Positions 1 to 64,000 of a stretch of DNA of 64,000 nucleotides are shown here, piece by piece. Location: contig CP011806.1 of the NCBI GenBank assembly GCA_001664505.1, forward strand, positions 4,705,579 to 4,769,578, read 5' to 3'. Source of the stretch: Acidobacteria bacterium Mor1. GTDB taxonomy: Bacteria; Acidobacteriota; Polarisedimenticolia; Polarisedimenticolales; Polarisedimenticolaceae. Both the position numbers and the translations under genes were made by a program. The notes beneath the pieces are model-generated. The model had not been told where the DNA came from and ran no database searches. It saw nothing but the letters and a program-made list of their open reading frames with translations. The stretch's first letter is position 1. Every line of letters starts with the position of its first letter.

Positions 1-75
1 CGGCTATTCCGAGGGTAGCCTGGGGCAGGGGAACCCCGGCGAGCGGCCGGCCCCGGCGGAAGCACCGGGGGCGTG

Positions 76-690
76 CTACCTGCCGCAGCGGCTGGGGGGC
101 AGCTGTCCGTGAGGGTGACTCGATCGGCGAGCTGACGAGCGTTTCTGCCGAAGCCAGACGAGCCCCGCACCGGTCAGCGCCGCGAGGGTGATCGGAAGCG
201 GCCGGTCCAGTGAGGCCAATGGTGCGGCCAGGGCCGCTCCGCCTACCGCGCCGAGCAGCATCGGTACCACGCAGCAACGGAACAGCCCCGCGGCCGCTCC
301 TGCTCCCAGGCACCGCGCCAGGAGATCGGGTCCCGAGGAGGCCGAGGCCGGTGGCTCTCCTATCCCGAGCGCGTGCAGTACGGCCCGTGGGTCGGCGCCA
401 TGTACTTCGAGACGCAGGTTCTCACGGGTCGAGCCTGGTCGTCGCTCGAAGCGGATTCCGCTACAGCAGTCCGCCTCTAGTGCGACCAGTCGGTCGATGC
501 GTTCCGCGAGTCCCGGCGAAGGTCTGAACTCCCAGGCGATACCGTCAGCAAGGAGCTCGCCGGAGACCACGTGGCGCATGATCTCCGTCCGCACCCATGC
601 GAGCCGTTCGGCGAGTGCATCGCTGGTGAGGGTGCAGATCGCCACAGGGTCCAGCCGCCCGGCGTTTGTAGTGGCTTCGCTTCGGTTCAT
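76..690 (-). CDS. Small membrane protein with CC motif, MerT/MerC-like heavy-metal candidate
   Basis: A 204-residue protein. The ATG at 690 is chosen because AAAGGAG lies just upstream, whereas an upstream in-frame ATG at 726 would start inside the promoter. The N-terminal half is soluble and ends in a DCC motif (C75-C76). The C-terminal half (about 125-180) has two hydrophobic segments, the first opening with a Cys-Cys-Val-Val-Pro motif (C139-C140) like the metal-binding first helix of mercuric transporters. It is transcribed divergently from a MerR-type regulator through a MerR-type promoter, so metal import, efflux or sensing is inferred. The exact family is not recognised. The C-terminal tail is basic and rich in Ser/His. 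Confidence 0.6.
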   Translation of the reverse strand: MNRSEATTNAGRLDPVAICTLTSDALAERLAWVRTEIMRHVVSGELLADGIAWEFRPSPGLAERIDRLVALEADCCSGIRFERRPGSTRENLRLEVHGADPRAVLHALGIGEPPASASSGPDLLARCLGAGAAAGLFRCCVVPMLLGAVGGAALAAPLASLDRPLPITLAALTGAGLVWLRQKRSSARRSSHPHGQLPPSRCGR

Positions 691-721
691 CTTCGTCTCC
701 TTTGTCCATTGACCTGTAGGG

Positions 722-752
722 AGCATGCCCCTTCAAGTACACTTGAAGTCAA
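722..752 (-). promoter_or_regulatory. MerR-family operator/promoter with 19-bp spacer
   Basis: Read leftward, TTGACT (752-747) and CATGCT (727-722) are separated by exactly 19 bp, the overlong spacer typical of MerR-activated promoters. The spacer holds an inverted repeat, CTTCAAG-TACA-CTTGAAG at 731-748. This should drive the CC-motif membrane protein under control of the adjacent regulator. The geometry is read directly; regulation is inferred from the family. Confidence 0.8.
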
Positions 753-791
753 GCCGAGGACCTCGTCTACCCGCCGGCTTCGGAGGAACCT

Positions 792-1208
792 GTGTCCCGA
801 ATCTTGATCGGAGAGGTCGCCAGGCGCGCCGGTATCGCGACGTCGGCCATTCGCTACTACGAGGCAGAGGGGTTGCTGCGCCCGCCGGAACGGCGCAACA
901 ACAGGAGGGTCTATTCCGAGAGTGTGCTGGACGAGCTCGCCCTGATTGATCTGGCCAAGAACGCCGGGTTCACCGTCGTCGAGATCCGTGGCTTGCTGAA
1001 GGGGTTGTCGCGCCGGGCATCGCCCAGTGCGCGCTGGAAGGCGATGGCCCAGGACAAGATGCAAGAACTCGATGAACGGATCGAGGAGGCGCGTCGCATG
1101 CAGGCCGTACTCGCCGTCGTGATGAGTTGTCGCTGTCCGACACTCGACGACTGTCGTCAGGCGATCCGCAGCGGGCGGGGTGATGCCGATGCGAAGGAGA
1201 ATCGATGA
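792..1208 (+). CDS. MerR-family transcriptional regulator (metal-responsive type)
   Basis: A 138-residue regulator starting at GTG 792, with GGAGGA five bases upstream. The N-terminal winged helix-turn-helix (GEVARRAGIATSAIRYYEAEGL) is the MerR signature, followed by a dimerisation helix (about 75-110). The C-terminal segment carries three cysteines in Ser-Cys-Arg-Cys-Pro-Thr-Leu-Asp-Asp-Cys, at the position where MerR/ZntR/SoxR relatives bind a metal or cluster. The inducer cannot be told from sequence. It lies next to a 19-bp-spacer promoter that it probably twists into an active form. Its stop codon overlaps the start of the acylase gene by 4 bp (ATGA), so the two proteins are translationally coupled. 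Confidence 0.9.
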   Translation: MSRILIGEVARRAGIATSAIRYYEAEGLLRPPERRNNRRVYSESVLDELALIDLAKNAGFTVVEIRGLLKGLSRRASPSARWKAMAQDKMQELDERIEEARRMQAVLAVVMSCRCPTLDDCRQAIRSGRGDADAKENR

Positions 1209-3418
1209 GAAGCCGGACCCTGGCCATGTTGGTGCTGCTTTTGCTGGGGGCTTGTACGCCGGCGCAGGATTCGGGGCCCGACCTGTCGACCTCGGAAATC
1301 GGAATCTACCGCGATGAATGGGGCGTGCCCCACATCTACGCCGGGCTGGAAGAGGACGGCTTCTACGGCCTGGGCTACGCCATGGCCCAGGACCAGCTCG
1401 AGCGCACCCTGCGCACGGTGCTCTACGCCCGCGGCGAGTTGAGCAAGGCGTTCGGTCCGCAACTCCAACCCGGTATGGGCAGCCCGCTGTTCGTCGACTA
1501 CATGAGCAAGCTCTGGCGCATCCACGAGGTCTCGGCGGAGTCCGTAGAGCGCCTCGATCCGCAGCTAAGGCAGAACTACGCAGGGTTCATCGCCGGATTC
1601 CGCGCCTACATGGAAGCCCACCCCGAGCGTGTTCCCGACTGGGCGCCGCGGGATCTTTCGGTGGCCGATGCGGTGGCCATGCCCCGGGCCGGACTGTGGC
1701 TGACCTACCAGGCCGGCATCGGCATCGGCGACTGTCGGCGGGGTGGGGCGCCGATGCTGAACCAGATCCCGGACACCGGGCCCGGCAGCGCGTCCAACGT
1801 CTGGGCGGTGATGCCGGAACGCACCGCGACCGGAGGCGCGATCCTGCTGACCGACCCCCACGGCGGGATCGACGGCCGCTTCTCCTACGAGTACCGGGTC
1901 CACGCCGGTGAGCTGCGCTCGGCAGGGTTCGCCTTCGGCCCGATGATGATCGTAGCCCGCAACGCCCGGGTGGGCTGGGGCATGACCACCGGTTCTCCCG
2001 ATGTCGCCGACTGTTTCGTGTTCGAGACCGATCCGGCGAACCCGCGCACCTACCTGTACGACGGGGAACCCCAGTCCATCGAGGCTCGGGAGATCGTTAT
2101 CGAGGTCAACGGGGAGGATCCGGTCACGGCCATCGCCGAGTACACCCGCCACAACGGCTACCTCTCGCCGGTGGTGGCCCGCGACGGAACGAAGGCCTAC
2201 GTCGTCAGCACGGCCTACATGGACGACGCCGCGCCCTTCCACAACGCCCTCTACCGGATGAACCACGCGGCGACCGTCGATGAGCTCCGCGATGCGATGA
2301 GCAACAACGGGGTCTTCCCGCAGAACGTCCTGGCCGCCGATACTGCCGGGGACATCCTGTTTGTTCACGCCGGTGAGACGCCGATTCGTCCGAACGCCGC
2401 GGTCGACTGGATGCGGCCGGTGGACGGCAACAGCTCCGCGACAGCCTGGAAGGGAATTCACCCGCTGGACGATCTGCTGGTGATCCGCTCGCCGTCGTCG
2501 GGCTACCTGCAGAACAACAATGTCGACCCGAACTTCATGGCGGATCCGCCGCCGGCGGAGCTCGAGGGGAAGCCGGGCTACATCCTGAACGCCGGACTGA
2601 TCCCTGTCGGGCGCCGGGGAGACCGTTCGATCCGCACCCTGGAGCTTCTGGCGCAGCACCAGCGCATGACCCGGGAGGATGCCTTCGCCGTCGCGCTGGA
2701 TGCGAAGCTCCCCGGCACCGAGGACTGGCTCGGCCTCTTGAGCCGGGCCGCGGAGTCGGCGTCCCTCGAGGGTGCCGATGCGGCGTACGTCGACGGCCTG
2801 CTCGCCTTCGACGGCCGCCTCGAGGCGGAGTCGAGCGCGGCGCTCAAGTACGTCTACTGGCGCGAGGCGCTTCGGGTGCGGTTGAGCCCGGCGGATTACA
2901 GAGCTCTGCTCGCTCCGCTGTGGAACGACGGCGAGCTGCCCGAAGAACTCGCCGGAAAACTGGTGGCTGCCGCCCGCGAGGCCCGGGATCGCCTGGTGGC
3001 GGTGCACGGCGATCCGGCAACGAACTACGGCGACGAGTTCCGCGTCGGTGGAGATGACGGCGAGAGCTGGCCGCTCTCGGGAGGCACCCTGGCCCAGGGG
3101 CCGGAGTGCAGCCTCCATCCGCTGATGTGTCCGACGTCGCTGCTGGCGTTCTACTACACGCCCCGCAATCCGGCGACGAAGCAGCGGATTGCCCTGGGGG
3201 GCTCCCGTATCCGGCGGTTGGACTTCTACGGCCCCGACGGCATCGAGTCCTACACCATGCAAAACCCGGGTTTGAGTGACGACCCGGAATCGGGCCACAC
3301 CGACGACCAGGCGGAGCAGCTCACCGGCACCGGTGAAATGAAGAAGATCCGTTTCGACTGGCGGGAGTTGGAGCCTCACGTCGTGGAGCGGGTGACCCTC
3401 GAGATCAAGGCGCCGTAG
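1205..3418 (+). CDS. Penicillin acylase-family (Ntn hydrolase, S45) lipoprotein
   Basis: A 737-residue exported amidase. Residues 1-17 form a lipoprotein signal ending in LGAC (C17). The alpha-chain start (RDEWGVPHIYA, about 36-46) and the AMAQDQLER motif are typical of penicillin and acyl-homoserine-lactone acylases. The predicted autocatalytic cleavage site is GSASN-VWAV, with S197 as N-terminal nucleophile, followed by the usual TATGGAILLTDPHGG segment. The family hydrolyses side-chain amides (beta-lactams, N-acyl-homoserine lactones, acyl-peptides); substrate cannot be assigned here. The ATG overlaps the stop of the MerR-type gene, which is unusual for this enzyme class. The protein is probably periplasmic and membrane-anchored. 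Confidence 0.9.
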   Translation: MRSRTLAMLVLLLLGACTPAQDSGPDLSTSEIGIYRDEWGVPHIYAGLEEDGFYGLGYAMAQDQLERTLRTVLYARGELSKAFGPQLQPGMGSPLFVDYMSKLWRIHEVSAESVERLDPQLRQNYAGFIAGFRAYMEAHPERVPDWAPRDLSVADAVAMPRAGLWLTYQAGIGIGDCRRGGAPMLNQIPDTGPGSASNVWAVMPERTATGGAILLTDPHGGIDGRFSYEYRVHAGELRSAGFAFGPMMIVARNARVGWGMTTGSPDVADCFVFETDPANPRTYLYDGEPQSIEAREIVIEVNGEDPVTAIAEYTRHNGYLSPVVARDGTKAYVVSTAYMDDAAPFHNALYRMNHAATVDELRDAMSNNGVFPQNVLAADTAGDILFVHAGETPIRPNAAVDWMRPVDGNSSATAWKGIHPLDDLLVIRSPSSGYLQNNNVDPNFMADPPPAELEGKPGYILNAGLIPVGRRGDRSIRTLELLAQHQRMTREDAFAVALDAKLPGTEDWLGLLSRAAESASLEGADAAYVDGLLAFDGRLEAESSAALKYVYWREALRVRLSPADYRALLAPLWNDGELPEELAGKLVAAAREARDRLVAVHGDPATNYGDEFRVGGDDGESWPLSGGTLAQGPECSLHPLMCPTSLLAFYYTPRNPATKQRIALGGSRIRRLDFYGPDGIESYTMQNPGLSDDPESGHTDDQAEQLTGTGEMKKIRFDWRELEPHVVERVTLEIKAP

Positions 3419-3581
3419 CGACCGGAAGAGCGGTTGCGATCTTCTGGACGAGCGCGGCGCCGCTTGTCGCGCCGTGGGTGTTGCAAGTGCTGGCAGTCGC
3501 TGGCCGGTTTCTGTCTCTTCTGTCCCTGTCGATGGCCGGGCGCCCGTGTCATCGTGCTCCTACTCATTCATTGGAGGGGGC

Positions 3582-4178
3582 ATGATCGTCAAGCACGCGG
3601 GGAAGACTCCCATCATCGACCCGGACGCCTGGGTCGCCCCGGATGCGACGGTGGTCGGGGACGTGGTCATCGGCGCCGGCGCTCGTATCGCCCACGGTGC
3701 CCGGATCGTGGCCTCGGGACAACCGATCCGCATCGGGAAGACCTGCGTCGTCCTGGAGAACGCGGTCATCCGCAGCACTCCCGGGTTTGCCGCGACCATC
3801 GGCAACCATTGCCTGATCGGCCCCGGCGCCCATCTGGTGGGCTGCACCGTCGAAGACCAGGTCTTCATCGCGACCTCGGCGGCGATATTTCACGGCGCCC
3901 ATCTCGAGGCCGGCTGCGAGGTGCGGGTCAACGGGACGGTTCATCTGCGCTCGAGGCTTGGCGCCGGGACGGTAGTGCCCATCGGCTGGGTTGCGGTGGG
4001 TGAGCCGGCCCAGGTGCTCTCCCCGGACCGTCACGATGAGATCTGGCGGCTGCAGGAGCCCCTCGACTTCCCGCAGGCAGCCTATGGTATCGAGCGCGCA
4101 GACGCCGACATGCGCTCGATCACCGAGCACATGTCCGCCCGGATGGGCGCTCATGCCGGAGACGAGCTGACGGACTGA
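3582..4178 (+). CDS. Gamma-carbonic-anhydrase-like hexapeptide-repeat protein
   Basis: A 198-residue left-handed beta-helix protein. The ATG at 3582 is preceded by GGAGGGGG; an earlier in-frame ATG at 3474 would add a non-homologous extension. Residues 10-130 contain recurrent [LIV]-G-x4 hexapeptides (VAPDATVVGDVVIGAGARI...). This architecture is shared by gamma-carbonic anhydrases, YrdA/CaiE-type proteins and acyltransferases. The canonical gamma-CA zinc histidines are only partly evident (H-rich stretch NHCLIGPGAHLVGC and FHGAHLEAG), so catalytic activity is uncertain. It ends 6 bp from the convergent regulator gene. The 163-bp stretch before it (3419-3581) shows nothing I can identify. Confidence 0.8.
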   Translation: MIVKHAGKTPIIDPDAWVAPDATVVGDVVIGAGARIAHGARIVASGQPIRIGKTCVVLENAVIRSTPGFAATIGNHCLIGPGAHLVGCTVEDQVFIATSAAIFHGAHLEAGCEVRVNGTVHLRSRLGAGTVVPIGWVAVGEPAQVLSPDRHDEIWRLQEPLDFPQAAYGIERADADMRSITEHMSARMGAHAGDELTD

Positions 4179-4184
4179 GCCGGC

Positions 4185-5168
4185 CTAGCCCTTGCTGCCG
4201 GGCGCATGGACCCGGTCTCCGAAGCTCTTGCGGTAGGCCGACGGCGAGGTCCCGACGACACGCCGGAAGTGGAGGCGCAAGAGCTGGGCATCGGCAAACC
4301 CGCTCTGCGCCGCGACGGCGTCCAGGCTTAGCCGGGTCGATTCCAGCATCTGCTGCGCGGACCGGACCCGTTCGGTCTGAAGCCACAGGTGAGGGGTGGT
4401 GCCGGTGGTTTCCTTGAAGCGGCGGGCGAAGGTGCGCGGCGACATGTGGACCATGCGCGCCATGCTGGCCACCGTATGCTTGCCGGAGAGGTCGCCCCGC
4501 AACCGATCGAGCATGCGGCTGAGCCGGCTTCCATCGGCATCCTGGGGAACCGGGCGGCGAATGAACTGCTGCTGCCCGCCGTCCCGCTGCGGCGGCACCA
4601 CCAGTCTGCGCGCAACTCTCGTGGCGGCTTCGGCTCCGAGATCGCGGCCGATGACATGCAGCGCCATGTCGATGCCCGCGGCGCTTCCGGCGGATGTGAC
4701 GATGCTGCCCTCGTCGACGAACAGCACATCGGGATCCACCTGAACCTCGGGATAGCGGGCCGCGAGTTCACCGGCGTACATCCAGTGGGTCGTTGCCCGC
4801 CGGCCGTCGAGCAGGCCGGCTGCGGCAAGAACGAAGGCGCCGGAGCAGACCGAGAGGATGCGGGCGCCCGCATCGTGGGCTTTCCGTAGCTTGCGGATCA
4901 GCGGGCCGGGTACCGGTTCGTCGATGCCCCGCCAGCCGGGCACGATGATCGTGCCGGCGCTGTCGAGGATGCGGAGCGAGTAGGGCGCGGCGAACTCCAG
5001 TCCGCCGATGGCCCGCAGGGGCCCTTCGTCCACCCGGGCAACGCGCAGCCGGTACCAGCGATCGAACTCGGGGCGGGGCAATCCGAACAGCTCCGACACG
5101 ATGCCGAACTCGAAGGTGTGCATGCGGTCGTAGGCCAGGGCGACGACGTCGAAGGGGTCTCGGTGCAT
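4185..5168 (-). CDS. ftrA: FtrA/GlxA-type regulator: DJ-1/PfpI domain plus AraC helix-turn-helix
   Basis: A 327-residue regulator. Residues 8-180 form a DJ-1/PfpI (glutamine-amidotransferase-like) fold with the nucleophile-elbow sequence SVCSGAF, used for ligand sensing in GlxA-type proteins. Residues 215-320 hold the AraC DNA-binding domain with two helix-turn-helix units (SMARMVHMSPRTFARRFKE and DAVAAQSGFADAQLLRLHFRR). It is divergent from a rhodanese-GNAT-EamA-NIPSNAP operon, a neighbourhood I associate with FtrA-type regulators in Pseudomonas, so it probably controls that operon. The gene symbol rests on architecture and context. No Shine-Dalgarno sequence precedes the ATG; see the promoter just upstream. 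Confidence 0.85.
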   Translation of the reverse strand: MHRDPFDVVALAYDRMHTFEFGIVSELFGLPRPEFDRWYRLRVARVDEGPLRAIGGLEFAAPYSLRILDSAGTIIVPGWRGIDEPVPGPLIRKLRKAHDAGARILSVCSGAFVLAAAGLLDGRRATTHWMYAGELAARYPEVQVDPDVLFVDEGSIVTSAGSAAGIDMALHVIGRDLGAEAATRVARRLVVPPQRDGGQQQFIRRPVPQDADGSRLSRMLDRLRGDLSGKHTVASMARMVHMSPRTFARRFKETTGTTPHLWLQTERVRSAQQMLESTRLSLDAVAAQSGFADAQLLRLHFRRVVGTSPSAYRKSFGDRVHAPGSKG

Positions 5169-5174
5169 GGCTCT

Positions 5175-5203
5175 ATTTTAGTGATCATTGTCATTTCTGC
5201 CAC
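5175..5203 (-). promoter_or_regulatory. Putative promoter of ftrA, implying a leaderless mRNA
   Basis: Leftward -35 GTGGCA (5203-5198), 17-bp spacer and -10 TAAAAT (5180-5175). Only six bases separate the -10 box from the ATG at 5168, so transcription would begin at or next to the start codon. This fits the lack of a ribosome-binding site. The AT-rich patch stands out in GC-rich surroundings. Confidence 0.5.
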
Positions 5204-5285
5204 TCGCAGATTCGGCGGCTCCCGGTCATCTTGAATGGACCCCTCGCGTGGAACGGACCGCGCGAGCCATCAGGGAGGCTCCCCG

Positions 5286-5708
5286 TTGAAAGTACAAGCC
5301 AAAAACCTGGTCACCGACGTTCCCGCCGCCGGTCCGGAATCGGCACTCGCACACTTCGAGTCCCGCTTCACGCGGGAAACCGACTGCTGGGATGTTCACG
5401 CGGCGCTGGAGCTCGATGAGCCGGGTTTCGTCCTGCTCGATGTCCGCTCCCGAGAGGGGTTCGAGTCGGGGCATGTGAAAGGCGCCCTGAACATTCCCCA
5501 CTGGCAGTTGACCGCCAAGCGGCTCGAAGCCTACAGTCCGGAAACCCTGTTCGTCGTCTACTGCGCCGGGCCGCACTGCAATGGAGCTGCACGCGGCGCG
5601 ATCCGCCTGGCTCGGCTCGGCCGTCCGGTCAAGGAAATGATCGGCGGTGCTACCGGTTGGGTCGACGAGGGTTTCACCCTGGTTCGTGGCCCCGAGCAGG
5701 GATCGTGA
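5286..5708 (+). CDS. Rhodanese-like sulfurtransferase
   Basis: A 140-residue single rhodanese domain. I choose TTG 5286 because GGGAGG sits 7 bp upstream; an ATG at 5235 would add 17 unlikely residues and lacks a site. Motifs are LLDVRSREGFESGHVKGALNIP (CH2A-like region) and the active-site loop YCAGPHCNGA, with C93 as persulfide-forming cysteine and a second cysteine, C98, inside the loop. The family transfers sulfane sulfur from thiosulfate or persulfides to thiol acceptors. It is the first gene of a four-gene operon divergent from the FtrA-type regulator, and its stop overlaps the next start (GTGA). Confidence 0.88.
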   Translation: MKVQAKNLVTDVPAAGPESALAHFESRFTRETDCWDVHAALELDEPGFVLLDVRSREGFESGHVKGALNIPHWQLTAKRLEAYSPETLFVVYCAGPHCNGAARGAIRLARLGRPVKEMIGGATGWVDEGFTLVRGPEQGS

Positions 5709-6196
5709 GCACGCCGCCGACCATCCGGCCGTTGGAAGCCAGGGATCTGCCTGAATTGGAGTGCCTGTGTCGTGAGCACGCTCGTTTCGAGCGCGCGGAC
5801 TGGGGTGAAGGTCCGCGGGAACAGGGACTGTATCGCTGGTTCCTCGGCGAGGGAACAGCCCGTTGCTGGGTGGTCGAGGCGGATCCCGACGCTCCCTACA
5901 CCCTCGCCGGGTTCGCCAGCGCAAACCTGGAGCTTTCCACCTGGGATGCAGCTAGCTACGCCCATCTCGACTGCCTGTATCTCCGTGAGCCCTATCGGCG
6001 GCGAGGTTTCGGCCGCGCCCTGCTTGCCCGGGTCGCGGACTACGCCCAACGGAACGGAGCGGTCAATCTTCAGTGGCAGACCCCCGAATGGAACGTCGAC
6101 GCGATCCGGTTCTATCGGAGGGTCGGCGCGACTTCTTCGACGAAGTTGCGCTTCAGGTTGGATCCCGGTGCCTGTCGGGCGCTTGCCGACTCGTGA
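5705..6196 (+). CDS. GNAT-family N-acetyltransferase
   Basis: A 163-residue acetyltransferase. GTG 5705 is chosen because it overlaps the preceding stop by 4 bp, the coupling repeated at the next junction. The acetyl-CoA-binding motif A is clear: LDCLYLREPYRRRGFGRALLARV (about residues 88-110; R/Q-x-x-G-x-G/A pattern RRRGFG). The later NLQWQTPEWNVDAIRFYRRVGA matches the usual motif B ending. The acyl acceptor is unknown; small molecules or amino groups are typical. Its place between a rhodanese and an EamA exporter suggests a detoxification or small-molecule handling cassette. Confidence 0.88.
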   Translation: MSTPPTIRPLEARDLPELECLCREHARFERADWGEGPREQGLYRWFLGEGTARCWVVEADPDAPYTLAGFASANLELSTWDAASYAHLDCLYLREPYRRRGFGRALLARVADYAQRNGAVNLQWQTPEWNVDAIRFYRRVGATSSTKLRFRLDPGACRALADS

Positions 6197-7053
6197 GCAA
6201 GGGGGGAAGTACGACCCTGGCTGCCGCGCTTGTCGTTGCGCTGTGGGCCAGCGCATTCATCGGCGTCAAGGTTGCGGTGCAGGAGGTGGAGCCGGGACAG
6301 CTGGCCTTGCTGCGATACCTGGTTGCGTCTCTTGCTCTGCTTGCGCTCTTGCCCATGCGGCGTGTGCCGCTACCGTCCAGGCGCGACCTTCCCCGCCTGT
6401 TTGCGCTGGGGGCTCTTGGGATCGCGCTCTACAACCTGCTGCTCAACTATGGCCAGCAGCGGGTTTCGGCGGGCATCGCCGCGGTGCTGATCAACACCGT
6501 GCCGATCCTCACGTCACTGCTTTCGATTTCGTTTCTCGGCGAGAAGATTCGCCGCGGCGCATGGGCCGGCACGCTGGTCTCCTTTGTCGGGGTTTGCCTG
6601 ATCGGGCTCGAGCGCGGCGGCTGGTCCGGATTCGACGGTGGCACTCTGTTGGTGCTCGCTGCCGCCCTGGCCCAGGCGGGATACTTCGTGCTGGCCAGGC
6701 CGCTACTGGCGCGCTACCACCCGATCGACCTGACGTCCTGGGCTACCTGGCTCGGATGCCTCTGCCTGACACCCTGGGCGGGTGGGGTCCCCGCCGCCCT
6801 CAGTGAGGCGTCCTCAACGGCGCTCGTTGCCATCCTCTTTCTCGGCGTAGGTCCGGCGGCCCTGGCCTATGTCGCCTGGTCCTACGTGCTGGCTGCGGTC
6901 GATCCCGGGCGCGCCTCCAACGCGCTGTTCGCGGTGCCGGTACTCGCGCTCCTGCTGGGATGGGGCGTTCTCGGTGAGCAGGTCTCAGCCGTTTCCGGCC
7001 TTGGCGTTGGATGGGTTCTGGCGGGATTTGTTCTCAGTCGGCTGCGCCGCTAG
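6193..7053 (+). CDS. EamA-family (DMT superfamily) transporter
   Basis: A 286-residue inner-membrane protein. GTG 6193 overlaps the acetyltransferase stop by 4 bp; the upstream open frame to 6073 lies inside that gene and is not used. There are about ten hydrophobic helices arranged as two EamA repeats: the first begins TTLAAALVVALWASAFIGVKVAV and ends FLGEKI-RRGAWAGTLVSFVGV; the second ends LLLGWGVLGEQVSAVSGLGVGWVLAGFVL. The paired LGE sequences near the end of each repeat are typical. Family members export amino acids or metabolites; the substrate is not predictable. It is the third gene of the FtrA-linked operon. Confidence 0.9.
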   Translation: MSKGGSTTLAAALVVALWASAFIGVKVAVQEVEPGQLALLRYLVASLALLALLPMRRVPLPSRRDLPRLFALGALGIALYNLLLNYGQQRVSAGIAAVLINTVPILTSLLSISFLGEKIRRGAWAGTLVSFVGVCLIGLERGGWSGFDGGTLLVLAAALAQAGYFVLARPLLARYHPIDLTSWATWLGCLCLTPWAGGVPAALSEASSTALVAILFLGVGPAALAYVAWSYVLAAVDPGRASNALFAVPVLALLLGWGVLGEQVSAVSGLGVGWVLAGFVLSRLRR

Positions 7054-7062
7054 GAGGCATCG

Positions 7063-7386
7063 ATGATCACCTGTTACTTGCGCTACACCCTCGATCCGGC
7101 CCAGCTAGCGGCCTTCGAGGACTACTCCCGCCGCTGGGTTTCTTTGGTTACCCGTTTCGGCGGAACCCATCACGGCTACTTCCTGCCGGGGGAGGGCGCC
7201 AACGACGAAGCGGTGGCCCTCTTCTCCTTCCCCACCCTGGCAGACTACGAGCGCTACCGAAGAGATTCGCTCCAGGATCCGGAATGCGTCGACGCCTACC
7301 GGTTGGCCGAGGAAACCGGCTGTATCCGACGCTACGATCGGAGCTTCCTGCGACCGCTGCTCGATCAGGGTCAGCGGGGTGTGTAG
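7063..7386 (+). CDS. NIPSNAP-family protein
   Basis: A 107-residue ferredoxin-like alpha/beta-barrel protein starting at ATG 7063 with GGAGG 7 bp upstream. The start ITCYLRYTLDPAQLAAFEDYSRRW and the central HHGYFLPGEGANDEAVALFSF are NIPSNAP hallmarks. These small stress-associated proteins have no agreed biochemical function and often dimerise. It lies 9 bp after the transporter gene and closes the rhodanese-GNAT-EamA-NIPSNAP operon. The following 77 bp is a convergent junction with the LVIVD-protein gene and shows no clear terminator. Confidence 0.85.
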   Translation: MITCYLRYTLDPAQLAAFEDYSRRWVSLVTRFGGTHHGYFLPGEGANDEAVALFSFPTLADYERYRRDSLQDPECVDAYRLAEETGCIRRYDRSFLRPLLDQGQRGV

Positions 7387-7463
7387 TCAGGACCATGCCG
7401 AGGTGCCGATCAGGGCCCCCAGATCCGGCGTCCCGAGATTCGGCGCGGAGCCCTTCGTCCCGG

Positions 7464-10226
7464 CTAGCGGCAATCTCCGGCGAGGCCGGGGATCGCCCCT
7501 GCGAGTTCGTTGCAGATGCGTCGCCTTTCTTCAGCGAAGAAGAGAGTCCGCTCGTCGACGCAGCCATCGGGGCGTGGCGCTTGGACCCGCAGAAGATGAT
7601 CGACGCCGACGCCGAATCCAACGGATCCCTCGAGTTCACCCACCTCGTTCAGCCGGTAGGTGTACCGCGTTGCCGCATTCCGGCCGATCGGAGGGCGTGT
7701 ACCGAGATCGACCGGTCCGTAGCTGGCGGAATCAAGCGCCGGCAATTCGATGAACCCCCTGGCTCCGATCCGTTGCCACAGGGCTTCGCCCATCTCCTGA
7801 TCGACGGCGAACAGAGTCACCTCGGTTCCGGCATTGGTGATGTCGAGCTGTAGGGTGGTGTTTCCGTCGGGAGCGGGGAGGATGGCGACCTGCTCGGGCT
7901 GTGGTCGATCGGGGAGCAGCAACTCTGCTCGACGGGAAGAACCCGCATTCAGGATCGAAGCATCCCCGGAAAGCTCGAGGCGCATGGTGACCGGCCCACC
8001 CATGAGTTGTGTCGCTCCCGGCGCATCCGGTTGAAGCTTGATCTCGAACTCGCGACTCGCGCAAACGCGGAATCCGCTCCGCAGGTGACTCGAACCCGAT
8101 TCCTGAGCGACGACGACATCGTAGCTGCCGGAGGACATTCCGGCCGGTACGCGACCCTCGATCTCGGCGGCGGACGGAACTACGAGAGTCTCCGCCGGCG
8201 GGTTGAAGTCCATCACCGCGAATCCCCGGGTGCCGTCGGCGATGTGGAGCTGGTTCCCCCGCACGGCTACGTCCCAGGGTTCGCCGGTGGTGATGATGCG
8301 ATCGTATATGTGGGGCCGCTGCGGGTCGCGGATATCGATCAGGTAGATGCCGTGCCCCTCGCCGATGCGCCCTGGGGCACCGTGATATCCGGTCAGAAAG
8401 ATCGTTCCTTCCTGGTGCTCGATGTTGCGATCGCGAGCCCATGGAAGTGTGAGGGTTGAGATCGTCGTCGGCCGGCTCGGATCCGTGATGTCGAACAGGG
8501 AGAAGGTTGTCGGTGTTCCCACCGCCAGGTGGTCTCCGATCGATACGAGTGCGTTCACCGTTTCCGGAAAGTCGAGGCGAGCGAGCACCGAGGGCTGCGC
8601 CGGGTCGGTCATGTCGACGACGTGCAGCCAATCGCTCACTTCGGGGAATGTGCCGAAGTAGCCACCGACGAAGGCGATTCCATCCTGGATCGCGATCTTG
8701 CGAGCCGAACCTCCGAGATCCAGGCCTCCGAGCAACTGAGGCGTCGTGGGGGTCTCGACATTGAGGGCGGTTACGCCGTCGGTGTGCGAGGCCAGGTAAA
8801 GCCGGTCACCCTCCAGCGCCATGTGCAACCCGCGAGATTCGCCGGAGTGAACCACGGTGGGGTTCGTCGGTTCCCTCACATCGGCCACGTGAAGGCCGAA
8901 GAAGTCCCCGAGGTAGACGAAGCCATCGTCATGGATCAGATCGAAGGGGAACGATGCCTGGAACAAGTCGTAGCGCTGGATGTTATCCGGATCTCGGAGG
9001 TCGAAGACGTTCATCCCGTTCGCGCTTGTTCCATTTCCAACGAAGGTCAGCCCCTCGGCGGTGTCGACGGAGACGCCCATGGTCGTCCGAGTGTACGGGC
9101 CGAACTGGAAGCGGATTGTCTCGCGCAGGCGTACGGCCGGTTGTCTGGGGTGGTTGACGTCGAAGATACGGAAACCCCCGTTTCCGTCGGCGACGTAGGC
9201 GATGCCCTCCTCAACGGCGACATCCTCGGTGACGATCGGATTGCGACCCTCGGCGATCAGCGTCGGATTGGCCGGATCGCCGATGTCGACGATGCGCAGG
9301 CCGCGCCCTCCAGCGACATACGCCAGATCATCGTAGATCCGGATGCCCTGGACGTAGAAGAAGTCGAGAGTGGCCAGGGTCTGCGGATCTGCCGGGTTGC
9401 TCACATCGATCGAGGTGAAGGTCTCGAAGTTCCCGGCATAGATGGTGTCGCCGGCCGCGGCCAGTTGGTAGGCGGTGCCATTCTCGAGCTCCTGTTCGGT
9501 GACCAGGCTCGGCTGCAGAGGGTCGCGAACGTCGAACACCATCAGCTTGTCGGCGGTCAGGTAGAGGAAACCCTTGGAGTAGGTGACTGCGTGTGCGCTC
9601 GACGAGGTATCCGCCGTGGCGACAATGCTTGGCCTGCGAGGATCGCTGACGTCGAGCACCACGAAGTGGTTGTTGCGCAGGGAGACGTAGAGATGGTTCC
9701 CGGCAAGCACGGCGTCGGAGGCGTCCACGCCGAAGCCAAAGATGATGCGGTCCATGAAGGCCGGTGCCTCGGGCTGCGAGATGTCGAACAGAACCAGGAA
9801 GTCATTCAGTGCATAGATCATGTCGCCGATTCGCATGATCGACCGGATCGGCCGGGATACCGGGTACTCCGATACGATCTGCGGGTTCTCGGGATCGCCT
9901 ACGTTCCAGGTCGTGAAACGACGGGTGCTCGGGCTGCTGTAGCCGCTACCGGTGTAGGCATACTCTCCGACGACTGCGACCGAGAAGGTCTGGGGATCTT
10001 CCGAGGAGCCGATCAGCCGAGCTCCCGTGGCGTTCCACAGGGCCACCCGGGCGTCGGGCTCGAACCCGTCGCCGGTGACCGCGATCTCGGTCTCGCTCTC
10101 GGACGAGGCGATGGCCGGGTCGATCTCGTCGACGACCGGATCCGTCGCCACGGGTTCCGAAGCGAGGATCCCGGGCGTCGAGGCTGCAAGCAGAGCAATG
10201 CCCAGGGCCTGGAAGAGTCGGTTCAC
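7464..10226 (-). CDS. Secreted LVIVD-repeat beta-propeller protein
   Basis: A 920-residue exported protein with GTG start (10226) behind GAGGGGG. A signal peptide ends near residue 23 (ILAS). An IPT/TIG-like sandwich follows (about 34-75: SETEIAVTGDGFEPDARVALWNATG). Residues 80-680 consist of many LVIVD-type blades with the recurring pattern aLrvVDvSDPxxPxlvatld, for example VLDVSDPRRPSIV, SIDVSNPADPQTL and IVDIGDPANPTLI. A second IPT-like piece and a unique C-terminal region follow. LVIVD propellers are usually extracellular and thought to mediate binding; no enzymatic motif is seen. GC content looks somewhat lower than in neighbours. It appears monocistronic, with 82 unremarkable bases upstream. 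Confidence 0.85.
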   Translation of the reverse strand: MNRLFQALGIALLAASTPGILASEPVATDPVVDEIDPAIASSESETEIAVTGDGFEPDARVALWNATGARLIGSSEDPQTFSVAVVGEYAYTGSGYSSPSTRRFTTWNVGDPENPQIVSEYPVSRPIRSIMRIGDMIYALNDFLVLFDISQPEAPAFMDRIIFGFGVDASDAVLAGNHLYVSLRNNHFVVLDVSDPRRPSIVATADTSSSAHAVTYSKGFLYLTADKLMVFDVRDPLQPSLVTEQELENGTAYQLAAAGDTIYAGNFETFTSIDVSNPADPQTLATLDFFYVQGIRIYDDLAYVAGGRGLRIVDIGDPANPTLIAEGRNPIVTEDVAVEEGIAYVADGNGGFRIFDVNHPRQPAVRLRETIRFQFGPYTRTTMGVSVDTAEGLTFVGNGTSANGMNVFDLRDPDNIQRYDLFQASFPFDLIHDDGFVYLGDFFGLHVADVREPTNPTVVHSGESRGLHMALEGDRLYLASHTDGVTALNVETPTTPQLLGGLDLGGSARKIAIQDGIAFVGGYFGTFPEVSDWLHVVDMTDPAQPSVLARLDFPETVNALVSIGDHLAVGTPTTFSLFDITDPSRPTTISTLTLPWARDRNIEHQEGTIFLTGYHGAPGRIGEGHGIYLIDIRDPQRPHIYDRIITTGEPWDVAVRGNQLHIADGTRGFAVMDFNPPAETLVVPSAAEIEGRVPAGMSSGSYDVVVAQESGSSHLRSGFRVCASREFEIKLQPDAPGATQLMGGPVTMRLELSGDASILNAGSSRRAELLLPDRPQPEQVAILPAPDGNTTLQLDITNAGTEVTLFAVDQEMGEALWQRIGARGFIELPALDSASYGPVDLGTRPPIGRNAATRYTYRLNEVGELEGSVGFGVGVDHLLRVQAPRPDGCVDERTLFFAEERRRICNELAGAIPGLAGDCR

Positions 10227-10308
10227 GGAGCACCCCCTCGTTGTCTAGAGGGTACACCAGGAAGGGCCGCCTGGCCGTCGGGGAGCTGCCTGGGGTCCGG
10301 GGAGTGGG

Positions 10309-12354
10309 TCAGTCTCCCTCGGGCTCACCCATCAGGTACGCCTGCAGCGCCTGCATCAGTTGATGGCCGACGTTGTTGTTGGTCATCACCGCCATGCCGG
10401 CCTTGATCTCGGGGACCATCAGCATCTCGCACTTGAAGTCGCCGTTGTTGCCGCCGTGGCCGACGGCAGAGCCGACGCCGGTCTCCTGCCAGAAGAAGCC
10501 GAGGGCGGTCCAGCTCGGATCGTCCTCCTCGTCGTCTCGAGGAAGCTCCAGGTGGCGCTTCCACATCTCGGCATGGGTCCCGGGCTCGAGGCCGCGCCCT
10601 TCCATCAGCCCGATCATGAAGCGGGCCAGCTCGCCGGGATTGGTGTGGGCGCTGGAGGCCATGCTGGCGTAGCTCGGATGGCCGCTGAAGTTGGGCATCT
10701 TGTGGAAGTGACCCATGGCGCGGCGGCTGAAGCTATCGTTTTCGGTGAAGGCGGTATCGGTCATCCCCATGGTCGCGAAGGTCTCTTCGGCGACGATCTC
10801 CTCGATGGTCTTGCCGGTCAGCTTCTCGGCGACCCGGCCGAGGTAGTTGATCATCGTGCCCGAGTAGCTGTAGTCCTCGCCGGGGGTGTAGTTGAGTTCA
10901 CCCTTCTGGCCGTTTGCGTAGCTTCCGGGGCCGCCGAAGGGCCAGTTGCCCATGCCGGCCTGGTGGGTCAGCACGTGCCGGGCCGTGATCAGCTTCGAGC
11001 GAGGGTCGTCGGCGATGTTGTCGAAGGGCAGCACCTCGTGGAGCGGTTTGTCGAGATCGATCAGGCCGCGTTCGACCAGGCGCATGAAGGCGTAGGCGAA
11101 CATCGACTTCGAGATCGAGGCCGCCTCGTACAGCGTGTCCTTCCGCACCGGCTCGCCGGTCAGGGTGTTCTGCACGCCGAAGGTCTCGTGGTAGACGATC
11201 TCGCCATCCTTGACCAGGGCCAGGGTGACGCCGGGGATGTCGTAGTAGCGGCGGAAGGCCTCGGTGAAGTGGGTCAGATCCGCGACGTGCTTCGGGTTGT
11301 TGCCGTCGAAGGTGGCGAGCACTCCCTGCTCCGGGATCAGGTAGCCCGGAGCGCGGTGATGCACGACCTGAAGGGTGCCGGCGTCGTTGATCTGCCCGGC
11401 GTCGACCTCGAGGCTGGCCGTTTCTTTCAGCGCGACCCGTCCCTGGGTGTCCCCCCATCCGCTGAACGGGGAAGCGATGGAGTAGACCAGCTCGATGTCG
11501 TAAGTGTCCGCAGGCACCGAGAGCTGGAACCGCCCGCTCTGATCGACGCTGGCATCGACCCACACCGCGGGGTTTTCACTGGAGCGCAGACGGATGCGGC
11601 GGGGGAGCTCGGCGTCGACGGGACCGTCCCAGACCAGATACCCCCGGGCGAAGCCGAGAGAGGCGTCTTCAGGCAGCAGGACCAGGTCACCCAAACGCCC
11701 GGCGTTGGAGCTCTTGCCCAGCTGCCGGCCCCAGTGGAAGTAGGTGCCTCCTTCGCGGTTCTCGTCCTCGTCGAACAGCAAGTGGTCGAGGCCGATGGTC
11801 CGGCCGGCCTGGAGGCCCGCACCCATCTGCACCTGCCACTCGTAGGTCGTGCGGTCCCCCTGACGGGTCACCGCAACCTTCACGTCGTCCCAGGATTTGG
11901 GCAGTTCGGTCGGCGCCGGCCGCAGGTCGGCCAGGGTCAACTCCCGGTACTTCTCCCCGGCCTGAAACAGCACCGGAGCACTGCGACCGGGATCGTGCAC
12001 CGGGTCGACGTAGAGCAGGCAGGAATCCTGGCTGGTCCAGTCGGCGCCTTCCTCGTCGCTGACCACGTGGGAGTCGTCCAGCACCTCGACCGCGACGAGC
12101 AGCAGCTTCTTTTCGCCGTCGTACGCGGCCCGGAAGCCCGCGTTGAAGTCGGTCGAACCGTCAGGGGCGTTGCCCTGGATGCGCTCGATCGGATAGCGCC
12201 GGGCGGATTCGGGCCAGTCGCTCAGGTCGCCGTCGATCTCGATACCCGAAGCAGGATAGGCGAATGCAACTTCGCCATTGTCGGCGAGGGCGCCGCTCTG
12301 GGTGAGAACGGCAAGCAAGCAGATGAGCAGGCTGGTCCTGGCGGTCCGACGCAT
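10309..12354 (-). CDS. Exported serine hydrolase (class C beta-lactamase family) fused to CBM9-like domain
   Basis: A 681-residue exported protein. The ATG at 12354 follows GGGGGGA; the signal peptide ends around ALA (residue 24). Residues 28-225 resemble a CBM9-like sugar-binding sandwich (IEIDGDLSDWPESARR, then FRAAYDGEKKLLLVAVEVLDDSH). After a short beta linker, residues 355-675 form a beta-lactamase/D-Ala-D-Ala-peptidase fold: S413-I-S-K416 is the SxxK nucleophile pair, DYSYSGTMINYLG occupies the YxN site, and VGHGGNNG is the third motif. Such enzymes include esterases, D-aminopeptidases and peptidoglycan hydrolases; true beta-lactamase action is unlikely. The fusion suggests a hydrolase held on a polysaccharide. 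Confidence 0.87.
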   Translation of the reverse strand: MRRTARTSLLICLLAVLTQSGALADNGEVAFAYPASGIEIDGDLSDWPESARRYPIERIQGNAPDGSTDFNAGFRAAYDGEKKLLLVAVEVLDDSHVVSDEEGADWTSQDSCLLYVDPVHDPGRSAPVLFQAGEKYRELTLADLRPAPTELPKSWDDVKVAVTRQGDRTTYEWQVQMGAGLQAGRTIGLDHLLFDEDENREGGTYFHWGRQLGKSSNAGRLGDLVLLPEDASLGFARGYLVWDGPVDAELPRRIRLRSSENPAVWVDASVDQSGRFQLSVPADTYDIELVYSIASPFSGWGDTQGRVALKETASLEVDAGQINDAGTLQVVHHRAPGYLIPEQGVLATFDGNNPKHVADLTHFTEAFRRYYDIPGVTLALVKDGEIVYHETFGVQNTLTGEPVRKDTLYEAASISKSMFAYAFMRLVERGLIDLDKPLHEVLPFDNIADDPRSKLITARHVLTHQAGMGNWPFGGPGSYANGQKGELNYTPGEDYSYSGTMINYLGRVAEKLTGKTIEEIVAEETFATMGMTDTAFTENDSFSRRAMGHFHKMPNFSGHPSYASMASSAHTNPGELARFMIGLMEGRGLEPGTHAEMWKRHLELPRDDEEDDPSWTALGFFWQETGVGSAVGHGGNNGDFKCEMLMVPEIKAGMAVMTNNNVGHQLMQALQAYLMGEPEGD

Positions 12355-12439
12355 ACGATCCCCCCTGGGGAGGCCCGGCAGGGCTCCCGATGTTGGTCTA
12401 CAGGGAGGTGAACACCTGAATCAGCCGGGAGGTTGCAGG

Positions 12440-12802
12440 CTAGAAGTCGACTTCCTTCACGATGAACGCCGAGGAGCGGGCGTGATCGATGAAGGTGTTC
12501 TCGTCCTCGAGCAGCGCTGCGCCCAGCTCCTGGCCTTCCTGGGAACTCATCGCTTCCATCAGATCCTGTTCCGACTCGAACCAGACCTCGGCGACTCCAT
12601 CGAACGGCTCGGCCATGCCGCGGGACGCCCGCATCCCTTCGTTCAGCGGCGTCTCCATGGTGTGGGATTGAACGTACTTCTTGGAGCGAAGCACCGCGGC
12701 GTTCTTCATGAAGAACGGTCCGTGGTTGTTGCGCCAGTAGTCCTGGAACTGTTCACGGCTGATGTTCGACTTGCGATGCAGGCACATGACCATCTTGATC
12801 AT
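12440..12802 (-). CDS. EthD-domain protein
   Basis: A 120-residue protein with ATG at 12802 behind GGAGAG. Longer in-frame readings run through the divergent protease gene and are rejected. The start MIKMVMCLHRKSNISREQFQDYWRNNHGPFF is the classic EthD opening, with the conserved W-x3-H-G-P/A, and GVAEVWFESEQDLMEAM is the second strand-helix unit. EthD proteins are dimeric ferredoxin-like barrels associated with degradation pathways, often with no enzymatic role known. It faces away from the membrane protease gene across 90 bp and ends 85 bp before the hydrolase start. Confidence 0.85.
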   Translation of the reverse strand: MIKMVMCLHRKSNISREQFQDYWRNNHGPFFMKNAAVLRSKKYVQSHTMETPLNEGMRASRGMAEPFDGVAEVWFESEQDLMEAMSSQEGQELGAALLEDENTFIDHARSSAFIVKEVDF

Positions 12803-12892
12803 CTCGGCTCTCCGGTGATGGGTGGATATCTGAGTGGCGATCCAGTCTACGCCACGGCCGTTGAATTCGGGCCCGCGTAGTACCATCGGCTG

Positions 12893-13576
12893 ATGAGCGA
12901 TCCAATCTTTCTGCTCTTGCTGGTCGGCTTGCCGGTCATCAGCCAGATGGTGGCCGGCCGTCTCCGGGCCCGTTTCGCGCGCTTCTCCCGCGATCCGATG
13001 CCTCTGTCGGGCCGCGAGGTCGCCGAGCGGATGCTCGCCGAGAACGGCCTGACCGACGTCAAGATCATCTCCACCGGCGGGCAGCTGACCGATCACTACA
13101 ACCCGAGGGACAAGACGGTCAATCTGAGTGAGGTGGTCTACAGCCGCTCCAATGTGGCCGCTGCGGCGGTGGCGGCCCACGAGTGCGGCCACGCGATTCA
13201 GCACGCGACTCGCTATCCGTTCCTCACGGCTCGCTCCAAGCTGGTCCCGTTGCTCAAGCTGAGCAATACCGTGCTGCCCCTGCTGGCTTTCGGCGGTTCC
13301 GGGCTGTTCGCCTACATGGGTTCGTCTCTGCTGGCCTACGGGTTTATCGGCATCCTCGCGATGCCGGCGCTGTTCAGTCTGGTGACCCTGCCCGTGGAGT
13401 TCGATGCCAGCCGCCGTGCTCTCGACTGGATGGAAGGTACCGGCCTCGCCGCCGGCGCCAAACAGGCGGGGGCGAAGAATGCCCTGTTCTGGGCGGCGAT
13501 GACCTACGTCGTCGCGGCGCTCGGCTCGATCGCCCAAGTATTGTACTTCGCCCGGTTCTTCCTGCGCCGCCGCTGA
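12893..13576 (+). CDS. Membrane zinc metallopeptidase (YugP-like, Zn_peptidase_2 family)
   Basis: A 227-residue integral membrane protein. An N-terminal hydrophobic helix (about 4-20) precedes a soluble segment with the conserved LTDHYNPRDKTVNLSEVVY block, then the HExxH zinc site H96-E97-C-G-H100. Three hydrophobic helices follow, including one carrying the downstream acidic ligand region (PVEFDASRRAL). This is the YugP/DUF neutral zinc metallopeptidase family, with no well-defined substrate. No Shine-Dalgarno sequence is visible before ATG 12893 (CATCGGCTG precedes it), so initiation may be leaderless or weak. The gene is convergent with the TPR-protein gene, 21 bp away. Confidence 0.88.
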   Translation: MSDPIFLLLLVGLPVISQMVAGRLRARFARFSRDPMPLSGREVAERMLAENGLTDVKIISTGGQLTDHYNPRDKTVNLSEVVYSRSNVAAAAVAAHECGHAIQHATRYPFLTARSKLVPLLKLSNTVLPLLAFGGSGLFAYMGSSLLAYGFIGILAMPALFSLVTLPVEFDASRRALDWMEGTGLAAGAKQAGAKNALFWAAMTYVVAALGSIAQVLYFARFFLRRR

Positions 13577-13597
13577 ACGGCGGATCCGGGGGCCGAA

Positions 13598-15514
13598 TCA
13601 GCGGGACGGACGGATGAGTCGTCGTCCGTTGCGGTAGGCCTCGAGACGCTTCGTCCGGTCTCCGCGGCTGCCGTCAACAGGTGCTCCGGAGATTCGTTGT
13701 TCGAGCTGAAGCGCCCGAGTGAAGTCTCCGGCTGCGGCGGCCGCCGCAGCGACGACCGGCAAACGCTGAGGCGCACAGCGGTCGCCGGGGCAGAAGATCG
13801 CGCAGAGTTCAGTGGCCCGCCGTGCATCCTCGGTCGTCATATCCGGACGAGTCGCCAGAAGCCAGGCCAACTCCGTGGCGACCTCCTCGGCGCTCGGCCG
13901 TAACTCGAGGGCGCGACCGAGGTGCTCGATCGCCTCGTCTTCCTCGCCGAGGCGTAGCGCCATCAGTGCCAGGTTGGTGTGGGCGTCGACGTTCTCCGGA
14001 TCGCACCGCGCCGCCTCGCGGAAATGGGTAAGCGCTTCGGCGTCGCCGCGGTTGGCCAGGGCGATACCCATGTTGCCGTGGGCCTCGGCGTAGCAATCCT
14101 GAAGCTCCAGAGCCCGGCTGTAGTGTTCGATGGCGAGGTCGGGCCGGCCGCTGCGGTCGTAGCGGACACCGAGGTTGTTGTGTCCCACGGCAAAATCGGG
14201 ACGGGCCTCGACCGCCTTCTTGTGATGTTCCAGCGCGGCCGCCGGGTCACCATTGCGGGCGGTCACCGTCCCGAGCGCGTCCCAGGCCAGGTGGTTCTCG
14301 GGATCGACGGTCACCGCATGGCGGTAGAGGGTCTCGCTGCTCCGCCAGCGCTGAGATTGGCGCATGGTCAACAGGCCCAGCACGGCCAGCAGAACCAGGG
14401 CGCCGATCTGCACCTCCTTGCGCCGCAGTACTTCGCTCAGCCCGAAAAGCAGCGCCACCGCGATACCGGCCATCGGGAGATACGTGTACCGATCGGCGTG
14501 AGCCTGAGTGCCCACCTGCACGATGCCGATCACCGGGACCAGCATCCCCAGGTACCAGCACCATCCGACCCAGAGCCAGGGTTGCTTTGCGCGCTGCCAC
14601 CAGGCGGCCCCGCTGACCGCCACAATACCCACGGCGGCGGCGACCCCGAGGCCTATCGAGGGTTCGACGGGGAACGGATAGAAAAAGGACAGCCCTGAGG
14701 GCCAGGCCATCTGCCCCAGATAGATCCACACGCTCTGCGCCGCGTTGGCCAGCCGCGCGTCCAGGGGGAACACGGCAAGATCCTTGACCGCGCCACCCGC
14801 CTGCTGCACGGCGAAGGTGGCGGCGCTGGACGCCGCGGCCAGCCCGGCCCAGGGAAGTTTTTCCAGCACCAGGCGGCTCCAGGGCTTCTCCGACTGTAGC
14901 GGCCAGACGTCGAGCAGCAGCAACAGGAAGGGCAGGGTGACCAGCATCGGCTTGGCCATCAGCCCGCAGGCGGTCAGCATCCCGACCAGCAGCCAACGTT
15001 TGAGGTCGAAGTCCGCGCCGGCCTCCCGGCGCTTGCCGTAGTCCAGGTAGGCCCAGAGCACCGCGAAGAAGAAGACCGCGCTCAGTACATCCTTGCGTTC
15101 GGAAACCCAGGCTACCGATTCGACCCGCAGGGGATGGATCGCCAGCAGCGCCGCGGCCAGGAAGCTGGGCAAGATCCGGCCGGTGCCCCGATGGAGCGCC
15201 AGGAAGAACAGGGCCGAGGCCAGCAGGTGCAGCAGCACGTTGACCCCATGGTGCCCGGCGGGGTCCATGCCGAAGAGCGCCACGTCGGCCAGATGCGAGA
15301 GCCAGGTCAGGGGGTGCCAGTTCCCCAGTTCGCCGCTTTGGAAGGCCCAGGCGACATCGTCCAGTCCGGCTCCGTCGGCGAAGCGGGGGTTGGAGGTCAC
15401 GTACCCGGGATCGTCGAAGGTGATGAAGTCCGCCTGGAAGGCCGGGGAGAACGCCACGAGCACCATCGCCCCGAGGGCGATCACGGCGCTTCTGGTGGTC
15501 AGCCGGTCCAGCAC
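13598..15514 (-). CDS. TMTC-like membrane glycosyltransferase (GT-C) with TPR domain
   Basis: A 638-residue protein with GTG start at 15514. Residues 10-390 hold about ten membrane helices; the first periplasmic loop carries FDDPGYV (D34-D35), the acidic pair expected in GT-C enzymes, then NWHPLTWLSHLAD and the conserved SVAWVSERKDVLSAVF. Residues 400-600 are TPR repeats (for example AVTVDPENHLAWDALGTVTARNGD and AVEARPDFAVGHNNLGVRYDRSGRPDLAIEHYSRALEL). This matches the TMTC-type proteins which, in animals, O-mannosylate cadherins; the bacterial homologues' acceptors are unknown. It is divergent from the SGNH hydrolase across 117 bp. Confidence 0.85.
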   Translation of the reverse strand: MLDRLTTRSAVIALGAMVLVAFSPAFQADFITFDDPGYVTSNPRFADGAGLDDVAWAFQSGELGNWHPLTWLSHLADVALFGMDPAGHHGVNVLLHLLASALFFLALHRGTGRILPSFLAAALLAIHPLRVESVAWVSERKDVLSAVFFFAVLWAYLDYGKRREAGADFDLKRWLLVGMLTACGLMAKPMLVTLPFLLLLLDVWPLQSEKPWSRLVLEKLPWAGLAAASSAATFAVQQAGGAVKDLAVFPLDARLANAAQSVWIYLGQMAWPSGLSFFYPFPVEPSIGLGVAAAVGIVAVSGAAWWQRAKQPWLWVGWCWYLGMLVPVIGIVQVGTQAHADRYTYLPMAGIAVALLFGLSEVLRRKEVQIGALVLLAVLGLLTMRQSQRWRSSETLYRHAVTVDPENHLAWDALGTVTARNGDPAAALEHHKKAVEARPDFAVGHNNLGVRYDRSGRPDLAIEHYSRALELQDCYAEAHGNMGIALANRGDAEALTHFREAARCDPENVDAHTNLALMALRLGEEDEAIEHLGRALELRPSAEEVATELAWLLATRPDMTTEDARRATELCAIFCPGDRCAPQRLPVVAAAAAAAGDFTRALQLEQRISGAPVDGSRGDRTKRLEAYRNGRRLIRPSR

Positions 15515-15631
15515 GGTCTCGATTCTCCCGGGGCGAGTATCCCTCGCAGCGACCGCGCATTGTAACCGGCAGCTCTCGACAAGTCGGCAAACAGGCTAGA
15601 ATGCCCGACCGGCCCGCTGCCGGGAACCACC

Positions 15632-16693
15632 GTGAAGGGCCTCATGCTCGCCGAGAACGCCATCCTCGCCGCCTTCATCCTGCTGCCGGTGCTGCTGCTG
15701 TGGGGCCTGATCAAGTTCTTCCGCAGCGGCAAGGCCGGGAAGGAGTCCGGCGGCACCCTGCGGGTCATCGCGGGCAACCTGTTGATCCTGGTGTTCCTGT
15801 TTTCGCTGCTGCTGCTCGGTGGCGAGATCTACTATCGCTTCATCTACGACACCACCGATTCGTTCGGCCTGACCAAGACGACCCAGGCCTGGTTCAAGCG
15901 GCACTTCAAGGCCAACAACGCCGGGGCGCGGGATAGCCAGCAGTCGTACCAGAACCAGCTGCCCGAAGGAAAGAAACGGCGCGTGACCTTCATCGGCGAC
16001 TCCTTCACCGCCGGGCATGGCGTGCGAGACGTCGAGGATCGGTTCGCCAACCGGGTTCGCGCAGCCCGCCCGGGCTGGGACGTTCACGTGTTCGGCTTCA
16101 ACGGCTGGGATACCGGTCATGAGTTGGCGATGCTGCGGGACCTGGACCCCCGCTACCAGCTCGACCACGTCGTGCTGGTTTACTGCCTCAACGACATCTC
16201 CGACGCGATCCCCGAGTGGCAGGCGATCCTGACGCGAATCTACGAGAACAACAAGCCGAAGAACGTCTTTTCCGAACACAGCTACCTGTTGAACATGCTG
16301 CACTACCGGGTCATGGCCGCGTCGGACCCGGAGGTTGCCAACTACTACGACTTCACCCTCGACGGCTATCTCGGGCCGATCTGGCGCCAGCAGGAGGCGC
16401 GGCTTCGGGAACTGGTCGGCCGGGTCCGCGCCCGGGGCGGCACGGTCAGTGTGATGACCTTTCCGTTCCTCCACACCATCGGTGAGGACGATTCCTTCGA
16501 GCCGGTTCACCGGAAGCTCAACGCGTTGTGGGCCTCTCTCGGAGTGCCCCATCTCGACCTAAGGCCGCTCTATCTGGAGCACGCCGACGAGAATCTGGTG
16601 GTCAGCCGCTACGACGCCCATCCCAACGAATATGCCCACGGATTGGCGGCGGATGCGCTGTTGCCCTTCCTCGATCGGGCGATGGGGGAATAG
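15632..16693 (+). CDS. Membrane-anchored SGNH/GDSL hydrolase-like protein
   Basis: A 353-residue protein. The GTG at 15632 is used; an in-frame ATG four codons later is an alternative. Two N-terminal hydrophobic helices (about 8-30 and 46-63) anchor a soluble domain. Catalytic blocks are visible: block I FIGDSFTAGHG (S124), a LND sequence near 186-188, and D328-A-H330 in the last block (RYDAHPNEYAH). SGNH enzymes are esterases, lipases or O-acyl-carbohydrate hydrolases/transferases. The membrane anchor suggests action on envelope glycans. A TAGAAT box at 15597-15602 may be its -10, but no convincing -35 at proper spacing was found. Confidence 0.83.
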   Translation: MKGLMLAENAILAAFILLPVLLLWGLIKFFRSGKAGKESGGTLRVIAGNLLILVFLFSLLLLGGEIYYRFIYDTTDSFGLTKTTQAWFKRHFKANNAGARDSQQSYQNQLPEGKKRRVTFIGDSFTAGHGVRDVEDRFANRVRAARPGWDVHVFGFNGWDTGHELAMLRDLDPRYQLDHVVLVYCLNDISDAIPEWQAILTRIYENNKPKNVFSEHSYLLNMLHYRVMAASDPEVANYYDFTLDGYLGPIWRQQEARLRELVGRVRARGGTVSVMTFPFLHTIGEDDSFEPVHRKLNALWASLGVPHLDLRPLYLEHADENLVVSRYDAHPNEYAHGLAADALLPFLDRAMGE

Positions 16694-16761
16694 GGGCTCC
16701 CGGCGGCCTGTTGAAACCCTCGATGCCCCGTAGGCGTCGAGAGCGAATCAGAGGGGAAGTC

Positions 16762-18114
16762 ATGGCCCAGCACGTCGTCATCCTGGGGAACGGAATCGCG
16801 GGCATCACCGCAGCCCGCCATATCCGCAAGCGTTGCGCCGAAACCCGGATCACCGTGGTTTCCGGCGAAACCGACCATTTCTTCTCCCGCACGGCGCTCA
16901 TGTACATCTACATGGGCCACATGAAGTACGAGCACACCAAGCCCTACGAGGACAGCTTCTGGGCCAAGAACCGGATCGAGCTGCGCCGGGGCTGGGTGGC
17001 CAAGGTCGATACCGCCGGCAAGGCGCTGGTCTTCGACGACGGCTCGACCCTGGCCTATGACAGCCTGGTGCTGGCCACCGGCTCTGCCTCCAACAAGTTC
17101 GGTTGGCCGGGCCAGGACCTTCCCGGGGTTCAGGGGCTCTACAGCTACCAGGATCTCGAGAGCATGGAGGCCAACACGAAAGGCATCCAGCGGGGCGTGG
17201 TGATCGGCGGCGGCCTGATCGGCATCGAGACCGCCGAGATGCTGCACTCCCGGGATATCCCCGTGACCTTCCTGGTACGGGAGCCGAGTTGGATGTCCAA
17301 CGTCTTCCCCGCCGAGGAATCGGAGCTGATCAACCGGGAGATCCGGCAGAACGGGATCGATCTGCGGCTCGGCGCCGAGTTGGATCGGATCGAGGCGGGC
17401 CCCGACGGCCGGGCGGCGGCGGTGGTGACCAAGGACGGAGAGACGATTCCCTGCGGCTTCGTTGCCCTGACCGTCGGCGTCCATCCCAACATCGGCTTCC
17501 TGAAGGAGTCGGAGATCGAGACCGACCGGGGGATCCTGGTCGACGACCACCTGCGCACCAACATCCCCGACGTCTACGCTGCCGGCGACTGCGTGCAGCT
17601 GCGCCAGGCGGCGCCGGGCCGGCGCCCTGTCGAAGCGGTCTGGTACACCGGCCGGGCCATGGGGCAGACCCTGGCCCGCACCCTCACCGGCGAGCCGACC
17701 CCCTATCTCCAGGGACGCTGGTTCAACTCGGCCAAGTTCTTCGACCTCGAATGGCAGATCTACGGCGAGGCGCCGGCGACCCTGCCCGACGGAGTGGCGA
17801 CCCTCTGCTGGCAGCACGCCGAGAAGCCGCTGTTGATCCGGATCAACTACCGCGAGTCCGACCAGGTAGTCACCGGCTTCCAGGTGATGGGCGTGCGCTA
17901 CCGCCACGATGCCTGCCACCGCTGGCTCGAAGACGGCCGCACCCTGCGCTACGTGCTGGAGAACCTGGGCGCCGCCAACTTCGACCCCGAGTTCTATCGG
18001 GAATACGAGAGCGAGGTCGTGGCCCTCTACAACAGCAAGTTCCCCGAGGCTCCGGTGCAGCTCAAGCGCCGTCGCGGCCTGACGGGCTGGATCCGCTCCC
18101 TGCGGGCCTCCTAG
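16762..18114 (+). CDS. FAD/NAD(P)-dependent oxidoreductase (pyridine nucleotide-disulfide type)
   Basis: A 450-residue flavoprotein. ATG 16762 follows GAGGGGAAG; the open frame extends further 5' but lies over the preceding gene. The N-terminal FAD-binding Rossmann motif is ILGNGIAGITAARH. A second dinucleotide motif, VVIGGGLIGIETAEMLHS (about 146-163), binds NAD(P)H. The late FAD motif is DVYAAGDCVQLR. It resembles rubredoxin/ferredoxin reductases and NADH-nitrite-reductase N-terminal domains, without a redox-active CxxC pair. Only 16 bp separate it from a polyferredoxin gene, so the two probably form an electron-transfer module passing electrons between a nicotinamide or flavin pool and membrane iron-sulfur centres. 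Confidence 0.88.
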   Translation: MAQHVVILGNGIAGITAARHIRKRCAETRITVVSGETDHFFSRTALMYIYMGHMKYEHTKPYEDSFWAKNRIELRRGWVAKVDTAGKALVFDDGSTLAYDSLVLATGSASNKFGWPGQDLPGVQGLYSYQDLESMEANTKGIQRGVVIGGGLIGIETAEMLHSRDIPVTFLVREPSWMSNVFPAEESELINREIRQNGIDLRLGAELDRIEAGPDGRAAAVVTKDGETIPCGFVALTVGVHPNIGFLKESEIETDRGILVDDHLRTNIPDVYAAGDCVQLRQAAPGRRPVEAVWYTGRAMGQTLARTLTGEPTPYLQGRWFNSAKFFDLEWQIYGEAPATLPDGVATLCWQHAEKPLLIRINYRESDQVVTGFQVMGVRYRHDACHRWLEDGRTLRYVLENLGAANFDPEFYREYESEVVALYNSKFPEAPVQLKRRRGLTGWIRSLRAS

Positions 18115-18130
18115 GACGGGAAATCAGAGT

Positions 18131-19726
18131 ATGTCAACCCAGCACAACACATCGCCCCTCTCCATGGTCCGCCGCACCGGCATGGCCCTGTTCCTCGCCG
18201 CCTTCATCGGCTTCCTGGGGCTCCTGACCTACGGGGGCTTCGAGATCGACGATGCGGCCTGGAGCGAAATCGAGCAGAGCAGCCGCTGGCAGGACTGGCA
18301 CAAGCAGCCCTTCCTCGACGCCATCGGGGAGCTGCGCGGCCAGAGTTGGAGCACGCCCTTCGGCTTCGTGCCCGCGATCAACGCCGCCATCGACAAGGCT
18401 GACGAGGCGATGGGCGACGGCGTCCAGTTCCAGAAATGGGATCGCCAGCCCTACGGGCTGGAGCTGGCCCGCATCGCGAGCAAGAGCCCCATCGGCGGAC
18501 GCGAGGGGTTGTTCCTGTTCCTGACCGTCGGTCTCGCCTGTATCGGCGGCCTGCTCTACGCGCTGCCGCGAATCTGGCTCGAGCCGGCGGGGATCAAGAA
18601 CAACGGCGTGATGTTCTCGAAGGCCAAGAGCCGCGGCTGGATCGGCATCGGTGTCGGCGTGTTCCTGATCGGGCTCTACATTGCCCTCTACTTCCACCCG
18701 GCCTACATCGCAAACTGGATCCGGCTGACCGACCCGGCGACCCGGTTGATATCGGGTAACCCCGACGCCCGGGCCAGCCAGTGGTTCTTCTACGGCTTCC
18801 TCTACACGCTCTCGATCCTGGTGATGGGCGTGCGGATGATGGTGCACTACCGCCACAGCCGCTATCACCTGCTGCGCACCGTCTCGATCATCTTCTTCCA
18901 GACCGGGTTCGCCTTCCTGATCCCCGAGATCCTGGTGGCGTTGAACAAGCCCTGGTTCGACTTCAAGAACGCCTGGCCGCTGAACTACACCTTCTTCCAC
19001 GGCTGGAGCCTCGATCAGTTCCAGAACGGGGGAGCCCTCGGCTGGTTCATGTTGTTCTGGGGGATCGGCCTGTCCCTGCTGTTGATTCCGCTCCTGGCAG
19101 CCTTCTTCGGCAAGCGCTGGTACTGCTCCTGGGTTTGCGGCTGCGGTGGTCTGGCGGAAACCCTGGGAGATCCGTATCGGCACCTATCGGACAAGTCGCT
19201 CAAGGCCTGGAAGATCGAGCGCTGGCTGATCCACGGCGTGCTGGTCTTCGCCGTGATCATGACCGGGGCGACTCTGGCGAACTATCTGAGCGAAGGCAAG
19301 CTGCTGGCCGAGTACACCGGCCCGGTGCAGGAGTGGTACGGCTTCCTGATCGGTTCGATCTTCGCCGGCGTCGTCGGGACCGGGTTCTACCCCTTCATGG
19401 GCAACCGGGTCTGGTGCCGCTTCGGCTGCCCGCTGGCGGCGATCCTCGGCATCGTGCAGAAGTACAAGTCCCGCTTCCGCATCACGACCAACGGCGGCCA
19501 GTGCATCTCCTGCGGCAACTGCTCGACCTACTGCGAGATGGGAATCGATGTGCGGGCCTACGCCCAGCGCGGCCAGAACATCATCCGCGCATCCTGCGTC
19601 GGTTGCGGCGTGTGCGCCGCGGTCTGCCCCCGCGGAGTGCTGCGCCTCGAGAACGGTCCCGAGGAGGGTCGCTACAACGAGGTCAGCCTGTTGCAGATCG
19701 GGGATGGCAAGATCGACGCCGCCTAG
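18131..19726 (+). CDS. NapH/NosR-C-like membrane 4Fe-4S protein (polyferredoxin)
   Basis: A 531-residue integral membrane protein. One N-terminal helix (about 13-33) is followed by a periplasmic-sized loop and then about six helices. Two pairs of membrane-edge cysteine motifs are visible: RWYCSWVCGCGG and VWCRFGCPLA, as in NapH, NosR and RdxA/CcoG proteins. Near the C terminus are two classical 4Fe-4S motifs, CISCGNCSTYCEMG and CVGCGVCAAVCPRG. Family members relay electrons between quinol pools and periplasmic or cytoplasmic partners. It follows the flavoprotein gene by 16 bp. No terminal reductase, copper enzyme or cytochrome gene is next to the pair, so the partner is unknown. Confidence 0.88.
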   Translation: MSTQHNTSPLSMVRRTGMALFLAAFIGFLGLLTYGGFEIDDAAWSEIEQSSRWQDWHKQPFLDAIGELRGQSWSTPFGFVPAINAAIDKADEAMGDGVQFQKWDRQPYGLELARIASKSPIGGREGLFLFLTVGLACIGGLLYALPRIWLEPAGIKNNGVMFSKAKSRGWIGIGVGVFLIGLYIALYFHPAYIANWIRLTDPATRLISGNPDARASQWFFYGFLYTLSILVMGVRMMVHYRHSRYHLLRTVSIIFFQTGFAFLIPEILVALNKPWFDFKNAWPLNYTFFHGWSLDQFQNGGALGWFMLFWGIGLSLLLIPLLAAFFGKRWYCSWVCGCGGLAETLGDPYRHLSDKSLKAWKIERWLIHGVLVFAVIMTGATLANYLSEGKLLAEYTGPVQEWYGFLIGSIFAGVVGTGFYPFMGNRVWCRFGCPLAAILGIVQKYKSRFRITTNGGQCISCGNCSTYCEMGIDVRAYAQRGQNIIRASCVGCGVCAAVCPRGVLRLENGPEEGRYNEVSLLQIGDGKIDAA

Positions 19727-19912
19727 TTCGAGGCGGGTCGTTTGTACCTTCGAGAAGTCCTTTCGAAACTGATTCGAGTAGTTCTTACAGCGAGCCGCCA
19801 ATCCGCTCGAAAACGCATATCCGTAGTCGTCGTGACAGTTTGATGGCGCTGGATTTCCGGCTCCTGTTCCGTGCTAGCCTCTGCGCAACCATTCCTGCAC
19901 AAGGAGGATTTC

Positions 19913-22900
19913 ATGCGCACTTGTCTAGCGATCCTCGTCTTCCTCACATTGACCCTCTCACCGGCGCAAGCCGAATGGTGGCTGTGGGAAGCTCCCACGG
20001 ATGACGACGCCAACATCGGACCGACGCAGACGTCGGTAACGCAGTACGGCGTTTCACAAAACGGAAAAGGCATCGGGCAGTCGTTCAAGCCCACGTCCAA
20101 CACTATCTACCGCATCGATCTGAAGCTCAAGAACCGACACGATCGCCGGCCGTTCACGATAAAGCTCTGGGCATGGGACGATTCGGCAGGGACGACTCCC
20201 GGCTGTACCGAAGACTCCGAGTACGCCAGTACGGTGGCTCAGACGCCCCTATGGACCGATACGGTGATCGTCCCGGGACCGGATCAGAACGAGCAGATAA
20301 GAAGTTTCTTTCCGCGCGATGGTTCGGGCGGTCCTCTGCAGGTAGTTGCCGGCCAGCCCTACTACCTGGAGCTAGGCCATGGTCAGGGGGACGCCGAGTG
20401 GGCGGTTCATCAGGCTTGGTCCTCGACCGATCCCTATCCGGACGGAATGCTATGGACCAAATGGTTCCGGTACGACGAGGCATGCATCACCGGGGCCACT
20501 CTTCCGAACGAGTACGCTGATCTGTACTTTCGCATCTACTCCGCCCCGGGCACCAATCCCCCGGCGTTGACGTGTGCCGATGGGTCCGCGGCACCCTGCT
20601 TCTCGGCAACTGGAACCTGGACCGATCCGGACGTGCCCGGCGACCCGATTACGAAGAATGACTATCGATGGTTCATCGATCAGAAAGCGACTCAGAGTGC
20701 GGGCGTTCTGGCGGGCGACGGAAAGAACGGTGCGCAGCAAGCGTTCTTTGACGCGTTCCTATACGAAATGGACTCCGACGTGGCCGATGCGAACAGGGCC
20801 GTCGCCTTGTTCCACAAAGGATACGATTGGCGCTCCAATCACCTACAAGAAAGCGTGGGGTTCACGTGGCTCGAGCGACCTGGCTGGGCCTACCACTGGC
20901 TTCAGAGCCACGCTCTGTCAAGCGAAAACGAGGCACTGATCGAGAGCCTCTTGTTGCATTCAGGTCTTCGGTTCTGGGACAAGCGTGAGCTGGGCTCGCA
21001 CAATCGAGCCCTCGGTGGTGCACTCGGATACAGGTTGCTCACTTCGTTGGTCGATCGTGCTGATTTCAACGCGTTGAGCACGTGTTCCGTGACACTTCCC
21101 GCCGGAAAATCCTGCCTGTTTCAATCCGGAGAAGCGCTGGGCGTTTCGGACTACGACGACTGGAAGGCCTATGCCGATCAGGTGTGGGCGGACTTCAAGG
21201 CGGATTGGGACTTTACCGAAGATAGCGGTCATTACCACACCCTGAGCTGGCGTTACGTTCTCGAGTTCGACAAACTTGCCGTTGAGCTGGATAGCGCTAC
21301 GAGTGTCTGGGAGAACAGTGACTTTCGCGCCCTGGTAGCGCGGTTTTTCGATTTGCACACACCGCTCGGGCCGTTTCCGGCCCATGGCGACGGTAACGGC
21401 TGGAACTTGGACTTTGCGTCACCGGCGCTGTTGTTCGAGACCGCGGCTGCCAAACTGAAGTCGCTGCAATTGGGAGGCGAGGAGCAGTATCGCTGGTTGG
21501 CGTTTCGCCTAATGGATTATCACCGCACGCACGCTCTCACTGAAGACGATGACCCGCAGTACGACAAGCTCTGGGAGATCGTCTACAACGAGTATCCGGC
21601 ATTTGCTTTCGCCTATCTGATTACCGATGAGAACATTGCCAAGGCTGAGCCGGGACCCCAGGGCGAGGTTCTCGGCGCAAACCAGGTGCTGAACAGTTCG
21701 TACGGACGGGCCGTCTCGTCAACCGGAGTGGGGCAGACATTCGAGCCGGTGAGCAGCCCACTGGTTCGCATCGACTTGAACGTCCAAAACCTGGGGCCTG
21801 AGTCGGCGGGCACGATTCGGCTTTGGAAATGGGACGCGGCAGGCTACGCGGCCACCGTCGCACAGACGCCCCTGTACGAGGACTCCGTCGATTTGTCCGG
21901 TCTGAATGTCATTGCGGAACGCTCATTCTTCCCCTTCTTGGATGTGGCAGAAGGCGAGACCTACTACTTCGAGCTACAGCGTTCCACTCAGTTCGAGGTG
22001 CGCGGTGACAACAACCTGGCAACGGACTACTACCCCGATGGCTCTGTTTGGGAAGCCGGCGTACAGCTCTCGGGTGTGGATCTCTGGTTCCGCACTTACA
22101 CGCTGTCCAGGGACGGATCGGTAGTCACTGAGCGGCTCGAGGCCGATGCACGACGTTCGAGTCAGATGGGTAGCCCGAAGCAGCCGGAGGTTTTCGGCAC
22201 CTCGAAGGTCCCGGACAAGTTGATCCTGCGCAGCGGTTACGGTCCCAATGACCTGCACGCAGTGGTCAACCTGATCACGGACTACTACGGCCATGGTCAG
22301 CTCGAGGCCGGAGGAGTCCTTTTCCTGAGCAATGATGGTTCACTGCTGATCAGTGGGTCCAGCTATGACGACAAGCAAGACAAGGATCAGACCCGATCGA
22401 TCGTCCGGCGATACTGGGGCGGGACCGCGCGGACCCCGTCGGATCGGGCTACCGTTGACCTGGATGACTACAGGTTGGCCTCGGTGGCCTCGATCAAGTG
22501 GGAGGATCAGCGAGGTTGGGATATCGATCTGGAACGACGGATATTCTTCGTCAAGAACCGTTTCCTGCTGGTGCGCGACGGGCATAGCTTCGCCAGCGCC
22601 GCCGAGGTTTCGGCAGGCAATATCTGGCACGCCTACGATGTCCGCTCGGAGCACGGTACCAACTGGTACTCAATCTACAATCGCGTGCCTGCCTGCCTCA
22701 ACGGGTTCGAGTACAAGAATCCTGAGGAGTACCTTCTGCTGTCCATGGTTGATCGTGGTTATGCGGTTGACGAATGGGAGGAGGACTACAGCTCGGGTAA
22801 TCCTCCGACGGCACCGTTCATCATCGGGCAGCGCTGGAGTGGTAATGCGGCTGCGGGCAGCGAGCGGTGGTTCGATACGGTTCTGCTGCCGCACGGCGAC

Positions 22901-23455
22901 ACCTTGACGCCGACTCAGGCCGCGGCGGATATCTCGGTGACGTACGACGATGGGGTGAATGTCGCAATGCAGGTGGAGGTAGGTGGCGAGACCTGGACGG
23001 TGGTGGACAACCCTCAGGGGATCTCGATCAATACCGCGAGTCTCGAGACCGATGCGACCTATCTCATCGCACGTACATCGGCCAGTGAAGACCCCTACCT
23101 TCTGGCCCGCGAGGCCACGGTGGCCTACGTGAATCACGGGCCGGGGGCAGTGATCGACGCGACGTGGACCGTGTCCACAACCGTTGAACTTCAGACAGAC
23201 CCGGAAGACTGCCCGACCACGTCGACATGCAGTGGCGTCACCTGCGTACCGGGAGCCACAACCAGCGACGTGGATACGTACCGGAACTCGTGCCGCACCA
23301 GCGGTGGTGGTCTGATTCTCTGCGGCGCCGGCAAGACTCTGCATCACAAGACCCGGGACTGCGATCCTGCCGCCTGTTGTTCGACGAGTCCTGGTTGTTT
23401 CTGCTTGGGGCAGTGCTCGCCGTCGAGCATGCAAGAGCTCGTTTGTGAGAACTGA
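19913..23455 (+). CDS. Large secreted protein, possible heparinase II/III-like polysaccharide lyase, AT-richer than neighbours
   Basis: A 1180-residue exported protein; ATG 19913 follows AAGGAGG and the signal peptide ends at AQA (residue 20). Layout: a beta-sandwich module (about 33-210), a helical region (about 220-570; e.g. NHLQESVGFTWLERPGWAYHWL), a second copy of the sandwich (about 584-735), a beta-rich region (about 760-1100) and a Cys-rich tail (last 80 residues, about 15 Cys). Helical toroid plus beta-sheet order recalls heparinase II/III and alginate lyases, but I cannot point to catalytic residues, so this is only a suggestion. Third positions are noticeably richer in A/T than in flanking genes, a sign of possible transfer. 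The 186 bp upstream holds no promoter I can defend. Confidence 0.55.
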   Translation: MRTCLAILVFLTLTLSPAQAEWWLWEAPTDDDANIGPTQTSVTQYGVSQNGKGIGQSFKPTSNTIYRIDLKLKNRHDRRPFTIKLWAWDDSAGTTPGCTEDSEYASTVAQTPLWTDTVIVPGPDQNEQIRSFFPRDGSGGPLQVVAGQPYYLELGHGQGDAEWAVHQAWSSTDPYPDGMLWTKWFRYDEACITGATLPNEYADLYFRIYSAPGTNPPALTCADGSAAPCFSATGTWTDPDVPGDPITKNDYRWFIDQKATQSAGVLAGDGKNGAQQAFFDAFLYEMDSDVADANRAVALFHKGYDWRSNHLQESVGFTWLERPGWAYHWLQSHALSSENEALIESLLLHSGLRFWDKRELGSHNRALGGALGYRLLTSLVDRADFNALSTCSVTLPAGKSCLFQSGEALGVSDYDDWKAYADQVWADFKADWDFTEDSGHYHTLSWRYVLEFDKLAVELDSATSVWENSDFRALVARFFDLHTPLGPFPAHGDGNGWNLDFASPALLFETAAAKLKSLQLGGEEQYRWLAFRLMDYHRTHALTEDDDPQYDKLWEIVYNEYPAFAFAYLITDENIAKAEPGPQGEVLGANQVLNSSYGRAVSSTGVGQTFEPVSSPLVRIDLNVQNLGPESAGTIRLWKWDAAGYAATVAQTPLYEDSVDLSGLNVIAERSFFPFLDVAEGETYYFELQRSTQFEVRGDNNLATDYYPDGSVWEAGVQLSGVDLWFRTYTLSRDGSVVTERLEADARRSSQMGSPKQPEVFGTSKVPDKLILRSGYGPNDLHAVVNLITDYYGHGQLEAGGVLFLSNDGSLLISGSSYDDKQDKDQTRSIVRRYWGGTARTPSDRATVDLDDYRLASVASIKWEDQRGWDIDLERRIFFVKNRFLLVRDGHSFASAAEVSAGNIWHAYDVRSEHGTNWYSIYNRVPACLNGFEYKNPEEYLLLSMVDRGYAVDEWEEDYSSGNPPTAPFIIGQRWSGNAAAGSERWFDTVLLPHGDTLTPTQAAADISVTYDDGVNVAMQVEVGGETWTVVDNPQGISINTASLETDATYLIARTSASEDPYLLAREATVAYVNHGPGAVIDATWTVSTTVELQTDPEDCPTTSTCSGVTCVPGATTSDVDTYRNSCRTSGGGLILCGAGKTLHHKTRDCDPAACCSTSPGCFCLGQCSPSSMQELVCEN
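20009..20545 (+). repeat. Internal sandwich module, copy 1, of the 1180-residue secreted protein
   Basis: Residues about 33-211. It shares an ordered string of matches with the module at 21662-22110: QYGVSQNGKGIGQSFKP, YRIDLKLKN, TIKLWAWD, TVAQTPLWTD, RSFFP, YYLELG and DLYFRIYS. The module looks like a jelly-roll with a carbohydrate-binding role, which is inference. Confidence 0.65.
21662..22110 (+). repeat. Internal sandwich module, copy 2, of the 1180-residue secreted protein
   Basis: Residues about 584-732. The matching string is SYGRAVSSTGVGQTFEP, VRIDLNVQN, TIRLWKWD, TVAQTPLYED, RSFFP, YYFELQ and DLWFRTYT. The two copies flank the helical central region, so an accessory domain was duplicated around the putative catalytic part. 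Confidence 0.65.
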
Positions 23456-23471
23456 CGGCCCGTAGAAAGGC

Positions 23472-23503
23472 GGGGCGTGTCGCGGTTGTTCGCGGCACGC
23501 CCC
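23472..23503 (+). terminator. Hairpin after the 1180-residue protein gene (terminator-like, no T tract)
   Basis: GGGGCGTG (23472-23479) pairs with CACGCCCC (23496-23503), extended by inner CGCG/CGCG. It lies 16 bp after the stop codon, in a convergent junction. No T-run follows, so it could be a weak or factor-assisted terminator or only a transcript-stabilising stem. Confidence 0.4.
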
Positions 23504-23538
23504 ATGACTCTGAAACGTCTGAGTTCGTACGTTCCAAC

Positions 23539-23973
23539 CTACTGCAGCTGGACCGTCAGATCTCCCGAGTTGCTGTTGCAGCTCGAGTCGTAGGTTCCGG
23601 TGAGCAGATCGCCGGTCTGGGTCAGGTTGCCGACCCAGTCGCAATCGTCGATCAGGGTGTCCTCGATCCGCAGCAGGATCTGGTTGCCGTTACGCTGGCC
23701 GGAGACCGAGCCGGCATCCCGGCCGCTGCGGCCGCTGCCGATCAGGCGGAACCCCATGGTGTAGGTGCCGGCGATGGTGCCGTTCTGGTTCTCGGCGAGG
23801 CTCATGCCGATGCCCCCTTCGGTCTGGACCCGGGGATGGGTGAAGTTGCCGCTCCAGTCGCCGTCGAGGTCGATGATCGAGGGGGTCGTGACCCCGTCGC
23901 CGCCTCCGCTACAGCCGTGGAACAGGACGGGCAAGGTCAACAGCAGGATCATCATCGTCTTCTTCGGGAACAT
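23539..23973 (-). CDS. Small exported lipoprotein of unknown function
   Basis: A 144-residue protein; ATG 23973 follows GGAGG. The lipoprotein signal ends in LFHGC (C21), followed by a glycine-rich spacer. The mature part is a small all-beta domain: LDGDWSGNFTHP, then GTIAGTYTMGFRLIGSG, VSGQRNGNQILLRI and GNLTQTGDLLTGTYDSSC. This pattern (GxWSG...G.isGty...v.G...g) is common in small lipocalin-like or META/DUF-type beta-barrel lipoproteins of this lineage. Three cysteines after the lipobox could pair. No function is assigned. It is convergent with the 1180-residue protein gene and follows the glucan operon terminator. Confidence 0.7.
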   Translation of the reverse strand: MFPKKTMMILLLTLPVLFHGCSGGGDGVTTPSIIDLDGDWSGNFTHPRVQTEGGIGMSLAENQNGTIAGTYTMGFRLIGSGRSGRDAGSVSGQRNGNQILLRIEDTLIDDCDWVGNLTQTGDLLTGTYDSSCNSNSGDLTVQLQ

Positions 23974-24061
23974 CGGGGCCTCCGTCGCATTCGGGTGTCG
24001 TGGGTTATCGCTTACACCCGGGGAAGCGCCGGTGGCCCGGCCCCGCCCTCACGGTTGCCGC

Positions 24062-24094
24062 AAAAGAAAGCGCCCCGGCTGAGCCGGGGCGCTT
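24062..24094 (-). terminator. Intrinsic terminator of the leftward glucan operon
   Basis: Perfect 12-bp stem AAGCGCCCCGGC / GCCGGGGCGCTT (24068-24079 and 24083-24094) with a 3-base loop. In the leftward transcript it is followed by TTTCTTTTG. It lies 29 bp after the stop of the phosphorylase-like gene. Confidence 0.85.
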
Positions 24095-24122
24095 GTCGAC
24101 TCTCGGTTGGTTGGGGGAGACC

Positions 24123-27100
24123 TCAGTCGGCGTCCGCGAGAGGGGTGTCGACGATCAGCTTGGCGATGCGGCCTTCCCGCCGGAACAGGGAACTGCTGTC
24201 CTCGGGGCCGAGGTCGGTGCCGGTTTCGGTGCGCTCGGTGCCGTCGGCGTAGCAGATCCGAATCCGGGCTTCGTCGGACACGCGGTAGACCACCGGCACT
24301 CCGCAGAGGGTGAAGGCCATCGAGCCCGCCTCCAGCTCCTCGGTACGCTCGGAGTCTCCTCCGGTGGAGAAACGCCAGGTCTCCGGCGCTTCGAGGAATT
24401 CGTCCCGCCCGACCATCACCGTGTCGAAGCGCAGCATGCCCTCCTGCACTCGCACGCCGAGCTGCCACAGACGGCTGATCACGTCTTCCTTGACCTGGCC
24501 GGTCAGGCCGGGCTGCTGCACGCCGGCAAACCCGGGGGTATGTGAGTAGGGATCCACGGGGAACGCGCCGTATTGCCCCGGCCGCTTGTGAGCGCCGATT
24601 CCGTCGCGGATATCGCGGAAGCAGAGAGCGAGTTCCCGGACCACCTCGGCATCGGTTTTCGTATCCAGCGCATCGGAGATGATCTCGCCGTTGGCCAGAA
24701 GCAGCTTGGAAACCATGTGCCAGTAGATGCAGCCCAGCCCCTCGTACTTGTACATGGAACCCGAGCGGCCGGTGAACTTGCGGTGCATGAACACCGACTC
24801 GTAGATCTCGCCGAGTTCGGCGACGGTGGCGTCATGAACGTCGGGCGCCTTGCCCAGCGCCTCACGAAGGACCTCCGCATTGCGGAAGCTGCCGTTGAAG
24901 TGCACTCGGCCGTCACGGTCTCGCTCGACGTAGTCGGTGCGGCCGCTGGCAAGCTCCTGGCGGATCCACTCGCTGCCCTCGACGGTTTCCTCGGGAATCA
25001 CGTTCTTGTCGAGGAACGAGGGCAGCTCGCGATCGGGGTAGAGCATGTAGCTGTTCTGGTCGGCGCGGTAGAGCCGGCTGGCGCGGAGCGCCAGAAGCAG
25101 GTCCCGGGCGGCAGCCGGGTCGAGGTAGCCGGAACTGAGCACCGCGACCTGGCCCTCGAGCATCTCCTCCAGCGGTTCGATCTCGTGCCCCTCGTCGCCG
25201 AAGCGGATCAGGTTGTAGGCGTCGAACAGGCCGTCCTCGCGGCGGCCGTGGTCGATGCTGTGGTCGATGTACTCCAGCGCCCGCTCGAGGAAGCTTTCGA
25301 TTTCCGAACGGCTGAGCGTCTGCCGTCGCCCGTTGAACCCGTCGGAGATTCGCGCCCGGTAGGCCTCGCTGGCCGCTCCCATACGGTCCATGAAGGTCTT
25401 GCGGTCCGCGGGGGTGACCCGGCGGGCCAGCATTCCGCGGTGATCCTCGAAGATCACGCCGGCGTCCTCGAAGAAGCCGGCCAGCTCCTGGGAGATCATG
25501 TAGCGGTTCTCGCCGCTATCCCCCAGCAGCACCTGCAGCAGCTCCACGTAGCGCCGCAGGTAGCAAAGCGTGACCATCGAGAGGCCGTAGCCGACCAGGG
25601 CGTTGTTGGCGTCGTTCCATTCCGGGCGCTGGGTGTTCATCCAGATGCCGCCGCCGGGGACGAAGTTGGCGAAGCGCGCCAATGCCGAGAGCAGCAGCTT
25701 CTCCAGCAGGTTGACCCGCTGGGTCGATCCGTCCCGGGCGGGCATCAGCTTGCCGTCGCTACCGAGCCGGGCGACCCGCTGCTCGACGACCCGGGCCCGC
25801 TCCCCGTCGTAGGTCACGGTGTTGCGCGGGTCTGCCAGAAGGTCCTTGTAGGGCTTGATCCGGTAGGGCACGTCGGCAAACACGAACAGGTCGCGATTCA
25901 TCAGTGCCGCCAGCCTGCCCGGGTGATAGCGCTGCGAGAGATCGAGCAGCCGCGACAGGTAGCCGACCTGGTGGTCTCCCCAGTACCCGATGTTGGACCA
26001 GGGGTCGTCGGGGTCGAGCACCTCCCAGTCGATGCCCTCCCGGGAGATGCGATAGGCGTTGTGCCCGTCGGCGGTGGAGGCGTTGACGAACTTGCAGATG
26101 AAGCTCTCGATGTACTCGGGGAAGGAAAGCGCCAGCGCCTCCCAGTTCTGGAAGATGTCCCGCCAGTTGCCCTCGTAGGAGTGAGTTTCGCTGCCGTCTC
26201 CGTTGGCGACCCGGATCGAGAAGTGGTTCCACGGGCGGCTGGGATCCCCGTGCCGCCGGCCGAAGCTGAGGGGCAGGTATTCGTAGACCAGCCGGATGAA
26301 GGTCTCGTTGCCGCTTTGCTCGGCCCGCTCGAGGGTCGAGGAGAGGGTCAGCTCACCTTCGTCGGCCAACAGCTTCGCGATGGCCTTGTAGGCGCTCCGA
26401 TTGCGATCGCGCACGAACCGCAGGAAGTCCTTGCGGGGGAATTCGTAGGCGTGGGGGAACACACCCCCGCGCATGATGTTGAACAGTGTGTTGGAGAAGT
26501 GGCGGCCGGTGACCAGGTTGTCCGAGGACTTCTGGAAGCCGTCGGCGGCCCCGGCAAGACGCCGCAAACGGGCGGTGCCCGCCTGGATGTCCGTGTCGAG
26601 TTCGTCGGCGGAGATGCCGCTCCGGATCTTGCCGAGAAGGTCGGCGACCCGGGACGGGCCCTGCTCGACGTCGGCGATCAGGTCCCAGGAGTGGTCGCCC
26701 CGGGCGGGCAGCGTCAGCGCCGCATGGACGAGGAACGCTCCCCGCTTGCCGCGGCAGTGAGATTCAGGGGTGATCTCTTCGCCGACACAGAACGCCTGGA
26801 CCTGGTCTTCCGACAGCAACAGCGCCGTCCGGTCGAGGCCGCGGCTCCAGACCACCGTGGCCTTGAGCGCCTCGCTGGGCTCGGCCCGGTCGGTCATGAT
26901 CGAGCTCATGGTGTACAGGCCGGCGCAGGTGCCCTCGACCGCCTCGGCCTGCTTGTAGGCATCGACCAGGGTGCTCATCTGCGCCTGGGAGTTGCGGTCC
27001 ACACCGTAGGGCAGCAGGTTGCGCACGCCGTCCAGCAACTCGACCCGCACCTCCTCGACGCCATTGTTGATCAGTTCCGCCCGGCGGATGAACCCGTAGC

Positions 27101-27581
27101 GGTTGCTGCTGCTCCAGCCGTAGGAGAAGGTCAGGCCCAGGCTGCGGTTGACCTCCTCGAAGATCAGCTTGTTGCCGGCGGCGTTCTTGTAGAGGAAACG
27201 CTCGGTGTCGTAGACCGACGGGCTGCGGTCGAAGGGCAGCCAAAGCATCGTGCGGCCGTCCCGCTCCACCCGCAGCACGGTTTTCGGCCCGGTGGTCCAG
27301 CAGGCGTCGTGGATCTTGTCGTCGGTGCAGTAGGGGAAGAGGGCAGTCTGAGAGTTCCGGCGCCCGCAGGTCAGGCCGCCGGTGCTCGAGACGAAGCACC
27401 AGTGGTCGTAGCCGCTGACCACGCTCATGAAGAACGGGGGCATCGTGTCGTAGTTGGCGATGCGGTAGAAGCGCTCGCCGTCCCGCTCGACACGCTGCCA
27501 CGCGTCATCGGGTGCCGGAGTACGAAGTGGCGACTCTCCGAGGAATACTTGCTGCACCAGCCGTCGCGTCATCAAATCCAT
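24123..27581 (-). CDS. Cytosolic GH94/GH149-like (clan GH-Q) glycoside phosphorylase candidate
   Basis: A 1152-residue protein without signal peptide or membrane helix. Several stretches follow GH94-type order: an N-terminal beta region (HWCFVSSTGGLTCGRRNSQ..LFPYCTDDKIHD; FSYGWSSSNRYGFIRRAELIN), a helical barrel (EGNWRDIFQNWEALA; DPWSNIGYWGDHQVGYLSRLLDLS), and RPEWNDANNALVGYGLSMVTL, which aligns by position with the GH94 DWNDG catalytic block, with Glu654 in place of the first Asp. Length fits GH149/GH161 beta-1,3-oligoglucan phosphorylases better than GH94. It is last in an operon with GH3, an MFS porter and a GH-A lipoprotein; import followed by phosphorolysis to glucose-1-phosphate is inferred. 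The ATG lies one base after the upstream stop, with no Shine-Dalgarno sequence. Confidence 0.55.
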   Translation of the reverse strand: MDLMTRRLVQQVFLGESPLRTPAPDDAWQRVERDGERFYRIANYDTMPPFFMSVVSGYDHWCFVSSTGGLTCGRRNSQTALFPYCTDDKIHDACWTTGPKTVLRVERDGRTMLWLPFDRSPSVYDTERFLYKNAAGNKLIFEEVNRSLGLTFSYGWSSSNRYGFIRRAELINNGVEEVRVELLDGVRNLLPYGVDRNSQAQMSTLVDAYKQAEAVEGTCAGLYTMSSIMTDRAEPSEALKATVVWSRGLDRTALLLSEDQVQAFCVGEEITPESHCRGKRGAFLVHAALTLPARGDHSWDLIADVEQGPSRVADLLGKIRSGISADELDTDIQAGTARLRRLAGAADGFQKSSDNLVTGRHFSNTLFNIMRGGVFPHAYEFPRKDFLRFVRDRNRSAYKAIAKLLADEGELTLSSTLERAEQSGNETFIRLVYEYLPLSFGRRHGDPSRPWNHFSIRVANGDGSETHSYEGNWRDIFQNWEALALSFPEYIESFICKFVNASTADGHNAYRISREGIDWEVLDPDDPWSNIGYWGDHQVGYLSRLLDLSQRYHPGRLAALMNRDLFVFADVPYRIKPYKDLLADPRNTVTYDGERARVVEQRVARLGSDGKLMPARDGSTQRVNLLEKLLLSALARFANFVPGGGIWMNTQRPEWNDANNALVGYGLSMVTLCYLRRYVELLQVLLGDSGENRYMISQELAGFFEDAGVIFEDHRGMLARRVTPADRKTFMDRMGAASEAYRARISDGFNGRRQTLSRSEIESFLERALEYIDHSIDHGRREDGLFDAYNLIRFGDEGHEIEPLEEMLEGQVAVLSSGYLDPAAARDLLLALRASRLYRADQNSYMLYPDRELPSFLDKNVIPEETVEGSEWIRQELASGRTDYVERDRDGRVHFNGSFRNAEVLREALGKAPDVHDATVAELGEIYESVFMHRKFTGRSGSMYKYEGLGCIYWHMVSKLLLANGEIISDALDTKTDAEVVRELALCFRDIRDGIGAHKRPGQYGAFPVDPYSHTPGFAGVQQPGLTGQVKEDVISRLWQLGVRVQEGMLRFDTVMVGRDEFLEAPETWRFSTGGDSERTEELEAGSMAFTLCGVPVVYRVSDEARIRICYADGTERTETGTDLGPEDSSSLFRREGRIAKLIVDTPLADAD

Positions 27582-27582
27582 T

Positions 27583-28938
27583 TTACTTGACCAGGAAAGG
27601 AATGTTGGCGTGACCTGCGTGACCCTGTCCGTCGGTCACGTAGGCGAACAATCGATACTTGCCCGGCTCGGCCGGGGCGGTCAGCCGGGCTGCGCCGTCG
27701 GATCCGGTCTCGACCAGGCCCGAGATCGCTTCCGGGATCTCCTCCTTGTCGCCACCGGTCTGGGTGGCCTCGCTTTCGCGCATGACCTCCCAGCGGTAGG
27801 TCAGCGGGTCTCCGTCGGGATCCTGGGCCGAGAAGGAGATCCCGATACCCTGGCCCGGAGCAAGGGTGACGCTCTGGTGGGCGTTCCGGCCGTCGAGCAG
27901 GATGTCGGTCACCCGGGGCGATCGGTTCTCGGGCCATTCCCCGTTCCAGACCTTGTGCATCACGTCGACGGTCTCGGTTTCGGTGCCGTCTTCCAGGAAC
28001 ATGCCGTACCAGGTCGGCGTGCGTTCCTGCTTTTGGCCCCAGAGGAAGACGTACGAGCCGATCAGCCGCACCGGGTCCGAGGCGATGGCGATCTCGTGGC
28101 TCTTCAGGTAGTTGTCCGCCTTGGCGCTGCTGTTCTGTTCGATCGGCGCCTCCCAGGCGGTTTTGCCCACCTCCCAGTGTCCGATCGCGCCCCACTCGGA
28201 GACGATGTAGGGCTTGTCCCAGCCGATCTCCTCCAGGTAGCGGGGCAGGTTGACCACGTCGCCGTACATCTGGATGCTGACGAAGTCCACGTCCGAGGCA
28301 CGGGTGTTCATCAGCTCCGCCAGCTCCTTGCCGAACCCGGCCAGGGCGGTGGTGGTCGGATGCTTGCCGTCGATCTCGTGAATCATCTTGGAGATGTCGT
28401 TGACCGCGTCGAACACCTTGTTGTTGGTGGCGAACAGGTTGGGTTCGTTTCCGATGACCCAGGTCAGCAGCGCCGGGTGGTCCTTGTACTTGAGCACCTC
28501 TCCCTTGGCGTATTCGAACTGGGCGGCGACCGCTTCCTCGTCGTCGTAGTCGAAGCCGTGGCGTTCCCGGCCGATCTCGATGCACATCGACACGGTCAGG
28601 CCCAGGCGATGAGCCCGGTCCAGTACTTCTTGTCCGGTGTCGACCCCGTTGTCGGTGCGCCAGGTGCGGAAGGAGTTCCCGCCGTGGGCCGCCAGGGCCT
28701 CGGGGTCGCCGAACTCCAGGCCGGCTCCCTTGACGAAGTAGGGCTCGCCGTCCCGCAGCAGCATGTAGCGGCCGTCCCGCTGCACCAGTTCGACCGGGAT
28801 CGCTCCGGTCGGGGATTCGGAGCTCATGGCTTCACCTTCGGCGGCGTCTTCACCGGGCGTGCAGCCGGTGAGGCCCCCGAGGGTCAGAAGGATCAGGGCC
28901 GCCGGTAGGGCCGCGGAGCAGGCGATGGACTTCTTCAT
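27583..28938 (-). CDS. Clan GH-A (GH2-C-like TIM barrel) glycoside hydrolase lipoprotein
   Basis: A 451-residue lipoprotein (lipobox LTGC, C26). The start at 28938 overlaps the porter stop by 4 bp. Residues 47-330 form a TIM barrel: DGEPYFVKGAGLEFG near strand 1, TWVIGNEPN with E165 as acid/base, and PYIVSEWGAIGHWE with E248 as nucleophile, the strand-4/strand-7 arrangement of clan GH-A. Residues 355-451 form an Ig/cadherin-like sandwich (DPDGDPLTYRWEV...YVTDGQGH). The exact family is not assigned; GH2-C-like or one of the small beta-1,3-glucanase GH-A families fits context. It probably trims imported oligosaccharides at the membrane. Confidence 0.8.
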   Translation of the reverse strand: MKKSIACSAALPAALILLTLGGLTGCTPGEDAAEGEAMSSESPTGAIPVELVQRDGRYMLLRDGEPYFVKGAGLEFGDPEALAAHGGNSFRTWRTDNGVDTGQEVLDRAHRLGLTVSMCIEIGRERHGFDYDDEEAVAAQFEYAKGEVLKYKDHPALLTWVIGNEPNLFATNNKVFDAVNDISKMIHEIDGKHPTTTALAGFGKELAELMNTRASDVDFVSIQMYGDVVNLPRYLEEIGWDKPYIVSEWGAIGHWEVGKTAWEAPIEQNSSAKADNYLKSHEIAIASDPVRLIGSYVFLWGQKQERTPTWYGMFLEDGTETETVDVMHKVWNGEWPENRSPRVTDILLDGRNAHQSVTLAPGQGIGISFSAQDPDGDPLTYRWEVMRESEATQTGGDKEEIPEAISGLVETGSDGAARLTAPAEPGKYRLFAYVTDGQGHAGHANIPFLVK

Positions 28939-30482
28939 GATTTCACCAGCAGGGTTTCCAGCTCTTCCAGGCTGCGACCCTTGGTTTCGGGTAGGAGGCG
29001 GGCGACGAACAGCAGACCGATCACCGCGAAGACGCCGTAGATCAGGAAGGTCATCGAGTTGCCCAGGTTCTCGAGTTCCCAGGGGAAGACCTGCTGCACC
29101 AGGAAGCTGACGGCGGAGTTGATCAAACCGACGAAGGAGATGGCGACCCCGCGGATCCAGCCGGGGAACAGTTCGGAGAACAGCACCCACATCACCGGGC
29201 CCAGGGAGACGGCGAATCCGGCGACGAAGCCGAGGATGCCGATCAGGATCAAGGTCGAGTTGGCCTCGATGGTCATCTTGACCAGATCGCTACCGTGAGC
29301 GGTCATCGTCTCGGCGTCGAGAACACCGCTGAGGGCCTTGCGCAGCGCGATATCGCTCTCGAAGGTCTGGCCGACCAGCGGCGCTACGGCGCTGCGCTCC
29401 ACCCCCTCGGGAAGCGAATCGAGGTGATCGGCCTGCAGGGTGTAGGTCGCCGAGGCGAAGCCCCAGGAGACCAGGAACAGGAACGCGGCGACCATGGTGA
29501 CGCCGGCCAGCAGCAGGGTGCGGCGCCCGAAGCGATCGATGGTCAGGATGGCGATTACCGTGAAGACCACGTTGACCGCGGTGACGATCACCGTCTGCAT
29601 CAGCGAGTCGCCGGTCGAGATTCCCGTCAACTCGAAGATGGTCGTGGCGTAGAAGAAGATCGCGTTGATTCCGGTGATCTGCTGCAGAATGGCGACGCCC
29701 GCCCCCAAGATCAGCACCAGCCGCAGCGCCGGGTTCAGAAGCTCGAAGACGGACCCCTTGCTCTTGCCCGACGCCTCGGCCAGGGAAGCGTGCAGCGCAT
29801 CGAGGTCGGCCTGGGCCGTTTCCCGGTCGGTCACCCGGCTGAGGATGTCCAGGGCCTGATCGTTGTCCCCGCGAGTCGCCAGCCAGCGCGGGCTTTCGGG
29901 CACCGCGAACAGGGCGAAGAAGTAGATCACCGCCGGTATCGCCTCGACTCCCAGCATCCAGCGCCAGCCCGATTCGGCGAGGTTCGAGACGCCGTCCTGG
30001 CCGAGCTGGTAGATGAAGTAGTTGGCCAGGGGTGCCGCGAACAGGCCCAGCACGATGTTGAGCTGGTTGAACGCGACCATCCGGCCGCGCAGATGTCCGG
30101 GCGCCAGCTCGGCGATGTAGAGCGGAGCGACGATCAGCGCCGCGCCGACGCCGAGGCCACCCAGCATGCGGGCGGCGACCAGGCTGTAGAAATCGGTGGC
30201 GAACGCCGAGGCAACCGCCGACAGTCCGAAGACGATCGCGGCAACCCGCAGCATCGCCCGCCGACCGAAACGGTCGCTCAGCGGCCCCGAGCACATCATC
30301 GCGAAGGTCGCCGTCAACGTCAGGCAGGCGACCGCAAAGCCCGACTGGATCGAGTCCAGCTTGAACTCCGCGGTCAGGGGGCCGATGGCGCCGGAGATCA
30401 CCGACGCGTCGTATCCCATCAGGAAACCGCCGAGCGCTGCGGTCAGCGACAACCGCGCGGCGTACCAGGTCCCTCGAGTCAT
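28935..30482 (-). CDS. MFS sugar porter
   Basis: A 515-residue inner-membrane transporter. ATG 30482 follows GAGGAGGGG and overlaps the GH3 stop (ATGA). Sugar-porter signatures are clear: LGGFLMGYDASVISGA in helix 1, the DRFGRR loop after helix 2 and again IDRFGRRTLLL, the helix-4/5 GVGAALIVAPLYIAELAP.HLRGRMV, the QQITGINAIFFYAT motif in helix 7, and PETKGRSLEELE at the C terminus. A long periplasmic loop between helices 9 and 10 (about 60 residues) is typical of XylE-like bacterial porters. It should import glucose or short beta-glucosides released by the neighbouring enzymes. Confidence 0.93.
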   Translation of the reverse strand: MTRGTWYAARLSLTAALGGFLMGYDASVISGAIGPLTAEFKLDSIQSGFAVACLTLTATFAMMCSGPLSDRFGRRAMLRVAAIVFGLSAVASAFATDFYSLVAARMLGGLGVGAALIVAPLYIAELAPGHLRGRMVAFNQLNIVLGLFAAPLANYFIYQLGQDGVSNLAESGWRWMLGVEAIPAVIYFFALFAVPESPRWLATRGDNDQALDILSRVTDRETAQADLDALHASLAEASGKSKGSVFELLNPALRLVLILGAGVAILQQITGINAIFFYATTIFELTGISTGDSLMQTVIVTAVNVVFTVIAILTIDRFGRRTLLLAGVTMVAAFLFLVSWGFASATYTLQADHLDSLPEGVERSAVAPLVGQTFESDIALRKALSGVLDAETMTAHGSDLVKMTIEANSTLILIGILGFVAGFAVSLGPVMWVLFSELFPGWIRGVAISFVGLINSAVSFLVQQVFPWELENLGNSMTFLIYGVFAVIGLLFVARLLPETKGRSLEELETLLVKS

Positions 30483-32809
30483 GACCCCTCCTCGGGTTTG
30501 GCGGCGGTGACGCGGAACTCCACCCGAAGGTCCGCATCGGAGCTGCCGCCGATCCAGGCGTGGAACACGCCCGGCTCGGTAATCCGTTCCATCGTTCGTC
30601 CGACGAAGGCGAGGTCGTCGCTGTGAAGGTCGAAGGTGACTCGCGTCTTCTGTCCGGGCTTTAGCCGCACACGGCGGAAGCCCTTGAGTTCCCGCACCGG
30701 CCGGGTCATCTGGCCGACCAGGTCGCGGGTGTAGAGCTGCACGATTTCATCGGCCGCGACGTCGCCGGTGTTCTCCACCGTGGCGCTGACGGTCAGCGAT
30801 TCGCCCAGGGCCATGCTGGTTCGGCTGACGGCGATGTCCCCGTAGCGGAAGCTCGCGTAGGACAGGCCGTAGCCGAAGGGGAACTGCGGTTCGAAGCCGG
30901 CGTCCAGGTGGCTGGCGACCAGGCCGGTGCTGTACTGCACCATCCGCTCTTCCAGATCGTCGATGTGGATGAAGTTCTCGGCGCTGGGCGGCTTGCCGGT
31001 GTGCTTGTGGCCGAAGAAGATCGGGATCTGTCCCACCATCTTCGGGAAGGTCATCGGCAGCTTCCCGGATGGGGACTCGGCGCCGAACAGCACGTCGGCG
31101 ATGGCCGGTCCGCCCATGGTGCCGGGGTGCCAGGCGAACAGCAGCGCGTCCACCTGATCGAGCACCGGCGCCAGGGTCAGCGGGCGCCCGGCCTGGATCA
31201 CCGCGATGACCGGTTTGTCCTTGGCGGCGCCGGCCACGGTGCGGACCAGATCGTGTTGGTTTCCGGGGAGGCCGATCTCGGCCCGGCAGTGAGCCTCGCC
31301 CGAGAGCATGGATTCCTCGCCGAGGAACAGCAGCACTGCATCGGCGCTTGCCGCGGCGTCGCGGGCCGCGGCGAACCCTTCGGTCGAACGGCTGCGGGAG
31401 TTCTTCATCGCCCGCACGTACTCGACTTCGGCGGAATCGCCGAGCTGCCGGCGGAGCGCGGAAAGCGGTGTCCGGGTGATCGAGGTGTCCCCGTCGAAGA
31501 TCCAGGTGCCGAGCTGCTCGTACTCGTCGTCGGCCAGGGGGCCGATCACGGCCACTCGCCGCAGTTCGGTCCGGTTGAGAGGGAGCGCCCGATCCCGATT
31601 CTGCAGCAGTACCAGGCTTTGCAGCGCAGCCTCCCGCGCCAGCTCGAGATGCTCGTCGTTGGCGGTGGCCGGGAAATCCGACGGGTTCCGGTATGGCCGC
31701 TCGAACAGCCCCAGACGAAACTTGACCCGCAGGATGTCGGCGACCATGGCGTCGAGCTGCGCAGGGTCGACGGCGCCCTGTTCGATCAGCCCGGCCAGAT
31801 GGTCCCGGTAGAGCGGCGTCGCCATCTCCATGTTGACGCCGGCATCGACCGCCTGGCGGGCGGCGTCCCGGGCATCTTCGGCGACACCGTGGATCACGAG
31901 CTGCTCGATCGAGGCCCAGTCGCTGACCACGAAGCCGTCGAAGTTCCATTCGCCACGCAGCACGTCGGTCATCAGGAAGCGGTTGCCGGTCGCGGGTACG
32001 CCGTTGAGGTCGCTGAACGAGGTCATCAGCGTCGCCACCCCGGCGTCGACCGCAGCGCGGAATGGCGGAAAGTGCACCTCGCGCAGGTCATGCTCGGCGA
32101 TGTTGGTGGTGGCGTAGTCCCGTCCCGCCTCGACGGCGCCGTAGCCGGCGAAGTGCTTGGCGCAGGCGGCGATGTTGCCCGGTGCCGAGAGATCCTCTCC
32201 CTGGAACCCGCGAACCATGGCCACGGCCATCCGGGAGGTCAGGAACGGATCCTCGCCGAAGGTCTCGGCGACCCGGCCCCAGCGGGGATCCCGGGACATG
32301 TCGATCATCGGCGCGAAGGTCCAGTTGACCCCCGAGGCCGAGGCCTCCAGCGCCGCCATCCGCGCCCCGCGGCGGACCAGCTCGGGGTTGAAGCTCGCTG
32401 CCTGTCCAAGCGGGATCGGCAGCACGGTGCGGAAACCGTGGATCACATCCCGGCCGAACAGCAGGGGAATGCCCAGGCGGCTCTCCTCCACCGCAATCCG
32501 CTGAATCTCGTTGACGATCTCGACATCGACTTCGTTGAGAACCGAGCCGAGCCCGCCGTTGCGGACGCGGGCCCGCATGTCGTCGGGCAGGGTGCCGCCG
32601 GCGCCGTTGATCTGGGTCATCTGGCCGATTTTCTCGGCCAGCGTCATTTTCTCGATCAGGTCGGCGACGCGGGCTTCAACGTCGCTCGGAGTGGCCGCCG
32701 AGATTCCGCAGAGGGCTGCGAGCCAGACCAGGAACCCACAGAACAGGGTATCCAAGGCTCGTCTTTTGCGTGCGGGCGACAACAAGGGGCTCGGCCCGTA
32801 AACGGGCAC
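30479..32809 (-). CDS. GH3 family beta-glucosidase, periplasmic
   Basis: A 776-residue exported enzyme. The GTG at 32809 is uncertain: its GGAGA directly abuts the codon, and a TTG 19 codons in is an alternative. The signal peptide has ARKRR then LFCGFLVWLAALCGISA. The GH3 TIM barrel includes GIPLLFGRDVIHGFRTVLPIPL, CAKHFAGYGAVEAGRDY and GFVVSDW with D297 as nucleophile. The alpha/beta sandwich and a C-terminal fibronectin-III-like domain (VENTGDVAADEIVQLYTRD) follow. It hydrolyses terminal beta-glucosyl units; beta-1,3 specificity is inferred from the locus. It overlaps the MFS gene by 4 bp and starts just beyond a terminator-like hairpin. Confidence 0.93.
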   Translation of the reverse strand: MPVYGPSPLLSPARKRRALDTLFCGFLVWLAALCGISAATPSDVEARVADLIEKMTLAEKIGQMTQINGAGGTLPDDMRARVRNGGLGSVLNEVDVEIVNEIQRIAVEESRLGIPLLFGRDVIHGFRTVLPIPLGQAASFNPELVRRGARMAALEASASGVNWTFAPMIDMSRDPRWGRVAETFGEDPFLTSRMAVAMVRGFQGEDLSAPGNIAACAKHFAGYGAVEAGRDYATTNIAEHDLREVHFPPFRAAVDAGVATLMTSFSDLNGVPATGNRFLMTDVLRGEWNFDGFVVSDWASIEQLVIHGVAEDARDAARQAVDAGVNMEMATPLYRDHLAGLIEQGAVDPAQLDAMVADILRVKFRLGLFERPYRNPSDFPATANDEHLELAREAALQSLVLLQNRDRALPLNRTELRRVAVIGPLADDEYEQLGTWIFDGDTSITRTPLSALRRQLGDSAEVEYVRAMKNSRSRSTEGFAAARDAAASADAVLLFLGEESMLSGEAHCRAEIGLPGNQHDLVRTVAGAAKDKPVIAVIQAGRPLTLAPVLDQVDALLFAWHPGTMGGPAIADVLFGAESPSGKLPMTFPKMVGQIPIFFGHKHTGKPPSAENFIHIDDLEERMVQYSTGLVASHLDAGFEPQFPFGYGLSYASFRYGDIAVSRTSMALGESLTVSATVENTGDVAADEIVQLYTRDLVGQMTRPVRELKGFRRVRLKPGQKTRVTFDLHSDDLAFVGRTMERITEPGVFHAWIGGSSDADLRVEFRVTAAKPEEGS

Positions 32810-32816
32810 TCTCCAG

Positions 32817-32860
32817 AAAAAGGAACGGGGGCGTCACGGGGTATGCAGCGCGACGCCCCC
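32817..32860 (-). terminator. Intrinsic terminator or attenuator between TonB receptor and GH3 genes
   Basis: In the leftward transcript GGGGGCGTC (32860-32852) pairs with GACGCCCCC (32835-32827) across a 16-base loop and is followed by GTTCCTTTTT. It lies 24 bp after the receptor stop. The T tract ends only about 8 bp before the GTG assigned to GH3, so downstream genes need either read-through or a promoter hidden here. Confidence 0.75.
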
Positions 32861-32884
32861 GGTCAAAGGGATCAGAAACGCGTA

Positions 32885-35782
32885 CTAGAACTCGTAGCCG
32901 AAGCGCAGGCCGTAGGTCCGCGGCATGCTGAAGCTGCCGCGCGGCACCTGTTCCGCGGCGCCACCCCACCACTGCACCACCTCGTCGGTGATGTTGTAGG
33001 TGTAGAGCTCGGCCTTCCAGGCGCCGGTGTACATCGCGACGCCTGCGTGGAACATCGACCAGGCCGCACGACGGTCGTCGGTGTAGCGGATGTCCTGGTC
33101 GAGGATGACGAAGTCCAGGTCGTCGGTGTGGCGGTCGACGTTCCAGATCGTCAGGTAGGAGTCATCTTCCCAGTGGGCGGTGACCCAGGGGACGATGGTC
33201 ACGTTCTTCTGCTCGAAGAAGAACGCGTGGTCGATGGTCATGTGCAGCTTGTAGTTCGGCGATACCGCCAGATCGTTACCCCGCAGGTTGACCCGCAGGC
33301 GATCGTTGGTCGCGTCCACCGAGCTGTTGAAATCGATGCCGAAGTAGGAAATCGGGTCGTAGTCCCACTTGGTGATCCAGTCCTCGGTGATCTCGGTGTC
33401 GAGCCAGGTGACGTAGCCCCGGATGCGGCCGCCGCGCCACGGCGTGGCGTCGTACTCCAGCTCGACGCCCTGGATCTCGGCGCCGGGCACGTTCTGGGTG
33501 AAGTAGGCGATGACCAGCGGGGTGCCGACCCAGCCGAAATCCGGACGGCCGTCTTCGTCGGCGTCGACGGGCAGGCCGTTGAGGTCGAGGATCGGCGCCC
33601 ACTTCTCGGTGTAGGCCAGCGAGCCGACCGAGGCGTACTGCATGTTCTCGTAGTCCGAGAAGAAGTAGGCGCCCCGCAGGTTGAGGTTGTTGTTGAGGAA
33701 GCGCTGCTTGAAGCCGAGCTCCAGGGTGGTCACCACCTCGGGGTCGTAGGAGGTGCGCAGGGTGGTCTCTTCCGCGCTGACGACGAACGGGTTGCCGTTG
33801 GCGTCGATGTCGCCGTCGACGACCGTGCCCTCGAACACGTCGCCGATGCCGCCCGCCTTGAAGCCGGTGGCCAGGTACGCGTAGAACAGCGTGTCGGCGT
33901 CGGCGTCGTAATCGATCCCGATCCGCCAGTCGCTGTTGCTCCAGGAGCCCCGGTTGTCGTTCTGGTTGAAGTCCGGGTAGATCAGCGGATCGGCGAAGAA
34001 GTCGATCGGCAGGGTGTTCAGCGTCTCCCGGTCGAAGCCCATCTGGCCGCCGTTGACCGCCGACGCGGCGATGTCGTTGGCCGCGCACTCGTTGGTCACG
34101 TTGCAGATGTAGGACCGGCCGCCGATGTCCTGCTTGGTCTCGTCGCTGTAGCGGTAGCCCAGGGTCATGTGGTGCCGGGGGCTCAGCTTGATCGTGCCCT
34201 GGGCGAAGGCCGCCCCGGCCGTGGTCGAACGGTTCGGCTGGACGAACAACGCCTTCTCGTCGATGGCGTTGTCGAAGAAGCCGATGGTGCTGGTCTTCTC
34301 GTGGAAGTAGTTGATGCCGGCGATCCAGTCGAACTTCTGGTTGCCGTAGGACTGCAGCTGAACCTCGCCGGAGTAGGACTGGGAGCCGGTACCGGGCATG
34401 AAGAACAGCGCCTGGTCCCATGCGTTGAGGCTCAGCTCCATGTCCTGGGCGGACTCGCGATCCTGATCTTCGGCGCCGGCCAGGGCAACCAGATGCAGCT
34501 TGTCGTTGATGTCCCAGTCGAAGCGGGTCCGCAGGTACATGATGTCGAGGAACAGCCGCCCCGGGACGTTGACGACCGCCTGGTAGGTGTCGTCCTCGGG
34601 GAACAGGTTGGAGCAGTCGTTGGTGCCGATGACGATCGGGTTGCCGGCGTCATCCAGCGCCAGCTGGTTGTCCTCGGTCAGCTCGTAAACCGGGCGGCCC
34701 CGCAGTTTTTCGCAGTTGACCAGGTCGACGCCGCCGGCGCTGTCGGTCTGGAAATGCTGCATGCTGACGTGCAGGGACATGTCGTCCCGCTTGGGTTGCC
34801 ACAGGCCGCTGACGCGGTAGGCCCACTCCTTGGCGTTCATGTAGAAGTCGTCGTTGTCGGCGCGCACGAGGCCGAAGATCGACGCGCCGAGATCGTCGGC
34901 CCACCAGTTGGAGTGCTGGGTACGGGCGTAACACTCGGGGCTGGTGCAATCGTCGAACGAGCCGGGCGCGATCTCCGGAGCGCCGGCGACCTTGTCGCTG
35001 ATGAAGCGCTGGTCGTACTGGTTCGGATCCCAGTAGCCGGTGATGAACGAATCCCGTTCGTGGTAGCGGCCGGCGAAGCGGAACGCCCAGGTATCGGAGA
35101 CCGGCTTGTTGACCATCATCTGCAGCTCCGGCGCGTTGAAGTTGCCGTACTGCACGTTGATCTTCGATTCGAAACCGGTGAACTTCGGCTTGGCGGAGAT
35201 GATGTTGATGCTGCCGACGGTGGAGTTGCGGCCGAACAGCGTGCCCTGGGGCCCGCGCAGCACTTCGACCCGCTCGTTGTCGAACATCAGTCCGAGCATG
35301 CCCTGCATCCGCGGCGAGTAGATGCCGTCGAGGTGAACGCCCACCGCCGGGTCGCCGAGCTCGGTTTCGTTGGTGGAACGGACGCCGCGTAGCGAGATGA
35401 TCGGGGTCGACTGCCCGTTCTTGGTCGCGATGTCCATGTTGGGGACCATCTGCGCCAGGTCGGTGACGTTCTGGACTCCCTCCCGGTCCATCGTCTCCTG
35501 GTCGATGACGGTGACGGCGACCGGCGTCTTCATCAGGTCGGTCTCGACGCGGGTCGCCGTGACCGTGATGGACTCGGTATGACCTTCCCGGCGGGGCTCG
35601 TCGTCCTTGGCGTCCTTCTTGGCCTTGCCCTTTTTGCCCTCGTCCTTCTTGGACTCGGTCGCCTCGGATGCCGGCTTGGCCCCCTCGGAACCCCCCTCCG
35701 GCTCCTGAGCCTGTAGCCCCCCGGCCGCCGAGATCATCAGCGCCCCAAGGCAAATGAAATTAAGCAGTGCCCGGACTGCCAT
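32885..35782 (-). CDS. TonB-dependent outer-membrane receptor
   Basis: A 965-residue receptor. A signal peptide ends at LQAQ (about residue 26), followed by a Lys-rich linker (45-60) and the TonB-box-like SITVTATR (71-78). The plug domain shows KTPVAVTVIDQETMDREGVQNVTDLAQMVPNM and the conserved RVEVLRGPQGTLFGRNSTVGSINIIS. The 22-strand beta-barrel (about 220-965) ends in FGYEF, with a terminal aromatic residue. It lacks the SusC-type N-terminal domain and there is no SusD gene nearby, so this is a Proteobacteria-style glucan uptake locus. It is the first leftward gene from the LacI-type control region and should import beta-glucan oligosaccharides. Confidence 0.95.
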   Translation of the reverse strand: MAVRALLNFICLGALMISAAGGLQAQEPEGGSEGAKPASEATESKKDEGKKGKAKKDAKDDEPRREGHTESITVTATRVETDLMKTPVAVTVIDQETMDREGVQNVTDLAQMVPNMDIATKNGQSTPIISLRGVRSTNETELGDPAVGVHLDGIYSPRMQGMLGLMFDNERVEVLRGPQGTLFGRNSTVGSINIISAKPKFTGFESKINVQYGNFNAPELQMMVNKPVSDTWAFRFAGRYHERDSFITGYWDPNQYDQRFISDKVAGAPEIAPGSFDDCTSPECYARTQHSNWWADDLGASIFGLVRADNDDFYMNAKEWAYRVSGLWQPKRDDMSLHVSMQHFQTDSAGGVDLVNCEKLRGRPVYELTEDNQLALDDAGNPIVIGTNDCSNLFPEDDTYQAVVNVPGRLFLDIMYLRTRFDWDINDKLHLVALAGAEDQDRESAQDMELSLNAWDQALFFMPGTGSQSYSGEVQLQSYGNQKFDWIAGINYFHEKTSTIGFFDNAIDEKALFVQPNRSTTAGAAFAQGTIKLSPRHHMTLGYRYSDETKQDIGGRSYICNVTNECAANDIAASAVNGGQMGFDRETLNTLPIDFFADPLIYPDFNQNDNRGSWSNSDWRIGIDYDADADTLFYAYLATGFKAGGIGDVFEGTVVDGDIDANGNPFVVSAEETTLRTSYDPEVVTTLELGFKQRFLNNNLNLRGAYFFSDYENMQYASVGSLAYTEKWAPILDLNGLPVDADEDGRPDFGWVGTPLVIAYFTQNVPGAEIQGVELEYDATPWRGGRIRGYVTWLDTEITEDWITKWDYDPISYFGIDFNSSVDATNDRLRVNLRGNDLAVSPNYKLHMTIDHAFFFEQKNVTIVPWVTAHWEDDSYLTIWNVDRHTDDLDFVILDQDIRYTDDRRAAWSMFHAGVAMYTGAWKAELYTYNITDEVVQWWGGAAEQVPRGSFSMPRTYGLRFGYEF

Positions 35783-35896
35783 CGCCGCTCCCTCCCTGTA
35801 TCTATGCCCGTTTTCCCGGATCTTTCGAAGCTCCCGGCCCTATGGCCCAGCGGCAACTTCGAAGAAGCGGGTTATACCCCCGGATTCGCGTCCATG

Positions 35897-35926
35897 AAGC
35901 TACGCAACGATTGACAGCGCTGTCAA
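35897..35926 (-). promoter_or_regulatory. Leftward promoter for the TonB receptor gene
   Basis: TTGACA (35926-35921) is a perfect -35 and is embedded in operator O1. The best -10 is TAGCTT (35902-35897) at 18-bp spacing, with GTAGCT at 17 bp as an alternative. It lies about 115 bp upstream of the receptor ATG. The rest of the 304-bp gap (35783-36086) holds the second operator, the rightward promoter and otherwise unremarkable sequence. Confidence 0.6.
35911..35926. promoter_or_regulatory. LacI-family operator O1
   Basis: Perfect 16-bp palindrome TTGACAGCGCTGTCAA with a central CG, typical of LacI/GalR-family sites. It covers the -35 box of the leftward promoter. Confidence 0.85.
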
Positions 35927-35933
35927 TAAGAAA

Positions 35934-35949
35934 TTGACAGCGCTGTCAT
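35934..35949. promoter_or_regulatory. LacI-family operator O2
   Basis: TTGACAGCGCTGTCAT shares its 15-bp core with O1 and is palindromic over 35935-35948. The two operator centres are 23 bp apart. It covers the -35 box of the rightward promoter. Confidence 0.85.
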
Positions 35950-35962
35950 AACTCCGTATATA
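35934..35962 (+). promoter_or_regulatory. Rightward promoter for the LacI-type regulator gene
   Basis: TTGACA (35934-35939), a 17-bp spacer and TATATA (35957-35962): almost consensus sigma-70 elements. Because -35 is inside operator O2, the regulator should repress its own gene. Confidence 0.8.
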
Positions 35963-36086
35963 CCGTGGGACCTCGGGGGGATTCCGACCTTCACGCGCAG
36001 TTCACCATCCCCGGTTGCAAGAGTGTAACGCTGGCGTAGCACTTCAGGAGTAACGGGGCCTAAACCCCCACTTGGAGCCGACTTAG

Positions 36087-37130
36087 ATGCTGAGGCGTCC
36101 CACGATCGACGATGTTGCCGGGCTCGCTGGAGTCTCGATCAAGACCGTTTCGCGGGTCTTCAACCGCGCGCCCAACGTGCGCCGGGAAACGCGTGAAAAG
36201 GTCTTCGCGGCAGCCGAGACGCTCCACTATCAGCCGAATCTTTCCGCCCGGCAGCTCGCCAGCAACCGCACGTTCCTGGTGGGCCTGGTCTACGACGACC
36301 CGGATCCGGAAACGACCAACGACTACGTGACGGCGATCCAGTCCGGCTCGCTGCTGGCCTGCCGCGACTACGGCTACCACCTGCTGATCAACCCGGTCAG
36401 CGTCAGTTCGCCCAAGCTGATCGACGAGTTGACGGCGCTCAATCGCCAGGTCGACGGCCTGATCGTGCTGCAGCCGCTGTCCGACGTGCGGGCGGTCAAC
36501 CAGTTCATCACCGAGAACGACGTCGCCTGTGTGCGGCTGTCCCAACGGCCGCTCAGCGGCTACGCCTCGATCTCCGTGGCGGACGTCGAGGCCGCCGACG
36601 AGATGACCGAGCATCTGCTCAGCCTCGGTCATCGCCGTATCGGCTTCATCATGGGCCACCCGGAGCACGGTCAGAGTCACGACCGGATGGCCGGCTACCG
36701 GCGGGCCCTGGAGCGCAACGGCGTTCCCTTCGATCCCAAGCTGGTTGCCCAGGGGCTGTTCGACTACGACTCCGGCTACGCGTGCGCCCGGCGCCTGCTG
36801 TCCCAGGGAGATCTGCCGACGGCGATCTTCGCCAGCAACGATCCGATGGCCATGGGGGTCCTGTCCGCGGCACGGGAGATGGAGTTCGACGTGCCGGGGA
36901 AGCTCTCGGTGGCCGGTTTCGATGATTCGCCGCTGGCCCGCCACGCCTACCCGTCATTGACCACCGTGCGTCAGCCGATCGCGTCGATCGCGCGGTTGGC
37001 CACCGAGGAGCTGATGCAGCGGCTCCAGAACGGCGGGTCGGGGGATGCCAATCACTGCCTCAAGGCGGAGGTCATTCTCCGCGCGTCGACGGCTGCGCCG
37101 TCGCCGCAGGCAGGTCACGCAAGTTCATGA
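36087..37130 (+). CDS. LacI-family transcriptional regulator of the glucan locus
   Basis: A 347-residue repressor. The N-terminal helix-turn-helix (PTIDDVAGLAGVSIKTVSRVFN, about 5-26) and hinge helix (PNLSARQLASNRT) are canonical. The periplasmic-binding-like effector domain shows LVGLVYDDPD, VDGLIVLQP, GHRRIGFIMGHPEHGQSHDRMAGYRRAL, AIFASNDPMAMGVL and SVAGFDDSPLARHAYPSLTTVRQP. GGAG precedes the ATG. The two palindromes upstream are the obvious targets. The effector is probably a beta-glucan oligosaccharide or glucose derivative. Only 44 bp separate it from the following glycoside hydrolase gene, so the two may be cotranscribed. Confidence 0.93.
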   Translation: MLRRPTIDDVAGLAGVSIKTVSRVFNRAPNVRRETREKVFAAAETLHYQPNLSARQLASNRTFLVGLVYDDPDPETTNDYVTAIQSGSLLACRDYGYHLLINPVSVSSPKLIDELTALNRQVDGLIVLQPLSDVRAVNQFITENDVACVRLSQRPLSGYASISVADVEAADEMTEHLLSLGHRRIGFIMGHPEHGQSHDRMAGYRRALERNGVPFDPKLVAQGLFDYDSGYACARRLLSQGDLPTAIFASNDPMAMGVLSAAREMEFDVPGKLSVAGFDDSPLARHAYPSLTTVRQPIASIARLATEELMQRLQNGGSGDANHCLKAEVILRASTAAPSPQAGHASS

Positions 37131-37174
37131 AGATTGATCGAGTCAAGATTTTTTCGCGCAGGGAGGGAGACAAG

Positions 37175-39112
37175 ATGATCCGACGGAGCGGTCTAGCAGG
37201 GATGGTGATCCTTGCGATGGCGCTTGCGACCCCGGTCGCCGCCGACACGTTCTACGCGTACACCCAGGGCGGTATTCCGTCCGGGGCAGACATTTTCACC
37301 TGGTGCGATACGCCGCCTTGCGACGTGTTCGAGCCGGTGGTTTGCGACAACCCCGAGGGCGGCAACTCTCTTCGGATGAACACCAACGTCTGGGGTGGCT
37401 TCGGTGTCTTCCTGCTGGGCGACCTCGCCGATCTGTCCGATTACGACGACGGTGAGTTGCGCTTCTGGGTCAAGAGCACCAACGAACTCAAGATCGAGTT
37501 CCAGTGCCGGCCCGCTCTCGCCGATGTGACCTACACCACGTTCCTCAGCCAGACCAACTGGGACGGCACCGGAGACTGGCAGGAAATCCAGATTCCGATC
37601 GCCGACTTCTTCGCGCCGAACCCGGTCGATCCGGCGTGTCTGGCCAACGTCTACGCCCCGATCATGAGCACCATCGAGAACCTGCCGTTCTTCAACTCGT
37701 TCCAGATCGACTACGCGCGCTGGGTCGAGCCGAACACCCCGTCCGGCGCTTCCAGCGTTTCGGTTCAGGGCCGGCAGTTCATGGTCGACGGCGAGCCCTT
37801 CGTGGTCAATGCCATGGCCTATGCGCCGATCGGTATCGGTGAGAACTGGCAGGCCGGCTGGGCCGACCGCGCCGATCGCTACAACGTCGACTTCCCGCTG
37901 ATGAAAGAGGCCGGCGCCAACGTGGTGCGGCTCTACGCGCCGATCGTGTCCGAGGCGATGCTCGACGCCGCCTGGGCCAACGGCCTGTACGTGATTCCGA
38001 CCTTCGGCGTCGATTCGATCCAGCTCGAGTGCCCCGAGGGCAAGGCCTACGTCGAGGACCGGTTCGTCGAGATGGTCAACGACTGGAAGGACCACCCGGC
38101 GATCCTGGCCTGGATCATCGGTAACGAGGTCAACGTCAACCTGGGCGGTGCCGACATCTGCAACGACTGGTACCCGACCCTCGAGGCGATGGCTGCTGCC
38201 GGCCACGCTGCCGAAGGGGCGGCGTTCCACCCGATGGGTACCGCCATCGCCGACGTCTCTTCGCTGGGCGACGCCTGTATCGCCGGCTGCAGTGACGACA
38301 CCGCGATGCCCAGCGTCGACTTCTGGGGCGCCCAGATCTACCGCGGCTGCTCCTTCGGTTCCGCGTTCAACGACTACGCCGGCAAGGCCGACTGCGACCG
38401 GCCGCTGCTGCTCACCGAGTTCGGTGCCGACGCCTACGACGGCGTCTCGGGTTCCGAGGACCAGCTCGGCCAGGACAGCTGCTTCGACACCCTGCTGGCC
38501 CAGGCCGATGCCAACCTCGCCGTGCGCACCGCCGGCGCCGTCAGTACCGGTCACACGATCTTCGAGTGGAGCGACGAGTGGTGGAAGGCCGAGTGCGACC
38601 CGGGTACCTCCTGGTTCGCCCACGACACCTGCACCAGCTTCACCAACACCGGCTTCCCCGACCCGAACATCAACGAAGAGTGGTGGGGGCTGGTCGCGCT
38701 GGATTCCGGCGACCCCGGCGCGCGCAACTCGCGCACGGCTCTCGGTTCGGTCAGCGAGTCGTGGAACGTCGGCGAAGCCTGCGCCTTCGGCTTCGACAGC
38801 TTCAACCCGGGAACCGGTGAGGCGTCGCTCTCCTTCGATGTCGGCTCCGGCTCGTCGGACCACGTGCTGTACTACGGCCCGCTGGGCGACGTGTCGACCT
38901 ACGGCTACTCCGGCGAAGTCGCCGGCCTGGGCGCCGACGGTTCCAGCGACGTGACGCTGCCCTCCGGCTCCCTGTTCATGATGGTCGTCCCCAAGAGCAA
39001 CGGCGCCGAGGGTTGCTACGGCCTCGACTCCGACGGCACCGAGCGTCCGGCGTCTCCTGCGGCGAGCGTCGCCCAGTCGGCGACCCGCGCCTGTGTCTGC
39101 AACGCACCGTAA
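37175..39112 (+). CDS. Secreted clan GH-A glycoside hydrolase with N-terminal sandwich and shared C-terminal module
   Basis: A 645-residue enzyme; ATG 37175 follows GGGAGGGAG and the signal peptide ends at VAA (residue 23). Residues 25-185 form a jelly-roll module (LSDYDDGELRFWVKS, DWQEIQIPIADFF). Residues 200-560 are a TIM barrel: GEPFVVNAMAYAP, AILAWIIGNEVN with E318 as acid/base, and PLLLTEFGADAYDG with E415 as nucleophile. The last 100 residues include HVLYYGPLGDVSTYG and YGLDSDGTERP, a module resembling the tails of two other exported proteins here. Endo- or exo-beta-1,3-glucanase action is inferred from the locus. A strong terminator follows 6 bp after the stop. Confidence 0.82.
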   Translation: MIRRSGLAGMVILAMALATPVAADTFYAYTQGGIPSGADIFTWCDTPPCDVFEPVVCDNPEGGNSLRMNTNVWGGFGVFLLGDLADLSDYDDGELRFWVKSTNELKIEFQCRPALADVTYTTFLSQTNWDGTGDWQEIQIPIADFFAPNPVDPACLANVYAPIMSTIENLPFFNSFQIDYARWVEPNTPSGASSVSVQGRQFMVDGEPFVVNAMAYAPIGIGENWQAGWADRADRYNVDFPLMKEAGANVVRLYAPIVSEAMLDAAWANGLYVIPTFGVDSIQLECPEGKAYVEDRFVEMVNDWKDHPAILAWIIGNEVNVNLGGADICNDWYPTLEAMAAAGHAAEGAAFHPMGTAIADVSSLGDACIAGCSDDTAMPSVDFWGAQIYRGCSFGSAFNDYAGKADCDRPLLLTEFGADAYDGVSGSEDQLGQDSCFDTLLAQADANLAVRTAGAVSTGHTIFEWSDEWWKAECDPGTSWFAHDTCTSFTNTGFPDPNINEEWWGLVALDSGDPGARNSRTALGSVSESWNVGEACAFGFDSFNPGTGEASLSFDVGSGSSDHVLYYGPLGDVSTYGYSGEVAGLGADGSSDVTLPSGSLFMMVVPKSNGAEGCYGLDSDGTERPASPAASVAQSATRACVCNAP

Positions 39113-39117
39113 TCGGC

Positions 39118-39143
39118 AGGGGCGGCTTCGGCCGCCCCTTTTT
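39118..39143 (+). terminator. Intrinsic terminator with TTCG tetraloop
   Basis: GGGGCGGC (39119-39126), loop TTCG, GCCGCCCC (39131-39138), then TTTTT. It directly follows the stop codon of the GH-A gene and should separate it from the next gene. Confidence 0.92.
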
Positions 39144-39171
39144 GATTTGTTTCGTGAGATTTGAACATAAA
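39142..39171 (+). promoter_or_regulatory. Putative promoter for the 378-residue binding-protein gene
   Basis: TTGATT (39142-39147) starts within the T tract of the preceding terminator. CATAAA (39166-39171) lies at 18-bp spacing, 35 bp before the ATG. The patch is AT-rich compared with its surroundings. Confidence 0.45.
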
Positions 39172-39206
39172 CACCGATGGCTTTCCCCCTAAGTGAGGTT
39201 AGAGAG

Positions 39207-40343
39207 ATGAAGCGGATTACTACGATTGTTGCCATGGCGCTGCTGTGCCTGGCGCCCACGGTGGCCTTCGCCCAGCTGAGCTCCTACAGCCAGGACTTCG
39301 AAGGCCTCGACCAGACCAACCCGGACGCCCTGAACCAGGACGGCTGGCTGATCTTCGCCAACGTGTTCAACGCCGACGGCAGCTATGCCTACGGCTACGG
39401 CGTCTTCCCGGCTCCCAACGGCGGCAACGGCTTCAGCGCGATCATCCCCGGACCCGGCGACCCGAACGTCGGCGGTCCCGACCAGGGTGAGCAGCAGCTC
39501 AGCATCTACAGCGATTACAACAACGCCGACCACGGTATCGGCCGGGTGATCGAGGCCAACGTGTTCCAGGAGCAGGTCGTCGGTGCCGCTGACGTCGGTA
39601 CCCGCTGGACCTTCTCCTTCGACGCGACCCGCGGCAACATCGAAGGCGCCACCACCGCTCGCGCCTGGTTCAAGACCCTCGATCCGAACGCCGGCTTCGC
39701 CCTGACCAACTTCATCTGGGTCGACATGACCGACGTTCCGACCACCTGGGACCGCTACTCGGTCTCCATCGACATCGATGCCGGCCTCGTCGGCCAGATC
39801 CTGCAGTTCGGCTTCCTGAACAACGCCACCAACTACGAAGGCTCCGCCGTCTACTACGACAACATCGAGTTCGCTCGTGCGGTCAGCGTCGACATCAAGC
39901 CCGGCGCCTGCCCGAACCCGGTCAACCGCTGGACCAAGGGTGTCCTCCCGGTTGCGGTCCTCGGCACCGACGATCTGGACGTCTACGACCTGGATCCGGC
40001 CTCGCTGAACCTCAACGGCGGCCACGCGGTCCGCTGGAGCTACGAGGATGTCGCCACTCCGTTCGGCGGCGACCTCTGCGGCTGCACCGAGCAGGAAGGT
40101 GACGGCTACATGGACCTGGTGCTCTACATCCCGGTTCCGAACATCGTCGACGCCATGGGCTACCCCCAGTGCGGCGATCAGCAGATGTCCCTGGGCGGTT
40201 CGCTGGTCGACGGCACGCTGGTGCGCGGTGCGGACTGCATCGAGTGGCGCGGCGGCTGCAAGCAGGCCCCGGGCGGACCGAAGCTGGAAGCCACCGTCGG
40301 CGGCTCCACCTCCGGTAGCGGCACGAGCCTGAGCCTCAAGTAG
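39207..40343 (+). CDS. Secreted carbohydrate-binding protein candidate
   Basis: A 378-residue exported protein; signal peptide ends at AFA (about residue 22). Residues 25-225 form a jelly-roll (YSQDFEGLDQTNPDALNQDGWLIFANVF..., then WDRYSVSIDIDAGLVGQILQFGFLNNATNYEGSAVYYDNIEF), like carbohydrate-binding modules. Residues 230-345 form a separate conserved unit starting VDIKPGACPNPVNRWTKGVLPVAVLGTDDLDV and ending with a DGYMDLVLYI strand and a Cys pair. No catalytic motif is seen. Codons are strongly biased to C-ending forms, more than in neighbours, suggesting high expression. It has its own terminators on both sides and sits between two glucanase genes, so a glucan-binding or capture role is inferred. 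Confidence 0.65.
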   Translation: MKRITTIVAMALLCLAPTVAFAQLSSYSQDFEGLDQTNPDALNQDGWLIFANVFNADGSYAYGYGVFPAPNGGNGFSAIIPGPGDPNVGGPDQGEQQLSIYSDYNNADHGIGRVIEANVFQEQVVGAADVGTRWTFSFDATRGNIEGATTARAWFKTLDPNAGFALTNFIWVDMTDVPTTWDRYSVSIDIDAGLVGQILQFGFLNNATNYEGSAVYYDNIEFARAVSVDIKPGACPNPVNRWTKGVLPVAVLGTDDLDVYDLDPASLNLNGGHAVRWSYEDVATPFGGDLCGCTEQEGDGYMDLVLYIPVPNIVDAMGYPQCGDQQMSLGGSLVDGTLVRGADCIEWRGGCKQAPGGPKLEATVGGSTSGSGTSLSLK

Positions 40344-40371
40344 GTTCCGGTCTCACGCACTTGTTCGATAA

Positions 40372-40409
40372 GCGCCGCGGGCGGCATTCGCTGCCCGCGG
40401 CGCATCTTT
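40372..40409 (+). terminator. Intrinsic terminator after the binding-protein gene
   Basis: GCGCCGCGGGC (40372-40382) pairs perfectly with GCCCGCGGCGC (40393-40403), followed by ATCTTT. The stem is long but the T tract is short. Confidence 0.75.
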
Positions 40410-40483
40410 AGCGGCCCGCTCGGTACGTCCCGGGCCAAACGATCCCTCCGACGCGCCCTCGCGCCCACGAGTGAGTTCACCTG

Positions 40484-42298
<1,815 letters not shown>

Positions 42299-42394
42299 GA
42301 CGATCGGGCCTCCGGCCCGGCCCGATCCGAGAACAGGCGTAAGCGGTAGACCTGATCGGCGGGTAGAATGACCCCAGGGGCACCCGGGGTAGAC

Positions 42395-42868
42395 ATGTCT
42401 CGTCTTTTGGTTGCGGTCTCACTGGCGCTCTTCATCTCCCCGCTGTCGTGGGCTGCGTCCGGCGCCTCACCCGGTGGGTCTCCTGCTCAGGTGGTGGAGG
42501 CCTATCACCGGGCATTCGTCTCGGAGAAGGCCGATGCCGCGCGTCTTCTGATCGGCTCCCAGCTCTGGATGAGCGGCGGAGCCGGTTCCGCCGAGGCTTC
42601 CGACTGGGAGGCCCACATGTTCCTCCGCGGGGAGGAGATCGACCAGTGGCTCGGCTTCATGATGAAGGAGGCGGGTCCCTTCGTGAACGAGGTCGAGGTG
42701 CTCTCGACCCACGAGCGCGCCCAGGCGGCGCTGGTGGTCACCCGGGAGACCGGACGCAACAAGTTCCGGGAGTGGTCGGGGGAGGTGGTCGTCTGGCAGC
42801 TCGGCCAGGTCGACGGTTCGTGGAAGATACTCGGCTTCTTCCTGTCCGACGCCCGCAATCCGGAGTGA
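42395..42868 (+). CDS. Exported NTF2/SnoaL-like protein
   Basis: A 157-residue exported protein. ATG 42395 is favoured because the signal peptide (MSRLLVAVSLALFISPLSWA) begins there; an ATG nine codons upstream (42368) is possible. The mature part follows the NTF2-like cone pattern: PAQVVEAYHRAFVSEKADAARLLIG at the N-terminal helix, then VEVLSTHERAQAALVVTRET and VVVWQLGQVDGSWKILGFFLSD as the closing strands. No catalytic residues can be named. Such proteins are often small binding or chaperone-like periplasmic proteins. It is convergent with a long leftward gene, separated by a strong hairpin. Confidence 0.65.
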   Translation: MSRLLVAVSLALFISPLSWAASGASPGGSPAQVVEAYHRAFVSEKADAARLLIGSQLWMSGGAGSAEASDWEAHMFLRGEEIDQWLGFMMKEAGPFVNEVEVLSTHERAQAALVVTRETGRNKFREWSGEVVVWQLGQVDGSWKILGFFLSDARNPE

Positions 42869-42893
42869 GCGACTCGTCGGCGACCGGGCCGCC

Positions 42894-42922
42894 AAAAAAA
42901 CGCCCGGACCGAGGTCCGGGCG
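42894..42922 (-). terminator. Intrinsic terminator of the 1225-residue protein gene
   Basis: CGCCCGGAC / GTCCGGGCG stem (42901-42909 and 42914-42922) followed, in leftward transcripts, by seven T residues (complement of 42894-42900). It lies 22 bp beyond the stop of the leftward gene. The stem could also act on the rightward gene. Confidence 0.9.
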
Positions 42923-42944
42923 TCTCCCAGGCGTCGTGCGCCGC

Positions 42945-45900
42945 TCATGGGCAGATCGGACTACGCTCCACTCCGGAACTATCGAGCCCCCAGCTCCCGC
43001 CGGCCGGTTGGGTGGAGCGGATCAGGTAGAACAGGGTCGGCGGCGGGGTTGCCGGATCGTTCCAGCAGGTGGCCGTCGTCAGGTTCGAGACGCAGTCGGC
43101 GTCGAACGCCGGGCTGCTGGAGCGAAGCACCTCGTACTCGGTCGCTCCGCTCTGCGCGTCCCAGCAGATGTCGCCGTTCCGGAACAGGGTGATCGGCCCG
43201 GAGATCTCATCGACGGCGCCGGCTCCGACCTCGCCGGGGCATTGATTGTCGATTCCGTCGTTGATCTCGGGAGCGCCGGGAAATACCGAGCCGTTCTGGT
43301 CGTTACAGTCGAGCAGGGTGCCCGGGGTGCACGCTCCGCCGGTGAAGGCGCCGTCGCCGTCTCCGTCGATGCAGGCGCTCATGGTGACCCACTCCAGCCC
43401 TTCGGTGCTGTCGCCGAAGAAATCATCGGGCAGCAGCTCCGTGCCCTGGAGTACCGGCGTCTGCTCGATCTCGGCAAGACCGGCGAACTGGTACCAGGTG
43501 TAGGCATCGCCGTTCTCGCCGGCCGCCACGGCACTGAACGGGCCGGCGGCCGTGGGTACGAGGCTCTGCACGTCGGAGGTGATCGTGCGGATCGCGCCGG
43601 AAGGAGTGTCCACTTCATAGAGGCCGAACGGAGCGCTGAAGTTCCCGTCGGTCACGATCCAGTCCCCGTCGGCATCGACGCTCAGGGCGCGAGAACTCGC
43701 GAGAGCGCCGCCGGTGATCTCGACGTAGGCCGAGGGGTTGGCCGGGTCCATGCGGAACAGCCGGTTGTTGCTGCTGCGCAGCGCCAGGAAGCCGCCCGGT
43801 TCGACGGCGACCTCGACGACGAGGCCGATGTCCTGCACCGTCTCGTCGTAGATCGTGGTGATGGCTCCGGTTGCCGGATCGTAGCGCCGAATGCGCGCCA
43901 GGTTGCTGAACAACTCCGACGCACCGCCGACGACAATCGCCGTGCCGTCCAGTGGATCGGTGTCGATATCCTCGGGGCTGAACCCGAGCTGCGACTGCCA
44001 ATCCAGCGGAACCCCATGGATCGCCATGGTGTTGAGGTTGATCCTGAACGTAGGTAGGCCGACGACCCACAGGTCGCCGTTGTCTGCGTAGCCCAGGTTC
44101 GAAACGAACTCATCGGTGAAGCAGACGAAGTCGTGGGTGTCGGTATCGATACCCGGCTGGAACGAGAAGACCCGGCCGAACTGATTGAGCCCGACCAGGT
44201 GGGGCATCGGCACGTCGGGCACGTTCATCAGGCCGACGCTGTCGAACAGGGTGCAGGACAGGCCGTCGTTGGCGCTGCCGTTGATTCCGCCCTGGCAGGG
44301 GGCCGTGTCGGCCCGCGCCCGGAAGGTGATGACTACCTCCTCACCGGGGGCAAGGGAACCGGACCAATTCACCTCGCCGCCGCCCGAGGGATCCCAGGAG
44401 GCGCCGGGAGGGACCGGGGGAACGAACGGGGGATCCCCGATCGGGGTGTAGCCGCTGGGAATACGCGCCTGGGCGCTGGCTCCCGCAAGCGTGTTGGGCT
44501 GAGGGTTGCGCACCCGAAGGGCGAAATCGACGGTCTCGCCGATCCGGGTCGCCTGGACTTCGCTCTCGTTGAGCGCGGTCTCCAGGACGGCGACCGGCGG
44601 CAGGCTGACCGCCTCGAGTTCGACCTCGATGGCTCGACGGACGGGCAGCGCCGAGGGCGCGACGACCGACAGCTCGTCACCGCAGAAGTGCGTGAGCGCC
44701 AGCCGGCCGTTGTTCAGCGTCACGTCATCCTGGTCGACGCAGGCATCGATCAGGGTGGTGAACACGATCTGCGTGGTTCCTGAAGGGGCGAGGTCGCCGT
44801 CCCAGCTCCAGCTTGTGTTCGAGAACTGGCTGATGGTCCCCGTCCCCGGGTCGAGCACCGCTTCGAAGGTCGCTCCGTCGCCGGGCTGCAGGAACAGCTG
44901 CAGGTTGCGTCGGTCGGCGTTCTCGGTGTTGGTCAAGGTGATGGTGTGGGTGATCCGGTCGCCGCCTTCGGCGGGGAGTCCGTTGTCGTCGACGGAATCG
45001 ACCTGCATCGTGATCGGAGCCGTGGAAACTGCGTTGATGCTGGTGACCACGGTGTTGGAGGAGAAGGTCAACGCCTCCAACGGGAGCAACTCGGCCCGGT
45101 TGACGACGTTGCCTCCGGCGGTCGAGCAGTTGACCCGGGCCGTCAAGGTCACCGAGCCCGACGCGCCCGGGGCCAGGTCGCCCAGCTGCCATTCGATCCG
45201 CTTGAAGCTGACCTCCTCGCCGCCGTCGCTGGCCGAGACGAACGAGATGTTGAAGTCGAGGTCGTCCCGCAACACCACGCCGGTGGCGCTCAAGTCTCCG
45301 GTGTTGGAGTAGTCGATGGTGTACGTGATGAGTTCGGCCTCTTCCGCGGCCGCCGGGCCGCTCTTGGTGCCTTCCAGGATCAGTGCCGGGCAGACCGTCG
45401 TGGCGCAGTCGCTTCCAGGACCCTGGGGTACGTCTCCGAAGCTGCTGCAGCTCGACGGTGTGGTGTGGTAGCAGGTCCCGCTCAACTGGCAGCAGGCCTG
45501 GATCGGTTCGGGGCAGTTGATGCTGTCGCAGCTGGTGGTCATCTGGTTGGTGCCCCCCTGGGCGGAACATTCCGCCGGGGTGATCAACGCGCAGGTGCCG
45601 TCGATGCAGCAACTCTCGACGCAGCTCGCCGTCGCGCAGGTGCCCTCGAGAGAGATCCCGCCGAAGGACTCGCATTCCTCGGGAGTCCGTTCTTCGCAGG
45701 ATCCACCGCCGAAACAGCAGGCGCGAGTCGCGAGGAAACAGCTCACGTCGAGCAGGATGCCCGGCTGGTCGGTGCCGTCGACGACGACCACGGCGAAGAA
45801 GCTGCCGGAACTCTCGTCGATCCGTGCGGAGACCGTCGCGTTGCTCTGGCCGGTGTCCTGGTTGGTGATCCCGCTGGTGCCGGCGACCGGGTTCGCGCAG

Positions 45901-46622
45901 AGGTCGACGTGGACGTATTTAGTTGTCGGCGTGTCGGTGCCGTGGATCACCAGCGCCGCGTTGCCGCTGGGTGCGAAGGTCGGCGTGTTGATCCCGTCCC
46001 GGTAGGTCGAGGTGTCGAGGTTGACCTCGTCGCCGACCATGTCCGCCCACAGCACCGGTTGGTTCGCTCCGGTGCCGCTCGGAGCTCCGGCGACGAACAT
46101 GGTCCGGATCACCCCGCCGACCGGATCGAAGAAGCGTGGCTGGATGTTGACCGGTGTGGCGATACAGGCCGCCTGATCGCCGCCGTACGGCACCAGAGAC
46201 TCGGGAGGAGCGCCGGTCGGCGGGGAGACCCGGTACATGTAGATCTCGAGTTGATTCCCGTTGTTGCAGACGGTGGTGAAGCCGTTGATGTTGAAGCGCT
46301 CGACGTAGAGCGCGTCCCGGCTGGGAGAGAGCCGGTACTGCAGGTCCCAACGCCGTACGGCCTGGGTGTCCGGCCGGATCTCCGGCGGCAGGTTGTAGGT
46401 CACCCAGCCCTGTTGGCGGGTGTAGATGTCGACGGTGGTCTCGCCGGGAAGGGGTTGGCGTACGCCGCCCCCGGCGGCCGGGTCGATGAACCAGGTGTCC
46501 CCCTGGACGTAGGGGCCGGTCTGGATCTGCGCCGCTGCCGCAGTCGCCAGGGCAACGCAGGCAACCGCAAGTGCCAGACGCAGGATTCTATGGGAGCGGG
46601 TTCGAGTGTGGGGTGAGCTCAT
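42945..46622 (-). CDS. Giant secreted multidomain protein: Cys-repeats, DUF11 repeats, beta-propeller, MopE-like segment
   Basis: A 1225-residue exported protein (signal peptide ends near AAAA, residue 30). Residues 30-295 form a unique beta-rich domain. Residues 300-411 hold three tandem Cys-rich units (ACCFGGGSCEERTPEECESFGG; SCCIDGTCALITPAECSAQGG; ACCQLSGTCYHTTPSSCSSFG). Residues 415-800 are DUF11-like repeats (ITYTIDYSNTGDLSATGVVLRDDL). Residues 830-1080 resemble beta-propeller blades (DGDWIVTDG, LFRMDPANPSAY). A MopE-like segment follows (DGDGDGAFTGG...DCNDQNGSVFPGAPEINDGIDNQCPG). The C terminus FYLIRSTQPAGGSWGLDSSGVERS is a module resembling those of the divergent M23 peptidase and a glucanase. 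A surface or adhesive role is inferred. Confidence 0.75.
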   Translation of the reverse strand: MSSPHTRTRSHRILRLALAVACVALATAAAAQIQTGPYVQGDTWFIDPAAGGGVRQPLPGETTVDIYTRQQGWVTYNLPPEIRPDTQAVRRWDLQYRLSPSRDALYVERFNINGFTTVCNNGNQLEIYMYRVSPPTGAPPESLVPYGGDQAACIATPVNIQPRFFDPVGGVIRTMFVAGAPSGTGANQPVLWADMVGDEVNLDTSTYRDGINTPTFAPSGNAALVIHGTDTPTTKYVHVDLCANPVAGTSGITNQDTGQSNATVSARIDESSGSFFAVVVVDGTDQPGILLDVSCFLATRACCFGGGSCEERTPEECESFGGISLEGTCATASCVESCCIDGTCALITPAECSAQGGTNQMTTSCDSINCPEPIQACCQLSGTCYHTTPSSCSSFGDVPQGPGSDCATTVCPALILEGTKSGPAAAEEAELITYTIDYSNTGDLSATGVVLRDDLDFNISFVSASDGGEEVSFKRIEWQLGDLAPGASGSVTLTARVNCSTAGGNVVNRAELLPLEALTFSSNTVVTSINAVSTAPITMQVDSVDDNGLPAEGGDRITHTITLTNTENADRRNLQLFLQPGDGATFEAVLDPGTGTISQFSNTSWSWDGDLAPSGTTQIVFTTLIDACVDQDDVTLNNGRLALTHFCGDELSVVAPSALPVRRAIEVELEAVSLPPVAVLETALNESEVQATRIGETVDFALRVRNPQPNTLAGASAQARIPSGYTPIGDPPFVPPVPPGASWDPSGGGEVNWSGSLAPGEEVVITFRARADTAPCQGGINGSANDGLSCTLFDSVGLMNVPDVPMPHLVGLNQFGRVFSFQPGIDTDTHDFVCFTDEFVSNLGYADNGDLWVVGLPTFRINLNTMAIHGVPLDWQSQLGFSPEDIDTDPLDGTAIVVGGASELFSNLARIRRYDPATGAITTIYDETVQDIGLVVEVAVEPGGFLALRSSNNRLFRMDPANPSAYVEITGGALASSRALSVDADGDWIVTDGNFSAPFGLYEVDTPSGAIRTITSDVQSLVPTAAGPFSAVAAGENGDAYTWYQFAGLAEIEQTPVLQGTELLPDDFFGDSTEGLEWVTMSACIDGDGDGAFTGGACTPGTLLDCNDQNGSVFPGAPEINDGIDNQCPGEVGAGAVDEISGPITLFRNGDICWDAQSGATEYEVLRSSSPAFDADCVSNLTTATCWNDPATPPPTLFYLIRSTQPAGGSWGLDSSGVERSPICP

Positions 46623-46784
46623 GGCTGGATATCCCTGAAAGGAAGCCGGGACGACACATCCCGTCCGTGATGGGATATCGAGCTACGGGGCGAGACCCCT
46701 GCACTTCCGCGGAGCCCGGAGCCGGCCCGAGGGCGAAACGTCGGCGATATCTCGGTTTTCGGGCCTGCTTCGGCCGGCTCGGGT

Positions 46785-46813
46785 TTGACTCCGGCAGGGC
46801 TGCCCGGTAGTTT
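46785..46813 (+). promoter_or_regulatory. Putative promoter of the M23 peptidase gene
   Basis: TTGACT (46785-46790), 17-bp spacer, TAGTTT (46808-46813). It lies 49 bp upstream of the ATG in the 240-bp divergent gap 46623-46862, which otherwise shows nothing I can name. Confidence 0.6.
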
Positions 46814-46862
46814 CCCCAGAGGTGGCGGGTATTTCTTGCCCTGGCCTGTGGAGAGTTCCGCG

Positions 46863-48383
46863 ATGCGTTTCCCCCTGGTCCTCGCTCTGTTGACCATGGC
46901 CGTGATTCCCGTGTGGAGTCAGGACACGGCACCCTATCGGGTTCTCCAGGGGGCCGGCCCGGCCGGATTCGGGGGCGGGGAGCTGCCGGCTGCCGAGGTC
47001 GCCGACCACATCACCCCGGAGCAGCGGGCGCGGATCAAGGCGCAGATCGAGTTCAACCGGGAGCGGCTGCGCCGTGAGGGCGTTCTGATGCGCAGCTCGG
47101 TGGCCTCCACGCCGACCTTCGGCTGGCCGCTCAAGCTGGCGCCGGGCCTGGACGACCCCGGCTATCACGGTGTCTCCAACTTCGTCGACCAGGATCCCGC
47201 CTTTCCCGGCGCGTTGCTCGACTACGATTGCCTCGACCGGACCTACGACATCGACGGCTACAACCACGCCGGCATCGATTTCTTCACCTGGCCCTGGGGT
47301 TGGCTGAAGATGGACGAGGAAACCGTCTGGGTCGTGGCCGCCGCGCCGGGACAGATCGTCTACCGCGAGGACGGCAACTTCGATCGCAATTGCGGTTTCG
47401 GCGCCAGCGATTGGAACGCGGTCTACGTCGAGCACGCCGACGGGTCGGTCACCTGGTACGGCCATCTGAAGACCGACTCCCTGACCGAGAAGCAGGTCGG
47501 GGACTTCGTCGAGGAGGGGGAGTACCTGGGTGTCGTCGGCAGTTCCGGCAACTCGACCGGGCCCCACCTGCACATGGAGACCTACGACTCCGGGGGGAAT
47601 CTGATCGAGCCCTACGAAGGTCCGTGCAACGGCTTCAACAGCACCACCTGGTGGAAGGATCAGCGCCCCTACTACGACACTGCTCTCAACAGGGTGACCA
47701 CCGGCTATGCGCCGCCGGTGATTCCGGTCTGCCCCGATCCGGAGCTGCCTCACGCCTCGGTGACCTTTGCCGCAGGCCCCGAGGTCTACTTCACCATGTA
47801 CTATCGGGACCAACTTCAGGGGCAGGTCTCGGACTTCACCCTGCGCCGTCCCGACGGCAGCCTCTATTCCAACTGGAACCACTCGAGCCCCGAACCCCAC
47901 TACACCGGTTCCTACTGGTACTGGTGGTTCGATATCCCCGTAGGTGAGCAGCAGGGGACCTGGAGCTTCACCGCCGAGTTCGAGGGGCAGACCATCGTCC
48001 GGGAGTTCTCGATCGGCGGCGGTACCGCGGCACTCAGCGGCCGGGTGCCCCAGTACCGGGTGCACGGCACCCAGCTGACGGTCACCCGGGGCGAGGGCTC
48101 CACCGTGGACCTGGCCTGGGGCGCCTCCTGTGCCGAGGGGGACAGCGACTTCGTGGTCTACGAAGGTGCCGTAGGTGACTTCACCAGCCACGCCCCGGTG
48201 CTTTGCAGCACCGCGGGAGCCCCGGTGGCGACGGTCACTCCGGCCGGAGGCTCGCGCTATTTCCTGATCGCGCCGGGGAACGGCGCGGTGGAGGGGAGCC
48301 GCGGGCGGGACAGTTCCGGCGTGGCTCGCCCCGCAGGCGCGGGGTCCTGTTTCCCGGAGAACGCTGCGCCGAGCTGCCCGTAG
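46863..48383 (+). CDS. Secreted M23 (lysostaphin-type) metallopeptidase
   Basis: A 506-residue exported protein; ATG 46863 follows GGAGAG and the signal peptide ends at VWS (residue 19). Residues 130-245 form the M23 domain: H135 and D139 in NHAGIDF, H201 in WYGHL, and H235/H237 in GPHLHME make up the zinc site and catalytic histidine. Residues 285-400 form an Ig-like sandwich (FTLRRPDGSLYSNWN, WSFTAEFEGQTIVREF). The C-terminal 100 residues form a beta module (YEGAVGDFTSHAPVLCST, SRYFLIAP, GRDSSGVARP). M23 enzymes cut peptidoglycan cross-bridges or Gly-rich proteins. The whole divergent gene opposite encodes another protein with a related tail. Confidence 0.9.
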   Translation: MRFPLVLALLTMAVIPVWSQDTAPYRVLQGAGPAGFGGGELPAAEVADHITPEQRARIKAQIEFNRERLRREGVLMRSSVASTPTFGWPLKLAPGLDDPGYHGVSNFVDQDPAFPGALLDYDCLDRTYDIDGYNHAGIDFFTWPWGWLKMDEETVWVVAAAPGQIVYREDGNFDRNCGFGASDWNAVYVEHADGSVTWYGHLKTDSLTEKQVGDFVEEGEYLGVVGSSGNSTGPHLHMETYDSGGNLIEPYEGPCNGFNSTTWWKDQRPYYDTALNRVTTGYAPPVIPVCPDPELPHASVTFAAGPEVYFTMYYRDQLQGQVSDFTLRRPDGSLYSNWNHSSPEPHYTGSYWYWWFDIPVGEQQGTWSFTAEFEGQTIVREFSIGGGTAALSGRVPQYRVHGTQLTVTRGEGSTVDLAWGASCAEGDSDFVVYEGAVGDFTSHAPVLCSTAGAPVATVTPAGGSRYFLIAPGNGAVEGSRGRDSSGVARPAGAGSCFPENAAPSCP

Positions 48384-48386
48384 CCG

Positions 48387-48734
48387 CTACGGGACCTTCG
48401 CTTCGCCGCCTTCCATCTCGACGAGGCCCATCGGGTTGCCCGCCGGATCGCGGAACAGACCCAACACCACGACCCCCGGGACTTCAAAGCGGGGCGTGTC
48501 GACGGAGCCGCCGGCCGCCACGACGGCGTCCAGGGTCGCGGTGACATCCTCGACGCCGACGTAGACCCGTTTCTCCGCCGGGTCCTTGCGGATGTTGGCC
48601 GAGAGGGGTGTGAGCACCTCGAGATTCAACTGGCCGCCTTCGCCGGCGTTCCAGGCGAAGACCTCCCGATAGAACCTGCGCAGCGCTTCGTCGTCGGGGC
48701 CGGCGATATCGAAGAATACGATCGGTGCGGACAT
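48387..48734 (-). CDS. VOC-superfamily (glyoxalase/bleomycin-resistance-like) protein
   Basis: A 115-residue single VOC unit pair. APIVFFDIAGPDDEALRRFYREVFAWNAG is the usual first beta-alpha-beta element, and VYVGVEDVTATLDAVVAAGGSVDTPRFEVPGVVVLGLFRDPAGNPMGLVEME is the second with the conserved DPxGNPxGL.E. Family members bind metal and act on, or bind, small molecules; no substrate is evident. It is convergent with the M23 gene (3 bp apart) and follows the glutamate-synthase-like gene by 16 bp, so it is probably cotranscribed with that gene. Confidence 0.85.
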   Translation of the reverse strand: MSAPIVFFDIAGPDDEALRRFYREVFAWNAGEGGQLNLEVLTPLSANIRKDPAEKRVYVGVEDVTATLDAVVAAGGSVDTPRFEVPGVVVLGLFRDPAGNPMGLVEMEGGEAKVP

Positions 48735-48750
48735 GCTGAACTCCTGAGAA

Positions 48751-50331
48751 TCAGACGGTGAAGCGTTCTGCCGAGGCGCGAGCCATCCACGGCGCGAACG
48801 CAGCCGGAGGCGTGCCGTCGAGCAGCGACCCCGGCTCGAGGTAGTCGAAGATTTCGGCGTAGGTCTGCACCTCGGTCCGTGAGATACGCCGGTGGATGTG
48901 ATGCGGGCCGAGCCTGTCCGGGTGGTCCAGGCCGGCGGCGCCGAGCAGTTCGAGAAACGCCTCGACGGTTTCCTGCTGGTAGTTGGCCACCCGGACCGCC
49001 TTGTCGCCGACGACCAGCCCGCGGGTCAGCTTCGGATCCTGGGTCGCGACGCCCACCGGGCACTCGTTGGAGTTGCACTTGAGCGCCTGAATGCAGCCCA
49101 GGGCGAACATGAATCCGCGGGCGGAGTTGCACAGATCCGCTCCGGCGGCGATCCGCGCCGCCATGTTGAAGCCGGACAGAATCTTGCCCGAGGCGATCAG
49201 TTTTATCTCGTCCCGCAGGCCGAAACCGGTCAGGGCGCTGTGGACGAAGGCAAGGCCCTCGGTCAGCGGGCTTCCGACCCGGTTGGTGAACTCCAGCGGG
49301 GCTGCCCCGGTGCCGCCCTCGCCGCCGTCCACGGTAATGAAGTCCGGGCGCAGGCCGGTCTTGCGCATGGCCATGCAGATGCCGAGGAAGTCCGACGGAT
49401 TGCCGACACAGAGCTTGAAGCCGATCGGCTTGCCTCCCGAGGCCTCGCGAAGGTCGGTGATGAACTCGAGCAGGCCGGTGGGAGAATCGAAGGCGGTATG
49501 CGCCGGCGGGGAAAGCACGTCGGAGCCCATGTCCACCAGCCGGATCGCCGCGATCTCCGGGGTGATCTTCTTGGCCGGCAGGATGCCCCCGTGGCCGGGC
49601 TTGGCGCCCTGGGAGAGTTTGACCTCGACCATGCGAACGTTGTCCGGCGCCACGGTTTCGCTGAACGCCGCCCGCGAGAAGCGGCCGTCCCGTTCCCTGC
49701 AGCCGAAGTAGCCGGTCCCGACCTGCCAGCAGAGATCGCCGCCCGGTTCCAGGTGGTGCGGCGCCACGCCTCCTTCGCCGGTGTTGTGGAAGAAGCCCCC
49801 CTGCCGTGCGCCGTCGGACAGGGCCCGGGTCGCCGCCGCCGAGAGGGATCCGAAGCTCATGGCTGAAACATTCAGCAGGGCTGCATCGTAGGGTTTTGCG
49901 CAGCGCCCCTCGCCGATGCGAACCCGGGGAGGGTCGTGGGGCGGATGGGTCGCCGCGATCGAGTGATGGATCCACTCGTAGCCCGGCTCGTACAGATTCC
50001 GTTTGGTGCCGAAAGGTACGGTCTCCAGCACTTTCTTGGCCCGCTGGTAGGCCACCGAGCGATGCTCCCGGTCGTAGGGGCGGCCGTCGGTATCGCTTTC
50101 CATGAAGTACTGGCGGATCTCGGGCCGGATCCGCTCGAAGAAATAGCGTAAACGCCCGAGGAGCGGGAAGTTGCGCAGGATGGCATGGCGGGGTTGCAGG
50201 GCGTCCCGGAGCCCCAGGCCGATCAGCGGCAGCAGGAGCAGCAGGCTCCACAGCACCTGGGGGTAGAACCAGGCCGCGGTGCCGACCGCCGCCAGCAAGA
50301 GGAACGAACCGAGGTAGAAAAGGTGCGCCAT
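48751..50331 (-). CDS. FMN-binding glutamate-synthase-family protein, membrane-anchored
   Basis: A 526-residue protein. ATG 50331 is taken because the hydrophobic N terminus begins there (FYLGSFLLLAAVGTAAW and WSLLLLLPLIGLG, two helices); an ATG 12 codons earlier is possible. The remainder is a (beta/alpha)8 GltS FMN domain: LNVSAMSFGSLSAAA, GEGGVAPHHLEPGGDLCWQVGTGYFGCR, QGAKPGHGGILPAKKI, DFITVDGGEGGTGAAP and a C-terminal Cys-containing cluster region LGCIQALKCNSNECPVGVATQDP, where a 3Fe-4S cluster would sit. It lacks the glutamine amidotransferase domain, so glutamate synthesis is not assured; these stand-alone proteins are of unknown physiological role. Confidence 0.85.
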   Translation of the reverse strand: MAHLFYLGSFLLLAAVGTAAWFYPQVLWSLLLLLPLIGLGLRDALQPRHAILRNFPLLGRLRYFFERIRPEIRQYFMESDTDGRPYDREHRSVAYQRAKKVLETVPFGTKRNLYEPGYEWIHHSIAATHPPHDPPRVRIGEGRCAKPYDAALLNVSAMSFGSLSAAATRALSDGARQGGFFHNTGEGGVAPHHLEPGGDLCWQVGTGYFGCRERDGRFSRAAFSETVAPDNVRMVEVKLSQGAKPGHGGILPAKKITPEIAAIRLVDMGSDVLSPPAHTAFDSPTGLLEFITDLREASGGKPIGFKLCVGNPSDFLGICMAMRKTGLRPDFITVDGGEGGTGAAPLEFTNRVGSPLTEGLAFVHSALTGFGLRDEIKLIASGKILSGFNMAARIAAGADLCNSARGFMFALGCIQALKCNSNECPVGVATQDPKLTRGLVVGDKAVRVANYQQETVEAFLELLGAAGLDHPDRLGPHHIHRRISRTEVQTYAEIFDYLEPGSLLDGTPPAAFAPWMARASAERFTV

Positions 50332-50375
50332 GGCGGCGACTCTACGGAGCGGCGCCGGGCCCGTCAACCATGGCG

Positions 50376-50404
50376 TGGACGCATTTCCACGCGCCCGCTA
50401 AGTT
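50376..50404 (+). promoter_or_regulatory. Possible promoter of the M13 peptidase gene
   Basis: TGGACG (50376-50381), 17-bp spacer, TAAGTT (50399-50404), 46 bp before the ATG in the divergent gap. Both boxes are only moderate matches. Confidence 0.4.
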
Positions 50405-50450
50405 GGTGGGCCGGCCAAGAGCCGATGCCCCGAATCAAGGAGATTGAAGG

Positions 50451-52511
50451 ATGCGTTTTGCCCCGATCCTGTTGCTCGCCCTCGCCCTGCTTACGGCGGG
50501 CTGCGCCGGCACCGGCACCGATACCGCCGATGACGGTATTCCGGAGAACCCGAACACCAACGCTCGCGGCCTGGACCGCAAGAACCTCGACGAGTCGGTC
50601 AGCCCCTGCGAAGACTTCTATCGCTACGCCAACGGCAGCTGGATGGATCGCAACCCGATTCCCGCCGACCAGTCGACCTGGGGCATCGGCAACGAGATGC
50701 AGGAGCGCAACTACTTCCTGCTGCGTTCGATCCTCGACGACGCTTCCGATGCCGGAGCGGCCAAGGGCACCAACAAGCAGAAGGTCGGTGACTTCTGGCG
50801 CATGGCGATGGACACCGACACCATCGAGAAGCAGGGTCTCGAGCCGCTGCAGGCCGACCTGGACCGGGTCGCGGCCGCCGCGTCGGCCGACGACATTCTG
50901 GCGATCATCACCGACTGGCACCGCGAGGGTGCATCGGTGCTGTTCGGCTTCGCCATCTTCCAGGACCTGATGGACACCACTCAGTACATCGGCTACGCGG
51001 TGCAGGGTGGGCTGGGCCTTCCCGACCGGGATTACTACACCCGGGACGACGACGAGTCGGCCGCGCTGCGCGACAAGTACCGCAACCACGTCGCACGGAT
51101 GTTGACCATGACCGGTAGCGACGAGGCGGAGGCCGGCGCCGAAGCCGACGCGATCATGGCTCTCGAGACGCGGCTGGCCGAGGCATCCTTGACCAACGTC
51201 GAGATGCGCAACCCGGCGACCTACTACAACATTCAGCCGGTCGACCATGCCAACGCCCAGACGCCCCGCTTCAACTGGTCGCGCTACCTCGAAGCGATGG
51301 ATCTCGGAGAGCTCGAGACTTTCTCCTACGCCCATCCCAAGTTCTTCGCCGAGATGAACAGCGCCCTGGGCGACACCGACCTCGACACCTGGAAGGCGTA
51401 CCTGCGCTGGCATCTGATCGATGGCTTCGCGCCCTACCTCAGCGACGCCTTCGTTCAGGCCAACTTCGACTGGACCAAGGAACTCAGTGGTGCCGAGGAG
51501 CTGCGTCCCCGCTGGAAGCGGGCGATCGATCAGACCAGCGGCAGCCTGGGCGAGGCCCTCGGCGAGGTCTACGTCGAGCGGGCCTTCCCGCCGGCGACCA
51601 AGCAGAAGGCGGACGAGATGATCGAGAACCTGCGGGCCTCGATCCGTAGCCGCATCGAACAGCTCGACTGGATGACCGACGAAACCCGGAGCCAGGCGCT
51701 GACGAAGCTCGAGTCCTTCGTCTCCAAGATCGGCTACCCCGACGAGTGGCGCGACTACAGCCCGCTCACCATCGGAACCGACAGCTACGTGGCCAACGTC
51801 CGTGCGGCCACCGCGTTCGAGGCCAAGCGCAACCGGGACAAGATCGGCCAGCCGATCGATCGCAACGAATGGGGCATGGCTCCCCAGGTGATCAACGCCT
51901 ACTACAACCCGGTGATGACCGAGATCGTCTTCCCCGCCGCGATCATGCAGCCCCCGTTCTTCGACGGCGGGATGGATGACGCCGTGAACTACGGCGCCAT
52001 GGGCGCCGTGATCGGCCACGAGTTCATGCACGGCTTCGACGATCAGGGAAGCCGCTTCGATGCCGACGGCAACATGAAGAACTGGTGGAGCGATGCCGAT
52101 CGCGCCGCCTTCGAGGAGCGCACCGCACGGCTGGTCGCCCAGTACAACGGCATGGAAGCTCTCGAGGGGCTCAACGTCGACGGCCAGCTGACCCTGGGTG
52201 AGAACATCGGCGATCTGGCCGGTGTGACCATGGCGTACTACGCGCTCCAGAAGGCGCTCGAGGGCGAAAACCCCGGCGAGATCGACGGGTTCACTCCCGA
52301 GCAGCGCTTCTTCCTCGCCTGGGCCCAGTCCTGGCGACGCAACTACCGGGACGAGGCACTCAAGCTGCAGGTCAACACCGACGTGCACTCGCCGTCGATG
52401 TTCCGGACCAACGGGCCGCTGGCCAATATGCCCGAGTTCGCCGCGGCGTTCGGTTGCAAGGACGGCGACGCCATGGTGCTCGCCGCGGATCAGCGCGCCG
52501 ACATCTGGTAG
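50451..52511 (+). CDS. M13 (neprilysin/PepO-type) zinc metallopeptidase lipoprotein
   Basis: A 686-residue lipoprotein (lipobox TAGC). ATG 50451 follows AAGGAG. The first half has the M13 helical cap (DESVSPCEDFYRYANGSWMDRNPIPADQSTWG). The catalytic half contains NEWGMAPQVINAYYNPVMTEIVFPAAIMQPPFFD, the zinc motif H523-E524-F-M-H527 followed by GFDDQGS, and E584 in LGENIGDLAGVTMAY as third ligand; it ends with NTDVHSPSMFRTNGPLANMPEFAAAFGCKDGD. These are complete M13 hallmarks. It cleaves oligopeptides in the periplasm or at the cell surface. Confidence 0.95.
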   Translation: MRFAPILLLALALLTAGCAGTGTDTADDGIPENPNTNARGLDRKNLDESVSPCEDFYRYANGSWMDRNPIPADQSTWGIGNEMQERNYFLLRSILDDASDAGAAKGTNKQKVGDFWRMAMDTDTIEKQGLEPLQADLDRVAAAASADDILAIITDWHREGASVLFGFAIFQDLMDTTQYIGYAVQGGLGLPDRDYYTRDDDESAALRDKYRNHVARMLTMTGSDEAEAGAEADAIMALETRLAEASLTNVEMRNPATYYNIQPVDHANAQTPRFNWSRYLEAMDLGELETFSYAHPKFFAEMNSALGDTDLDTWKAYLRWHLIDGFAPYLSDAFVQANFDWTKELSGAEELRPRWKRAIDQTSGSLGEALGEVYVERAFPPATKQKADEMIENLRASIRSRIEQLDWMTDETRSQALTKLESFVSKIGYPDEWRDYSPLTIGTDSYVANVRAATAFEAKRNRDKIGQPIDRNEWGMAPQVINAYYNPVMTEIVFPAAIMQPPFFDGGMDDAVNYGAMGAVIGHEFMHGFDDQGSRFDADGNMKNWWSDADRAAFEERTARLVAQYNGMEALEGLNVDGQLTLGENIGDLAGVTMAYYALQKALEGENPGEIDGFTPEQRFFLAWAQSWRRNYRDEALKLQVNTDVHSPSMFRTNGPLANMPEFAAAFGCKDGDAMVLAADQRADIW

Positions 52512-52522
52512 CAAGTTCACGA

Positions 52523-52552
52523 GGCCGTCCGGGGGTAGCTCCCCGGGCGGCC
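52523..52552. terminator. Hairpin in convergent junction (bidirectional terminator candidate)
   Basis: GGCCGTCCGGGG (52523-52534) pairs with CCCCGGGCGGCC (52541-52552), with one G-T pair and a 6-base loop. It lies between the convergent M13 and sulfotransferase genes. No T tract on either side. Confidence 0.45.
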
Positions 52553-52578
52553 ACTGGCGCCCGGCGTCTTCGGTCGCG

Positions 52579-53541
52579 CTAGTGCGGCCGGCCGAAGGGG
52601 CCTAGCCCGCGGCGGTACCGGTCGATCCAGACCGTGGGCAGGCTCTGCGCCGCCAGGCCCTGTTCGTCGCGCCCGGCGGTGTCCACCCCGCGCCGGTCCC
52701 ATCCTTCGGGAATCGAGTCGGCGAAGCGGTCGACGCACGCCCGGTAGCTCGCTGCGGTGTAGCGCAACGCCAGGCGCCTCAACTCCTCCGGGATCTCCTC
52801 GCTGCGGTCCGGCGAGGCGTTGACCTGTAGCTCGAAGTGGGCAGCCCAACGGTCGATGCCCAGAAAGTCGGCCAGCGAGTCGACCGACTCGGTGCGGAAC
52901 AGCGTCTCGTAGAAACCGATCCAGATCTCCCCGGGCTCGAACACCGTCTCCAGCTTCGAGAGGGTTGCCCCGTAGTCGCTGCGTGCCCTGGGCTGGGCCT
53001 TGTCCAGATAGCGCTCGAAGGTCTCCAGCCCCGGTGTCTCTTCCCGACGCCGACAGAGTTGGCGGAACGCGGACCACAGCCGCGAGACCGGGTCCCGCAA
53101 CAGATAGATCACCTTGACCTGCGGGTGGAACCCACGGATTGCCCGGAAACCCTCGAGGGGCAGGGTGGAGTAGGCCGGGGTGATCTCGCCGAAGACCCGG
53201 TGGGAACCATGGATCAGGTGCCGGAAGTAGCGCCGGTACATGTTGGGTTCGTCCTGGGTGCGCATGCGGAAGTAGAGGCCGTCGAGATCGGCGCGGAAGA
53301 CCGGATCCCGGAGAAGCTCGGGCTGGGCCACCACGTTTCGCGCCGCGGCGGCGAAACGTGTGCGGAAGGTCTCCTCGTCCCAGCGCATCTCCGGCGCGCC
53401 GTGGCGGCTGTCGAAGAAGTGCAGCTCTTTCATCCCGGACATCGCGACCTGGGGGTGGTGCCAGAGCTGATGGTGCAGCCATGACGTACCCGCTTTCTGG
53501 GCCCCGATACCCACGATGTAGGTCTTCTGCGACAAGCTCAT
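52579..53541 (-). CDS. Sulfotransferase (PAPS-dependent)
   Basis: A 320-residue enzyme; ATG 53541 follows GGAGGA, and a longer upstream reading lacks such a site. The 5'-phosphosulfate-binding loop is IVGIGAQKAGTSWLHHQL (about 8-25), and the 3'-phosphate-binding region is VKVIYLLRDPVSRLWSAFRQL. FFDSRHGAPEMRWDEETFRTRF and FGEITPAYSTLP also fit bacterial heparan-sulfate-type (NDST-like) sulfotransferases. It transfers sulfate from PAPS to a carbohydrate or lipid acceptor. With the second sulfotransferase and the asparagine-synthase-like gene nearby, surface-glycan sulfation is plausible. Confidence 0.9.
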   Translation of the reverse strand: MSLSQKTYIVGIGAQKAGTSWLHHQLWHHPQVAMSGMKELHFFDSRHGAPEMRWDEETFRTRFAAAARNVVAQPELLRDPVFRADLDGLYFRMRTQDEPNMYRRYFRHLIHGSHRVFGEITPAYSTLPLEGFRAIRGFHPQVKVIYLLRDPVSRLWSAFRQLCRRREETPGLETFERYLDKAQPRARSDYGATLSKLETVFEPGEIWIGFYETLFRTESVDSLADFLGIDRWAAHFELQVNASPDRSEEIPEELRRLALRYTAASYRACVDRFADSIPEGWDRRGVDTAGRDEQGLAAQSLPTVWIDRYRRGLGPFGRPH

Positions 53542-53655
53542 CGAGATCCTCCGCCGCGGCAGTATACGGGGGAGGTCGTCGCGGGTGAAGTGGGAGATCC
53601 GCATCGAGATGCGACCGAACTGCGCGGCTATGCTCTTGCTGCGGAAGGTGGCAAG

Positions 53656-54501
53656 ATGCCTGCTCCGAACCCGGGGCGCACAGGAGGGCTGTCGATCAAA
53701 CCGTCATGGAAACGCCGGATCGCCGAGATGGATGCCGTGGCGTCGCCGGGCGGCCGGCGACGCCACGGGTTGTGCGTCGTCGAGGGGCTACGGTTGGTCG
53801 AGCGGGCCGTGCGCGCCGGGGCGACGCTGCGAGTCGCGGTCGCCCTCCGTGAGTTTCTGGAGGACCCGTCGCCGCGCCAGGCGGCGCTGCGGCAAGATCT
53901 CGCGGGGGTGGGTTGTACGTTGGAGGAGGTTCCTTCCGAGGCGCTCGCCGACATAACCGAAGGGCGTGACCTGGGGGGGATCTTGGCCCTGGCGGAGCTG
54001 CCGGCGGCCCCCACGTTGGCCGAGGTCCTTGCTCGGCCGGCCGCTCAACCCGCGCGCTTGCTGGCATGTGTGGGCCTTCACGATCCGGGGAACGCCGGAG
54101 CCCTGGTGCGAACGGCCCACGCCTGCGGCGCCGCCGCGCTGCTGGCCGCCGGCAGCACCGACCCTTTCCATCCCAGGGCGATCCGCACGTCCATGGGGAG
54201 CGTGTTCAAGCTGCCGTCGATCTCATTCGATGATCTAGCCACCATGTCCGCCGCCTTGCGCGAGGCCGGAGTCAGGACCCTGGCGGCGGTAAGCGAGCAG
54301 GGGACTCCTCTGCCTCTAGTGCCTCGTCCCGACGGTCCTGTCGCCGTCGTCATGGGCAGTGAAGCCTTCGGATTGTCCGAGGCAGACTGTGCGCAACTCG
54401 ACGAGAAGGTCACGATCCCGATGGCCGAAGGGGTCGACTCGTTCTCGATCAATGCGGCGGCCGCGGTGATGTTGTACGAGCTGGGACGCGGCGCGCCCTG
54501 A
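53656..54501 (+). CDS. SpoU/TrmH-family RNA 2'-O-methyltransferase
   Basis: A 281-residue enzyme. ATG 53656 is chosen for GGAAGGTGG upstream; the open frame extends to 53590 without a convincing site. An N-terminal substrate-binding domain (RRRHGLCVVEGLRLVERAVRAGA) precedes the alpha/beta-knot SPOUT domain with motif 1 VGLHDPGNAGALVRTAHACG, motif 2 VVMGSEAFGLS and motif 3 IPMAEGVDSFSINAAAAVMLYE. The usual NPGN and GSEGxGLS are here DPGN and GSEAFGLS. It methylates ribose in rRNA or tRNA; the site is not predictable. Divergent from the sulfotransferase gene across 114 bp. Confidence 0.9.
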   Translation: MPAPNPGRTGGLSIKPSWKRRIAEMDAVASPGGRRRHGLCVVEGLRLVERAVRAGATLRVAVALREFLEDPSPRQAALRQDLAGVGCTLEEVPSEALADITEGRDLGGILALAELPAAPTLAEVLARPAAQPARLLACVGLHDPGNAGALVRTAHACGAAALLAAGSTDPFHPRAIRTSMGSVFKLPSISFDDLATMSAALREAGVRTLAAVSEQGTPLPLVPRPDGPVAVVMGSEAFGLSEADCAQLDEKVTIPMAEGVDSFSINAAAAVMLYELGRGAP

Positions 54502-54595
54502 GCCGCTACTCTCCGGGCGTTTGCTCCGCCAGGCGAAACCTGCTCCTCCGGTTCCTGCAGTTAGAAGCAGGACCCAACCTCAAGGAGGAGTTGCG

Positions 54596-55159
54596 ATGTT
54601 CAAGAAACCCAGAACCCGATTCCGCTACCTGTTGCCCTTGATGCTGATCGTGGCTTCGGCGGCAGCTGATCGCGTGTCCGCTTCGGAGCGCACCGTCTGG
54701 AAGAGCGTGGCGATGGCCTGCACTCCGACGTCGGAGACGCTGGAGCGCGGCAACTTCGTGACCACCGGAGGCCGGGTCAAGCACGACAACGGCGCCCTGG
54801 GGACCATCTCGTTCATCTGCCCGTTCAACGTGCCGGGATTGCGGCCCAACCGCCTCTACCGCCTGCGCGCCAGGGTCAACCGTCTGTCGGGCAACCTCGA
54901 TCCTGCCGACTACACTTCGATCAAGCTCCGCGGAGCGTTCGATGTATCGGGACACGTGATCGACATCCTGGAAACCGAAACCGCCGTACCCGGATCCGCC
55001 GGCGATACGTGGACGCTGACCAGTCCCCAGGAACTGATCGGCTGGCAGAACGGCATCACCTACTGGGTGCAGATCACGATTCGGCGCGACCGGGTGGAGC
55101 GGGCCGCCGGACGCGAACAGATCCCGTCGGTGCTGAACGTCGAGCTACTTCAGGACTGA
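54596..55159 (+). CDS. Exported protein of unknown function
   Basis: A 187-residue protein; ATG 54596 follows AAGGAGGAG. A signal peptide (basic KKPRTRFRY then LLPLMLIVASAAADRVSA) ends near residue 30. The mature part is all-beta: VWKSVAMACTPTSETLERGNFVTTGGRVKHDNGALGTISFICPFNV with a Cys pair, then YRLRARVNRLSG and SIKLRGAFDVSGHVIDILETE. This pattern resembles a small secreted domain seen repeatedly in bacteria with many orphan exported proteins, but I cannot name a family. It is convergent with the asparagine-synthase-like gene, 23 bp apart. Confidence 0.7.
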   Translation: MFKKPRTRFRYLLPLMLIVASAAADRVSASERTVWKSVAMACTPTSETLERGNFVTTGGRVKHDNGALGTISFICPFNVPGLRPNRLYRLRARVNRLSGNLDPADYTSIKLRGAFDVSGHVIDILETETAVPGSAGDTWTLTSPQELIGWQNGITYWVQITIRRDRVERAAGREQIPSVLNVELLQD

Positions 55160-55182
55160 GAGCGTCTGCGCCGGGCGGGCGC

Positions 55183-56991
55183 TCAATCCCGGCGCACCGC
55201 CCGCGCCAGCATCTCGAGGGTCAGGACCCGGCCGAGGTGAGCTTCGTGACGGGGCGTGCCGGTCAGCGCCTCGCCGAGGAACGCCTCGAGCCGGTCCGGC
55301 TCGTAGAGTTCCCGGGTTTGCATCGCCGGCGGGGTCAGGTGATCCCGGACCGCATCCTCGGCCAGCAGTTTCGCCAGATTTTGTTGGGGCCGGGGGGGCG
55401 GCGGCGGTTGTCCGCGGCCGCTCAACTTGCGAATCACCTTGCCCCCCAGTTCCAACCCCAGGCGCCAGAAGCGAGGCGCGGTCCCCAGCCGCAACGGGAG
55501 TGCCGGGTAACCCTGTGCCAGCGGCAACTCGGCGAGCCGGCGGTCGAGGTGCTCGATCAGGTTGCGGGACATGCGGTCCCGCAGTCGCACCGGCGGCGGC
55601 GCGCCCAGTGCCTGCTCCATCGGTTCACGGAACATGAACGGCGAGGCGCAGGGCCACAGCCGGTTGGTGGCACTGGCGATTCGCCCCTGCCAGCGCTGCA
55701 TCCGCAAGGTCAGATAGACGTTGTCCAACTGGGCCGTATTCGGGTGCTGTTCCAGACCGGCGTTGGCCTCGGTGATCACGTGGGCGAACCAGTCGGCCAG
55801 GCTCACGTCGAAGGGCCTGGCCAGCAGGCCGTCGCTCCAACCGTCGGTGGCGAACCGTCCCGCCGCAATCTTGCGCGGGTCGAAGTCGGTTTGACCGACC
55901 TTGGGGTAGAGCAACTCCCACCAGTAGCCTTTGCAGAACTCACCGCCGGAGCCGTTGATGCTGGCGTCGAAGGTCGCTGCCAGGGTCGAATGATTCTCGA
56001 GCACCCGGGAGTACTCGAGGACATCGTATTCGCCGTCACAGAGGCTGAGGGCATCGACGGTGCGCTCCCACCAGCGGGACTGCCAGTCCGAGGCCAGCAC
56101 CTGTTGCCGGTGCTCGAGACCGAACTCCGAGGCGATGCGATTGGCCGCGACCACGTCGGGGTGATCGTCGTCTCCGTTGACCACGGTTTCGAAGCGAACA
56201 TCCTCGGCCAGCATGGCGCCCAGGACCGCCCGGGAATCGAGCCCGCCGGTCAGATCCATGGCGGGCCGGGAGTAGCAGCGCTCGAAGTCGTGGATCGTGT
56301 CGCGCAGCGCCTGGCCCAGGCCCTCGACGGAGCCCGGCTTCTCGGCGCGGTCCCAGAAGACCCGTTCGGCCTCCCAGTAGCGCATGGTCTCGACATCCCG
56401 CCCCGGCCGCCAGCTGAAGATGGTCGCCGGCTCGAGCTTGCGAATGCCCTGGAACAGGCTGCGCTGACCGAACACGGTGCCGCAGGCGAGAAACTCCCGC
56501 ACGCTGTTCAGGTCCCAGTCGAGCCGGGCCAGGGAGGCCAGCACCATCGACGATGTGGAGACCAGCCGGGCAGAACCGATGCGGGTCTCGTAGAGGTGAA
56601 TCGTGCCGATGCGGTCGGTGATCGCGATCAGTTCGCCGGTCTCTTCCCGGCAGGCGGCGACACCGAAGGAACCGTCCAGCTTGCCCAGGGCGGGGACCGG
56701 ATTCTCCGGCGATTGCATCGTTGTGTTGAGTGCCTGGAGCGCCGCCTCGTCGCAGGCGCCGTCGTACCACCAGGTGCCGGCGATGGTGGTGAACCCCTGG
56801 CCGCTCTCGGCCCGGGCGATCGCCGTTCCTGGGTGAAGCCGCCGGGGAAACTTCCAGACCGCGGCGTCAGGGCTCCGCACCGCGGCCTGGGGCGTCAGCC
56901 CGCAAAGGGTCTGGAAACGCTCGACGGCGATTTCGCCCAGGCGGTTGATCCGGTCCTGGTCGTCGTCCTGGATGACGATCCACTGGCCCAT
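55183..56991 (-). CDS. Asparagine-synthase-like ATP-pyrophosphatase protein
   Basis: A 602-residue protein. Residues 60-200 resemble the glutaminase-like domain (ALGKLDGSFGVAACREETGELIAITDRIGTIHLYE), but Cys2, the glutaminase nucleophile of true AsnB, is missing because the protein begins MGQW. Residues 225-500 form the synthetase domain with the PP-loop AMDLTGGLDSRAVLGAM (LTGGLDS 247-253). It should adenylate a carboxylate and use a nitrogen donor other than glutamine. Such proteins occur in surface-polysaccharide, lasso-peptide and O-antigen clusters. Neighbouring sulfotransferases favour glycan modification; no peptide precursor gene is seen. Confidence 0.78.
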   Translation of the reverse strand: MGQWIVIQDDDQDRINRLGEIAVERFQTLCGLTPQAAVRSPDAAVWKFPRRLHPGTAIARAESGQGFTTIAGTWWYDGACDEAALQALNTTMQSPENPVPALGKLDGSFGVAACREETGELIAITDRIGTIHLYETRIGSARLVSTSSMVLASLARLDWDLNSVREFLACGTVFGQRSLFQGIRKLEPATIFSWRPGRDVETMRYWEAERVFWDRAEKPGSVEGLGQALRDTIHDFERCYSRPAMDLTGGLDSRAVLGAMLAEDVRFETVVNGDDDHPDVVAANRIASEFGLEHRQQVLASDWQSRWWERTVDALSLCDGEYDVLEYSRVLENHSTLAATFDASINGSGGEFCKGYWWELLYPKVGQTDFDPRKIAAGRFATDGWSDGLLARPFDVSLADWFAHVITEANAGLEQHPNTAQLDNVYLTLRMQRWQGRIASATNRLWPCASPFMFREPMEQALGAPPPVRLRDRMSRNLIEHLDRRLAELPLAQGYPALPLRLGTAPRFWRLGLELGGKVIRKLSGRGQPPPPPRPQQNLAKLLAEDAVRDHLTPPAMQTRELYEPDRLEAFLGEALTGTPRHEAHLGRVLTLEMLARAVRRD

Positions 56992-57023
56992 CGAGCGCGT
57001 AATCTCCCCGGCCGGGTGCGGCC

Positions 57024-57049
57024 GACCGGCCTACTCTAGCAGGCCGGTC
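57024..57049. repeat. Inverted repeat between HDOD and asparagine-synthase-like genes
   Basis: GACCGGCCT (57024-57032) and AGGCCGGTC (57041-57049), perfect 9-bp arms around an 8-base loop, in the 89-bp gap downstream of the HDOD gene. No T tract, so it is either a weak terminator for HDOD or a processing/operator site. Confidence 0.5.
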
Positions 57050-57080
57050 GCGGGATGCGGGAGCTGTTTGGAGGATGGCG

Positions 57081-57926
57081 TCAGGCAGCCAGATTGCGGG
57101 AGTCTTCGAGAACCACCAGAAGTTCGGCCAGCACGACCTCGCGGGCGCCCAGTTCGTGAGACTCGACGGTGGCGGGCAGCACGATGGACTCGTCTTGCTT
57201 GAGTCCGATACCCACCTTGACGCAAGCCCGGTTGGCCAGACGAATCAACATCAGCAGTGAGTCGGTCTGATCGAACTGCTCGACGTGGTGGTCGCGAATG
57301 ATCGAGCAGTACTCCTCGGGGAGGTTCCAGGCCTGGGCCAGTTTGTAGCCCATGTCGGTGTGGGCGTTGAGCATCAGCTCCTGGATCAGGGTCTCGTTCA
57401 GCTGGACCTCGAGCCGGTCGTTGCGTTTGAGGTCCTGGAGGGCCCAGAGCAACATCAGTTTGCCGATATCGTGCAGCAGGCCGCCGATGAAGGCCCTGGG
57501 CGCCACTTCAGGGAAGCCCAGCCGTTCGGCAAGCCAGCGGGAGCCGAAGGCGCAGGCGACGGCGTGCTCCCAGAGCGGGTCGACGTAGGGTTTGATGTCC
57601 GGATCGGTGAACTTCGAGTAGCGGCTCCGCTCGCAGGCCATGACCGCCAGGTTGACCACTTCGCTCAGGCCGACCCGCACGATCGCCGCCCGCACCGTCG
57701 CCACCCGGGACAGGCCTCCGTAAAAGGGTGAGTTGGAGACCTTGAGCAACTCGGCGACCAGGGACTGGTCGGACTGGAGCAGCTGTTCGACTTCGTCCAG
57801 GTCGAAATCCGGCTCGGAGGCGATCTGCTGCAGCTCGCTTGCGGTCGCACTGTAGGGCGGCAGCGAAACCTCGCCGGATTCGATGCACTCTTCGATCAAC
57901 TGCAGCAGCGAGACGCCCTGGCTCAT
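57081..57926 (-). CDS. HDOD-domain signalling protein
   Basis: A 281-residue protein. Residues 20-215 form the HDOD domain: LPPYSATASELQQIASEPDFDLDEVEQLLQSDQSLVAELLKVSNSPFYGG is the usual opening, then VRAAIVRVGLSEVVNLAV, and GGLLHDIGKLMLLWAL, in which H-D is retained but the full HD metal set is not. HDOD proteins act as non-enzymatic regulators of motility, competence and type IV pili. The ATG overlaps the stop of the upstream PilB/GspE-like ATPase gene by 4 bp, so the two are made together and probably function together in pilus or secretion control. Confidence 0.88.
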   Translation of the reverse strand: MSQGVSLLQLIEECIESGEVSLPPYSATASELQQIASEPDFDLDEVEQLLQSDQSLVAELLKVSNSPFYGGLSRVATVRAAIVRVGLSEVVNLAVMACERSRYSKFTDPDIKPYVDPLWEHAVACAFGSRWLAERLGFPEVAPRAFIGGLLHDIGKLMLLWALQDLKRNDRLEVQLNETLIQELMLNAHTDMGYKLAQAWNLPEEYCSIIRDHHVEQFDQTDSLLMLIRLANRACVKVGIGLKQDESIVLPATVESHELGAREVVLAELLVVLEDSRNLAA

Positions 57927-59863
57927 CCTACTTCTCCCTGCAGCCGCCGCAGCTCGTGGTAGGGGCGCGGCTTGCTGAGGCGGGGCAGCTTGCGGATGAT
58001 CTCCTCGAAGGAGATCTCTCCCCGGGCCGCCTTGGTAATGCCGTCTTCCAGCAGGGTGACAAGCCCCGTGGTCTCGGTACTGATCCGGCGAATCTCGTGG
58101 GAGGTCTTGCGGGAGATCAACGCATCCTTGACCGGCTCGTTGAGAACCAGCAGTTCGAAGATCGCCACCCGGCCACGGTAGCCACGATGGCTGCAGCGTT
58201 CGCAGCCGACCGCCCTCTTGAAGCGGGGTGGGGACTTGATCTCCGCCGGGTTGTATCCCAGGCGGCGCAGTTCATCCGGGGTCAGGTCGTGATCTTCGGA
58301 GCAGTGCTGGCAAAGACGCCGAACCAGGCGCTGGGCCAGCACCGAGACCACCGTCGACGAGATGAGGAACGCCTCGATGTTCATGTTGAGCAGCCGCAGC
58401 AGGCCGCCGATGCTGTCCTCGGTGTGGAAGGTCGTCAGCACCTTGTGACCGGTCAGCGCCGCCTGGATCGCGGTGTCGGCGGAGAAGCGGTCGCGGATCT
58501 CGCCGATCACGATCACGTCGGGGTCCTGGCGCACGATGTGCCGCAAGGTCTCCTCGTAGGTGATGTTGATCTTGGTGTTGATCGAGCACTGGCTGATGCC
58601 GTCGATCACGTACTCGACCGGATCCTCGGCCGTGATGATCGACGTGTTGACGTTGTTCAGGTAGCCGACGGCGCCGTAGAGCGTGGTCGTCTTACCCGAT
58701 CCCGTCGGTCCGGTAACGATCACGACGCCGCCGGGAACGTCGAGGACATCCTCCTTGAACCGGGTGCCCATTCGCGGGGACATCCCGATCTCCTTGATGT
58801 CCAGCATCATGTTGCCGGTGTTCAGCAGGCGAAGCACCGCCTTCTCACCGTGGATCGTGACGTAGAACGAGACGCGGAGGTCCAGTTCGCGACCTCCGTG
58901 AACGACCATCATGCGGCCGTCCTGGTGCCGGCGGCGTTCGGCGATGTCGGCGCCGGCGAGCACCTTGATCCGGCTCATCAGGGGCGTGGCGATCTCGATC
59001 GGGTACTCGCGGAAGGGGACGAGCACGCCGTCCTGGCGGAAGCGGACGCGCAGCTTGTCCTTGCTCGGTTCGACATGGATATCGCTCACGCCGTCCTGGG
59101 CGGCCTGGGCCAGCAGCCAGTTGACCAGCGCGACGATCTCGTTCTCGTCGCCGGTGACGGTGGTCTGGGGCTGCACCGCCATGGCCATCCGTTCGATGGC
59201 GGCTTCCATCTCCAGCCAGCGGGCGATGCCGACGACGATGTTGGAGCCGAGCTCCCGGGTGACGAAAGCGATTTGCTCCGACTCGAGCGGGTCGACGAAG
59301 GCGACCAGCACGCCCTCGTCGGTTTCGCGGATCGGCACCAGTCCCCGCTTCTTCATCCACTCGGGCTTTATCTTGCGGAAGATCTTGGGGTCGATGTCGT
59401 GGAGTTCCGCTTCCATGTTGCGGAAACCGAGCTGGATCGAGAGCACCTCGATCAGGTCCCGTTCGGTGAGGATGTGCGTCTCGATCAGGACCTCACCCAG
59501 CTTCTTTTCCGGGAACTGCTGCTGGAAGGCGAGTGCCGTGCGGAGGTCCGAGGGGGTGACGAGGCCCAACTCGAGCAACAGGTCCCCCAGCCGGATCTTG
59601 GGGCGGTGCTTGCGCAGCGAAGCGGTGATCTGATCCTGGGTAGCCAGGTTCAGTTCACGGATCACGGCGGTGAGGCCGTCGTCGCTGGTCAGTTTTTCCT
59701 GAACCCGCTGGGCGTAGGCCAGGTCCTCGGGACCGAGTACCTCGTCCTCGACCAACAGGCCGGCGATGATCAGACCGGGGCTATCGGGCTCGGGGCGGCC
59801 CTTGTCGGTCTTCGACGCCTGGTTTTCCGATCCGGACAACGGGGGTCCCTCGGTGCCTTCCAC
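57923..59863 (-). CDS. GspE/PilB-family secretion/pilus assembly ATPase
   Basis: A 646-residue ATPase; the assigned GTG (59863) lacks a good ribosome-binding site, so the start is uncertain. Residues 30-155 hold two MshEN/GspE-N-type helical domains (LGDLLLELGLVTPSDLRTALAFQQQ and LGEVLIETHILTERDLIEVLSIQLG). The ATPase core has SDIHVEPSKDKLRVRFRQDG, Walker A GPTGSGKT (385-392), the Asp box ITAEDPVEYVI, Walker B DPDVIVIGEIRD and the His box LTGHKVLTTFHTEDS. The zinc tetracysteine CQHC...CERC is present. It drives type IV pilus or type II secretion assembly. No pilin, PilC, PilQ or PilT gene adjoins it; the partner is an HDOD gene. Confidence 0.93.
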   Translation of the reverse strand: MEGTEGPPLSGSENQASKTDKGRPEPDSPGLIIAGLLVEDEVLGPEDLAYAQRVQEKLTSDDGLTAVIRELNLATQDQITASLRKHRPKIRLGDLLLELGLVTPSDLRTALAFQQQFPEKKLGEVLIETHILTERDLIEVLSIQLGFRNMEAELHDIDPKIFRKIKPEWMKKRGLVPIRETDEGVLVAFVDPLESEQIAFVTRELGSNIVVGIARWLEMEAAIERMAMAVQPQTTVTGDENEIVALVNWLLAQAAQDGVSDIHVEPSKDKLRVRFRQDGVLVPFREYPIEIATPLMSRIKVLAGADIAERRRHQDGRMMVVHGGRELDLRVSFYVTIHGEKAVLRLLNTGNMMLDIKEIGMSPRMGTRFKEDVLDVPGGVVIVTGPTGSGKTTTLYGAVGYLNNVNTSIITAEDPVEYVIDGISQCSINTKINITYEETLRHIVRQDPDVIVIGEIRDRFSADTAIQAALTGHKVLTTFHTEDSIGGLLRLLNMNIEAFLISSTVVSVLAQRLVRRLCQHCSEDHDLTPDELRRLGYNPAEIKSPPRFKRAVGCERCSHRGYRGRVAIFELLVLNEPVKDALISRKTSHEIRRISTETTGLVTLLEDGITKAARGEISFEEIIRKLPRLSKPRPYHELRRLQGEVG

Positions 59864-60053
59864 GCAAGCCCGGCCTGGGGTGCCGGTCCCAAATTGGAAA
59901 AGTGCGAATTCAGTGAATTACGCAAAGGGGAATATAGGCATCGGGTATTCACGGACCAGTGGCCGGCCCGGGTGATTCAGGAAATAGAGTAATTCCGGGT
60001 AAGCGCCGCGGTTTTGTAGCGATCCAGGCCCGCCGGGGAGCTCCGTCGCCGGT

Positions 60054-60082
60054 TGAATCCCTCGAGAGCAGTCACTATGGTT
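60054..60082 (+). promoter_or_regulatory. Putative promoter of the second sulfotransferase gene
   Basis: TTGAAT (60054-60059), exact 17-bp spacer, TATGGT (60077-60082), 55 bp before the ATG in the 274-bp divergent gap 59864-60137. The rest of the gap has an AT-rich patch near 59887-59995 without a clear leftward promoter. Confidence 0.6.
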
Positions 60083-60137
60083 AGCCCTCCCGAGCGGCCC
60101 GACGAGCGGCCTGTGGCATAAAGGAAAACTCGGCAAA

Positions 60138-61085
60138 ATGGGCGGAAACGGCGCCAAACTGGCGTTCATCCTGGGCAACTACAAGAGCGGCAGCACCTGG
60201 CTCTTGACCCTTCTGAGCCTGCACCCCTGGATTCGTGGAGTGCGGGAGACCCAGATCTTCACCCATCTGGAGGGTGCCGACGATTTTCCGGCCCGCGCCG
60301 AGAAAATCTTCAGCGGCGTACCCTGGGCCGGCGGGGGCGTCGGACAGCTGCCGAAACACAAGTTGCTGAGCCTGGCCCGGCCGATCGTCAAGCACTGGCG
60401 CCCGGCCATGGCCCGGCATCCCCACGACCGGCCGATGTCCCTGCTCGATCTCGGCTACTTCAGCCAGCGCTCCCTGCGGGGCAAACTGGAACGTGCGGAC
60501 TCTCCCGAGGGCTTTTGCCGGGACTTCTTCGACCACCTGGTCGGCGCCGTCCGGCCCAAGGGGTATCTGCTCGAGAAGTCCACCGGCGCAGCGGACCACG
60601 TCGGCTTCATCCGAAGCTGCTTTCCCGAGGCCAAGCTGATCATCATCTACCGGGACGGCCGGGACGTGGTCACCTCCAGCCGCTTCTTCGAGAAGCACCA
60701 CCTGAAGAAGGACTGGTCGCTCGAGGACGCCGCGCTGGCCTGGCGCAAGGAGATCGAGGCCCAGCAGCGCCACGCCGCCGAGTTCACCATTCACACCTGT
60801 TCCTACGAAGGGCTGCTGCAGGACGGCAAGCGGGTCGTTCCGGAACTCCTGGGGTTCCTCGGCTTGCCCGCTGACGAAGCCCTGGTCGACGACCTGATCC
60901 ACCGCTCCTCGTTCAAGGCTCTGACCGGCCGCAAGCGGGGTGAGGAGAGCCGCGGGCGCTTCCTGCGCAAGGGTGTGTCGGGCGACTGGAAGAACCACTT
61001 CTCCGACGAGGACAAGTCGGTCTTCAAGGAGGTCGCCGGCGACCTCCTGATCGAGCTCGGCTACGAGCAGGACATGGACTGGTAG
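60138..61085 (+). CDS. Sulfotransferase (PAPS-dependent), second copy
   Basis: A 315-residue enzyme; AAGGA lies 13 bp before ATG 60138. The 5'-phosphosulfate loop is ILGNYKSGSTWLLTLLS and the 3'-phosphate-binding segment AKLIIIYRDGRDVVTSSRFF. The C-terminal FLRKGVSGDWKNHFSDEDKSVFKEV is the RKGxxGDWKNxFT element that contacts PAPS in sulfotransfer_1-type enzymes. This C-terminal element is not evident in the enzyme at 52579-53541, so the two are not close paralogues and probably use different acceptors. It should sulfate a small molecule or glycan in the cytosol. Confidence 0.9.
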   Translation: MGGNGAKLAFILGNYKSGSTWLLTLLSLHPWIRGVRETQIFTHLEGADDFPARAEKIFSGVPWAGGGVGQLPKHKLLSLARPIVKHWRPAMARHPHDRPMSLLDLGYFSQRSLRGKLERADSPEGFCRDFFDHLVGAVRPKGYLLEKSTGAADHVGFIRSCFPEAKLIIIYRDGRDVVTSSRFFEKHHLKKDWSLEDAALAWRKEIEAQQRHAAEFTIHTCSYEGLLQDGKRVVPELLGFLGLPADEALVDDLIHRSSFKALTGRKRGEESRGRFLRKGVSGDWKNHFSDEDKSVFKEVAGDLLIELGYEQDMDW

Positions 61086-61286
61086 GGGCCGCGCGGACCC
61101 TGTTGCCGCAGCCCCATATTTCGCTGCTATTTCCGTCTTATTCTGTAAATAATTAAACTCTTCAGGTGCGGGTATCCCATCCGCCCTCGACGTTGCGCTA
61201 TTCTCCGCGTATACGTCTCAAACCTGTATCAGATCGGCACTTAGCCGGGTCCGGGGAATGTTCTAGGCAGCTCCCGGGGGGGGAAC

Positions 61287-64000
61287 ATGAGTAGGGGCAT
61301 CGTCCTTAGTGCACTGTTGTGCGCCGTCGTCTCGGTGGGAGCGGCGGCCCAGGACATCGAGCCGAATCGGTGGATCGAGCGCACGCCCGACGTGATCATG
61401 CTCGAGGGCCGCGACGGGGTCTACAAACCGGTCGGCGACGGCAACGCGACCTACGACTCGCTGCGCGGCGAAACGTTGTTCTGGGAGAGCTACGTCGAAG
61501 GTCCTCCTTTCTATTGCGGCACGATCTACGCCCGGTCGCTCTACGCGTACAACGCGTTGGACAACGAGCTCAAGCAGCTCAAGCTGAACAACTGGTACAC
61601 CCCCGACTGCGACATCAACCAGCGGACCTGCCCGATCGAACCGGACAACACCATCGATCCAACCCCCTCGGACCGGCATCAGTACGGACAGTTCGTCTAC
61701 GTCCCGTCCCGCGACGCGATCTACATCTACAGCGGCTCCAACAATTCGTTGGACTACGAGTGCGACGGAGGTCCCTTCGATCAGCGTCCCGAAGATACCT
61801 GGTACTACGACCTGGCGGTGGCCAGCTGGACCGAGCTGTTCCCCACCGAGAACCCGGGCGTGGTTCTCGAGGGCTGCATGGGTCTCGACCCACAGCGTGA
61901 CAAGATCGTCCTGGCCACCAACAACTTCGTCGGAACCTGGGTTTACGACATCGCGGCCAACACCTGGACTGAGGTCGACGACAACCAGGTCGCTCCCCGG
62001 GCCTCCTGCCGCATGGCCTATGACAGCACCCGGCAACGGGTGGTCCTGTTCGGCGGCGGGCCCTACCGCAATCCGACCAACGACCTGTTCGAGTTCGACT
62101 TCGACACCGAGACCTGGAATCAGCTCGTCGACTGCAGCACCCAGGTTTGTCCTCCGGGACGCGGCCGGCATGGCTGGGCCTACGATTCGAAGAACGACGT
62201 GTTCATGGTCTACGGGGGCACCAACCGTGGTGACGATCCGATCATGGACGACACCTGGCTGTTCCACCCCCAGACCAACACCTGGGAAGAGTTGACCCTG
62301 CCGGCGACCCCGGGCGGGGCCAGTCACACCGACATGGCCTACGACGAATCGGCCGACATGTTCGTGTTGACCCGGGACGAGGAGTTCTGGGTCTTCCGGG
62401 TGTGTGACGGAGAGGACACCGACGGCGACGGCGTGTGCGACGCCGGCGACAACTGTCCCTCGGTGGCCAACGCCGATCAGGCGGATTTCGACGGCGACGG
62501 TGAAGGGGACGTCTGCGACGCCTGCACCGACAGCGATGCCGACGGCAGCGGCGACCCCGGGTTCTCCTTGAACACCTGCCCCCTGGACAATTGCCCCAGC
62601 GACCCGAACCCCGGTCAGGAAGACATCGACAGCGACGGCCTGGGAGATGCCTGCGACGACTGCACCGACACCGATGGCGACGGCTTCGGCAACCCGGGCT
62701 TCCCCTCGTCGACCTGCGCCGACGACAACTGCCCGGCGATTGCGAACCCGGGCCAGGAGGACGGGGACAGCGACGGCCTGGGCGATGCCTGCGACGCCTG
62801 TCCGGCCGATGCCCAGAACGACATCGATGGTGACGGTGTTTGCGGCGATGTGGACAACTGCCCGAACAACCCGAACCCCGGCCAGGAGGACAGCGACGGC
62901 GACGGTGTCGGCGATGTCTGTGACGGTTGCTCCGATTCCGACGATGACGGCGTGTGCGACGACGTCGACAACTGCCCCTCGGACGCGAACCCCGGCCAGC
63001 AGGACGGCGACAGCGACGGCCTGGGCGATGCCTGCGACGCCTGTCCTGCCGACGCGGCCAACGACGCCGACGGTGACGGGGTCTGCGGCGATGTCGACAA
63101 CTGTCCGGCTGCCTCCAACGCCAACCAGGCTGACGGCGACGGGGATGGCCTGGGCGATGTCTGCGACGCCTGTCCCGCCGACGCGGCCAACGACGCCGAT
63201 GGTGACGGTGTTTGCGGTGACGTGGACAACTGCCCCTCGGATGCCAACTCGAACCAGGCCGACGGCGACAGCGACGGCCTGGGCGATGTGTGCGACGCCT
63301 GCCCGGCAGATGCGGCCAACGACGCGGACTCCGACGGTGTCTGCGGCGACGTCGACAACTGCCCGTCGGACGCCAATGCGGCCCAGACCGACGGCGACAG
63401 CGACGGCCTGGGCGATGTCTGTGACGCCTGCCCGGCGGACCCGGCCAACGATGCGGACTCCGACGGCATCTGCGGCGACGTGGATAACTGTCCCTCCGAA
63501 GCCAACGCGGCCCAGACCGACGGCGACAGCGACGGCCTCGGCGATGTGTGCGACGCCTGTCCCGCCGACGCGAACAACGACGCCGACAGCGACGGTGTCT
63601 GCGGCGATGTGGACAACTGCCCCTCCGACGCCAACGGCAGCCAGACCGACGGCGACGGCGACGGCCTCGGCGATGTCTGTGACGCGTGTCCCGCCGATGC
63701 GGCCAACGACGCGGACTCCGACGGTGTCTGCGGCGACGTCGACAACTGCCCGTCGGACGCCAACGCGGCCCAGACCGACGGCGATAGCGACGGTCTCGGC
63801 GATGTTTGTGACGCTTGCCCGGCGGACGCGGCCAACGATGCCGATAGCGACGGTGTATGCGGTGATGTGGACAACTGCCCGTCGGACGCCAACCCGGCCC
63901 AGACCGACGGCGACAGCGACGGTCTCGGCGATGTGTGCGACGCCTGCCCGGCGGACCCGGCCAACGACGCTGACAGCGACGGCGTCTGCGGCGACGTGGA
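61287..64000 (+). CDS. Secreted kelch-like plus thrombospondin type 3 repeat protein (3' end outside window)
   Basis: An open reading frame from ATG 61287 (behind a G-rich site, GGGGGGG) to the right edge with no stop; at least 904 residues. A signal peptide ends at AAAQ (about residue 22). Residues 55-375 contain kelch-like blades (RQRVVLFGGGPYRNPTNDLFEFDFDTETWNQL; DVFMVYGGTNRGDDPIMDDTWLFHPQTNTWEEL), i.e. a galactose-oxidase-like propeller. From about residue 377 onward come Ca-binding thrombospondin type 3 repeats (DTDGDGVCDAGDNCPSVANADQADFDGDGEGDVCD). Such proteins are surface-exposed and calcium-stabilised; the missing C terminus may carry a sorting or shared module. The 201 bp before the gene include an AT-rich patch (about 61137-61166) but no promoter I can defend. 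Confidence 0.88.
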   Translation, partial: MSRGIVLSALLCAVVSVGAAAQDIEPNRWIERTPDVIMLEGRDGVYKPVGDGNATYDSLRGETLFWESYVEGPPFYCGTIYARSLYAYNALDNELKQLKLNNWYTPDCDINQRTCPIEPDNTIDPTPSDRHQYGQFVYVPSRDAIYIYSGSNNSLDYECDGGPFDQRPEDTWYYDLAVASWTELFPTENPGVVLEGCMGLDPQRDKIVLATNNFVGTWVYDIAANTWTEVDDNQVAPRASCRMAYDSTRQRVVLFGGGPYRNPTNDLFEFDFDTETWNQLVDCSTQVCPPGRGRHGWAYDSKNDVFMVYGGTNRGDDPIMDDTWLFHPQTNTWEELTLPATPGGASHTDMAYDESADMFVLTRDEEFWVFRVCDGEDTDGDGVCDAGDNCPSVANADQADFDGDGEGDVCDACTDSDADGSGDPGFSLNTCPLDNCPSDPNPGQEDIDSDGLGDACDDCTDTDGDGFGNPGFPSSTCADDNCPAIANPGQEDGDSDGLGDACDACPADAQNDIDGDGVCGDVDNCPNNPNPGQEDSDGDGVGDVCDGCSDSDDDGVCDDVDNCPSDANPGQQDGDSDGLGDACDACPADAANDADGDGVCGDVDNCPAASNANQADGDGDGLGDVCDACPADAANDADGDGVCGDVDNCPSDANSNQADGDSDGLGDVCDACPADAANDADSDGVCGDVDNCPSDANAAQTDGDSDGLGDVCDACPADPANDADSDGICGDVDNCPSEANAAQTDGDSDGLGDVCDACPADANNDADSDGVCGDVDNCPSDANGSQTDGDGDGLGDVCDACPADAANDADSDGVCGDVDNCPSDANAAQTDGDSDGLGDVCDACPADAANDADSDGVCGDVDNCPSDANPAQTDGDSDGLGDVCDACPADPANDADSDGVCGDV
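63003..64000 (+). repeat. Exact 129-bp tandem array encoding 43-residue thrombospondin-3 units
   Basis: The GACGGCGA start of each unit falls at 63003, 63132, 63261, 63390, 63519, 63648, 63777 and 63906, always 129 bp apart. Each unit encodes DGDSDGLGDVCDACPADAANDADSDGVC... with only small variations (AAQ, NAN, NGS). Upstream units (62410-63002) are more diverged in length and sequence. The array runs off the window. Confidence 0.95.

What the first reader, a model, noticed from the sequence alone, without database searches (positions are those of the whole stretch)
37175..48383. Related C-terminal module on three unrelated exported proteins
The glucanase (37175-39112), the giant DUF11/MopE protein (42945-46622) and the M23 peptidase (46863-48383) all end with a beta module having a YYGPLGDVSTYG / YEGAVGDFTSHA block, a hydrophobic strand (FMMVVP, FYLIRS, YFLIAP) and a terminal G-x-D-S-[SD]-G-[VT]-x-R-[PS] motif, then a Cys-containing tail. 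The first block is clear only in the glucanase and peptidase. Repeated use on otherwise unrelated secreted proteins points to a sorting, anchoring or processing signal not previously named, as far as I know.
Basis: partly seen in the sequence, partly recalled or inferred. Interest (0 to 1): 0.62.

Follow-up and report, generated by a model that had tools for sequence, protein, structure and literature searches.

The report
Widespread C-terminal Fn3-like export module
Almost 80 otherwise unrelated exported proteins of this acidobacterium end in the same small disulfide-stapled, fibronectin-III-like domain, which no domain library lists and which marks a whole class of Acidobacteriota; it probably works as a shared terminal docking or targeting tag, but that function is not proven.

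Summary
A profile of the three tails finds 90 places in the host's single 5.985-Mb contig. About 85 are real copies: 77 end a protein (69 have a Cys in the last three residues, typically Cys-Pro) and eight lie elsewhere. A fourth carrier ends at window 1-109. The module is a ~95-residue fibronectin-III-fold domain (AlphaFold pLDDT 90.5; sequence and fold matches are Fn3). It has an invariant Cys pair, and a second pair that co-varies across the family (36/1/3/31, p=1e-15). No Pfam, NCBIfam or T9SS-CTD model matches it. Passengers are unrelated; 71 of 75 have a recognisable signal peptide. Every sampled genome of the host's class carries it in multiple copies, against 24 of 262 other genomes in the phylum. 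Named relatives are Acidobacteria.

The sorting/anchoring idea is partly supported. Position, one copy per protein, unrelated passengers and a conserved FG-loop motif favour a shared terminal docking or targeting domain. Five proteins instead carry it behind the signal peptide, and internal copies keep the motif, which argues against a signal read only at, or cut from, a free C-terminus. No partner was found. It is an unnamed, lineage-defining Fn3-superfamily family of unproven function.

The parts
38786..39109 (+). C-terminal Fn3-like module of the glucanase (ORF 37127-39112)
   Evidence: profile match 38786-39094, continues to the stop
42948..43199 (-). C-terminal Fn3-like module of the DUF11/MopE protein (ORF 42945-46622)
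   Evidence: AlphaFold model of 42948-43271, residues 21-108 mostly confident, Fn3 neighbours
48078..48380 (+). C-terminal Fn3-like module of the M23 peptidase (ORF to 48383)
   Evidence: AlphaFold pLDDT 90.5, Fn3 neighbours
1..109 (+). last ~36 codons of a fourth module (566-aa open frame, L107:991-2688) that begins upstream of the window and ends ...SCP
   Evidence: one search hit G000:C1:4705370-4705687
37127..38785 (+). passenger 1: exported GH72/GH2-like TIM-barrel glycosidase
   Evidence: Pfam PF03198 3.8e-7 and PF02836 3.6e-5; signal peptide
43200..46622 (-). passenger 2: exported protein with DUF11 repeats and a MopE-type metal-binding motif
   Evidence: Pfam PF01345, PF11617; signal peptide
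46863..48077 (+). passenger 3: exported M23 peptidase
   Evidence: Pfam PF01551 8.7e-16; signal peptide

Best explanation
The module is a distinct family of fibronectin-type-III-fold domains. It is stapled by one invariant disulfide (Cys50 just after the C' strand to Cys98 in the tail) and, in about half the copies, a second one (Cys25 to the terminal Cys). It is placed once per protein, normally at the very C-terminus, on many unrelated Sec-exported proteins. Shown: the family, predicted fold, position, exported passengers, covarying cysteines and lineage distribution. Inferred: the disulfide pairing itself; that passengers cross the inner membrane by Sec and the module folds and oxidises in the periplasm; and that its conserved FG-loop/Arg segment (EGSYGxDSxGxER) is recognised by one common partner, such as an outer-membrane or surface receptor or a terminal export machine. 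It would then act as a terminal docking or targeting tag, like a dockerin or a T9SS CTD in logic. Because conserved copies also sit behind the signal peptide, recognition would be of the folded domain, not of a free or cleaved C-terminus.
For: 90 profile hits in the genome; 77 C-terminal, 8 real copies elsewhere, never two real copies in one ORF of this genome. Unrelated passengers: 70 Pfam families among 65 passengers; passengers fall into 29 similarity groups whereas all but one of the tails form a single group. Signal peptides in 71/75 (simple rule). Fold: pLDDT 90.5, Foldseek and sequence-profile neighbours Fn3. FG segment nearly as conserved as core strands (1.59 bits against 1.88, 1.83 and 2.13 for strands B, C and F), unlike an idle spacer loop. 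Cys covariation 36/1/3/31, p=1.4e-15. Position kept in relatives: 22/23 in another lineage of the phylum, 25/30 in another family of the class. 35/35 sampled genomes of the class are multi-copy.
Against: No partner, receptor or processing enzyme was identified. Copies behind the signal peptide (three DUF1800 proteins, two others) and three internal copies show that a C-terminal position is not obligatory. Other exported proteins in the same locus (39177-40343 and the GH16 enzyme) lack the module. Some relatives have two hits in one ORF. The conserved FG segment could be structural, since Gly and Arg may be needed to close an Fn3 domain that lacks a regular G strand.
Confidence: 0.5

Rival explanations
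1. Terminal stabilising cap: a disulfide-locked Fn3-like domain that protects the C-terminus of exported proteins from proteases and spreads by domain shuffling, with no specific partner.
For: Fn3 fold and distant Fn3 homology; covarying cysteines that would tie down the C-terminal tail; also found near the N-terminus or internally in a minority.
Against: About 77 copies at one end, one per protein, with an FG segment conserved across ~80 paralogues; ordinary Fn3 domains of the same genome are mostly in one protein with ten copies.
Confidence: 0.3
2. Outer-membrane sorting signal read and cut at the C-terminus, as in the type IX system: export requires the module, which a sortase then removes.
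For: Same logic as T9SS CTDs: C-terminal Ig-like beta-sandwich on many unrelated Sec-exported proteins (PMC4804311).
Against: No TIGR04183 match in any of 71 modules or in the genome, and no SprA_N match, although that search rang in no control genome either and is weak. Predicted disulfides link the tail into the domain. N-terminal and internal copies keep the motif. The nearest folds are Fn3, not T9SS CTDs.
Confidence: 0.1
3. Adhesion or substrate-binding domain that ties each enzyme to a shared outside target (polysaccharide, exopolymer, surface of other cells) rather than to the producer.
For: Many passengers are hydrolases or propeller and beta-helix proteins; Fn3-like domains accompany secreted glycosidases and chitinases (1k85, 5g56).
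Against: Also on propeller, protease, MopE/TSP3-repeat and many uncharacterised proteins with no evident common substrate; position is almost always terminal.
Confidence: 0.1

Closest known systems
Fibronectin type III superfamily (Pfam PF00041 and relatives; e.g. chitinase A1 Fn3 1k85, CtXyl5A Fn3 5g56)
   Same: beta-sandwich with Fn3-like strands; conserved W in strand B and Y in strand C; profile and Foldseek neighbours are Fn3
   Different: PF00041 matches none of the 71 modules; covarying cysteine pairs and a conserved GxDSxGxER FG segment with a Cys tail; one copy per protein at the terminus instead of tandem repeats
T9SS C-terminal domain (TIGR04183 Por_Secre_tail; RgpB CTD, PMC4804311)
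   Same: small C-terminal Ig-like sandwich on many unrelated Sec-exported proteins per genome
   Different: no sequence match; Cys-rich; also occurs N-terminally; different phylum; nearest folds are Fn3
Dockerin modules of cellulosomes (comparison from general knowledge)
   Same: one docking module per enzyme, usually C-terminal, on many unrelated secreted enzymes
   Different: dockerins are calcium-binding EF-hand-like; no cohesin or scaffold was sought or found here
PEP-CTERM / MYXO-CTERM / LPXTG sorting tails (comparison from general knowledge)
   Same: C-terminal tag on exported proteins with a short conserved motif
   Different: no C-terminal hydrophobic helix or basic cluster here; a folded ~95-residue domain instead

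Membership tests
Fibronectin type III superfamily | Fn3 beta-sandwich fold | tested here: met
   AlphaFold pLDDT 90.5; nearly all top Foldseek neighbours are Fn3 domains, prob about 1.0 but TM only 0.4-0.6 and E>=2e-3; profile hits 1k85 and 1tdq
Fibronectin type III superfamily | match to the Pfam Fn3 family model | tested here: not met
   0 of 71 modules at E<=0.1; PF00041 hits in the genome are elsewhere
T9SS CTD (TIGR04183) | sequence match to the Por_Secre_tail model | tested here: not met
T9SS CTD (TIGR04183) | T9SS translocon in the genome | tested here: inconclusive
   no SprA_N match, but that search rang in no control genome either
T9SS CTD (TIGR04183) | module removed after export | not testable with these tools
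   needs proteomics
Short CTERM sorting tails (PEP-CTERM type) | C-terminal motif, hydrophobic helix and basic residues | tested here: not met
   tails end C-P or similar after a Cys-containing segment, no hydrophobic helix; no CTERM model matched
Dockerin | duplicated calcium-binding loops, helical fold | tested here: not met
   no Pfam dockerin match among the modules; beta fold

The most novel reading that the evidence does not exclude
A class of Acidobacteriota uses one unnamed, disulfide-locked Fn3-fold domain as the common address tag for tens to about 80 exported proteins per genome, recognised by a dedicated and still unknown surface receptor or outer-membrane export machine: an independent counterpart of the type IX CTD system.
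Probability: 0.25. Interest if true: 0.85.

Novelty: new variant of a known kind. Interest (0 to 1): 0.58.

Why it matters
A domain that forms the end of about 80 proteins in one genome and marks an entire class of environmental bacteria has no model in Pfam or NCBIfam, so these proteins look unrelated in annotation. Naming it groups a large part of the exported proteome of this class. If it is a docking or targeting tag, its partner would be a new surface-display or export component in Acidobacteriota; the literature searches made here found no such system described.

Tried and rejected
Strict C-terminal sorting or processing signal: weakened by conserved copies behind the signal peptide (DUF1800 and others) and by internal copies that keep the motif. 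T9SS CTD membership: no match. Ordinary Pfam Fn3: no match. SprA_N search uninformative. Secretin search: four secretin domains, one closest to PilQ and three closest to GspD, so a T2SS-like route may exist, but nothing links it to the module. A diverse 71-member alignment was too variable for the genome-contig scan; a narrower one gave 23 loci, labelled Acidobacteria except those of one MAG labelled only 'bacterium'. No relatives in viral contigs or plasmids. Literature searches found no description of this module.

Full report
Observation. The three ORFs and their tails are as described. Pairwise, glucanase and M23 tails match at E=8e-9 and glucanase and DUF11/MopE tails at E=1e-4, while the M23/MopE pair is not significant alone. 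A profile made only from these three tails finds 90 places in the host's single 5,985,000-base contig; the best non-training copies score E=5e-27 to 1e-18. I fetched all places and reconstructed the open frames. Seventy-seven copies end within 30 residues of the stop codon, all with a Cys in the last 12 residues and 69 with a Cys in the last three; 'CP' is the commonest ending. Eight real copies are not C-terminal. Of the remaining five hits, I judge two to be ordinary Fn3-type domains and three to be spurious. No ORF of this genome carries two real copies. One further carrier ends at window position 109, its body lying outside the window.

Anatomy. The family consensus is LsW..c.GA.dY.vyrG.L....C...P..g..FYLV....g..EGSYG.DS.G.ER.....C.......CP. 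AlphaFold with 71 own-genome sequences gives a beta-sandwich at mean pLDDT 90.5. Its PDB neighbours are almost all Fn3 domains, with moderate TM-scores of 0.4-0.6 and no E below 0.001, and a profile search of PDB sequences also returns Fn3 domains first (1k85 E=8e-4, tenascin-R E=1e-3). The DUF11/MopE tail, predicted separately, is mostly confident from residue 21 on and also resembles Fn3. No Pfam or NCBIfam family matches more than one of 71 members, and those single hits are weak. Conservation is high in strands B, C and F and almost as high in the FG segment EGSYGxDSxGxER. Cys50 and Cys98 are nearly invariant. Cys25 is present together with an additional tail Cys in 36 sequences, both are absent in 31, and only 4 break the rule (Fisher p=1.4e-15, not corrected for relatedness); this predicts Cys50-Cys98 and Cys25-Cys107 disulfides. 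About 13 copies instead carry an extra, apparently unpaired cysteine in the FG loop.

Passengers. Sixty-five passengers hit 70 Pfam families, none in more than five proteins: S8, M10, M23 and trypsin-like peptidases, esterases, sortilin/BNR and Kelch propellers, beta-helices, MopE and TSP3 repeats. By BLAST the passengers fall into 29 groups (the two largest probably chained by repeats), whereas all but one of the tails form a single group. A simple rule finds a signal peptide in 71 of 75; two of the four failures are frames cut by the fetched stretch.

Exceptions. Three DUF1800 proteins carry the module directly after the signal peptide, and DUF1800 follows it. Two long proteins also carry it near the mature N-terminus; from the sequence as read they look RHS-like, but I did not scan them. 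A second family of the class shows the same DUF1800 arrangement (L226) and one of the RHS-like arrangements (L224), judged by the matching sequence that follows the module. Three more copies are internal. The motif is kept in these, so it is a feature of the domain rather than of a free C-terminus. This is the main evidence against a C-terminal sorting or cleavage signal in the strict sense.

Distribution. In 60 relatives every member of the class had hits, from 7 to at least 81, the number scored being capped at 81. In a broader draw, 35 of 35 genomes of the class (own included) against 24 of 262 other genomes of the phylum had a match at E<=1e-6, about half of the latter with only one or two copies. 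Position is kept: 22 of 23 hits in a genome outside the class and 25 of the 30 best hits in another family of the class are within 40 residues of the C-terminus. Named relatives from genome contigs are Acidobacteria MAGs, including Ca. Polarisedimenticola svalbardensis. The host may be the Mor1 acidobacterium mentioned in PMC8528874; this is my inference from genome size and kinship and was not tested. No relatives appear in plasmids or viral contigs.

Function. Two points favour a specific role: one copy per protein at one end on unrelated exported proteins, and an FG segment conserved almost like core strands across ~80 paralogues. I therefore think the likeliest role is a folded terminal docking or targeting tag with a common partner (about 50%). 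A partner-less stabilising cap is the main rival (about 30%). T9SS CTD membership is not met by sequence, though a similar logic is not excluded. The genome has four secretin domains, three closest to GspD, so a T2SS-like route for folded proteins may exist, but nothing here ties it to the module.

Limits. The later profile (A2) was built from own-genome hits, so counts with it are less independent than those with the three-tail profile. Signal peptides were called by a home-made rule. Position counts in relatives favour the best-scoring copies. No experiment or partner supports any function.

Noticed in passing
window 32885-42298: Looks like a beta-glucan utilisation locus: TonB-type receptor (32885-35782, -), LacI-type regulator (36087-37130), GH72/GH2-like glycosidase with the module (37127-39112), an unassigned exported protein (39177-40343) and a GH16 enzyme without the module (40484-42298).
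   Followed up: partly
L040:1753-3762, L058:2773-4719, L058:8993-10981: Three DUF1800 proteins carry the same module at the mature N-terminus, directly after the signal peptide; the arrangement seems to recur in another family of the class (L226).
   Followed up: partly
L087 and L088 (G000:C1 5706580 and 4503437): Two paralogous BNR-like proteins, 71% identical overall, have 110 identical C-terminal residues, as expected after recent gene conversion of the module.
   Followed up: partly
A2 members with a Cys in the FG loop (e.g. L052:4630-4953, L074:3409-3732): About 13 copies have three cysteines, one apparently unpaired in the conserved FG loop; it could form an intermolecular bond.
   Followed up: no
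G000:C1 3056575-3061773: A 2935-aa open frame with ten ordinary Fn3 domains, the only large Fn3 array found in the genome.
   Followed up: no
L213 (G037:C1 3148262-3148600): Module followed by 241 residues of unlikely-looking sequence, possibly a lost stop codon.
   Followed up: no
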